DNA of 35,632 nucleotides from Ulvibacter algarum (GTDB lineage Bacteria > Bacteroidota > Bacteroidia > Flavobacteriales > Flavobacteriaceae), in the NCBI GenBank assembly GCA_947488905.1, contig CANLBJ010000005.1:176397-212028 (forward strand), in the 5' to 3' direction. The notes below the pieces were generated by a model, which worked only from the letters and a program-made list of their open reading frames with translations, did not search any database and was not told the origin of the DNA. The translations under genes were made by a program, and so were the position numbers. Below, piece after piece: positions 1-35,632 of the stretch; the stretch's first letter is position 1; every line of letters starts with the position of its first letter.

Positions 1-1
1 A

Positions 2-1213
2 GATAATACAGATAGTATTATACCTGGAGGGCGTTATCATAATCGTCGTGATTATATGAAGTTTCCTAGCCTAGGACGTCCAGACTTGCAATATGAAAAA
101 ATAGTGCCTTTACCTATAAAAGGACTTAATTTACAAAGTAGTCTTTTTGCTGCAATAGCAGAAAAAGATTTTTTAATGTATGCTCCCTATCAAACCTATT
201 CTTACGTTGTAAAATTATTACGTGAGGCCGCATTAGATCCTAATGTGCGTACAATAAAAATAACCATTTATCGTCTTGCTGAAATATCACACATTGCAAG
301 TTCGCTAATAAATGCAGCAAAAAATGGCAAAGAAGTTACTGTGCAAATAGAACTCCAAGCTCGTTTTGACGAAGCAGCAAACATTCGCTATGCAGAGCAA
401 ATGCAAAGTGAGGGGGTGAAGCTCATCTTTGGAGTTTCTGGGCTTAAAGTGCACTGTAAAGCTTGTGTAATAGAGCGACTAGATGCTACCGGAAAATTAA
501 TGCGTTTTGCATTTATTAGTACTGGTAACTTTAATGAATCTACTGCAAAGCTTTATACAGATTACACATTGTTTACAGCAAATCAAAAAATATGTAAAGA
601 GATTAATCGTGTGTTTGATTTCTTTGAGGTAAACTATAAAATTAAAAAGTACAGTCATTTAATAGTATCGCCACATTACACTCGAGAAGCCATTTATCAA
701 TTGATAGATGACGAGATAATGAATAACATAAATGGTCTTAGAAGCGGTATTAAACTAAAACTTAATAGTCTATCAGATCTTAAAATGATTGACAAGCTTT
801 ATGCTGCAAGTAGGGCAGGAGTAAAAGTGAAACTTATAGTGAGGGGTATTTGTTGTTTAATTCCAGGAGTAAAAGGAATGAGCGAGAATATTGAAGTCAT
901 CAGTATTGTAGATAAATTTTTAGAACACCCACGTTTATTTATATTTGAGAATAAAGGAGATCAAAAGATTTATATTTCTTCGGCAGATTTTATGGGTAGA
1001 AATCTAGATAGTAGAGTAGAAATATCCTGCCCTATTTATGATGATGAGATTAAGAAAGAAGTAATTGATACTTTTGATATTTCTTGGAGTGATAATGTAA
1101 AGGCACGTATTATTTCGGCAAAAAGAAATAACGCTTACAGAATAAATGACAATGAGAAAGTAAGATCTCAGTTTAGATTATATGAATATTATAAAGAAAA
1201 ATTAAACGCATAG
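2..1213 (+). CDS. ppk1: Polyphosphate kinase 1, C-terminal part (5' end outside window)
   Basis: PPK1 reversibly transfers the gamma phosphate of ATP to inorganic polyphosphate. The reading frame is open from base 2, so the gene enters from outside the window and the ATG at 56 is internal: the residues before it (IPGGRYHN) are a typical PPK1 motif. About 403 residues are present, covering the two phospholipase-D-like catalytic domains. The autophosphorylated histidine is in GLKVHCK (His codon 452-454). The second conserved histidine is in LEHPRLFIF (His codon 926-928). TGNFNE and the SSADFMGRN stretch also match the family. One base separates its stop from the next start, so it is co-transcribed with the Ppx/GppA phosphatase, the usual ppk-ppx pairing for making and degrading polyphosphate. 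Identification is firm; only the N-terminal part is missing. Confidence 0.95.
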   Translation, partial: DNTDSIIPGGRYHNRRDYMKFPSLGRPDLQYEKIVPLPIKGLNLQSSLFAAIAEKDFLMYAPYQTYSYVVKLLREAALDPNVRTIKITIYRLAEISHIASSLINAAKNGKEVTVQIELQARFDEAANIRYAEQMQSEGVKLIFGVSGLKVHCKACVIERLDATGKLMRFAFISTGNFNESTAKLYTDYTLFTANQKICKEINRVFDFFEVNYKIKKYSHLIVSPHYTREAIYQLIDDEIMNNINGLRSGIKLKLNSLSDLKMIDKLYAASRAGVKVKLIVRGICCLIPGVKGMSENIEVISIVDKFLEHPRLFIFENKGDQKIYISSADFMGRNLDSRVEISCPIYDDEIKKEVIDTFDISWSDNVKARIISAKRNNAYRINDNEKVRSQFRLYEYYKEKLNA

Positions 1214-1214
1214 T

Positions 1215-2129
1215 TTGTTAAAAATAGAAAAATACGCAGCAATAGATATTGGCTCTAACGCCATCAGGCTTTTAATCGCAACAGTGATTGAAAAAGATGG
1301 GTTTATGCCTCAATTTAAAAAAACATCACTTGTAAGGTTGCCTATTAGGTTAGGAGCAGATGTTTTTCTAGAAGGTAAAATAAGTTCTGCAAATATTGAG
1401 AGAATGAAAGATGCCATGACGGCTTTTTCTCTTGTGATGAAATCTCATAATGTGGTAAGTGCCAGGGCTTGTGCTACCTCTGCTATGAGAGAAGCAAAAA
1501 ATGGCAAAGAAGTCGCGCAATACTTATTAAAAACAACAGGTATTGATGTTCAGATTATTGACGGTAATGATGAGGCTACCATTATTGCATCTACAGATTT
1601 ACAGTATTTAATTTCAGAAAACAGAACTTTTTTATATGTAGATGTGGGTGGTGGTAGTACAGAGTTTACTGTTTTTTCTAATGGTAAAAGCATAATATCA
1701 AAGTCATTCCAGTTAGGTACGGTAAGGATCATAAATGATATGATAAGAGATACTATCTGGGATGAAGTAAAAGAGTGGATTGTATCAAACACTAAAGAAT
1801 ATTCTAAGATAGATGTAATAGGTAGCGGCGGAAATATTAACTCGATATACCGCTTTAGTGAAAAGAAAGTAGGAAAACCATTAAGTTACTTTTACGTAGC
1901 AAATTTTTATGACAAAATAAGAGATTATACCTATCACGAGCGCATCTTTGAGTTAAAAATGAACCCAGATCGTGCAGATGTTATTGTGCCGGCAACTAGA
2001 ATTTATCTTTCAGCAATGAAATGGTCTAAAGCAAAAAACATCTATGTCCCAAAAATAGGTCTAGCAGATGGTATCGTTAAGAGCCTTTATAATGAACGTA
2101 AAGCAAAAGAAATAGAAGGAGAAAAATAA
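1215..2129 (+). CDS. Ppx/GppA family phosphatase (short exopolyphosphatase)
   Basis: Predicted exopolyphosphatase or pppGpp phosphohydrolase of the ASKHA fold. The N-terminus carries the phosphate-1 loop AAIDIGSNAIRLL (residues 8-20), and VDVGGGSTEF (about 142-151) is the second phosphate loop. Near the C-terminus, KIGLADGIVKSLY matches the family. At 304 residues it is the short form and lacks the C-terminal HD-like extension of E. coli Ppx (about 510 residues). The start is a TTG at 1215, one base after the ppk1 stop; no better in-frame ATG gives a complete N-terminal motif. Translational coupling with ppk1 is likely. Whether the substrate is polyphosphate or pppGpp cannot be read from sequence, but the ppk1 neighbour favours polyphosphate. 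It ends 3 bases before a convergent minus-strand gene. Confidence 0.9.
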   Translation: MLKIEKYAAIDIGSNAIRLLIATVIEKDGFMPQFKKTSLVRLPIRLGADVFLEGKISSANIERMKDAMTAFSLVMKSHNVVSARACATSAMREAKNGKEVAQYLLKTTGIDVQIIDGNDEATIIASTDLQYLISENRTFLYVDVGGGSTEFTVFSNGKSIISKSFQLGTVRIINDMIRDTIWDEVKEWIVSNTKEYSKIDVIGSGGNINSIYRFSEKKVGKPLSYFYVANFYDKIRDYTYHERIFELKMNPDRADVIVPATRIYLSAMKWSKAKNIYVPKIGLADGIVKSLYNERKAKEIEGEK

Positions 2130-2131
2130 GG

Positions 2132-2491
2132 TTAAATTTTTTTAAACTCCATAGCAAGTAAAGTCATTTCTTTGGTAACTTGATTCATGCCTATTAAGCC
2201 ACCAGACATACCAGAAGTAGCACGCACTATTCTAAGTTCTTGAGTATCATCATCTATGTCGTTTATAATGACGTGAAATTTAAAGTATTTAACAAAAGCT
2301 CCTAATAAAATACGAGTTACACGATTACCACTTTCATAAGTGCTATTTCCGTTTGTGTTTTTTATCTTTTTATAATTTCTATTCAGTAATATTTCTTCAA
2401 CTTTTTTATATAAATCTTGTTTAGATATAGTTTTAAAGCTAAATGAAATCATATCCTTAGAACTACCTAGATCTTTAGAGAAGTGTGTCAT
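2132..2491 (-). CDS. Hypothetical protein, about 119 aa
   Basis: I do not recognise this family. The product is small and soluble, with no signal peptide. It has an alpha/beta look: a helical stretch around KQDLYKKVEEILLNRNYKKIK, then a strand-rich region ending in RIVRATSGMSGGLIGMNQVTKEMTLL-type sequence with several glycines. I chose the ATG at 2491. An upstream GTG at 2527 would add 12 residues (LNTIRYFKTLF), and a further ATG at residue 14 of my version is also possible. It lies 48 bases downstream of the sterol-desaturase-like gene on the same strand, so it may be read from that transcript, and it converges with the ppx gene. The start is uncertain; the coding status is likely because the frame is intact and well spaced. 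Confidence 0.65.
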   Translation of the reverse strand: MTHFSKDLGSSKDMISFSFKTISKQDLYKKVEEILLNRNYKKIKNTNGNSTYESGNRVTRILLGAFVKYFKFHVIINDIDDDTQELRIVRATSGMSGGLIGMNQVTKEMTLLAMEFKKI

Positions 2492-2539
2492 AAATAGTGT
2501 TTTAAAATATCTTATAGTATTAAGCACTTAATGATTAGA

Positions 2540-3472
2540 TCAAACAGTAGTTTTACCTTCCTCTTTTAGCTTACGTCTCATTTGTTTGATAGTAAGTGTG
2601 CTACCATCGTGACTCCATCCTGGAGGTCCAAAAACATACATGAATTTCTCTCTCCAGTTTTTTGTCTTTTTAGTGTCATTCCAGATGTCTTGATACTCGT
2701 GGGTTAAGATGGTCCAGATATTATAAGAGTTAGGTGGTTTTGATACACCATACTCTATATCAATATCTTCATCAAGTTCTTTCCACGTTCCAAAAACTTT
2801 GTCAAAAATGTTTAAAAACCCACCGTGATTCTTATCCATATATTCAAAATTTCTTGCGTGATGCACTTGGTGCATGGTATGGGTGTTAAATATTTTGTCA
2901 ATGATGCCCAATTTAGGAATGTATACAGAGTGCAATTGAAACTGCCACAAAGCTTCAATACCTAGACATACAACTAGCATCTCTGGCGGAAAACCAATCA
3001 TGCAAATCCACATATAGAAAAAAGGCTTGTATAAGATGGTAAACCAACCGTTTCTAACAGCAGTCCCAAGATTAAAATTATCTGAAGAATGATGCACTAT
3101 GTGTGCCGCCCAGAAGAATCTTACCATGTGGTTTTGTCTATGAAACCAGTAATAACTAAAATCATCTAACAATTGGCATATAATCCATACGTACCACGCA
3201 TAGCCAAAAGATTCCCATCCCATAATATTGGTGCGTACTCCATTTACTTCTGGGTTAAAAACCTCATAAACAAAGTTGAAGATTACAATAGCAGAAATTG
3301 TCTTTAATAAAGGTGCTAAAATCGCAGATCCGACACCAAATGTGAGACTTGATCGTAAATCTTTCCACTTATAAAGATCTTTGTGGTCGTGTGTTTTGCT
3401 GTAGGTAAGTTCGAGTAAAATGAGCCCTAAAAAACAAGGTACTCCATAAACTAGTGGGTTAGTAAAATCCAA
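2540..3472 (-). CDS. Sterol desaturase / fatty acid hydroxylase superfamily membrane protein
   Basis: Integral-membrane di-iron oxygenase, 310 residues. The histidine clusters that bind the metal are complete: HRQNH at 111-115, HIVHH at 124-128, and H198, H201, H204, H205 in HTMHQVHH. Hydrophobic segments near residues 8-22, 45-70 and 145-175 are predicted to span the membrane. The superfamily hydroxylates or desaturates sterols, fatty acids, carotenoids or alkylglycerols; the substrate here is unknown, and a lipid is the safest inference. The start appears to be TTG at 3472, since the next in-frame ATG is at about residue 84, inside the conserved region. A 22-base palindrome lies 18 bases upstream and could be an operator. 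The downstream small gene may share its transcript. Confidence 0.88.
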   Translation of the reverse strand: MDFTNPLVYGVPCFLGLILLELTYSKTHDHKDLYKWKDLRSSLTFGVGSAILAPLLKTISAIVIFNFVYEVFNPEVNGVRTNIMGWESFGYAWYVWIICQLLDDFSYYWFHRQNHMVRFFWAAHIVHHSSDNFNLGTAVRNGWFTILYKPFFYMWICMIGFPPEMLVVCLGIEALWQFQLHSVYIPKLGIIDKIFNTHTMHQVHHARNFEYMDKNHGGFLNIFDKVFGTWKELDEDIDIEYGVSKPPNSYNIWTILTHEYQDIWNDTKKTKNWREKFMYVFGPPGWSHDGSTLTIKQMRRKLKEEGKTTV

Positions 3473-3489
3473 ATGTACAATTTTAAATA

Positions 3490-3511
3490 AATACAGTATA
3501 ATTACTGTATT
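3490..3511. promoter_or_regulatory. Perfect 9-bp inverted repeat, possible operator
   Basis: Arms AATACAGTA (3490-3498) and TACTGTATT (3503-3511) are exact reverse complements around the 4-base spacer TAAT. The repeat sits 18 bases upstream of the TTG start of the sterol-desaturase-like gene, in an AT-rich gap of about 140 bases. It has no T-run, so it is not a terminator. The symmetry suggests a binding site for a dimeric repressor, but that is inference. Confidence 0.4.
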
Positions 3512-3612
3512 AGGTCAAGAATGCAAGATAAAGAATAAGGTGAGTTATTTTACTACGAGCTCAAGGTTAAAATTGAAAAAGCTATATATTATATATAAAA
3601 GATTAATATAAT

Positions 3613-4212
3613 TTACCCGTGTATAGTCTCAGATTTACTTAAGTCTTTCATTACCTCTGCTTCATAATCTAGTAATTCTTGCCATTTTTGATCTACTTCT
3701 TTACGGTCACCATATTGTCGTGCAAAGCCAAGAAACATAGTGTAGTGGTTAGCTTCGCTAACCATTAACTTGCGGTAAAACTCTGCAAGATCTTTATCTT
3801 CTAGTTCTTCACTCAATAATCTAAAACGTTCACAACTTCTTGCCTCAATTAAAGCGGCATATAATAGTCTATGCACAAGTTGGTTAGTTCTACTTCCTCC
3901 TTTAGGGAAAAATTTTAAAATGGCTAAAACGTATTCATCTTTACGATCTCTTCCCATAACCCAACCATTGGCAATGATTCTATCATGAACCATTTTAAAA
4001 TGGCTTATTTCTTCTTTTACTAGTGCCACCATCTCTTGCACTAGGTCTGTATATTCTGGAAAAGAGACAATGAGTGATATTGCTGTAGAAGTTGCCTTTT
4101 GCTCACAATACGCATGGTCAGTTAAAATGTCTTCAACATTTTTCTCAACAATATTTACCCATCTTGGGTCTGTAGGGAGTTTTAGGCCTAGCATTTTAAT
4201 TTCTTCTGCCAT
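3613..4212 (-). CDS. miaE: tRNA-(ms2io6A)-hydroxylase family (MiaE-like)
   Basis: Ferritin-like di-iron protein of 199 residues matching the MiaE family, which hydroxylates the isopentenyl group of ms2i6A at tRNA position 37. The ligand pattern is complete: E37, the E68-xx-H71 pair (EEISHF), E123 in IEARSCERF, and the E153-xx-H156 pair (SEANHY). The conserved stretch GWVMGRDRKDEYVLAIL also fits. The start is the ATG at 4212, 13 bases after the end of the dnaX tau frame, so it is likely in the same operon. MiaE is best studied in gammaproteobacteria; the role is transferred by family resemblance. If MiaB and MiaA are absent elsewhere in the genome, another tRNA substrate would have to be considered. 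Confidence 0.85.
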   Translation of the reverse strand: MAEEIKMLGLKLPTDPRWVNIVEKNVEDILTDHAYCEQKATSTAISLIVSFPEYTDLVQEMVALVKEEISHFKMVHDRIIANGWVMGRDRKDEYVLAILKFFPKGGSRTNQLVHRLLYAALIEARSCERFRLLSEELEDKDLAEFYRKLMVSEANHYTMFLGFARQYGDRKEVDQKWQELLDYEAEVMKDLSKSETIHG

Positions 4213-4224
4213 GATATTATTTTT

Positions 4225-5001
4225 TTATAAGTCTAGATCAAAGGTTTGCCTTAGTTTGTCTAATGAAGGATTCTTTTCATTTAGTTTTTCAAATTTTTCT
4301 CTTGTAGAATAGGCGTATTTTTTTGCGACTACTTCATTTACTTCAATAGAAAGATCAATGTTATAGTTGTTAAGCTTTTTCTTAATAAAACCAAGCAAAT
4401 CTCCCTGCTCTCGCTCTACTTCGAGCTTAATTGTATTATTTGGGAAAATAAGATGAATTAGTTCTCCCTCAATACGAGGTTCTCCCATTGATAAATGAGA
4501 AAAGAGTATGTGTTTACCGGCTTTTTGCACAAGAGTGGTATATTCTTTCCAGGCAGCAATAAGTGTTTCTTCTTTAAAAGGGTCTGTAGGTAAATTTTGC
4601 GAGTCTGGTTCTTGAGCCTTCAGCTCTTGCTGCATTTTTTGTTTTAATTGAATACTTTTTAATGACAGCCCAGAAACCTTTCGTTCTGGTCTTTTTACAT
4701 CAATAGGCATTCTTGTATTTGCCGTCTTAGGTGTGTCTGAAATAAGAGTACCAGTATTTGCTTGTTCTACATTAGTAGCTAATGGTTCCGTTTTTAAAAT
4801 TTCAGAAGCAGGCTCAGTAACTCTTGTTGTGGTTTCTGAAATGTGCTGCTTTGAGACTTCTACTTCTGTCTCATTTGATTTTGTAGTATTGGTTACAGGG
4901 ATATTTGCATCTAGTCGCTCTACTGACGAAACCATTTTTGTTTTAAAATAGGAGGGAGGTAATACAAAACGCCTTTTAGAACCTAGTTGGCTACTAGACT
5001 T
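4225..5001 (-). CDS. dnaX: DnaX tau-specific C-terminal region (reached by -1 frameshift)
   Basis: This frame continues DnaX after the slippery A-run and encodes about 258 residues: a serine-rich hinge (SSSQLGSKRRFVLPPSYF), a low-complexity linker rich in Thr, Glu and Pro, and a folded C-terminal domain from about FKEETLIAAWKEY to KLRQTFDLDL. That last domain resembles the tau tail that contacts the polymerase alpha subunit. It has no convincing start of its own: the frame can be opened only from an ATG at 5046 buried in the gamma sequence, which gives a nonsensical N-terminus. Joined to the upstream frame by a -1 shift at 5001, the product is about 614 residues, the normal size of bacterial tau. 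It ends 13 bases before the miaE-like gene. Confidence 0.85.
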   Translation of the reverse strand, partial: KSSSQLGSKRRFVLPPSYFKTKMVSSVERLDANIPVTNTTKSNETEVEVSKQHISETTTRVTEPASEILKTEPLATNVEQANTGTLISDTPKTANTRMPIDVKRPERKVSGLSLKSIQLKQKMQQELKAQEPDSQNLPTDPFKEETLIAAWKEYTTLVQKAGKHILFSHLSMGEPRIEGELIHLIFPNNTIKLEVEREQGDLLGFIKKKLNNYNIDLSIEVNEVVAKKYAYSTREKFEKLNEKNPSLDKLRQTFDLDL

Positions 5002-5012
5002 TTTTTTTCCTC
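4980..5012 (-). promoter_or_regulatory. dnaX -1 frameshift / transcriptional slippage signal
   Basis: In mRNA sense, nine consecutive A residues (bases 5008 down to 5000) follow GAGG. Zero-frame codons are GAA AAA AAA AGT, so the heptamer A AAA AAA fits the X XXY YYZ slippery rule. Without slipping, five more codons (S L V A N) lead to TAG at 4985-4983. A -1 slip reads AAG TCT AGT and enters the long tau frame. Directly abutting the run is an 8-bp stem, bases 5000-4993 with 4987-4980 (two G-U pairs) and loop AGCCA; the gamma stop codon lies in its 3' arm. E. coli dnaX uses A AAA AAG with a stem-loop for ribosomal frameshifting; Thermus thermophilus dnaX uses a 9-A run for transcriptional slippage. 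Either could apply here. Confidence 0.75.
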
Positions 5013-6068
5013 TGTAGCAGTTATTGATGCTAATTGCATAAGACAAAGCTCTACTAATAATCTTTGGTTACGACTTGTTCTGTATTTAAGATCACAATCA
5101 TTTGCAATTGCAATACCTTCTATTAAGAAAGATTTATCTGCTTTTTGCGATTGCTCAAAGTACATTTTTTTAACTTGCTCACCTACTTCTAGAAGCGCGA
5201 TGGTCTCTTGGTTTTGGCAAACTAAAAGGTCTCTAAAATGAGATGCGAGTCCCATACAAAAATGATGGCCGTCAAATCCTTTAGATAAAATGTCATTATA
5301 AGCTACTAAGACTTGTGGTATGTTATTAGTCAGTAATAATTCTGTAATCTTAAAATAGTAAGTGTAATCTAGTACATTAAGATTTTGAGTAACTGCTTCT
5401 CTTGTTAGGTTTTTCCCGCTAAAACTTACTACACGATCAAAAATAGAGAGCGCATCACGTAAAGCGCCATCTGCTTTTTGCGCTATAATATGTAAAGCGT
5501 CATCTTCTGCTTCTACATTTTCTGCTTTTGCAACTTCTTTAAGGTGTCCTTTAATATCTTGAACCGTTATCCTTCTAAAGTCAAAAATTTGACATCTAGA
5601 TAGAATGGTAGGAATAATTTTGTGTTTTTCTGTAGTGGCAAGTATAAATATAGCGTGCTTAGGTGGCTCTTCTAGTGTCTTTAAAAATGCATTAAAGGCA
5701 GCAGAAGATAGCATATGTACCTCATCAATTATATATACTTTATACTTTCCGGTTTGTGGTGGTATGCGTACTTGGTCTGTCAAGTTACGTATATCGTCTA
5801 CAGAGTTATTAGAGGCAGCATCTAGTTCAAAAACATTAAAAGCAAAGTCTTCATCTGCTTGTTCTGTACCGTCACTATTAATTTTTTTTGCAAGAATACG
5901 TGCACAACTTGTTTTACCCACACCTCTTGGGCCTGTAAAAAGTAAAGCTTGTGCTAGGTGGTTATTATCTATTGCATTCTCTAGAGTGCTTGTAATAGCC
6001 TGTTGCCCCACCACTTGTTTAAAAGTAGTAGGTCTGTATTTACGTGCCGAAACAATAAATGGTTCCAT
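4983..6068 (-). CDS. dnaX: DNA polymerase III clamp-loader subunit gamma (zero-frame DnaX)
   Basis: AAA+ ATPase of the replication clamp loader, which loads the beta clamp on primed DNA. Domains I-III are present: N-terminal RKYRPTTFKQVVGQQ, Walker A GPRGVGKT (46-53), Walker B DEVHML (from 115), and sensor region SRCQIFDFRR. The start is the ATG at 6068, matching the family N-terminus MEPFIVSARKYRP; an ATG three codons upstream (6077) is possible. The zero frame ends after 361 residues, just past the A9 run, so this is a gamma-like product without the tau tail. The four zinc-binding cysteines found between Walker A and LDAASNN in E. coli and Bacillus are missing; this loop instead reads KKINSDGTEQADEDFAFNVFE. 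Divergent from rnpB, and likely first gene of dnaX-miaE. Confidence 0.93.
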   Translation of the reverse strand: MEPFIVSARKYRPTTFKQVVGQQAITSTLENAIDNNHLAQALLFTGPRGVGKTSCARILAKKINSDGTEQADEDFAFNVFELDAASNNSVDDIRNLTDQVRIPPQTGKYKVYIIDEVHMLSSAAFNAFLKTLEEPPKHAIFILATTEKHKIIPTILSRCQIFDFRRITVQDIKGHLKEVAKAENVEAEDDALHIIAQKADGALRDALSIFDRVVSFSGKNLTREAVTQNLNVLDYTYYFKITELLLTNNIPQVLVAYNDILSKGFDGHHFCMGLASHFRDLLVCQNQETIALLEVGEQVKKMYFEQSQKADKSFLIEGIAIANDCDLKYRTSRNQRLLVELCLMQLASITATEEKKSLVAN

Positions 6069-6146
6069 AGATAACAAAGATAACGATGTGCTGCAAGTAA
6101 TAGAAAAATAGAACCATCATTTTTATCCTTTTTATTAACATTAAAT

Positions 6147-6154
6147 TACCTTTG
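6147..6154 (+). promoter_or_regulatory. -7 promoter element of rnpB
   Basis: TACCTTTG is an exact match to the Bacteroidota TANNTTTG -7 element. Transcription starting 4-8 bases after it would begin at about 6158-6162, matching the predicted 5' end of RNase P RNA. No TTG is seen at the proper distance upstream; the -33 region is only T-rich. Confidence 0.6.
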
Positions 6155-6157
6155 CCT

Positions 6158-6480
6158 AGCAGACCGCCTTATCGCCGTCCGTCTTAGGCGGAAGGAGGAA
6201 AGTCCGAGCACCATAGGGAAGCATAACGGCTAACGGCCGTCATCTTGATTTTAATCTGGATAGGACCAGTGCAACAGAAAGAATGTACAGGTAATGCTGT
6301 AGTGAAACCAGGTAAACTCTATGCGGTGAAATGTCACGTAAACTAGCGCCCCGTTTATTCGGGTAAGGGTTCCCACTCAATGCTAGAGGGTAGGCAGATG
6401 GAGCAATCGAGTAATTGATTGCCTAGATAAATGATAAGGATCCGCCTTGGCGGTTACAGAACTCGGCTTATAGGTCTGCT
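6158..6480 (+). ncRNA. rnpB: RNase P RNA (bacterial type A)
   Basis: Catalytic RNA that removes 5' leaders from precursor tRNAs. The universal core is visible: GAGGAAAGTCCGAGC (about 6194-6208) pairs in P4 with ACAGAACTCGGC near the 3' end (about 6456-6467). The 5' end AGCAGACC (6158-6165) is the exact complement of GGTCTGCT (6473-6480), closing helix P1. Between them are the typical ACAGAAAGAATGTACAG-type and GTGAAACCAGGTAAAC-type conserved stretches. A T-run (6480-6487) follows and probably ends transcription. The last 13 bases overlap, antisense, the end of the minus-strand STAS-like gene. Ends are predicted from P1 pairing and could be off by a few bases. Confidence 0.96.
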
Positions 6481-6860
6481 TTTTTTTCTTTTAATAAATT
6501 TTTCACAAACCCTTCACATTCTTCCATAGTGTAGAACGGTAAGAAAGGGATGTCAAAAAAACCTTTTTGAAAAATTGCTTTTCTATAGTTTGTTTTGTCG
6601 TAACATAAAATAGCTACCCCTTTTAGATTTTTGTTTTCAGATATTTTGTAGAAATTTGAAACATCAACATGATAATTGTTTTTTCTATTAGAAATGTATG
6701 CAAACGGTTTGTCTTTAAACTCTTTTGCAAACAATGTTTTTATCTGAATATATTTATCAAAATCAATAAAAACATCTTCTTTAACTACGCCAATAGCATA
6801 GTTTTCATAGAAAAGATAGTCAATAAAATCAAGGGATATTTTTCTTGGTACGTTATTCAT
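6468..6860 (-). CDS. STAS / SpoIIAA-like small protein (paralog of 23802-24170)
   Basis: Soluble protein of 130 residues with no signal peptide. I cannot name its function. Alternating hydrophobic strands and helices (YAIGVVKEDVFIDFDKYIQIK, GVAILCYD, then a C-terminal helix CEGFVKNLL) resemble the STAS or SpoIIAA-like fold. The central motif FAYISNRKNNYHVD is shared with the gene at 23802-24170 (FFYISNRVNSYSVD), as is the I-P-F-x-x-F-T/Y-x-x-E pattern before the last helix, so the two are paralogs. It is the last gene of a minus-strand operon after rsmD (24-base gap). Its final codons (A D L stop) lie on the opposite strand of the 3' end of rnpB, and its lysine codons are the complement of the rnpB terminator T-run. 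Confidence 0.75.
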   Translation of the reverse strand: MNNVPRKISLDFIDYLFYENYAIGVVKEDVFIDFDKYIQIKTLFAKEFKDKPFAYISNRKNNYHVDVSNFYKISENKNLKGVAILCYDKTNYRKAIFQKGFFDIPFLPFYTMEECEGFVKNLLKEKKADL

Positions 6861-6884
6861 AATAATCTTAAAACACTTTAAGTG

Positions 6885-7427
6885 TTAGTCTACTCTCGGA
6901 AAAAAACTAAACACAGAACCTCCATATCTTCTTGATTCTTCAAAATGAGGTACTGTAGATAAGTCTGTGTGCTTTGTATGTTCAATGATTAGTATACCTT
7001 CTTCTTCAAGTAGGTTATTTTCAAAAACTTTTGCTACAATATTACTTAATTGTTCTAGCTCAAAATTATATGGTGGGTCTGCAAAGATTAATGAAAAAGC
7101 TTCTCTAGTACTGTTTAGGTATTTAAAAACATCAGCTTTAATTGCTGTAATAGGAAATTCTAATTCTTCAGATGTTTCAGAAATAAACTTTACACAACCG
7201 TAGTGGCCGTCTACTGCTGTCACTTTTTCTGCACCTCTTGAGGCACACTCATATGCAATGTTTCCTGTACCGCTAAAGAGGTCTAGAACAGAAGATTCAT
7301 GCATATCAACTCTGTGATGTAATATATTGAAAAGGCCTTCTTTTGCAAAATCTGTTGTAGGTCTTACAGGCAAATTGCGCGGTGCAGTGAGTCTTCTTCC
7401 TTTATTGGTACCAGATATTATTCGCAT
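6885..7427 (-). CDS. rsmD: 16S rRNA (guanine-966-N2)-methyltransferase
   Basis: SAM-dependent methyltransferase of 180 residues that modifies G966 of 16S rRNA in the 30S subunit. The N-terminus MRIISGTNKGRRLTAPRNLPVRPTTDFAKEGLFNIL-type sequence is diagnostic: RIISG, then RPTTD and KEGLFNIL. The SAM-binding loop is VLDLFSGTGNIAYECASRGA (from about 48), and the catalytic motif is ADPPYNF. Length is normal. It starts 4 bases after the stop of the DUF3822 gene and is followed after 24 bases by the STAS-like gene, so it is part of a four-gene minus-strand operon. Confidence 0.95.
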   Translation of the reverse strand: MRIISGTNKGRRLTAPRNLPVRPTTDFAKEGLFNILHHRVDMHESSVLDLFSGTGNIAYECASRGAEKVTAVDGHYGCVKFISETSEELEFPITAIKADVFKYLNSTREAFSLIFADPPYNFELEQLSNIVAKVFENNLLEEEGILIIEHTKHTDLSTVPHFEESRRYGGSVFSFFPRVD

Positions 7428-7431
7428 AGGG

Positions 7432-8247
7432 TTATAGATTAGAAAGTACTAGTTGTGTTGGGTGATGGACTTCATTAGTAGTCATTACGTTAAAATTTCC
7501 GTCAAGGATGATAATGTTTTTAATATATTTTTCTGAAATACTAAACAGATCACTTTCTTTAAATTGATAACCTATAACGTTAATGGTTGCGTTTTCTGGT
7601 TTAATTTTCAATTGCTCAAAAGTGAATAGAATATAGTATAAAAAATCTTCGTTTGTCTTAAATGAATAAGAGTTACAAAGTTGAAGGGTTTGATCTTTAT
7701 AAATAATTAAGTCAAATTGCCCGTCTCTTACATTTACTAAAATTGTTTCTTCGTTTTTTGAAAGAAAAAGAGCAGCACTGCTAGCGAGTAATTTTGATAT
7801 GTGGTGATAGTAGCTAAAACTACCTACAGCATCAAAAAAGTAATTGTTTATATTGATGAAAGGAACATAAACAACAACAACATCAAGCGAGTCAATGGTA
7901 TCGTGTGCAATAAAATCTGTAGCTAATATTTTTGAGTTGAACTTTAAATAATCGCTACTTCTTTTTGGGTCAAAAAGCGACTGAGGTACTAGTGTGTATA
8001 ATGAAGATGCATAATGTATCTCTACCTCATCTTGTGTGTTAAGTTCAATCTGGTTTGCCTCTAATGATTCTTGAAGTAATAAAAGTATTTCTTCTGGTGT
8101 ACCATTTTGGGCTATTTTTTCTTGCTTAAAAACAGCGGTATTTGTACCGTTAAGTGATAAAAAAGAAAGTCCATTCAATGAGAATTGAACGGACAGTTTC
8201 TTTGTACTATGTGTACTATTATTATTGCTTGTCTTTTGCAGTGTCAT
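7432..8247 (-). CDS. DUF3822 family protein
   Basis: Bacteroidota-specific family of unknown function, about 271 residues. I placed the start at the ATG at 8247 (MTLQKTSNNN); an in-frame ATG at 8268 would add seven residues. No signal peptide or membrane span. It begins LSVQFSLNGLSFLSLNG and has a central segment with a FDAVGSFSYYHHISKLL helix, followed by ETILVNVRDGQFDLIIYKDQTLQL and SYSFKTNEDFLYYILFTFEQL. This strand-strand-helix layout reminds me of the ASKHA fold of PilM/FtsA-like proteins but without clear ATP-binding loops; that is inference. The start overlaps the end of the upstream single-TM gene by 26 bases, implying coupled translation. rsmD follows 4 bases after its stop, a neighbourship I recall from other Flavobacteriaceae. 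Confidence 0.85.
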   Translation of the reverse strand: MTLQKTSNNNSTHSTKKLSVQFSLNGLSFLSLNGTNTAVFKQEKIAQNGTPEEILLLLQESLEANQIELNTQDEVEIHYASSLYTLVPQSLFDPKRSSDYLKFNSKILATDFIAHDTIDSLDVVVVYVPFININNYFFDAVGSFSYYHHISKLLASSAALFLSKNEETILVNVRDGQFDLIIYKDQTLQLCNSYSFKTNEDFLYYILFTFEQLKIKPENATINVIGYQFKESDLFSISEKYIKNIIILDGNFNVMTTNEVHHPTQLVLSNL

Positions 8248-8896
8248 ATAATTTTGGCCAGTTTCCACTAGTGTTTACATCTGTCATAGAACCTACTCTC
8301 ACTTCTGGTCCTTTAATACCTTCTACAGAGATAACTTGTAGTTCTTGTGCAAGTAAATCTTTTTTACCTAAATCTTCTAGTAAATCTTTCTTAGATACTT
8401 TTGCTTCAAACACAGCATACATAGTTCCGTTTTTCTCAACGTGACCAGCTTTCATCTCTATTTTCTTGTCAATACCTTCAATTGGGATATTCATCATAGT
8501 CTTATTACGACCATCTTTAAAAAGAGAATCTTTTACAGATTCAAATCTTAATGTGTCAATAATAGAAGCTTCAACATAATAACCTCCTGTTTTTGCATCA
8601 AGACCATACGCTCTGTTTTTCTTTTCATCTGCATAAGAAGTATCTCTTCTTGCTGTAATTGCATACTTAGCTGTGTCAAGAAAACGGTTTAAGCTGTCGT
8701 AAGTGCCTGCAAAATCACCTGTAATTTCTTGATGAGCAAGTTGAGCTGCTCTAATATCTTTTAAGTTATTAATAACCTTTTGGTAGCGTGCTACTTTAGT
8801 ATTATTAAATTCTTCTGGTTCGCTAATTGAAGTCCATAGTTGGAATCCTAAAAATGCGATAAGTGCCCAAAGTACAATCTGAATAACAATTTTCAT
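8222..8896 (-). CDS. Single-pass membrane protein of unknown function
   Basis: Product of 224 residues. The N-terminal helix IVIQIVLWALIAFLGFQLW (3-21) is an uncleaved membrane anchor; no lipobox or AxA site follows. The remainder is outside the cytoplasm or periplasmic by the charge pattern, but topology is not certain. After the anchor, VINNLKDIRAAQLAHQEITGDFAGTYDSLNRFLD resembles the start of pseudopilin-like soluble domains (helix, then TG-x-F/Y and a DSL helix). This is a weak pattern match. The end overlaps the DUF3822 gene by 26 bases, so the two proteins probably act together. A TAGATTTG -7 match (minus strand, 8938-8945) lies 42 bases upstream. First gene of the operon with DUF3822, rsmD and the STAS-like gene. 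Confidence 0.75.
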   Translation of the reverse strand: MKIVIQIVLWALIAFLGFQLWTSISEPEEFNNTKVARYQKVINNLKDIRAAQLAHQEITGDFAGTYDSLNRFLDTAKYAITARRDTSYADEKKNRAYGLDAKTGGYYVEASIIDTLRFESVKDSLFKDGRNKTMMNIPIEGIDKKIEMKAGHVEKNGTMYAVFEAKVSKKDLLEDLGKKDLLAQELQVISVEGIKGPEVRVGSMTDVNTSGNWPKLYDTAKDKQ

Positions 8897-9017
8897 TCGT
8901 GAATAGTTTTATTTTTTGTGTTTTATTACGTCTATCGCAAATCTACAATTTTTTTTTGTTCGTAAAAGGTTTAGCCCAAAAAAACATGGCTATCTTTATC
9001 GCTTCTATTTATACCCT

Positions 9018-10442
9018 ATGAATGATAGCTCTTTTTACAGCTTATTAAAATCAGATTTCCCTCACAAGACGACTCTTAAACAGGATATTGCGCTTCAGTT
9101 AATGGCAAAATTTGCTATCAATGAAGATAAAAAGGCGCTTTTTTTATTAAAAGGGTATGCAGGTACTGGTAAAACTACCCTAATAGGAACCTTAGTAAAA
9201 AATCTTTGGCAAGCAAAATTATCTCCTGTACTTATGGCACCCACAGGTAGAGCAGCAAAAGTAATCTCAAACTATTCACAGAAAGAAGCTTTTACTATTC
9301 ACCGTAAAATTTACCAACCTAAATCTAAAAGTGGAGGAGGAGTGACGTTTACGCTGCAGAAAAATAAACACCGAAATACTATATTCATTGTAGATGAAGC
9401 ATCTATGATTCCAGATGTGAATCAAGACGGAAAAATGTTTGATAGTGGCTCATTACTAGATGATTTAATACAATTTGTTTACGGTGGTCATAACTGCAAA
9501 CTACTCTTAATAGGTGATACAGCACAGTTACCACCTATTAAACTTGATGTAAGCCCAGCACTAGAACCACAAACCTTAGAAGTAAGATATCAACTTAATG
9601 TGCAAGAAGTAGAGCTAGATGAAGTTTTGCGTCAAAAATCTGATAGTGGGATATTATTTAATGCTACAGAAATTAGACAATGTTTAGAAGATGGCATTTA
9701 TGAACGCTTTAAGTTTGATATTTCTCAATCTACAGATGTAATGAGACCAGTTGATGGTATGGAGGTTATGGATGCTATTAGTGATGCTTATAATGAAAAT
9801 AGTGATGAAGATGCTGTTTTTATAGTAAGAAGTAACAAACGTGCAAATCTGTATAATCAGAATATTAGAACTAGGGTGTTGTACCAAGAGCAAGAGCTTG
9901 CGGCTGGAGATCGTTTAATGGTAGTAAAAAATAATTATTTCTGGGTTTCTAGCGAAAGCGAAGCAGGCTTTATCGCAAATGGAGATATTATTGAAGTTTT
10001 AGAGATATTTAGATTTGTAGATTTATATGGTTTTCGTTTTGCAGAAGTAAAAGTGCAAATGTCAGATTACCCTAGAATGAAAGCCTTTGAAACCGTTTTG
10101 CTACTAGATACCATAACTGCAGAAACACCTTCACTATCTTACGATGACTCTAATAAACTTTACCAAGAGGTAGCAAAGGATTATGCAGACGAAAAATCTA
10201 AATATAAAAAGTTTCAAGCCATTAAGAAGAACCGCTATTTTAATGGACTACAAGTAAAATTTTCTTATGCCATAACTTGCCATAAATCACAAGGTGGACA
10301 ATGGAACACTGTTTTTGTAGAACAACCTTACTTGCCTAACGGAATGGATAAAGATTATTTAAGATGGTTATATACAGCGGTAACAAGAGCCAAGGATAAA
10401 TTATATCTAATTGGTTTTAAGGATGATTTTTTTGTAAATTAG
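9018..10442 (+). CDS. RecD-like superfamily 1 DNA helicase
   Basis: ATP-dependent 5'-3' type SF1 helicase, about 474 residues. Walker A GYAGTGKTT is at 46-54, the Walker B DEAS at about 126-129, and the motif LIGDTAQLPPI follows. The C-terminal UvrD_C_2-type block has YAITCHKSQGGQW and YTAVTRAKDKLYLIG. I chose the ATG at 9018 (MNDSSFYSLL) because the upstream frame back to 8916 reads through promoter-like AT-rich sequence with no family resemblance. It is shorter than RecD2 (about 700-800 residues) and has no nuclease domain. A role in repair or recombination is likely. First gene of a plus-strand run with DUF4126, kdsB and an acyltransferase; the next gene starts 6 bases after its stop. Confidence 0.9.
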   Translation: MNDSSFYSLLKSDFPHKTTLKQDIALQLMAKFAINEDKKALFLLKGYAGTGKTTLIGTLVKNLWQAKLSPVLMAPTGRAAKVISNYSQKEAFTIHRKIYQPKSKSGGGVTFTLQKNKHRNTIFIVDEASMIPDVNQDGKMFDSGSLLDDLIQFVYGGHNCKLLLIGDTAQLPPIKLDVSPALEPQTLEVRYQLNVQEVELDEVLRQKSDSGILFNATEIRQCLEDGIYERFKFDISQSTDVMRPVDGMEVMDAISDAYNENSDEDAVFIVRSNKRANLYNQNIRTRVLYQEQELAAGDRLMVVKNNYFWVSSESEAGFIANGDIIEVLEIFRFVDLYGFRFAEVKVQMSDYPRMKAFETVLLLDTITAETPSLSYDDSNKLYQEVAKDYADEKSKYKKFQAIKKNRYFNGLQVKFSYAITCHKSQGGQWNTVFVEQPYLPNGMDKDYLRWLYTAVTRAKDKLYLIGFKDDFFVN

Positions 10443-10448
10443 ACACTT

Positions 10449-11024
10449 ATGGAAACAATACAAATTATAGCGGGAGTATGCTTAGGTGTTGGTCTTGCTG
10501 CCGCAGTTGGCTTTAGGGTATTCTTACCTTTATTATTTTTAAGCCTTGCGGGTTATTATGAGGTAATACCGCTTTCAGAAAATTGGGAGTGGGTAGGGAG
10601 TCTCACAGCTATTATTGTGCTTGGCATTGCCACGGTTATTGAGATTGCTGGGTATTATATACCTTGGGTTGATAATGCGCTAGACACTATTGCAGTACCA
10701 TTAGCTACCATTGCAGGTACACTTGCGGTTGCTGCAACTGTTGGTGATTTAGACCCAGTTATCACCTGGGCATTGGCTATTATTGCTGGTGGCGGTACTG
10801 CTGCAGCAATTTCTGGTACAAGCTCTGCAGTGCGTTTAACATCTACAGCAACTACGGGTGGTATTGCAAATCCTGTGGTGTCTACCGTAGAGACGGCTAC
10901 AGCTTCTGTATTCTCTATCTTGGCTATTTTTGTCCCTATTTTAGCAGGTGTACTTGTGCTAATGCTTTTTTTCTTTGTAATTCGTTATTACAGAAAGAGA
11001 CGAAAAAGGGTGGCAATAGAATAA
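10449..11024 (+). CDS. DUF4126 family membrane protein
   Basis: Small inner-membrane protein of 191 residues. Hydrophobic segments are visible at about 5-35, 50-75, 80-110, 110-130 and 152-178, with glycine- and alanine-rich helices. The N-terminal pattern GVGLAAAVGFRVFLPLL, the central DTIAVPLATIAGTLA and the glycine-rich GGGTAAAISGTSSAVRLTST match DUF4126 as I recall it. The C-terminus is basic (RYYRKRRKRVAIE), so it is probably cytoplasmic. Function is unknown for the family; a transport or envelope role is only a guess. Six bases after the helicase and about 50 before kdsB. Confidence 0.82.
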   Translation: METIQIIAGVCLGVGLAAAVGFRVFLPLLFLSLAGYYEVIPLSENWEWVGSLTAIIVLGIATVIEIAGYYIPWVDNALDTIAVPLATIAGTLAVAATVGDLDPVITWALAIIAGGGTAAAISGTSSAVRLTSTATTGGIANPVVSTVETATASVFSILAIFVPILAGVLVLMLFFFVIRYYRKRRKRVAIE

Positions 11025-11073
11025 TTCCTTTTATTTTTGCAGCTATAAATCCTCAATCATTAATATTTCAGAA

Positions 11074-11814
11074 ATGAAAATAATTGCTATGATCCCTGCT
11101 CGTTATGAAGCTTCCCGTTTTCCGGCGAAGTTGATGCAGCCTTTGGGAGACAAAACAGTAATTTTAACCACCTATGAGGCAACACTTGCAACAGGTCTTT
11201 TTAGTGAAGTATATGTAGTGACAGATAGCGAGTTGATTGCTGCCGAAATTACAAACAACGGTGGTAATGCTATTATGAGTAAGACGCCACACGAGTGTGG
11301 TAGTGACCGTATAGCAGAGGCTGTGGCAAATGTGGAGTGCGATATTATACTCAATGTGCAAGGTGATGAACCTTTTACAAATAGAAAAAGTCTTGAAAAT
11401 TTACTCGCAGTTTTTAATGGGGAAGATGCTTCAAAAATAGACTTGGCATCTATAAGAACACCTATTTCTGAAGCAGCAGATATCAATAATCCTAACTGTG
11501 TAAAAGTGGTTACGGGCGAAGACGGTTTTGCAAAATATTTTTCTAGATCACCTATTCCATTTAATAGAGCAGAAGATACAAGCGTAGCTTATTATAAGCA
11601 TGTAGGTATTTATGCATTTAGAAAACAAGCCATCTTAGATTTTTCAAAATTAGATATGTCACCTCTAGAATCTGCAGAAAAAATAGAATGTTTACGTTTT
11701 TTAGAAAATGGACGGCAAATAAAAATGGTGATTTCTACAGAGACCACTTTTGGTATTGATACACCACAAGATTTAATAAAAGCAAACGAATACCTGAAAA
11801 ATAAAAACAGTTAA
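11074..11814 (+). CDS. kdsB: 3-deoxy-manno-octulosonate cytidylyltransferase (CMP-KDO synthetase)
   Basis: Activates KDO with CTP to give CMP-KDO for lipid A/LPS core synthesis; cytoplasmic. At 246 residues the length is normal. The N-terminal nucleotide-binding motif MIPARYEASRFPAKLM is diagnostic, followed by VVTDSELI, HECGSDRIAEA and the metal-binding NVQGDEPF. Near the C-terminus, KHVGIYAFRKQAIL and ETTFGIDTPQDL are typical. A TATTTTTG -7-like element lies at 11032-11039, so the gene may have its own promoter besides readthrough from upstream. Its stop codon shares one base with the start of the acyltransferase (TAATG), implying translational coupling and a joint envelope-lipid role. Confidence 0.96.
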   Translation: MKIIAMIPARYEASRFPAKLMQPLGDKTVILTTYEATLATGLFSEVYVVTDSELIAAEITNNGGNAIMSKTPHECGSDRIAEAVANVECDIILNVQGDEPFTNRKSLENLLAVFNGEDASKIDLASIRTPISEAADINNPNCVKVVTGEDGFAKYFSRSPIPFNRAEDTSVAYYKHVGIYAFRKQAILDFSKLDMSPLESAEKIECLRFLENGRQIKMVISTETTFGIDTPQDLIKANEYLKNKNS

Positions 11815-12350
11815 TGGGTTTTACAAAATTTTTATATTCAACAATTTTTGGATGGAAGATAGAAGGCGATTTTGATCGTACTATTAAAAAATCTGTATTA
11901 ATTTGTGCACCTCACACTAGTTATTTTGACTTTATAGTCTCTGTTTTAGCGAGACGTATTTTAAAAGTTGAAATCAATTTTGTGGGTAAAAAAGAACTGT
12001 TTGTTTGGCCTATAGGATGGTATTTTAGATGGATGGGTGGTGCTCCTTTAAATAGAGGAAAGTCTGAAAATAAAGTAGAAGCCATTGCTAGTGTGATTAA
12101 ATCTCACAAAGAATTTAGGCTAGCTTTAGCGCCAGAAGGTACAAGGAGAAAGGTAGAAAGTTGGAAGTCTGGTTATTATTATATAGCCCTTGCTGCTGGT
12201 GTGCCTATTATTAATGTAGGTTTTGACTACCCTACAAAAACACTACACATAGGAGAAGCTTTTTACCCTACTGGTGATATTAAAGTAGATGAACCTAAGC
12301 TTAAAGAATTTTATAAAGGTATGGTAGGTAAAATCCCTGAGTGGACATAG
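11814..12350 (+). CDS. 1-acyl-sn-glycerol-3-phosphate acyltransferase-like (PlsC family)
   Basis: Lysophospholipid acyltransferase superfamily, 178 residues, a short form. The catalytic HX4D motif is H34-TSYF-D39 (APHTSYFDF), and the glycerophosphate-binding motif APEGTRRK starts at about 106. A GAPLNRGKSENK stretch lies between them. There is no clear N-terminal membrane helix, although the first 20 residues (FLYSTIFGW) may associate with the membrane. It transfers an acyl chain to lysophosphatidate or a related glycerolipid; the exact acceptor is not fixed. It overlaps kdsB by one base and is followed by a strong bidirectional terminator, so it closes the operon. Confidence 0.88.
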   Translation: MGFTKFLYSTIFGWKIEGDFDRTIKKSVLICAPHTSYFDFIVSVLARRILKVEINFVGKKELFVWPIGWYFRWMGGAPLNRGKSENKVEAIASVIKSHKEFRLALAPEGTRRKVESWKSGYYYIALAAGVPIINVGFDYPTKTLHIGEAFYPTGDIKVDEPKLKEFYKGMVGKIPEWT

Positions 12351-12363
12351 ATTTTAAAGACAT

Positions 12364-12402
12364 AAAAAAAGGCTGCTTAATTAAATGAGCAGCCTTTTTT
12401 TT
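12364..12402. terminator. Bidirectional intrinsic terminator
   Basis: Stem GGCTGCT (12371-12377) pairs exactly with AGCAGCC (12388-12394) over a 10-base loop. Seven A residues precede and eight T residues follow, so it works in both directions. It serves the acyltransferase operon (plus) and yebC (minus), which converge here. Confidence 0.9.
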
Positions 12403-12422
12403 AATCAATATTTTCTGAAATA

Positions 12423-13175
12423 TTAATCGTCAGAACTTTCTTCCATTGTATGATATACGTTTTGCACGTCATCATCTTCTTCTAGTTTTTCTAAAAGTTT
12501 TTCAACATCTTCTGCTTCTTCTTTTGTGATTTTTTTAGTCACTTGAGGTATACGTTCAAAACCTGAAGATAAGATTTCAATATTATTTTCTTCTAGGTAT
12601 GCTTGTATAGAACCAAAGCTTTCAAAAGGAGCATAAATCATGATACCGGCTTTTTCAGACTCTTCTTCTTTCTCTTCGTCTCTGTCTTCAAAGATTTCTT
12701 CTACACCGTGATCTATTAACTCTAGTTCAAGTTCTTCAAGATCAATACCTTCTGCTTTTATTCTAAAGTTACAGGTATGATCAAACATAAATACAACAGA
12801 ACCAGAAGTACCTAAACTCCCATCTGTTTTGTTAAAATAAGATCGCACATTTGCAACTGTTCTTGTATTGTTATCTGTAGCAGTCTCAATTAATACAGCA
12901 ATACCGTGTTGTGCATAGCCTTCAAATAAAACCTCTTTATAATCACCTAGACTTTTATCACTTGCTTTTTTAATGGCACGCTCTACATTGTCTTTAGGCA
13001 TATTTACAGACTTTGCATTCTGTATTACGGCACGTAGCCTCGAGTTAGAATCTGGATCAGGCCCTCCTTCTTTAACTGCCATCACTATATCTTTACCTAT
13101 ACGCGTAAAGGCTTTAGACATTGCTGACCATCGTTTCATTTTCCTTGCTTTCCTGAATTCAAAAGCTCTTCCCAT
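12423..13175 (-). CDS. yebC: YebC/PmpR family protein
   Basis: YebC-family protein, 250 residues, normal length. The start MGRAFEFRKARKMKRWSAMSK and the motif KEGGPDPDSNSRLRAVIQNAKSVNMPKDNVERAI are diagnostic, as is YEGYAQHGIA-like FEGYAQHGIAVLIE. The C-terminal part carries acidic stretches (DRDEEKEEESE; EKLEEDDDVQNVYHT). Members were named as transcriptional regulators; more recent work describes some as ribosome-associated factors that relieve stalling at proline-rich stretches, so the DNA-binding label should be treated with caution. It is monocistronic: its own promoter (13224-13253) and the shared terminator at 12364-12402. Confidence 0.96.
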   Translation of the reverse strand: MGRAFEFRKARKMKRWSAMSKAFTRIGKDIVMAVKEGGPDPDSNSRLRAVIQNAKSVNMPKDNVERAIKKASDKSLGDYKEVLFEGYAQHGIAVLIETATDNNTRTVANVRSYFNKTDGSLGTSGSVVFMFDHTCNFRIKAEGIDLEELELELIDHGVEEIFEDRDEEKEEESEKAGIMIYAPFESFGSIQAYLEENNIEILSSGFERIPQVTKKITKEEAEDVEKLLEKLEEDDDVQNVYHTMEESSDD

Positions 13176-13223
13176 AATTTTGTGTTTTAAGCCGAAATAC
13201 TCCAGCTCCTATTATTGTTATGC

Positions 13224-13253
13224 CAAATATAATATTACTCTACAATAGTGCAA
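13224..13253 (-). promoter_or_regulatory. yebC promoter (TTG-N19-TATATTTG)
   Basis: On the minus strand the -7 element TATATTTG (13231-13224) is preceded by exactly 19 bases and a TTG (13253-13251, within TTTG). Both elements match the Bacteroidota consensus perfectly. Transcription would start near 13217, leaving about 40 bases of leader before the ATG at 13175. Confidence 0.75.
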
Positions 13254-13310
13254 AGAATTAGTGTTTATTGTTTTGATTTATCATTGGCTATCTTGAAATG
13301 TAATTACCTA

Positions 13311-13369
13311 TGTCAGTCTAAGCTTGTCGAAGACCAATCACGAGGCACCTCGACAGGCTCAGTGTGACA
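13311..13369. repeat. REP-like imperfect palindrome
   Basis: A 22-base left arm (13311-13332, starting TGTCAGTCTAAGCTTGTCGA) is complementary to the right arm (13348-13369, ending CAGGCTCAGTGTGACA) with five mismatches, around 15 bases. It sits in the 230-base gap between yebC and the pterin dehydratase. From memory, closely similar elements (GTCAGTCTGAGCTTGTCGAAG ... CTTCGACAGGCTCAGTGTGACA type) are scattered between genes in many Bacteroidota. It is less AT-rich than its surroundings. There is no T-run, so it is not a standard terminator. A second short pair, ATCACGA (13337-13343) and TCGTGAT (13375-13381), lies across the right arm. Confidence 0.65.
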
Positions 13370-13406
13370 ACATTTCGTGATTTTTATTGAGACTCAGTAA
13401 ATTAAT

Positions 13407-13685
13407 TTATCCTATCAACTCATCAATAATCCCAGCCATCTCAAAATCTTTTTCTGTCACACCATCTGCATCATGTGTGCTAAGAAAAATCTCAAGCTTG
13501 TCATAAACATTAGTCCACTCTGGATGATGGTTAAGACGTTCTGCCTCAAAGGCAATGCGTGTCATAGAGGTAAAGGCTTCTTTAAAATTTTCAAATTCAA
13601 AAGAGGCATGTAAAGCTCCATCAATATATTCCCAGCCTTCCATTTTTGCAAGGCGATTGTTTATTTGTTCTTCTGTAAGTTTCAT
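13407..13685 (-). CDS. phhB: 4a-hydroxytetrahydrobiopterin dehydratase (PCD/DCoH family)
   Basis: Small protein of 92 residues that dehydrates 4a-hydroxytetrahydropterin, recycling the cofactor of aromatic amino-acid hydroxylases. The catalytic motif is present: EAERLNHHPEWTNVYDKLEIFLSTHDADGVTEKD carries the two adjacent histidines, the HPEW signature, and the third histidine in STHD. Length is normal. It lies 89 bases after the SDR-fold gene on the same strand and could be its own unit, since a TACATTTA near-match to the -7 element lies upstream. No phenylalanine hydroxylase is in the window; its partner enzyme must be elsewhere, or it has another pterin role. Confidence 0.93.
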   Translation of the reverse strand: MKLTEEQINNRLAKMEGWEYIDGALHASFEFENFKEAFTSMTRIAFEAERLNHHPEWTNVYDKLEIFLSTHDADGVTEKDFEMAGIIDELIG

Positions 13686-13774
13686 AATTACTTCCTGCTT
13701 TAAGCTAATTAATAAATGTATTTATCTTTCTTCTTCAATGAGTGAAGCGAATGGTCTTTTCTTTTTTGTTCTGT

Positions 13775-14629
13775 TTACAACTTAAGCGTAAAAATCTCTT
13801 CATTAAGTGTACAGTCTTCAATCACTTCTTGTACGGTAATTCTATAATTTTTTGGCAGTCTATTTTCTTTTGGTAAAATGGCTTGATAGCTATCTTCGTT
13901 TGTGGTAAATACTTGTTTGAAAACAGGAAATTTTCCGTGTGCTTTTTCACAAATCTCTCTAAAAAGATCTTCGTGATGTGTGACGTCTTCACTAGCAAGA
14001 TTATAAATACCAGTTTTAGCTTTGTTTATTAAGTAGTGTACTTGTTGCGCAATTTTATTTGCGGTAGTTACGCTAATTATTCTGTTAGGGTACACTTCAA
14101 AAATGGCTTGACTTTTTATGGCTTCTTTTAAATGAATGATCTCTGGCGCATAAGGCCCTAAGATCATAGGTAGCCTTAATATTGCCACTTGATTAGGGAT
14201 GGTTTTTAAAAATAACTTCTCTTCGGAAATTTTAAACTTTCCGAAGTCAGAATCTGCTGCTTGCAAATCGTTCTCATAAGAAGGAAACTCAAATTTTGCA
14301 TCAAATACTTTTGACGAAGACAAATATAATAATCTACTTTCTGGGTTTGAAGCAACATAAAAAGCAATCGCTTCATGTGCTTGGTACTGGCTATCAAAAT
14401 CGCCTTCTAAACAGGAAATAATAACAGAGGGGTTTACCATCGTTAAAATTTCAGAAGTACTTGTTTTTTTGATATCTAATTGAAAAAATGCCTCGTTATC
14501 TGCTAGCTCAGCGTCGTCGTCTTTATAAGTGCCATAGGTGTCCATAAACTGGCAAAGCTCGTGATATATCACATTGCCTATAAAAGTAGTGGCACCTAGA
14601 ATTAGAACGGTAGGTTTTATTTGCTGCAT
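13775..14629 (-). CDS. SDR-fold NAD(P)-binding protein, RmlD/epimerase-like, with altered catalytic Tyr
   Basis: Extended short-chain dehydrogenase/reductase, 284 residues. The N-terminal strand and dinucleotide loop are VLILGATTFIGNVIY (8-22), GxxxxxG type. Further landmarks are NPSVIISCLEG, LLYLSSSKVFD and a C-terminal substrate region similar to dTDP-4-dehydrorhamnose reductase (RmlD) proteins. The catalytic YxxxK is replaced by FGKFK: the codon at 14243-14245 encodes Phe where Tyr is expected, with the Lys kept. That suggests a binding or regulatory role or a changed reaction. The gene starts 10 bases after the glutaminase stop and is the third gene of gcvT-glsA-SDR. The physiological substrate is unknown. 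Confidence 0.8.
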   Translation of the reverse strand: MQQIKPTVLILGATTFIGNVIYHELCQFMDTYGTYKDDDAELADNEAFFQLDIKKTSTSEILTMVNPSVIISCLEGDFDSQYQAHEAIAFYVASNPESRLLYLSSSKVFDAKFEFPSYENDLQAADSDFGKFKISEEKLFLKTIPNQVAILRLPMILGPYAPEIIHLKEAIKSQAIFEVYPNRIISVTTANKIAQQVHYLINKAKTGIYNLASEDVTHHEDLFREICEKAHGKFPVFKQVFTTNEDSYQAILPKENRLPKNYRITVQEVIEDCTLNEEIFTLKL

Positions 14630-14639
14630 AGATAGATAC

Positions 14640-15551
14640 CTAAAATATTGACGAATTAGTCTCTGTTGTAAATCTTTCTAATGCTTGCATTCCGTAATAA
14701 GAATTTCCTTTTTCATTTAGTGCAGGGGACCATGTTGTGATCACAAACTCGTTAGGGAGTAGCGCCACAATACCACCACCTACGCCACTTTTGCCAGGTA
14801 AGCCTACCTCAAATGCAAACTCGCCAGCTTCATCATAAAAGCCACAAGTGAGCATAATAGCGTTAATACGCTTTGCTTGTTTTGGTTTTATTTGGGTGTT
14901 GTTTTGCATACACTTACCGTGATTTGCAAAAGCAAAAAAGGCGTTTGAAAGTTGCTTGCAGTTCATTGCTATGGAGCACTGATGAAAATAAAAATCAAGT
15001 ACTTCTTCTACAGGGTTTGCAAGATTATCAAAAGATTTTAAAAGGTTTGCAATCGCATAATTTTTAAAACCGGTCGCTTTTTCTGAAGCAGCAACGTCAT
15101 AATCAAAATCTATAGTCTGGTCATTAGCAAGATCTCTCACAAATTGTAAAAAGTCTTCTTTTGGGTTTTTTAGAGTACTCACTAAGCAATCTGCCACGAC
15201 AATGGCGCCAGAGTTGATAAGCGGGTTTCTGGGTATTCCTTTTTCTCTTTCTAATAAAGAAAGATGATTAAAAGGGTTTCCAGAAGGCTCCACGTCTACA
15301 CGCTCCCAGAGTTTGTTTCCTTGACTCCCAAAAGCCATTGCCAGTGAGAACACCTTAGAAACACTCTGTATAGAAAACTTGATATCTGCATCTCCAACTT
15401 CAAAATTATCACCGTGTATATTATTTAAATAAATACCAAACTGATCCTTATCTACTTTTGCCAACTCTGGGATGTAGCTCGCCACTTCGCCAGTGTTTTT
15501 TAAAGCAGAGACTTCTTTGTGAATGTCTTTAAGGATTTGTTTGTAGTTCAT
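14640..15551 (-). CDS. glsA: Glutaminase A
   Basis: Serine-dependent beta-lactamase-fold glutaminase, 303 residues, hydrolysing L-glutamine to glutamate and ammonia in the cytoplasm. The catalytic S63-x-x-K66 dyad lies in FSIQSVSKVFSL, and NPLINSGAIVVADCL and GLPGKSGVGGGIVALLP are typical. Length is normal (about 300-310). The ATG at 15551 directly abuts the gcvT stop with no spacer, so translation is coupled, and the SDR-fold gene follows after 10 bases. Together with gcvT and the pterin dehydratase nearby it points to amino-acid nitrogen and one-carbon use. No signal peptide. Confidence 0.96.
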   Translation of the reverse strand: MNYKQILKDIHKEVSALKNTGEVASYIPELAKVDKDQFGIYLNNIHGDNFEVGDADIKFSIQSVSKVFSLAMAFGSQGNKLWERVDVEPSGNPFNHLSLLEREKGIPRNPLINSGAIVVADCLVSTLKNPKEDFLQFVRDLANDQTIDFDYDVAASEKATGFKNYAIANLLKSFDNLANPVEEVLDFYFHQCSIAMNCKQLSNAFFAFANHGKCMQNNTQIKPKQAKRINAIMLTCGFYDEAGEFAFEVGLPGKSGVGGGIVALLPNEFVITTWSPALNEKGNSYYGMQALERFTTETNSSIF

Positions 15552-16637
15552 TTACTTCTTCTTATAAAAAGGCAATTTAACCACCGTAGCAGGTATTGCT
15601 TTTTTACGTATTTGAATATGAATCTTTGACCCTACATCTTTAAAAACAACGGGTACATAACCCATACCTATTCCTGTTCCCATAGATGGTGACATGGTAC
15701 CACTGGTTACGTTTCCTATTTTGTTACCGTTACCGTCTACGATGTCGTAGCCTTGGCGTGGGATACCACGTTCGTCAAGCTCAAAGGCAACTAGTGTTTT
15801 TTCTACACCGTGCTTTTTTTGTTTCTTAAGGTTTTCGCTATTTACAAACTCTTTTGTAAATTTTGTAATCCAGCCTAAGCCTGCTTCTAGTGGCGAAGTA
15901 GTGTCGTCTATATCATTTCCGTAGAGACAATACCCCATTTCTAAACGTAGCGTATCACGAGCCGCAAGACCAATAGGTTTGATGCCAAAATCTGCGCCAG
16001 CTTCAAATACCTTTTCCCATACTTGAGCAACCTCATCGTTTTTACAGTAGATTTCAAAACCACCACTACCAGTATACCCTGTTGCGCTAATAATTACGTT
16101 TTCAATACCAGCAAAATCACTCACTTTAAAAGTGTAAAATTTGATAGCAGACAAGTCTTCGCTTGTTAATGACTGCATAGCCTCAATCGCCTTTGGGCCT
16201 TGTATAGCAAGTAAAGAGTAGCCTTCACTTAAATCACGTAATTCTGCGCCTACGTGGTTGTGTTTGTTAATATGATTCCAGTCTTTTTCTATATTAGACG
16301 CGTTTACTACAAGCAAGTATTTTTCTGCTTCTAGGCGGTAAATAATAAGGTCATCTACAACACCGCCGTCCTCGTTTGGTAAACAAGAATACTGTGCTTG
16401 ACCGTCTACTAGTTTTGATGCATCATTAGTAGTTACGTGCTGTATTAATGCAAGTGCATTAGGCCCAGTTACTAAAAACTCACCCATATGCGAAACATCA
16501 AAAACACCCACATCGTTGCGTACTGTCTCGTGTTCTGCATTAACGCCCTCATAAGAAACAGGCATATTATAGCCCGCAAAAGGGACCATTTTTGCGCCAA
16601 GCGCTTCGTGAATTTTAGAGAGTGCAGTATCTTTCAT
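15552..16637 (-). CDS. gcvT: Glycine cleavage system T protein (aminomethyltransferase)
   Basis: Transfers the methylene group from the aminomethyl-lipoate of H protein to tetrahydrofolate, releasing ammonia. At 361 residues the length is normal. Diagnostic stretches are [29 protein letters not shown] (with the conserved catalytic Asp), [14 protein letters not shown] and [19 protein letters not shown]. The gene has a perfect promoter match upstream (16714-16745) and a leader of about 70 bases. gcvP and gcvH are not in the window, so the cleavage genes are dispersed. It heads the gcvT-glsA-SDR operon. Confidence 0.97.
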
Positions 16638-16713
16638 AGTATTAATTTAATGTTGATTATCGGTTTTTAGCTTACGCGAAAACGTGCCAGACGTAACACA
16701 TAAGCTTCTATGA

Positions 16714-16745
16714 CAAAGGTACAGCGAAGGAGGTAACTCGTCCAA
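16714..16745 (-). promoter_or_regulatory. gcvT promoter (TTG-N21-TACCTTTG)
   Basis: On the minus strand TACCTTTG (16721-16714) follows TTG (16745-16743) after 21 bases, fully matching the Bacteroidota promoter consensus. Transcription would start near 16707, leaving about 70 bases of leader before gcvT. I see no glycine-riboswitch core in that leader. The rest of the 294-base gap to 16931 is AT-rich and shows nothing else I can name. Confidence 0.75.
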
Positions 16746-16931
16746 ATTTTGTGAGGGATTGTTTTTGGGGTAAACAGAAGAAAAAGAAAAACCTTTTACT
16801 TTGCTCACTAAGAGAAGAAAGAGGTTAATAATAAATCATAAGGCTACTCTGAATTATAATTTCATTATTAATTAGTAGTAAGATTAAAAAATGGATTGTT
16901 ATTTTTATAAAGTAAAACAAGCTTATATTAT

Positions 16932-17270
16932 ATGTCAAGCCCTCTAGAAAACTACAACGCCTTAATCTTAACCAACCCAGCAATAGAACGCAAGGGTAAA
17001 ACTACACCGTACACTTCTGTAAACGGGCATATGTTTTCATTTCTTTCTAAAGAAGGTGAGATGGGTTTGCGCCTTTCTGGAGAAGATAGAGAGATGTTTA
17101 TTACTGTATATAATAGTGCATTAATGGAACAACACGGCCGCGTGATGAAAGAGTATGTTAAGATTCCAGATACACTGTTAGAAAACACAGATGAGCTTTC
17201 TGTTTATTTAGAAAAAAGCCTTGGTTACGTTTCTTCACTAAAGCCTAAACCTTCTAAGAAAAAGAAATAG
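16932..17270 (+). CDS. TfoX N-terminal-domain-like small protein
   Basis: Soluble protein of 112 residues. The stretch YTSVNGHMFSFLSKEGEMGLRLSGEDREMFITVYNS followed by QHGRVMKEYVKIPD and SLGYVSSLKPK resembles the TfoX N-terminal-like fold, a small DNA-mimic or regulator-type domain. I recall Bacteroidota proteins of this kind, but the assignment is tentative. The tail is lysine-rich (PKPSKKKK). No signal peptide. It is followed after about 84 bases by the NAD(P)HX repair gene, which has its own -7 element, so it is probably expressed alone. The full-length competence regulator TfoX/Sxy has an additional C-terminal domain that is missing here, so a competence role should not be assumed. Confidence 0.65.
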   Translation: MSSPLENYNALILTNPAIERKGKTTPYTSVNGHMFSFLSKEGEMGLRLSGEDREMFITVYNSALMEQHGRVMKEYVKIPDTLLENTDELSVYLEKSLGYVSSLKPKPSKKKK

Positions 17271-17324
17271 CGATACCTTTTATCAATTGCCTCAAATATG
17301 CCTAATCTTCAACAATAATTTCAG

Positions 17325-17332
17325 TATTTTTG
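17325..17332 (+). promoter_or_regulatory. -7 promoter element upstream of the NAD(P)HX repair gene
   Basis: TATTTTTG exactly fits TANNTTTG and ends 21 bases before the ATG at 17354, so the leader would be about 15 bases. No TTG is found 17-23 bases upstream; the nearest (17287-17289) is too far. Candidate only. Confidence 0.4.
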
Positions 17333-17353
17333 AGCAACAATTTATACTATACA

Positions 17354-18892
17354 ATGAAGATATTTTCTAAAGAACAACTACTCGAAGCAGATAAATTAAC
17401 AGCGCAGAAACAAGAAGTTTCATTTAATGAATTAATGGAGCGCTCCGGAACACAGATTTTTAACTGGTTTCACCAGCGTTTACAGGGAGCTCCTGTTCCT
17501 GTTCATGTATTTTGCGGTATAGGAAATAATGGTGGTTCTGGATTAGTAGTGGCAAGACTTCTAATAGAGAATGGTTATAATGTAAAGGCATACATTGTTA
17601 ACTACAGTGATAAGCGTTCTAAAGATTTTTTAGTTAATTATGACCGTATTAAAAATGTAACAAAAGACTGGCCGCTATTAATGACCTGCGAGGAAGATTT
17701 TCCTGCTATGACAGAAAATGATATTGTGATAGATGCTATGTTTGGTACAGGTATTAACCGTAAGCCAGAAGGTTGGGTTAAGAAGCTTATACAGTATATT
17801 AATGCACAGCCATGTTTTAAACTCGCCATAGATGTACCAAGTGGGATGTTTGTAGATGCGCCTACAGAAGATCTTGATGCAGTGATTAAAGCAAACCATA
17901 CACTTGCTTTTCAATCTCCAAAACTGGCTTTCTTTCTGCCTTCTACGGGTAACTTTACTGGGTATTATGATGTGTTAGATCTAGGCATTGATAAAGAGTT
18001 TTTAGCGACAAATCAAGGTGTAGCTTCAATTATAGCAAAACCAAATGCACAACGTATGTACAGGCAAAGAGATAAGTTTTCTCATAAAGGAACTTTTGGT
18101 CATACTCTAATTGTTGCAGGTTCTTATGGGTCTATGGGCGCTGCCATTTTAAGTGCAAAAGGCGCTTTTAGAATAGGCGCAGGAAAAGTAACGGCTTTTG
18201 TGCCAGAGTGCGGGTATGCTATTATGCAGACAGCTGTGCCTGAAGCCATGGTGCTTACTAATGACAATGATGATTTAATTACAGATGTCAAATATGATTT
18301 TGAGCCAACAGCAATTGCTGTAGGTATGGGGATAGGTACAGAAGAAGCGACGGTAAAAGCACTTTCTGATTTGTTTAAAAAGGCGAAGACACCAATGGTG
18401 ATTGACGCAGATGCGATTAATTGTATTTCAGAAAATAAAGAGTTACTTAAAGATATTCCAGAAAATTCTGTGTTTACTCCACATAACGGCGAGCTTGAAA
18501 GACTTGTTGGTAAATGGAAAAACGATTATGATAAAATAGAACGTGTAAAAAAGTTCTCTAAAAAACAGAAGGCAATTGTAGTGATTAAAGGAGCAAATAC
18601 AATCACGGTATTAGAAGATCATTTATATATAAATACATCTGGTAATCCAGGTATGGCAACTGCAGGAAGTGGAGATGTTTTAAGTGGTGCTATTATTGGT
18701 TTATTATCTCAAGGGTATGATCCTTTAACGGCAGCTATTTTTGGTGTGTATTTACATGGTAGTGCAGGAAATATTGTTTCGCACGCGTTAAGTTATGAGG
18801 GTACTATGGCTGGAGATATAGCAGGCGCACTAGGCGAAGCTTTTATTGAGTTGTTTAGAAAAGAAGAACAGGCTCCTGAAGTGGCTAAATAA
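17354..18892 (+). CDS. nnr: Bifunctional NAD(P)H-hydrate epimerase / ADP-dependent dehydratase
   Basis: Repairs hydrated NADH/NADPH. The N-terminal YjeF_N domain (about 1-210) epimerises R-NAD(P)HX, with FCGIGNNGGSG near 54-63 and AIDVPSGMFVD. The C-terminal ribokinase-like domain (about 225-512) dehydrates S-NAD(P)HX using ADP, with FTPHNGELERL and the anion-hole motif TAGSGDVLSGAIIGLL. The start is taken as ATG 17354 (MKIFSKEQLLEAD); an ATG eight codons upstream precedes the likely -7 element end and is less likely. Total 512 residues, normal for the fused form. One oddity is Ser at residue 62 where NNGGDG is usual. It has no partner gene in an operon here. Confidence 0.93.
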   Translation: MKIFSKEQLLEADKLTAQKQEVSFNELMERSGTQIFNWFHQRLQGAPVPVHVFCGIGNNGGSGLVVARLLIENGYNVKAYIVNYSDKRSKDFLVNYDRIKNVTKDWPLLMTCEEDFPAMTENDIVIDAMFGTGINRKPEGWVKKLIQYINAQPCFKLAIDVPSGMFVDAPTEDLDAVIKANHTLAFQSPKLAFFLPSTGNFTGYYDVLDLGIDKEFLATNQGVASIIAKPNAQRMYRQRDKFSHKGTFGHTLIVAGSYGSMGAAILSAKGAFRIGAGKVTAFVPECGYAIMQTAVPEAMVLTNDNDDLITDVKYDFEPTAIAVGMGIGTEEATVKALSDLFKKAKTPMVIDADAINCISENKELLKDIPENSVFTPHNGELERLVGKWKNDYDKIERVKKFSKKQKAIVVIKGANTITVLEDHLYINTSGNPGMATAGSGDVLSGAIIGLLSQGYDPLTAAIFGVYLHGSAGNIVSHALSYEGTMAGDIAGALGEAFIELFRKEEQAPEVAK

Positions 18893-18997
18893 TTAACATT
18901 TGTAATTATATGTTTGCTTTTAATAGGTAGTTTTCTGCGGTTTAACAAATAGTTGGTTTTTGTGAGATAAATAAGATAACAAATTTATATGATTCTT

Positions 18998-19005
18998 TAT
19001 TTTTG
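18998..19005 (+). promoter_or_regulatory. -7 promoter element upstream of the secreted lectin-like gene
   Basis: TATTTTTG fits TANNTTTG exactly and lies 16 bases before the ATG at 19022. No correctly spaced TTG is seen upstream. The gap after the NAD(P)HX repair gene (18893-19021) shows nothing else. Confidence 0.4.
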
Positions 19006-19021
19006 AATAAAACAAAGATAA

Positions 19022-19567
19022 ATGTCGCTTAAAATTTTTTTAAATATAGTTGCAATACTGAGCACATTTATAGTTCATTCTCAAGTAGGGATTGGTACTA
19101 CAGATCCAGATGATTCTGCTATGCTAGATGTTACGTCTACTACATCTGGTGTTTTATTACCTAGATTAACTACAGTGCAGCGTGATGCAATTGCTAACCC
19201 TGCAACTGGACTTTTAATTTTTAATACAAATACAAATTCTTATCAGTATAATTTTGGTGCTCCTGCAGTACCTAATTGGCGTTCTTTTGAAACAGAAGCA
19301 TACCAAGCTGGTTCTCTTGTAACAGGTGCAAATAGTCCTACTGGATGGAGTTATTATAATGTTACTTTTGCAACAGCTTTTACAGCGACCCCAACAGTAA
19401 TTATATCTTTTAGAGAAGGTACTGGTACTAATAACTCAGGTTCTAGTTCTATCACTCAATTTAAGGTGGCAAATACATCTACAACTGGATTTACTATAGG
19501 GATTTATGATACAGCAGCTACTGGAGACATTAGTGTTGATTGGATTGCCAGCCCTAAAACACAATAG
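19022..19567 (+). CDS. Secreted protein with H-type-lectin-like domain (copy 1 of tandem pair)
   Basis: Product of 181 residues. A signal peptide spans 1-21 (hydrophobic core FLNIVAILSTFIV, cleavage after HSQ). The mature N-terminus starts VGIGTTDPDDSAMLDV and continues with SGVLLPRLTTVQRDAIANPATGLLIFNT, a head region common in surface and appendage proteins of Bacteroidota. From about residue 108, WSYYNVTFATAFTATPTVIISF to FTIGIYDT and DISVDWIAS resembles the H-type lectin fold (a beta-sandwich ending in a conserved Trp-Ile-Ala strand). Sugar binding is inference. No T9SS sorting tail is present. The next gene is a paralog 79 bases downstream, and a bidirectional terminator follows that copy. 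Confidence 0.75.
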   Translation: MSLKIFLNIVAILSTFIVHSQVGIGTTDPDDSAMLDVTSTTSGVLLPRLTTVQRDAIANPATGLLIFNTNTNSYQYNFGAPAVPNWRSFETEAYQAGSLVTGANSPTGWSYYNVTFATAFTATPTVIISFREGTGTNNSGSSSITQFKVANTSTTGFTIGIYDTAATGDISVDWIASPKTQ

Positions 19568-19646
19568 CTAATACTAGTTTTTAAATTTTAACAAAGCTGT
19601 ATATTTAGAGTAGCAAAGTGCTATCAATATCACCAAGTGATTTTTT

Positions 19647-20186
19647 ATGAAAACCTTTTTAATCTTTTTATCGACACTTTTTTATACTGTTATTTTATCT
19701 GCACAGGTGGGAATAGGGGAGGTTTCGCCAGATGCTTCTTCGGCTATTGAGGTTAATTCTGTTTCTTCTGGAGTTCTTTTTCCTAGAATGACTACTATGT
19801 TACGCGATGCTATTTCTAACCCTGCAAAAAGTCTTCTTATTTATAATACAGATAGTAATGAGTTTCAATATAATATAGGAACATCATTAGCTCCAGTTTG
19901 GGTGTTGATTGATAGTAAAAAACATCAATCTGGCACTTATAGTATAGGCGCTACTTCTACAGGGTGGAATTATTATAACGTCACATTTGTAACAGAATTT
20001 GCTTCTACTCCAGCTATTTGTATTTCATATAGAGAAGGGACGGGGGTTGATGAAACTGCTAGTCATACTGCTGCTCATTTAAAAGTAGCAAATGCAACAC
20101 CATCTGGTTTTACTATAGGTATACGCGATTCTTCTACTTCTAATGATGTTTTTATAGACTGGAAGGCAGTACTTAAAACTCAATAA
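19647..20186 (+). CDS. Secreted protein with H-type-lectin-like domain (copy 2 of tandem pair)
   Basis: Paralog of the preceding gene: 179 residues with the same layout. Signal peptide 1-20 (FLIFLSTLFYTVILSAQ), then VGIGEVSPDASSAIEV, SGVLFPRMTTMLRDAISNPAKSLLIYNT, and a C-terminal domain WNYYNVTFVTEFASTPAICISYREGTG to FTIGIRDSS and VFIDWKAVLKTQ. The final Ala of the WIA motif is changed (WKA). By eye roughly half the residues are identical to copy 1, so the duplication is not recent. Both copies end in the same KTQ tripeptide. A perfect-stem terminator (20214-20248) follows. Confidence 0.75.
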   Translation: MKTFLIFLSTLFYTVILSAQVGIGEVSPDASSAIEVNSVSSGVLFPRMTTMLRDAISNPAKSLLIYNTDSNEFQYNIGTSLAPVWVLIDSKKHQSGTYSIGATSTGWNYYNVTFVTEFASTPAICISYREGTGVDETASHTAAHLKVANATPSGFTIGIRDSSTSNDVFIDWKAVLKTQ

Positions 20187-20213
20187 TTAATAATCAATCC
20201 TGACTCTAATAAA

Positions 20214-20248
20214 AAAAGTCGGCTAGATTTAATATCTAGCCGACTTTT
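20214..20248. terminator. Bidirectional intrinsic terminator
   Basis: A perfect 15-bp stem (20214-20228 with 20234-20248, core GTCGGCTAGAT) with loop TTAAT, flanked by A and T runs. It separates the plus-strand lectin-like pair from the minus-strand TlpA-like gene. Confidence 0.92.
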
Positions 20249-20269
20249 CAATTTTTAATATTTCCGAAG

Positions 20270-21304
20270 TTATAATAACCCGTCTAGTGCTACTCTTATT
20301 TTATCACTACTTGGTCTAGGTGCATTTGCATCTACGATTTTTCCTTCTTTATCAATTAATATAAAACGTGGAATTCCATTAACTCTATAGTCACGTACAA
20401 ATTGTGATTGCCACCCTTTTGGTGCATGAATTTGCATACCGCCTAGGTTCATGTCTGTAATCATTGCTTTCCAGTTTGCTTTTGCTTTATCCCAAGAATT
20501 ACCGTGTGATCTGTCATCATCAATAGACATGCTTACAAAGGCGATGTTCTTATCTGCATAGTCGTGTTCTAATTCTTTTAAGCTAGGAATCTCTGCTTTA
20601 CAAGGAGCACACCATGTTGCCCAGATGTCAATATATACATTCTTTCCTTTTAAGTCTGAAAGTGAAGTAGTACCACCTTTAAAGTTTTCGTAATTGTCAA
20701 AAGAAGGAGATTCTTTACCTAGCGGTAAGACTTTTTTTAATGCAATCATCTCTCCATAATACCCTTTCATAGATTTCATCATCCCGTCAAGAGACTCTTT
20801 GTTCATTCTAGTGAGCATTGTGTCAATGTCTTTTTTGCTATCTATAAATGCTAGTGCTTCGCTCTTAATTTCTGCTACCTTAGCATCAAGACCGGCATCA
20901 TCTAAATCTCCAAAATCTTCATTACCAAAAAGTTTTTCCTCAAAAATTGCTTTTTCTGCCAGAAAATTACTGTTTTCAGAGCCTAAACCTGAATATTTAA
21001 TAGACTCATCAAATTGTTCTGTATCTATGGCCATGTCTATTTCATATCCATTTCTTAAAAAGATAGGGGTATTCTCATTAGAATCATCAAAATAGTAAAT
21101 ACCTGGTTCTACTTTTAATGTGTCACTAAATGTACCATCTGCATTAACAGGGATAGCTTTTCTAAAACCACGTTTTGCGATAAGAATAGTGTCAGATTTA
21201 TTATTAGTTATCTTCCCAGAGAAAGTAACATAATCGTTCATTTTTTTATCTTCTGTACACGATACAATAGCAATAGCGCTAAGAAGAACAAGTAATTTTT
21301 TCAT
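20270..21304 (-). CDS. TlpA-like thioredoxin-fold lipoprotein
   Basis: Periplasmic membrane-anchored thiol-disulfide protein, 344 residues. A lipoprotein signal ends at Cys16 (AIAIVSC lipobox). Residues about 25-120 look like the DUF4369-type beta domain common in Bacteroidota TlpA homologs (FSGKITNNKSDTILIAKRG), followed by a helical linker. The C-terminal thioredoxin domain has YIDIWATWCAPCKAEIPSL with the CxxC pair C232/C235 and the cis-Pro region GIPRFILIDKEGKI. Redox partner and role (cytochrome maturation or oxidative folding) are not readable here. A promoter match lies at 21328-21356 and the terminator at 20214-20248, so it is monocistronic. It is divergent from hutH. Confidence 0.92.
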   Translation of the reverse strand: MKKLLVLLSAIAIVSCTEDKKMNDYVTFSGKITNNKSDTILIAKRGFRKAIPVNADGTFSDTLKVEPGIYYFDDSNENTPIFLRNGYEIDMAIDTEQFDESIKYSGLGSENSNFLAEKAIFEEKLFGNEDFGDLDDAGLDAKVAEIKSEALAFIDSKKDIDTMLTRMNKESLDGMMKSMKGYYGEMIALKKVLPLGKESPSFDNYENFKGGTTSLSDLKGKNVYIDIWATWCAPCKAEIPSLKELEHDYADKNIAFVSMSIDDDRSHGNSWDKAKANWKAMITDMNLGGMQIHAPKGWQSQFVRDYRVNGIPRFILIDKEGKIVDANAPRPSSDKIRVALDGLL

Positions 21305-21327
21305 GGTATTAAATTTTAATTGTAATG

Positions 21328-21356
21328 CAAAGTTAAAAGGAAAGAAGTCATGACAA
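21328..21356 (-). promoter_or_regulatory. Promoter of the TlpA-like gene (TTG-N18-TAACTTTG)
   Basis: On the minus strand TAACTTTG (21335-21328) follows TTG (21356-21354) after 18 bases, within the 17-23 range for Flavobacteria. Transcription would begin near 21321, giving a leader of about 17 bases. Confidence 0.65.
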
Positions 21357-21414
21357 TAATTTTAGGAAAACCTTAACTAGAATCGTATTTTTACAGAATA
21401 GACACCATACTTTT

Positions 21415-22923
21415 ATGAGAGAGACCCATTACATTAGCACAGAACTTTTAGACTTATCATTATTAAAAGATATTATTGAAAACAATAAATCTCTTGACTT
21501 ATCTGAAGAGGCGGTTGCAAAAATAAATAAGGCACATACTTATTTGCAAAATAAAATTAAAGAAAGTGACACCCCTATTTATGGTATAAATACTGGGTTT
21601 GGTTCTTTATGTGATGTTGAGATTTCTTCAGAAAATTTATCACAACTTCAAGAAAACTTGGTGATGTCTCACGCCTGCGGAACAGGGGAGAAGGTACCTA
21701 AAAATATTGTTAAGTTAATGTTGTTGCTTAAAATTCAATCTTTAAGTTACGGGCATAGTGGTGTGCAATTAGTTACGGTGCAACGATTGGTAGATTTTTA
21801 CAATAATGATGTTTTACCGGTAATTTATAATCAAGGAAGCCTTGGTGCATCTGGAGATTTAGCGCCATTGGCACATTTAGCTTTGCCCCTCATTGGTATG
21901 GGTGAAGTGTATGAAGGCGATGCCATTGTTGCTTCGGAAATAGTCTTGAAAAAACACAACTGGCAACCTATTACTTTAAAGGCAAAAGAAGGACTTGCTT
22001 TATTAAATGGCACACAGTTTATGAGTGCCTATGGTGTGCATTGTCTTTTAAAAAGTTATAAGCTTTCTTATATGGCAGACGTTATAGGGGCACTTTCTGT
22101 AGATGCTTTTGATTGTAATATGAGCCCGTTTAATGCTTTAGTACATTTAGTAAGACCGCATAGAGGGCAAGTAAAAACAGCAGAGAATATCAACGAAATT
22201 TTAGCAGATAGCGAGATTGGTGCTTCTGTAAATAAGAAAGTACAAGATCCTTATTCATTTAGATGTATTCCTCAAGTACATGGAGCCTCAAAAGACACAC
22301 TTCATTTTGTACATAAAACAGTAAAGACTGAAATTAATAGTGTCACAGATAACCCAAATATTTTTGTTGGAGAAGACAAGATTATTTCTGGCGGAAATTT
22401 TCACGGCCAACCACTTGCACTAGCCTTTGATTATTTAGGTATAGCAATGGCAGAATTAGGGAATATTTCAGAAAGAAGAACCTACCAGTTAGTTTCTGGT
22501 TTAAGAGATTTGCCTGCATTTTTAGTTAAAAATCCAGGTTTAAATAGCGGATTTATGATCCCGCAATATACTGCGGCAAGTATTGTGAGCCAGAACAAGC
22601 AGCTTTGCTCACCAGCTTCTGTAGATTCTATTGTATCATCTAACGGTCAAGAAGACCACGTGAGTATGGGGGCTAATGGCGCTACTAAGCTATTGAGAAT
22701 TGTAGATAATATAGAAACGATTCTTGCGATAGAATTGATGAATGCATCACAAGCAATAGAGTTTAGAAGACCACAAAAAACATCACCATTGTTAGAGTCT
22801 CTTTTAGAATCTTACAGAGAGACAGTTCCTTTTGTAGAGGAAGATAGATTGCTAGCAAATGATATTCATGCTTCGGTAGCGTTTTTACAGAGTTTTGCGG
22901 TAGACGCAGATTTATTGTTTTAA
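21415..22923 (+). CDS. hutH: Histidine ammonia-lyase
   Basis: Deaminates L-histidine to urocanate, the first step of histidine use. Its 502 residues contain the A145-S146-G147 triad in GSLGASGDLAPLAHL that cyclises to the MIO prosthetic group, the N-terminal YGINTGFG loop, and the C-terminal QDPYSFRC, NPNIFV and GNFHGQPLA motifs typical of HAL. QEDHVSMG and MNASQAIEFRRP also fit. No other hut genes are adjacent. The next gene, a secreted protein, begins 4 bases after its stop, an unusual pairing. The upstream TATTTTTA (21386-21393) is a near-match to the -7 element. Tyrosine ammonia-lyase is a relative, but the QDPYS and overall match favour histidine. Confidence 0.95.
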   Translation: MRETHYISTELLDLSLLKDIIENNKSLDLSEEAVAKINKAHTYLQNKIKESDTPIYGINTGFGSLCDVEISSENLSQLQENLVMSHACGTGEKVPKNIVKLMLLLKIQSLSYGHSGVQLVTVQRLVDFYNNDVLPVIYNQGSLGASGDLAPLAHLALPLIGMGEVYEGDAIVASEIVLKKHNWQPITLKAKEGLALLNGTQFMSAYGVHCLLKSYKLSYMADVIGALSVDAFDCNMSPFNALVHLVRPHRGQVKTAENINEILADSEIGASVNKKVQDPYSFRCIPQVHGASKDTLHFVHKTVKTEINSVTDNPNIFVGEDKIISGGNFHGQPLALAFDYLGIAMAELGNISERRTYQLVSGLRDLPAFLVKNPGLNSGFMIPQYTAASIVSQNKQLCSPASVDSIVSSNGQEDHVSMGANGATKLLRIVDNIETILAIELMNASQAIEFRRPQKTSPLLESLLESYRETVPFVEEDRLLANDIHASVAFLQSFAVDADLLF

Positions 22924-22927
22924 AATT

Positions 22928-23809
22928 ATGAAGAGTATATTACTTCTATTTATTGTTTTCTTCAGTACTTTTTTAAGTGCTCAAGAATACACACCAATGC
23001 TTGCCGAAACAAATGAGTGGCATTTTACTACTTGTTTTCAAGGTGATTGTGGCGAAGATGTTTATTACACAGATGGAGAGATGGTGGTGGAAGGTAATGT
23101 GTATAAAATATTAGACGGCTATCATTATATATCCCGAGAGTTTTTGTTAAGAGAAGAGGTAGTAGATAAACAAGTTTATCTAGCGACCATAATTGGCGGT
23201 GTGTTTAGAGAAAATTTGCTTTATGATTTTTCTTTAGAAATAGGTGATGAGTTTGAAATGATTAACCCCATTTCGCCTTTTCCAGAAGATGGGGGTATGT
23301 TTACATTAGAGGATATTCAAATGTTAGAACTTGTTGATGGTAATTTATACAAACACTTTTATTTCTCTCCATCTGCAGGAAATACTATAAGTACTTGGGA
23401 TGCTGTTTGGGTAGAAGGTGTTGGTTCTTTGTCATTGCCTAATGCGCCAGGAGGAAATCCTTCTATTGATAGTGCTGGTCAGGTTAGTTGCGCTTTTAGA
23501 AATGGAACAGTTTTTTATTCAGATTTTGACATAGTTGATGATTGTGTTCCGTCTATTCTTGCTCTTGATGAGGTGATTGCTAATAATAGATTGATAATAG
23601 TTACTGGTCAAGAAAAATTAACAATAAAGAGTGATCAGCAAATAAAGAAGTATCAATTATTTGACTCACAGGGTAAGGAAGTTTTATATAAAGTTGTAGA
23701 TAGACTATTTGAGGTAAGTTTTGATACCGCTCATTTAAATCAAGATGTATATTTTTTAAGAATAAAAGGCGAAGATTTTTTAAAAATGGAAAAAGTAATT
23801 ATTAATTAG
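22928..23809 (+). CDS. Secreted protein with T9SS C-terminal sorting domain
   Basis: Product of 293 residues. Signal peptide 1-18 (SILLLFIVFFSTFLSA, before Q). The central region (about 19-210) is a strand-rich domain, with PMLAETNEWHFTTCFQGDCG at the start and WDAVWVEGVGSLSLPNAPGG later; I do not recognise an enzyme. The C-terminal 80 residues (QIKKYQLFDSQGKEV, SFDTAHLNQDVYFLRIKGED) match a type A T9SS sorting domain, so export across the outer membrane is expected. It starts 4 bases after hutH, suggesting one transcript. The stop overlaps the minus-strand STAS-like gene by 8 bases, convergent. Function unknown. Confidence 0.85.
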   Translation: MKSILLLFIVFFSTFLSAQEYTPMLAETNEWHFTTCFQGDCGEDVYYTDGEMVVEGNVYKILDGYHYISREFLLREEVVDKQVYLATIIGGVFRENLLYDFSLEIGDEFEMINPISPFPEDGGMFTLEDIQMLELVDGNLYKHFYFSPSAGNTISTWDAVWVEGVGSLSLPNAPGGNPSIDSAGQVSCAFRNGTVFYSDFDIVDDCVPSILALDEVIANNRLIIVTGQEKLTIKSDQQIKKYQLFDSQGKEVLYKVVDRLFEVSFDTAHLNQDVYFLRIKGEDFLKMEKVIIN

Positions 23810-24170
23810 ATTCACTCAAAACTTCTTCTACCCAAGAAACTGCCTTTTCAATTGAGGTAAATATTCTAAAAGGTATTTCTGTAAAATTTCCTTCAAATTT
23901 AGCATTTGCTATTGCTAATTCACTGTTAGATACAATTGCATATCCCATTATGTATTTTGAGGTGACAGAATATATATTAGGGTCTACAGAGTAAGAGTTT
24001 ACTCTATTTGAGATATAGAAAAAAGAATTGTCGTTAAAATGATTATATGCCAAATCATTGAGGATTCTACTATTTTTTATAGTGATAACCTCTCCTGTGT
24101 TGATTGTTGTTATCATATAGTTTTTAAAAAAACTAACTGTGCAGAAAGGCAAGGTAATCGTCTTAGGCAT
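23802..24170 (-). CDS. STAS / SpoIIAA-like small protein (paralog of 6468-6860)
   Basis: Soluble protein of 122 residues. I set the start at the ATG at 24170 (MPKTITLPFC), not at an in-frame ATG at 24209, because the upstream option would run through the clpC terminator and adds non-homologous residues. The sequence aligns over its full length with 6468-6860: TITLPF against KISLDF at the start, FFYISNRVNSYSVD against FAYISNRKNNYHVD in the middle, and a final helix after IPFRIFTSIEKAVSWVEEVL. Predicted STAS-like fold (four strands and helices); function unknown. It converges with the T9SS cargo gene with an 8-base overlap, and no terminator hairpin is visible between them. Confidence 0.7.
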   Translation of the reverse strand: MPKTITLPFCTVSFFKNYMITTINTGEVITIKNSRILNDLAYNHFNDNSFFYISNRVNSYSVDPNIYSVTSKYIMGYAIVSNSELAIANAKFEGNFTEIPFRIFTSIEKAVSWVEEVLSESN

Positions 24171-24194
24171 AATTATTAATTTGGTTATTTTTTG

Positions 24195-24232
24195 AAAAAA
24201 AACAACCACTCAAAATTTCTTCTAAGTGGTTG
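24195..24232 (-). terminator. clpC intrinsic terminator
   Basis: In minus-strand sense CAACCACT (24232-24225) pairs exactly with AGTGGTTG (24210-24203) and is followed by eight T residues (24202-24195). It lies between clpC and the downstream STAS-like gene on the same strand, so the latter needs its own promoter or readthrough. Confidence 0.85.
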
Positions 24233-24249
24233 ACTTCTCTTAAGATCAT

Positions 24250-26814
24250 TTAAGAATCTTCAGTTTTCTTTTTACCTTTTTTTATTTTTATGGTAAGTTC
24301 TTCTGTTTTATCATCAAGATCCATTGTGATTGTGTCACCTTCCTCTAGGTTAGAGTTGATAATCTCTTCTGCGAGACTGTCTTCTATATACTTCTGGATG
24401 GCACGCTTTAAAGGTCTTGCTCCGTATTCTTTGTCAAACCCTTTGTCTGCGATATAATCTTTTGCTTTTTCTGTAAGTTTAAGTGTGTAGCCTAAGTCGC
24501 TTATACGAACTAATAATTGGTCTAGCTCAATATCTATAATTTTATGAATGTCTTCACGCTCTAATGCATTAAACACTACTACATCGTCTACACGATTTAA
24601 AAATTCTGGTGCAAAGGCTTTCTTTAAGGCTTGCTCTATAACAGATTTTGCATTAGAATCTGCTTGGCTCAACTTTGCAGAAGTTCCAAAACCAACTCCT
24701 TGTCCAAAATCTTTCAACTTACGAGCTCCAATGTTTGAGGTCATAATTATGATTGTATTTCTAAAATCAATTTTGCGCCCTAAACTATCTGTAATATGCC
24801 CATCATCTAATACCTGTAACAAGATATTAAACACATCTGGATGCGCTTTTTCTATCTCATCAAGTAAAATTACAGCATAAGGCTTACGTCTCACTTTTTC
24901 TGTTAATTGCCCACCTTCTTCATAACCTACATATCCTGGAGGTGCACCTACAAGTCTAGATATAGAAAACTTCTCCATATACTCACTCATATCAATACGA
25001 ATAAGAGCTGTGTCACTATCAAATAATTGCTTAGCTAATACCTTTGCAAGTTGAGTTTTACCAACTCCTGTTTGCCCTAAAAAGATAAATGACCCAATAG
25101 GTTTATTAGGATCTTTAAGTCCAGCTCTGTTACGTTGTATCGCTTTGGTTACTTTAGCAACAGCCTCATCTTGGCCAATTACCTTGCCTTTAATAAGATC
25201 TGGTAATTGAGATAATTTATTGCTTTCAGTTTGTGCAATTCTATTAACAGGAATTCCAGTCATCATAGAGACTACTTCTGCTACTTCTTCTTCATCAACA
25301 ACTTCACGGTGAAGTTTAGATTCTTCTTCCCATCTTTCTTGTTCTATAGAAAGTTCTTTTTCAAGATTTTTCTCGTCATCACGAAGCTTTGCAGCCTCTT
25401 CATATTTCTGCTTTTTAACTACAGCGTTCTTGCGTTCGCGTACAGACTCTAGGTCAGTTTCTAGCTTTAATATTTTTTCAGGCACATTAATGTTTGTGAT
25501 ATGTACTCTTGAGCCCGCTTCGTCTAAAGCATCAATCGCTTTATCCGGTAAAAAACGCTCTGTCATATAACGGTTAGTTAACTTCACACAGGCTTCTAGC
25601 GCTGCGTCAGTATACGTTACGTTGTGGTGTGACTCGTATTTATCTTTAATATTATTTAATATTTCAATAGTCTCATCTACTGTAGTAGGTTCTACTATTA
25701 CTTTCTGAAATCTTCTTTCTAGAGCACCGTCCTTTTCAATGTACTGTCGGTATTCGTCAAGTGTAGTTGCTCCTACACATTGAATTTCTCCTCTAGCCAA
25801 AGCAGGTTTAAACATATTTGAAGCATCAAGAGAACCAGTTGCCCCTCCTGCACCTACAATAGTGTGAATTTCATCTATAAAGAGAATAATATCATCATTC
25901 TTTTCAAGCTCGTTCATAACAGCTTTCATACGCTCTTCAAACTGTCCACGGTATTTTGTACCTGCAACTATACTGGCAAGATCTAGCGTAACCACTCTTT
26001 TGTCAAATAAAATTCTAGAAACTTTACGTTGCACTATGCGTAGTGCAAGCCCTTCTGCTATTGCAGATTTACCAACTCCAGGTTCACCAATAAGTAAAGG
26101 ATTGTTTTTCTTTCTTCTACTTAATACTTGAGATACCCTTTGTATTTCTTTTTCACGACCTACAACCGGATCTAATTTTCCTTCTGCCGCCATAGCGGTT
26201 AAGTCTCTTCCGAAGTTATCTAAAACAGGAGTCTTAGATTTTTTACTTCCTTTTTGATTACCGGTATTTCCGCTTAATATGTTTTCGTTCTCATTATCTT
26301 GAGCGCCACTATTTTCATCTTCATTCGGAAATGATTCTGAAGTAGGGCTATCTATGTAGTCTTCGTCGTTTGCCATCATTAATTTAAATTGATCCTTCAC
26401 TCCGTCATAATCTACTTTCATTTTGTTAAGTAGTTTTGTAGTAGGATCGTTTTCGTTTCTTAGTATACAAAGCAATAAATGAGCTGTGTTTATAGAAGTA
26501 CTCTGAAAAAGTTTTGCTTCCAGAAAAGTAGTTTTTAAAGCACGCTCTGCTTGTCTAGTTAAGTGTAAGTTTTTTTTGTCATTTGCCGCTACTCCTGGAG
26601 TAGGGTTTGCAGGACTGAGGATTTCTACCTTTCGGCGTAAATGGCTCAAGTCTATATCTAATGCATTTAAAATAGAGACAGCCTTGCCGTCTCCATCACG
26701 CAATAATCCTAGCATTAAGTGTTCAGTGCCAATAAAATCGTGGCCTAAACGTAATGCTTCTTCTTTGCTGTATGCGATTACATCTTTTACTCTTGGGGAA
26801 AAATTATCATCCAT
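24250..26814 (-). CDS. clpC: ATP-dependent Clp protease ATP-binding subunit ClpC
   Basis: Hsp100 unfoldase of 854 residues that feeds proteins to ClpP. The N-terminal double Clp repeat spans about 1-150 (FSPRVKDVIAYSKEEALRLGHDFIGTEHLMLGLL is diagnostic). A low-complexity Asn/Glu/Ser linker at about 155-190 is longer than in Bacillus ClpC. The first AAA+ module has Walker A GEPGVGKS at about 242-249, and a middle domain carries a UVR-like motif (KKQKYEEAAKLRDDEKNLE). The second AAA+ module has GQTGVGKT at about 577-584 and the GYEEGGQLTEKVRR loop. An IGF-type ClpP-binding loop, as VGFGTSAKLS, is present. A promoter match (26836-26867) and terminator (24195-24232) flank it. Divergent from gyrA. 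Confidence 0.97.
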   Translation of the reverse strand: MDDNFSPRVKDVIAYSKEEALRLGHDFIGTEHLMLGLLRDGDGKAVSILNALDIDLSHLRRKVEILSPANPTPGVAANDKKNLHLTRQAERALKTTFLEAKLFQSTSINTAHLLLCILRNENDPTTKLLNKMKVDYDGVKDQFKLMMANDEDYIDSPTSESFPNEDENSGAQDNENENILSGNTGNQKGSKKSKTPVLDNFGRDLTAMAAEGKLDPVVGREKEIQRVSQVLSRRKKNNPLLIGEPGVGKSAIAEGLALRIVQRKVSRILFDKRVVTLDLASIVAGTKYRGQFEERMKAVMNELEKNDDIILFIDEIHTIVGAGGATGSLDASNMFKPALARGEIQCVGATTLDEYRQYIEKDGALERRFQKVIVEPTTVDETIEILNNIKDKYESHHNVTYTDAALEACVKLTNRYMTERFLPDKAIDALDEAGSRVHITNINVPEKILKLETDLESVRERKNAVVKKQKYEEAAKLRDDEKNLEKELSIEQERWEEESKLHREVVDEEEVAEVVSMMTGIPVNRIAQTESNKLSQLPDLIKGKVIGQDEAVAKVTKAIQRNRAGLKDPNKPIGSFIFLGQTGVGKTQLAKVLAKQLFDSDTALIRIDMSEYMEKFSISRLVGAPPGYVGYEEGGQLTEKVRRKPYAVILLDEIEKAHPDVFNILLQVLDDGHITDSLGRKIDFRNTIIIMTSNIGARKLKDFGQGVGFGTSAKLSQADSNAKSVIEQALKKAFAPEFLNRVDDVVVFNALEREDIHKIIDIELDQLLVRISDLGYTLKLTEKAKDYIADKGFDKEYGARPLKRAIQKYIEDSLAEEIINSNLEEGDTITMDLDDKTEELTIKIKKGKKKTEDS

Positions 26815-26835
26815 AGCTGTTGTGTTCCTTTCGTC

Positions 26836-26867
26836 TAAAAATAGTAAATATTATCCTGTATAGACAA
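26836..26867 (-). promoter_or_regulatory. clpC promoter (TTG-N21-TATTTTTA)
   Basis: On the minus strand TATTTTTA (26843-26836), one mismatch from TANNTTTG, follows TTG (26867-26865) after 21 bases. A start near 26829 would give a short leader of about 15 bases. The rest of the 263-base gap to gyrA is AT-rich, and I see no obvious gyrA promoter or CtsR-like operator in it. Confidence 0.55.
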
Positions 26868-27077
26868 TAATTGTGCCTCCTTATGAAGCTAGGAAGTAAA
26901 ATGACAAAAAAAAGAACGATATAAAAAGTTTAGAGCTGCATAGTTATTAACCAAAATAGGGGTGTTTTTTGTTAATAAAAACGTTGAAATCTGCCCTTCA
27001 AATACTCTCGTATGCCCTCAAATTACTGTATATTGCTTCTCTGTTATAATAACTATAAAATTAAAGAAAATTAGAAT

Positions 27078-29606
27078 ATGGCTGACGGCGAAAAATTGAT
27101 TTCGATTAACATTGAAGATGAAATGAAGTCTGCATACATTGATTACTCAATGTCTGTAATTGTGTCACGTGCGCTACCAGATGTGCGCGATGGAATGAAA
27201 CCCGTTCATAGACGTGTTTTGTTTGGGATGTACGAACTCGGAATTAGAGCAACAGGTGCCCATAAAAAATCTGCAAGAATAGTTGGAGAAGTACTAGGTA
27301 AGTATCACCCACACGGTGATACCTCTGTATATGATGCGATGGTGCGTATGGCTCAAGAGTGGAGTTTACGTTATATGTTAGTAGATGGTCAAGGTAACTT
27401 TGGTTCTATTGACGGTGATAGCCCAGCGGCAATGAGATATACAGAAGCTAGAATGCAGCGTATTTCAGAAGACATGCTGGCAGATATTGATAAAGAAACT
27501 GTAGATCACCAATTAAACTTTGATGATACGTTAATGGAGCCTAAAGTGTTACCTACACGTATACCGGGTCTTTTAATTAATGGTGCCTCTGGTATTGCTG
27601 TAGGTATGGCGACAAATATGCCACCTCACAACTTAACTGAAGTTGTTGATGGGACGCTTGCTTACATTGATGATAATGATATTACTATAGATGGTTTGAT
27701 GGAGTTCATCAAGGCACCAGATTTTCCTACGGGAGGAACAATCTATGGATATGATGGTGTAAAAGACGCTTTTCATACAGGACGTGGTCGTGTAGTGATG
27801 AGAGCAAAAGCAAGTTTTGAAGAGGTTCAAGGACGCGAGTGTATCATTGTTACTGAAATACCATATCAAGTCAATAAGGCTGATATGATTAAAAAAACGG
27901 CAGATCTTGTTAATGAGAAAAAAATTGAGGGAATCTCAAACATCCGTGACGAATCTGATAGAAACGGTATGCGTATCGTTTATATCTTAAAGCGTGATGC
28001 AATTCCTAACATTGTATTAAATACTTTATATAAATATACGGCACTACAATCTAGTTTTAGTGTGAATAATATTGCCTTAGTAAAAGGGCGTCCACAAATG
28101 TTGAATCTTAAAGAATTGATTCATTATTTTGTAGAGCACCGTCACGAGGTAGTGGTAAGAAGAACAGAATATTTACTTCGTAAAGCTAACGAGCGTGCTC
28201 ATATCTTAGAAGGATTAATTATTGCATCAGATAATATTGATGAGGTAATTAGATTAATTCGTGCCTCAGCAAATGCAGATGAAGCAAGAGCTTCTTTAAT
28301 TGAAGCATTTAAACTTTCAGAAATACAAGCAAAAGCGATTGTAGAAATGCGTCTACGTCAATTAACTGGACTAGAGCAAGACAAGCTGCGCACAGAGTAT
28401 GAAGAATTAATGAAGACCATCGCAGGTTATGAAGCAATCTTAGCTAGTAAAGAGATGCGAATGGATATTATTAAAGAAGAGCTTTTAGAGGTACAAAGAA
28501 AGTATGGTGATGACCGTCGTTCTGTAATTGAGTATGCAGGTGGTGATGTAAGTATTACAGATCTTATACCAGATGAGCAAGTTGTTTTGACTATATCTCA
28601 TGCAGGTTATATTAAGAGAACATCACTTACAGAATATAAGACTCAAAATAGAGGAGGAGTAGGGCAAAAAGCATCTGCTACTCGTAATGAAGATTTCTTA
28701 GAGCATTTATTTGTTGGTACCAACCACCAGTATATGTTATTTTTCACACAAAAAGGAAAATGTTTCTGGATGCGTGTGTTTGAAATCCCTGAAGGAAGTA
28801 AAACATCTAAAGGACGTGCTATACAAAACCTAATAAACATTGAGCCAGATGACAAAGTGATGGCGTTTATATGTACTAAAGATCTTAAAGATGAAGAGTA
28901 TGTAAACAGTCGTTATGTAATTATGGCTACTAAGAAGGGGCAGGTTAAAAAAACTCCTTTAGAGCAATACTCTCGCCCTAGAACAAATGGTATTAATGCA
29001 ATTACTATTAAAGATGGTGATGAGCTATTAGAAGCAAAATTAACTAGAGGCGATAGCCAGGTGATGATTGCAGTGAAGAGTGGTAAAGCTATTCGTTTTG
29101 AAGAAAGCAAAACAAGACCAATGGGTCGTAATGCATCTGGAGTAAGAGGTATTAGATTAGCTGATGATAATGATGAGGTGGTAGGAATGATAGCTATTAA
29201 CGATCAAGAATCTGAAATTTTGGTAGTTTCAGAAAAAGGATACGGTAAGCGTTCTAGTATTGAAGATTATAGAATCACTAATCGTGGTGGTAAAGGTGTA
29301 AAAACAATAAACGTTACAGAAAAAACAGGACAGCTTGTTACCATTAAAAATGTTATTGATAGTGATGATTTAATGATTATCAATAAATCTGGTATCGCAA
29401 TTAGAATGGATGTATCTAGCTTACGAGTAATGGGTCGTGCAACTCAAGGGGTACGATTAATTAAAGTAAGAGAAGGTGATTCTATTGCAGCGGTAGCAAA
29501 AGTAATGAAAGATGAAAACGAAGTTGAAGATTTAGATTCTGAGGCAGTTGAGATAGAAGGTGTTGAAGGTAATGGCACAGCTCTTGATACTAACGAAGAA
29601 GAATAA
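27078..29606 (+). CDS. gyrA: DNA gyrase subunit A
   Basis: The breakage-reunion subunit of gyrase, 842 residues. The catalytic Tyr121 is in MRYTEARM, and the quinolone-resistance region reads [10 protein letters not shown] with Thr82 and Asp86 (E. coli Ser83 and Asp87). The winged-helix and tower regions ([10 protein letters not shown]-type [15 protein letters not shown]) are intact. The C-terminal beta-pinwheel contains the GyrA-box-like [10 protein letters not shown], which marks gyrase rather than topoisomerase IV. The tail is acidic ([16 protein letters not shown]). gyrB is not in the window. A TPR gene follows 32 bases after the stop and may be co-transcribed. Thr at position 82 matches the wild type I recall for Flavobacterium psychrophilum, so it is not by itself evidence of resistance. 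Confidence 0.98.
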
Positions 29607-29638
29607 ACGATTTTTTAAATTATAAATAAACTTAACAA

Positions 29639-30895
29639 ATGAAAAAAGTTATAATAGCAGCAGGATTATTAATGGTTACTGCTGTGTCTTTTGGTCAAAA
29701 AAAGGAGATTAAAAAGGCTGAGAAGGCACTTAAGTCAGCAGATTATGCAGAGGTGATGACACAATTAAATGCAGCTGAGGCATTAATCTCTGGTGCAGAT
29801 AGCGGGCAAAAAGCTTCGTTCTATACTATAAAAGGTATAGCCTTGGCAAAAACTGCTAAAGGTGATTTTAATAAAGTTAAATTAGCGACAGATGCTTTTA
29901 AAAAGGCAATGGCGGCAGATAGTAAAATGTCTCCTATGCTTACAGAGGGTATATCTGAATTAAAATCGAGTATTGTTAACGAAGCAATAGCAGATCAAAG
30001 TGCTAGCCGTTTTAAGCAAGCATCAGAAAAGTTGTTTGCAAGTTATGAGTTAAGCAAAACAGATACGTTGTATTTGTATGTTGCGGCAACTAATGCTCAA
30101 AATGCAAAGGAGTATGAAACAGCTCTTAGTCACTATCAAACTCTAATAGACTTAGGTTATGATGGTAGCGAGCAAAGTTTTGTGGCTACAGATAAAGCAA
30201 CTGGAGAGTTAAAAACATTCTCTAATAAAAATGAGAGAGATCTTATGGTTAAAGCTGGACAGTATGTTAAGCCAGAAACTAAAAAAGAAGCTTCTAAAAA
30301 AGGAGATGTTTATAAGAATATAGCCTCAGTGTATATTGCAATGGATAAAACTGAAGAGGCAAAAAGTTTTCTTGCTAAAGCAATTGCAGAAAACCCTGAT
30401 GATGTCAACATATTAATCGCAAAGGCTAACTTAGCTGCTAAATTAGAAAATTATGCAGAATTTAATAGTTTAATGGAAAGAGTAGTAGCGACTGATCCAG
30501 AGAATCCTGAACTTTATTTTAATCTTGGTGTTGGGGCAACTCAAATAGGAGAGCTTGACAAAGCATACTCTTATTATACTAAAGCGATTGAATTAAAGCC
30601 AGATTACAGAGATGCTTTAATGAATTATGCTATTGTAAAATTAGGGCAAGAGAAAGTAATCGTAGATGAGATGAATTCTCTTGGTACCTCAAAGGCAGAC
30701 AATGCAAAGTATGATGTTTTGAAAGAGAAGCGTACAAAATTATATGAAGAAGTTGTACCTTATCTAGAAAGAGCAATCGCTGTAGAAACTGAAGTAGATA
30801 ATACTAATTTAATGAAACAGTTAATGTCTCTTTATAGCCAGTTAGGTGAAGATGCAAAATACAAAGCATTAAAAGCAAAGGTGGAAGGAATGTAA
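29639..30895 (+). CDS. Secreted tetratricopeptide repeat protein
   Basis: Exported protein of 418 residues with a signal peptide at 1-19 (VIIAAGLLMVTAVSFG, then Q). The mature part is helical, with TPR-like units; the clearest is about residues 296-330, PELYFNLGVGATQIGELDKAYSYYTKAIELKPDY (ends in the canonical Pro). Another is around DDVNILIAKANLAAKLENYAEFNSLMERVVATDPENP. It probably mediates protein-protein contacts in the periplasm or at the outer membrane. It sits 32 bases after gyrA, an arrangement I recall from other Flavobacteriaceae, and ends at a long palindromic terminator. Specific partners are unknown. Confidence 0.9.
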   Translation: MKKVIIAAGLLMVTAVSFGQKKEIKKAEKALKSADYAEVMTQLNAAEALISGADSGQKASFYTIKGIALAKTAKGDFNKVKLATDAFKKAMAADSKMSPMLTEGISELKSSIVNEAIADQSASRFKQASEKLFASYELSKTDTLYLYVAATNAQNAKEYETALSHYQTLIDLGYDGSEQSFVATDKATGELKTFSNKNERDLMVKAGQYVKPETKKEASKKGDVYKNIASVYIAMDKTEEAKSFLAKAIAENPDDVNILIAKANLAAKLENYAEFNSLMERVVATDPENPELYFNLGVGATQIGELDKAYSYYTKAIELKPDYRDALMNYAIVKLGQEKVIVDEMNSLGTSKADNAKYDVLKEKRTKLYEEVVPYLERAIAVETEVDNTNLMKQLMSLYSQLGEDAKYKALKAKVEGM

Positions 30896-30904
30896 TCATT
30901 TACT

Positions 30905-30958
30905 CCATAGTATAAAAAAAGCCTCAACATTAATGTTGAGGCTTTTTTTATACTATGG
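30905..30958. terminator. 54-bp perfect palindrome, bidirectional terminator
   Basis: Each arm is 27 bases and the two are exact reverse complements (30905-30931 and 30932-30958), centred on ATTAAT. The core is GCCTCAACAT with seven A residues on one side and seven T residues on the other, so it terminates both the gyrA-TPR transcript and the minus-strand thiolase-NlpC/P60 transcript. Confidence 0.93.
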
Positions 30959-30976
30959 TTTTTTTTAGATTATTAA

Positions 30977-31726
30977 TTAAATAATACGCTTAATGACGCG
31001 CAGTTTGTGGCTGTGTTTCCCCAATTCATAATTAAAGATACCTGTGTGGTCTAATCTATCTATGCGCACTTTTCCGTGAGCGTGAATAATATAGTGATCC
31101 TCCATAATAATACCTACATGAACAATGTTTCCTTCTGCGTTATCAAAAAAGGCAAGATCTCCAGGTTCACTTTCTTCTATAAAACTTAACGGTTCACCCA
31201 AGGTAGCTTGCTGGCTTGCATCTCTTAAAATAGAGTACCCGTTTAGCTTATAAACCATTTGAGTAAAACCACTGCAATCAATGCCAAAAGGGGTTTTACC
31301 ACCCCATAGATAAGGGGCGTTAAGGTAAAGTAAAGCTGTTTTTACAAGCTCACTCTTCTCATTTTTTGACTGCTGAAATTTTCCTTCAAAAAGATGATGC
31401 AATAACTTTGAAGAATTAATGGTGCTTCCTAAACAAATAGAGAGCAATTGTTCATTCTCGATAGAAACAAAATCTACAAGGTCTGATGAAAGTTGAGGTA
31501 TGTCATTTTGTAATGAGGTATAATCTTCTTCAGAAATTTCTAAAAGTTGTTTATTGTCAACCCACCCCTCATACTTATCAAACGCTAAACGAATTTTACT
31601 CCATTTTTTGCGCTGTTCAAGTATTTTAAAGGATTCGCCATAGAGTACCTGCGATACCATCTCGCTGGTATCTGCTGGTTCTAAGCGAAGTGGTACAATA
31701 CCAAGATTACATACACCGTAGTTCAT
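30977..31726 (-). CDS. NlpC/P60 family cysteine peptidase with SH3-like domain
   Basis: Cell-wall-peptide hydrolase of 249 residues. The N-terminal 60-70 residues form a bacterial SH3-like domain (GIVPLRLEPADTSEMVSQVLYGE to KYEGWVDNKQ). The catalytic NlpC/P60 domain (about 122-249) has the nucleophile Cys in FGIDCSGFTQ, the His in VHVGIIM and a third polar residue in HAHGKVRID. There is no signal peptide, so it is likely cytoplasmic, like YkfC-type gamma-D-Glu-diaminoacid endopeptidases that recycle muropeptides; this analogy is inference. Its start is 15 bases after the thiolase stop, so the two are in one transcript that ends at 30905-30958. Confidence 0.88.
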   Translation of the reverse strand: MNYGVCNLGIVPLRLEPADTSEMVSQVLYGESFKILEQRKKWSKIRLAFDKYEGWVDNKQLLEISEEDYTSLQNDIPQLSSDLVDFVSIENEQLLSICLGSTINSSKLLHHLFEGKFQQSKNEKSELVKTALLYLNAPYLWGGKTPFGIDCSGFTQMVYKLNGYSILRDASQQATLGEPLSFIEESEPGDLAFFDNAEGNIVHVGIIMEDHYIIHAHGKVRIDRLDHTGIFNYELGKHSHKLRVIKRII

Positions 31727-31741
31727 TAGAAGGGCTAAAGA

Positions 31742-32920
31742 TTAAGCTAGTTCAATAACCATTGCAGAAGCACCACCACCACCATTACAGATAGCTGCAG
31801 CTCCTAGTTTACCACCATTTTGTTTAAGTACGTTTATTAAAGTGATCATAATACGAACACCGCTACACCCTAGTGGGTGACCTAATGATACTGCACCACC
31901 GTTAACATTAACCGTTGCAGGGTCAAGGTTTAGTAATTTCATATTTGCTAACCCAACGATAGCAAAAGCCTCGTTAAGTTCAAAATAATCTACATCACTT
32001 TGAGAAACACCAGCTTTAGCTAAAGCCTTAGGTAATGCTTTGCTTGGCGCTGTAGTAAACCATTCTGGTTCGTGAGCAGCATCTGCATAACCTCTAATTG
32101 TAGCTAATGGAGTTAAATTTAATTCTTTAGCTTTTTCTTCGCTCATTAATACCATTGCACCTGCACCATCATTAATAGTAGATGCATTTGCAGCAGTTAC
32201 AGTTCCGTCTTTAGAAAAAGCAGCGCGAAGCGCTGGTATTTTTTCTAGCTTCACATTTTTAAACTCTTCATCTTCAGAAACCATTAAAGCATCGCCACGT
32301 CTTTGTGGTACTGCTACAGGAACAACTTCATCATTAAATTTTCCAGCTTCCCAAGCTTTTGCAGATCGTGTGTAAGATTCAATAGCAAATGCATCTTGAT
32401 CTTCTCTGCTAAAATCATATTTTGTAGCACATGCATCTGCACATACTCCCATAGCATTATTATCATAAGCGTCTACAAGACCATCGCGTTGCATACCATC
32501 AATCATTGTAGCTGGACCAAATTTTTGTCCGTTGCGTAAATGCATATAGTGAGGTATCATACTCATGTTTTCCATACCACCAGCAACAATAATGTCTGCA
32601 TCGCCAAGTGCGATACTTTGTGCCGCTTGCATAACTGTTTTCATACCAGAAGCACAAACCTTGTTAATAGTAGTACAAGGAACCGTGTTTGGTATCCCAG
32701 CACCAATAGCCGCTTGACGTGCAGGAGCTTGCCCTACACCTGCTTGTACAACATTACCCATCAATACTTCTTGAACTAATGAAGGGTCTAGGTTTATTTT
32801 GTCTAAAGCACCTTTGATTGCTATACTTCCTAATTGAGTAGCAGGTACGGTAGATAGACTTCCCATAAAACTTCCTATAGGTGTTCTTGCTGCTGAAACG
32901 ATAACGACTTTTTTACTCAT
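31742..32920 (-). CDS. Acetyl-CoA C-acetyltransferase (thiolase)
   Basis: Condenses or cleaves acyl-CoA and acetyl-CoA (thiolase superfamily, biosynthetic-type pattern). The catalytic residues fall at the same numbers as Zoogloea thiolase: C89 in NKVCASGMK, H348 in GHPLGCSG, and C378 in CNGGGGASAM. NEAFA is also present. Length 392 is typical. No signal peptide; cytoplasmic. It could act in acetoacetyl-CoA formation, ketone or short-chain fatty acid metabolism, or in beta-oxidation; no partner genes (hydroxyacyl-CoA dehydrogenase and so on) are adjacent. A perfect promoter match lies upstream (32988-33018). It heads the transcript with the NlpC/P60 gene. Confidence 0.95.
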   Translation of the reverse strand: MSKKVVIVSAARTPIGSFMGSLSTVPATQLGSIAIKGALDKINLDPSLVQEVLMGNVVQAGVGQAPARQAAIGAGIPNTVPCTTINKVCASGMKTVMQAAQSIALGDADIIVAGGMENMSMIPHYMHLRNGQKFGPATMIDGMQRDGLVDAYDNNAMGVCADACATKYDFSREDQDAFAIESYTRSAKAWEAGKFNDEVVPVAVPQRRGDALMVSEDEEFKNVKLEKIPALRAAFSKDGTVTAANASTINDGAGAMVLMSEEKAKELNLTPLATIRGYADAAHEPEWFTTAPSKALPKALAKAGVSQSDVDYFELNEAFAIVGLANMKLLNLDPATVNVNGGAVSLGHPLGCSGVRIMITLINVLKQNGGKLGAAAICNGGGGASAMVIELA

Positions 32921-32987
32921 AATGTGATATAATGTTTTTATATTCTATATTAATGAAGTGGTAAAATACCCTTCTTTAAAGCGATAG

Positions 32988-33018
32988 CAAATTTACATAT
33001 TTAATCTTATTATTTCAA
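32988..33018 (-). promoter_or_regulatory. Thiolase promoter (TTG-N20-TAAATTTG)
   Basis: On the minus strand TAAATTTG (32995-32988) follows TTG (33018-33016) after 20 bases, fully matching the Bacteroidota consensus. Transcription would start near 32981, leaving about 60 bases of leader. Confidence 0.75.
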
Positions 33019-33112
33019 TCAATAAAGCCCCGACTTTGGGATTAATGCAGTCTAAATATTACCTTTACCTTTAATGCTAATATAAAAATCAAATAACACC
33101 CCATTAAATATT

Positions 33113-33120
33113 TATATTTG
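33113..33120 (+). promoter_or_regulatory. -7 promoter element of the 7TM-HD gene
   Basis: TATATTTG exactly fits TANNTTTG and ends 16 bases before the ATG at 33137. No TTG is found at 17-23 bases upstream, so it is a candidate. Confidence 0.45.
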
Positions 33121-33136
33121 GTATGAGCAATCGCTT

Positions 33137-35185
33137 ATGAAAAAAATATTTTCTTTTTTAACAGAACATCAATCACTCATTTACAAGATCTTTCTTTTTG
33201 TAATGTCTACTGTATTAATTATTTATTTGCTACCTAAAGGGGGGCAGTTTAAATATGACATTCAAAAAGGGAAGCCTTGGCAATATGAAAACTTATACGC
33301 TCCATTTAGTTTTACTATTAAAAAGGATAAGGCGACTTTAGATAAAGAAGAAACTTCTATTAGAGAAACCTCTATTCCATATTTTGATGTTGATAAAAGT
33401 GTTGTTGCTGATAGTAAACAGGATTTTACAGTGCTGCTAGATCAAATATATAATGACACACTCTTTAAAGTCTCTAAAGTAGAAACAGTAAGAATAGCAG
33501 ATCGCATTTTTAATGATATTTACAAAATTGGTGTCATTGAAAAGATCTATAATTATAAACCAGATCGTCTCATTTATATAAAAAATGATCGAGAATTTGC
33601 AGAAGCAACCTACAATCAACTTTTTAACATTCTAGAAATTTCTAAAAAAGTAAAAGCAGAAGTTTCAAATGATGTTTATAAAGATATAGGGCCTTTGTTG
33701 TCTAAGTTGATGGCGCGTTCTGTGAAGGGAAATATCGTGCTAGACACAAAGTTGACAGAGGAGACTGTTGCTTCGGAAATAGCAAATATAAACCCCAATC
33801 GTGGTGTTATTGAAAAGGGCGCAAGAATTGTCGCAAAAGGCGAAGTAGTAGAAGGAGAAAAATTTCAAATACTTAATTCGCTTAAAGATGAGTATCAATC
33901 TCAAATCTGGAATCAATCTAATTATTATTGGTTGCTTATAGGGTATTCATTACTTGTATCACTAGTTTTTTTAATGCTTATCTTATTTCTTAGAAAATAC
34001 AGACCTGAAATTTTTGTAAATAACACCAAAGTAACTTTCATATTTTTTAACGTAGTTCTTATGGTTTTGCTTACCACAATTGTGGTAAAAGAGATAGGAG
34101 CGGCTTATGTTTATGTTGTGCCGTTATGTATTTTGCCATTAATACTTAAGGCTTTTTTTGATCCAAGACTGGGCTTATTTGTACACGTGTTAACTATTTT
34201 GCTTTTAGGTTTTGTTGTTCCTAATAGCTTTGAGTTTATGTTCTTGCAAATAATAGCAGGTATAGTAACAATACTTACTGTTTCAGAATTATATAGAAGA
34301 GCAAATCTTTTTATATCTGTAGGGCAAATTACGCTGGTATATATTATTGGCTATTTTGCATTTTTTATAATTCAAGAAGGGAATATTGAAGGGATGGAGT
34401 GGACCACATTTGGATATTTCATTCTCTGCGGATTAGCTACTTTATTTGCACACCCATTAATCTATTTTTATGAAAAGATTTTCGGTTTAGTTTCAGACGT
34501 ATCATTGTTAGAACTTAGTGATACTAATAGCAAATTACTCAAAGAATTAGCAAATAAAGCACCCGGCACGTTTCATCATTCATTAAATGTAGCAAACCTT
34601 GCAGAGGCAGCAGCAAATGAAATAGGAGCAAACGCAATGCTAATTAGGGTAGGTGCATTATATCACGATATTGGTAAAATGTCTAACCCAACACTATTTA
34701 CAGAAAATCAAGTGAATTCTGTTAATACACTAAATGAGATTGAGCCTAAAGAGAGTGCCGCTATTATTATAGATCACGTTATTAATGGTATTGAGATAGC
34801 GCGTAAATATAAACTACCAGATCGTGTTATAGATTTTATAAGAACACACCACGGGACAAGCCTTGTGTATTATTTTTATAAAAAAGAATTAGAGCTCAAT
34901 GGAGAGGTAAACGAAATAGATTTTAGATATCCAGGACCTACACCATTTAGCAAAGAAACAGCCATATTAATGATGGCAGATAGCGTAGAGGCGGCTAGTA
35001 AAAGTTTAAAAGAACCAACTTCCAGTAAAATTGATGCATTTGTAGAAAAAATTATAGATGCACAACTCTCGCAAGGGCAGTTTTTAAATGCTAATATTAC
35101 CCTCAAAGAAATTCAATTAATCAAGAAAGTTCTTAAAAAGAAGCTAAATAATATATATCATTTGAGAGTAGAGTATCCTGAGTAA
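33137..35185 (+). CDS. 7TM-HD family membrane phosphohydrolase (PgpH-like)
   Basis: Polytopic membrane protein of 682 residues. A first membrane helix is at about 15-32, followed by an extracytoplasmic domain to about 265 (the 7TM-HD extracellular type), then a cluster of helices (about 270-460) and a cytoplasmic HD domain (about 475-640). The metal-binding motif is visible: H480-H481 in FHHSLNVANLAE, H510-D511 in YHDIGKMSNP, then a further His in IIDHVINGIE and in RTHHGTSLVYYF. Listeria PgpH is a c-di-AMP phosphodiesterase of this architecture, so c-di-AMP turnover is the leading inference. Substrate is untested here. It lies alone between the divergent thiolase gene and the tRNA cluster. 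Confidence 0.92.
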   Translation: MKKIFSFLTEHQSLIYKIFLFVMSTVLIIYLLPKGGQFKYDIQKGKPWQYENLYAPFSFTIKKDKATLDKEETSIRETSIPYFDVDKSVVADSKQDFTVLLDQIYNDTLFKVSKVETVRIADRIFNDIYKIGVIEKIYNYKPDRLIYIKNDREFAEATYNQLFNILEISKKVKAEVSNDVYKDIGPLLSKLMARSVKGNIVLDTKLTEETVASEIANINPNRGVIEKGARIVAKGEVVEGEKFQILNSLKDEYQSQIWNQSNYYWLLIGYSLLVSLVFLMLILFLRKYRPEIFVNNTKVTFIFFNVVLMVLLTTIVVKEIGAAYVYVVPLCILPLILKAFFDPRLGLFVHVLTILLLGFVVPNSFEFMFLQIIAGIVTILTVSELYRRANLFISVGQITLVYIIGYFAFFIIQEGNIEGMEWTTFGYFILCGLATLFAHPLIYFYEKIFGLVSDVSLLELSDTNSKLLKELANKAPGTFHHSLNVANLAEAAANEIGANAMLIRVGALYHDIGKMSNPTLFTENQVNSVNTLNEIEPKESAAIIIDHVINGIEIARKYKLPDRVIDFIRTHHGTSLVYYFYKKELELNGEVNEIDFRYPGPTPFSKETAILMMADSVEAASKSLKEPTSSKIDAFVEKIIDAQLSQGQFLNANITLKEIQLIKKVLKKKLNNIYHLRVEYPE

Positions 35186-35225
35186 TAGTCTGTTAAAATT
35201 TATTATTAAAAAAGATGATTTTTTG

Positions 35226-35258
35226 TTTGTTATTATCGAAACATAATTACTACATTTG
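35226..35258 (+). promoter_or_regulatory. tRNA cluster promoter (TTTG-N21-TACATTTG)
   Basis: TTTG (35226-35229), then 21 bases, then TACATTTG (35251-35258): a full match to the Bacteroidota consensus. A start near 35265 would leave about 44 bases before tRNA-Ser. Confidence 0.75.
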
Positions 35259-35308
35259 CAGCCGCAAATTATTGTAATCAATGATAGTTTGTAAGTTCTT
35301 TAAAATTA

Positions 35309-35392
35309 GGAGAGGTGCCAGAGTGGTAATGGAGCAGATTGCTAATCTGTCGACGGGTAACTGTCGCCAGGGTTCGAGTCCCTGTCTCTCCG
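35309..35392 (+). tRNA. tRNA-Ser (GCU anticodon)
   Basis: Cloverleaf of 84 bases with the long variable arm typical of serine tRNAs (CGACGGGTAACTGTCGC). The acceptor stem pairs GGAGAGG (35309-35315) with TCTCTCC (35385-35391, one G-U); the discriminator is G35392. The anticodon loop is TTGCTAA, giving anticodon GCT (reads AGC/AGU). The T-arm has GGTTCGAGTCC. CCA is not encoded. First of three tRNA genes at the window end. Confidence 0.97.
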
Positions 35393-35423
35393 CAAGTAAT
35401 AAGTAAGTAAATTAGAAAATTTA

Positions 35424-35498
35424 CGGGGTGTAGCGTAGCCCGGTTATCGCGCCACGTTTGGGACGTGGAGGCCGCAGGTTCGAATCCTGCCACCCCGA
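35424..35498 (+). tRNA. tRNA-Pro (UGG anticodon), copy 1
   Basis: The acceptor stem CGGGGTG (35424-35430) pairs with CACCCCG (35491-35497); the discriminator is A35498. The anticodon stem-loop CCACGTTTGGGACGTGG has anticodon TGG. The T-arm is GCAGGTTCGAATCCTGC. The C-G first pair and UGG anticodon are typical proline identity elements. CCA is not encoded. Confidence 0.97.
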
Positions 35499-35555
35499 CT
35501 ATTTTTTCTAATTGCTTAATGGTATTTCAAGTACGCCTTGAGATAATAATCCATT

Positions 35556-35630
35556 CGGGGTGTAGCGTAGCCCGGTTATCGCGCCACGTTTGGGACGTGG
35601 AGGCCGCAGGTTCGAATCCTGCCACCCCGA
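35556..35630 (+). tRNA. tRNA-Pro (UGG anticodon), copy 2
   Basis: Identical over all 75 bases to copy 1, which ends 57 bases upstream. The window ends two bases later, so the cluster may continue. The spacer between the copies (35499-35555) shows no tRNA. Confidence 0.97.
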
Positions 35631-35632
35631 CT

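Follow-up and report, generated by a model that had tools for sequence, protein, structure and literature searches.

In Escherichia coli, the dnaX signals comprise an in-frame A_AAA_AAG heptamer, an SD-like stimulator ~10 nt upstream, and a 3′ stem-loop, and tau is encoded in frame, as outlined in the portions of the literature drawn on here. For dnaX of Thermus thermophilus, transcriptional slippage was reported by Larsen et al. (2000), a work cited here through two later papers (PMC1088944, PMC5009743); it is characterized by transcripts with varying numbers of A and by roughly equal amounts of gamma and tau. Two-ORF dnaX genes were collected by Sharma et al. 2013 (PMC3711429), who listed 17 broken genes from 12 genera and proposed transcriptional slippage; according to the sections available, a poly-A stretch (7–10) was present in 12 of the 17, nine of these being A10. 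According to the part of Atkins 2016 (PMC5009743) consulted, the two products of dnaX can exchange their roles through a single nucleotide, and the reversed cases are put down to ribosomal frameshifting. The same source describes IS630 of Roseiflexus, in which a stem-loop of the nascent RNA located 5′ of the run stimulates slippage.

The stretch of DNA analyzed here, hereafter the window (35,632 nt from Ulvibacter algarum), carries dnaX on its minus strand. A sequence-only reading had proposed that an A9 run splits this gene, with the gamma stop five codons further on and a 614-residue tau in the −1 frame, all of which could be confirmed in the sequence (Table 1). The zero frame extends from ATG 6068 to TAG 4985–4983, crosses the run as GAG GAA AAA AAA AGT CTA GTA GCC AAC TAG, and gives gamma the C-terminus SLVAN. 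The −1 frame crosses it as AGA GGA AAA AAA AAG TCT and is open to 4225, bringing tau to 614 amino acids in all (by count). For the C-terminal 260 amino acids of tau, the sole NCBIfam match was gamma/tau PRK14971 (positions 386–613 of 614, E 1.1e-21), and comparison with Pfam matched 0 families. In the frame table, both non-tau frames of the window close at 0 and 4 codons; because the TAG at 4994–4996 shuts the +1 frame, both end at once. An A9 run as such is not rare, two being found in the window versus 7.2 expected; judged by sequence comparison, it is the conserved position of the run in relatives, not A9 itself, that goes beyond chance. The other A9 of the window (8949–8957, minus strand) is antisense to the opening codons of an ORF with a TTG start (8916–10442, plus strand); this ORF was only mechanically listed, and the run may lie outside coding sequence. 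Regarding the neighborhood of dnaX, a class A RNase P RNA is located divergently upstream (6156–6486, plus strand), and a protein resembling tRNA hydroxylase, which we take to be MiaE-like, is encoded 12 nt after dnaX (3613–4212, minus strand).

Table 1. Features at the dnaX frame junction of the window (coordinates are those of the window).
Feature	Position	Strand	Basis
Gamma form of DnaX, zero-frame ORF, 361 aa	4983..6068	−	NCBIfam dnaX_nterm, E 1.3e-115
A9 run, proposed slippage site	5000..5008	−	sequence
Tau-specific C-terminal part, −1 frame ORF (stop 4227–4225)	4225..5007	−	PRK14971 match
Gamma stop TAG, zero frame	4983..4985	−	sequence
TAG closing the +1 frame directly after the A9 run	4994..4996	−	sequence, frame table
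3′ hairpin of the sequence-only reading; complementarity real, judged chance, outside the mechanism	4980..5000	−	fold, shuffles
Stretch 5′ of the A9 run; abutting hairpin in relatives, weak one here	5009..5043	−	folding

The locus shares traits with each of the dnaX systems described above. As in E. coli, one gene provides for gamma and tau with a frame change at an A-run; however, the zero frame of the window reads GAA AAA AAA AGT, tau is out of frame, and neither of the two E. coli stimulators was found in the comparison of relatives. With Thermus, as described in the citing papers, it shares an A9 late in dnaX at the gamma/tau border and nearby stops in both non-tau frames. In Thermus, however, tau occupies the zero frame, which applies to 195 of the 275 runs considered below, whereas the zero frame of the window encodes gamma. 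The roles are thus reversed relative to both E. coli and Thermus, i.e., tau rather than gamma needs the frame change. The window also resembles the two-ORF genes of Sharma 2013 (a GeneTack cluster), with a zero frame ending as gamma, tau in −1, and a poly-A, here A9. In contrast to that set, as far as it is described in the sections available, the run was followed here in broken and unbroken genes, in all phases and frames, and together with closed frames and a 5′ hairpin.

Junctions of dnaX were sampled from the genus (11), the family (117), named loci (80), and the phylum (113), amounting to 321 records, or 316 after removal of five duplicates; named loci may share species with other records in this set. 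The family sample comprised 120 genomes from 119 genera. Judging from the named loci, the family and the phylum sampled are Flavobacteriaceae and Bacteroidota. A dnaX match was lacking in 1 of 11 genomes of the genus, 1 of 120 of the family, and 2 of 118 of the phylum, and one genome (G222) was left out on account of a contig end. For two short records (L008 and L105), the call of the tau frame is doubtful for lack of sequence. An A-run of 9–13 was present at the junction in 275 of the 316 distinct records, window included (A9 in 37, A10 in 212, A11 in 24, and A13 in 2), leaving 41 without a run. The sequence-only reading had suggested a comparison across relatives for the conservation of run length and frame break: the run proved to be conserved at 116 of 117 family junctions, and the frame break was not. 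Related genomes whose dnaX is uninterrupted and lacks a slippery run were named there as grounds for discarding a programmed site. In the genus and family samples, those near relatives whose dnaX is unbroken still carry the run; some more distant relatives are without it. In the phylum sample, the run occurred in 23 of the 24 distinct records that belong to the class and in 57 of the 86 that do not, and it was absent from the three named Bacteroidaceae loci. On this comparative evidence, the site noted earlier is one instance of what appears to be a much wider element, and the expectation that it is programmed and provides two DnaX forms, gamma and tau, gains support from the conserved position of the run.

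In the 654 kb of the 80 named loci that lie beyond the junction, 25 A9, 3 A10, 6 T9, and 2 T10 were counted, none longer, and a first-order model of these 654 kb predicted 36 A9 and 14 A10. Among records with a GC content of at least 50%, 29 of 50 had the run, and in 17 of these 29 the few lysine codons immediately before the run were more often AAG than AAA. One family of the phylum sample (code f15, e.g., L241–L251 and L310–L325) carried the run in 26 of 26 records (24 A10 and 2 A9) at 45–64% GC; tau follows in −1 in 17 of them and in frame 0 in the other 9. These records possibly represent the Chlorobi cases of Sharma 2013, which is a guess.

The nearest relative, a sister species (G009) with a gamma 96% identical, shares both the A9 and the −1 break, and its surrounding sequence has diverged. 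A third species of the genus (G002) carries A10 in another phase, with tau also in −1, and seven other distinct genus records, among them L008, which runs off its contig, have A10 with tau in frame. Since homopolymers are error-prone and the genus records besides the sister and G002 show A10 with tau in frame, one could suspect a sequencing or assembly error in a dnaX that is really uninterrupted. We consider this very improbable because G009, a separate genome, shows the same A9 and the same frame amid diverged sequence; furthermore, 20 of the 116 family runs have tau outside frame 0. Homopolymer tracts also mutate easily, and the break might accordingly be a random loss of tau at a decayed or phase-variable locus. 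This we hardly credit at all: the genome contains one dnaX match above the family cut-off, and the out-of-frame tau part still looks protein-like, differing from G009 by 0.26, 0.15, and 0.48 at codon positions 1, 2, and 3 (gamma part: 0.07, 0.03, and 0.40). These values indicate that the split state has lasted and that the tau part continues to evolve as protein. Another genus member (G006) showed a dnaX that matches in two overlapping pieces (L014 and L015) near residue 195, upstream of its A10 run, perhaps because the reading frame is broken within the ATPase part or because the assembly is faulty there.

Across the 275 run-bearing records, the run starts at codon phase 1, 2, or 0 in 194, 57, and 24 cases, respectively, and tau continues in frame 0, −1, or +1 in 195, 72, and 8 cases. 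Both non-tau frames are closed within 12 codons in 266 of the 275. For records with tau in frame 0 (duplicates included), the other two frames close at a median of 1 and 4 codons, and both do so within 12 codons in 96%, compared to 37% at control positions of the same genes. On a tree of 140 DnaX sequences (147 placed loci minus seven partial or duplicate ones; a single quick model, no mixture), the least number of switches between tau in frame and tau out of frame was 18, and the minimum for presence of the run was 4. Selection thus appears to act on the run and not on the frame. Among individual records, Flavobacterium sp. YO12 (L024) has A9 with tau in +1, which reflects either the loss of one A or a sequencing error; in L028 and L031, an A10 is followed by tau in −1. 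The only family genome without a run (G028; L234, reversed strand at ~166–179) has a zero frame ending GAA AAG TAA and tau in −1, and may perhaps stand for a lineage gone over to ribosomal shifting beside the stop, or for a decayed site. A protein like that encoded after dnaX in the window follows dnaX in this genome as well.

The sequence directly upstream of the run is prone to fold, with a mean z of −1.36 versus shuffles for the last 30 nt (135 loci). Abutting hairpins were scored if their 3′ arm ended at most 1 nt from the run and their strength was −5 kcal/mol or better. Such hairpins were found in 84 of 116 family records, compared to 4% of control positions (n = 1837) and 11% of synonymous recodings (n = 4640). 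The signal is weaker outside the family: 29 of 70 for the named loci (control positions 7%, synonymous recodings 11%) and 21 of 83 for the phylum sample (12% and 17%); the genus yielded 2 of 11 (2% and 5%). With a gap of up to 3 nt allowed, the hairpin was present in 59 of 73 family records compared to 343 of 1825 recodings (the remainder of the 116 had too little upstream sequence), and in 18 of 171 cases at other A8+ runs of the named loci. Its form varies, as seen for Flagellimonas (CTCCATCA-CTTA-TGATGGAG, then A10), Rufibacter (GACCTCTCTG-TGAA-CGGAGAGGTC, then A10), and Mucilaginibacter (AGCTGCCCC-GCAA-GGGGAGCT, then A10, with one bulge). In the commonest 8-pair register, 77.7% of cells pair, a share that never exceeded 74.0% in 500 column shuffles, and changes on both sides affect 36 cells versus 11–20 in slid registers, relatedness being still contained in both counts; the 27 pair types of this register are no excess over those of slid registers (19–29). 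All 8 pairs are formed in 30 of 75 distinct 30-mers, so that a fixed 8-pair register covers part of the hairpins. A second, smaller folding dip was observed in relatives 80–40 nt upstream of the run (mean z of −1.09 versus shuffles and −0.87 versus synonymous recodings).

With their inverted repeat directly 5′ of the run, the relatives resemble IS630 of Roseiflexus. As described in the source cited, the latter involves U5C5, one-directional slippage, and a transposase gene, whereas the present case concerns an A-run in a replication gene that is, by its anatomy, two-directional. The hairpin of the window itself is weak, with −2.5 to −2.9 kcal/mol (sister species: −3.6), and the run may here act alone, as in Thermus, for this reason.

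Downstream of the run, the sequence-only reading had described an 8-bp stem (5000–4993 with 4987–4980) and argued that its placement without a spacer favors slippage of the RNA polymerase or a hybrid mechanism. The stem exists as a string, with two G–U pairs, and was judged a chance match: folded alone, it forms 6 bp at −4.1 kcal/mol, 48 of 500 sequences obtained by dinucleotide shuffling of these 50 nt contained an 8-pair stem, and its own 8 pairs are reduced to 5 in the sister species and to 1–3 in nine other loci compared. The 101 nt around the run fold about as well as shuffles (z of −0.58, 43 of 200 as good). The argument from its placement had to be given up, as RNA 3′ of the run is still untranscribed when the polymerase crosses it, and this hairpin was rejected as part of the mechanism. 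In the genus and family samples, folding 3′ of the run gave no clear signal (mean z of −0.32, z < −2 in 9 of 126 runs), and the first 40 nt downstream gave a mean z of −0.05 versus shuffles (134 loci).

Regarding the mechanism, we think it quite likely, from the sequence evidence, that the A9 run is a programmed site of transcriptional slippage and that slippage is the main route to gamma and tau. RNA polymerase would add or drop A's over the run and thereby produce dnaX mRNAs of mixed length. Faithful transcripts with nine A's and those with eight would lead to nearby stops and thus to gamma, transcripts with one extra A would encode the 614-amino-acid tau, and the proportion of the two would follow from the slippage. 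As slippage would supply both products, the genomic tau frame could move by one base with neither being lost; in the lineage of this species, one A was probably lost from an A10. In most family members, slippage is probably enhanced by the nascent-RNA hairpin that borders the run on its 5′ side, a role suggested by the anatomy; in the window, this contribution would be weak. Polymerase slippage in two directions would explain the run length, the closure of both other frames, and the drift of the frame together, and the earlier preference for this mechanism is strengthened by run length, phases, and the closed third frame. Some observations do not fit as easily: the run of the window is only A9 with a weak 5′ hairpin of its own, slippery heptamers are present, so that −1 ribosomal shifting could contribute, 41 of the 316 records are without a run, and the family genome without a run (G028) nevertheless has tau in −1.

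One alternative mirrors the situation in E. coli dnaX: tau could be made from the gamma frame by −1 ribosomal frameshifting at A_AAA_AAA. The −1 position of tau, seen in the window as well as in 72 of the 275 runs, would agree with this, as would the heptamer in the window itself and a passage in Atkins 2016 (PMC5009743), according to which tau seems to be frameshift-derived in fewer bacteria and Chlorobium phaeobacteroides has E. coli-like signals. However, the eight runs with tau in +1 are beyond the reach of −1 shifting, which also gives no reason for the third frame being closed within 12 codons in nearly all runs. Runs of 9–13 are longer than the 7 that would do, and the base following phase-1 runs (G in 86, T in 79, and C in 29) does not reveal tuning to A_AAA_AAG. 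As for stimulators, structure 3′ of the run gave no clear signal, and an SD-like motif at −22 to −5 was found in 0 of 127 genus and family runs for the motifs tried. Of 126 distinct genus and family runs, 72 are immediately preceded by GGAG and 2 by GAGG (74 of 126 together), which could be counted in favor of ribosomal shifting; this GGAG is SD-like, but it lies much nearer to the run than E. coli spacing would require, and it is also the 3′ arm of the 5′ hairpin. Ribosomes of Bacteroidia fail to recognize SD sequences according to the part of PMC9976891 consulted, and for yeast, an upstream hairpin is described in the text available of PMC6321510 as able to stimulate +1 ribosomal shifting. 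Taken as the main source of tau, ribosomal frameshifting thus seems improbable to us; the occurrence of all phases, three tau frames, and closed other frames fits slippage of the Thermus type better. A shared origin, with polymerase slippage and ribosomal shifting each making a large share, overlaps in part with our preferred explanation and is a little easier to accept, yet still unlikely. Ribosomal frameshifting on runs of A has long been known, as stated in the consulted part of PMC5009743, and 72 of the 80 runs with tau outside frame 0 have it in −1. Nothing in the present data requires such a combination, however, and the −1 bias could simply arise if insertions are more frequent than deletions.

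Two-ORF dnaX genes with A10 (Sharma 2013, PMC3711429) and the reversal of roles by one base (Atkins 2016, PMC5009743) are already known, as the accessible parts of both papers document. A phylum-wide, frame-indifferent conservation of the run and a 5′ hairpin in dnaX were not found in the literature searched, which comprised open-licence papers. Beyond transcriptional slippage at the window, we lean, with some reserve, toward a broader interpretation for many Bacteroidota: their dnaX would contain a terminator-shaped slippage cassette, consisting of a nascent-RNA hairpin directly followed by A10, and immediate stops in both non-tau frames, that determines the gamma:tau ratio during transcription and cushions the gene against single-base indels, with the frame of an essential gene drifting almost neutrally and the products staying the same. 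If this is true, polymerase slippage would be a common route to the two clamp-loader subunits in a large phylum and not a curiosity of Thermus, and it would account for the split or truncated appearance of dnaX genes. The many natural variants of hairpin plus run would then lend themselves to testing how RNA structure controls slippage, and dnaX would represent an essential gene with a reading frame nearly free to drift.
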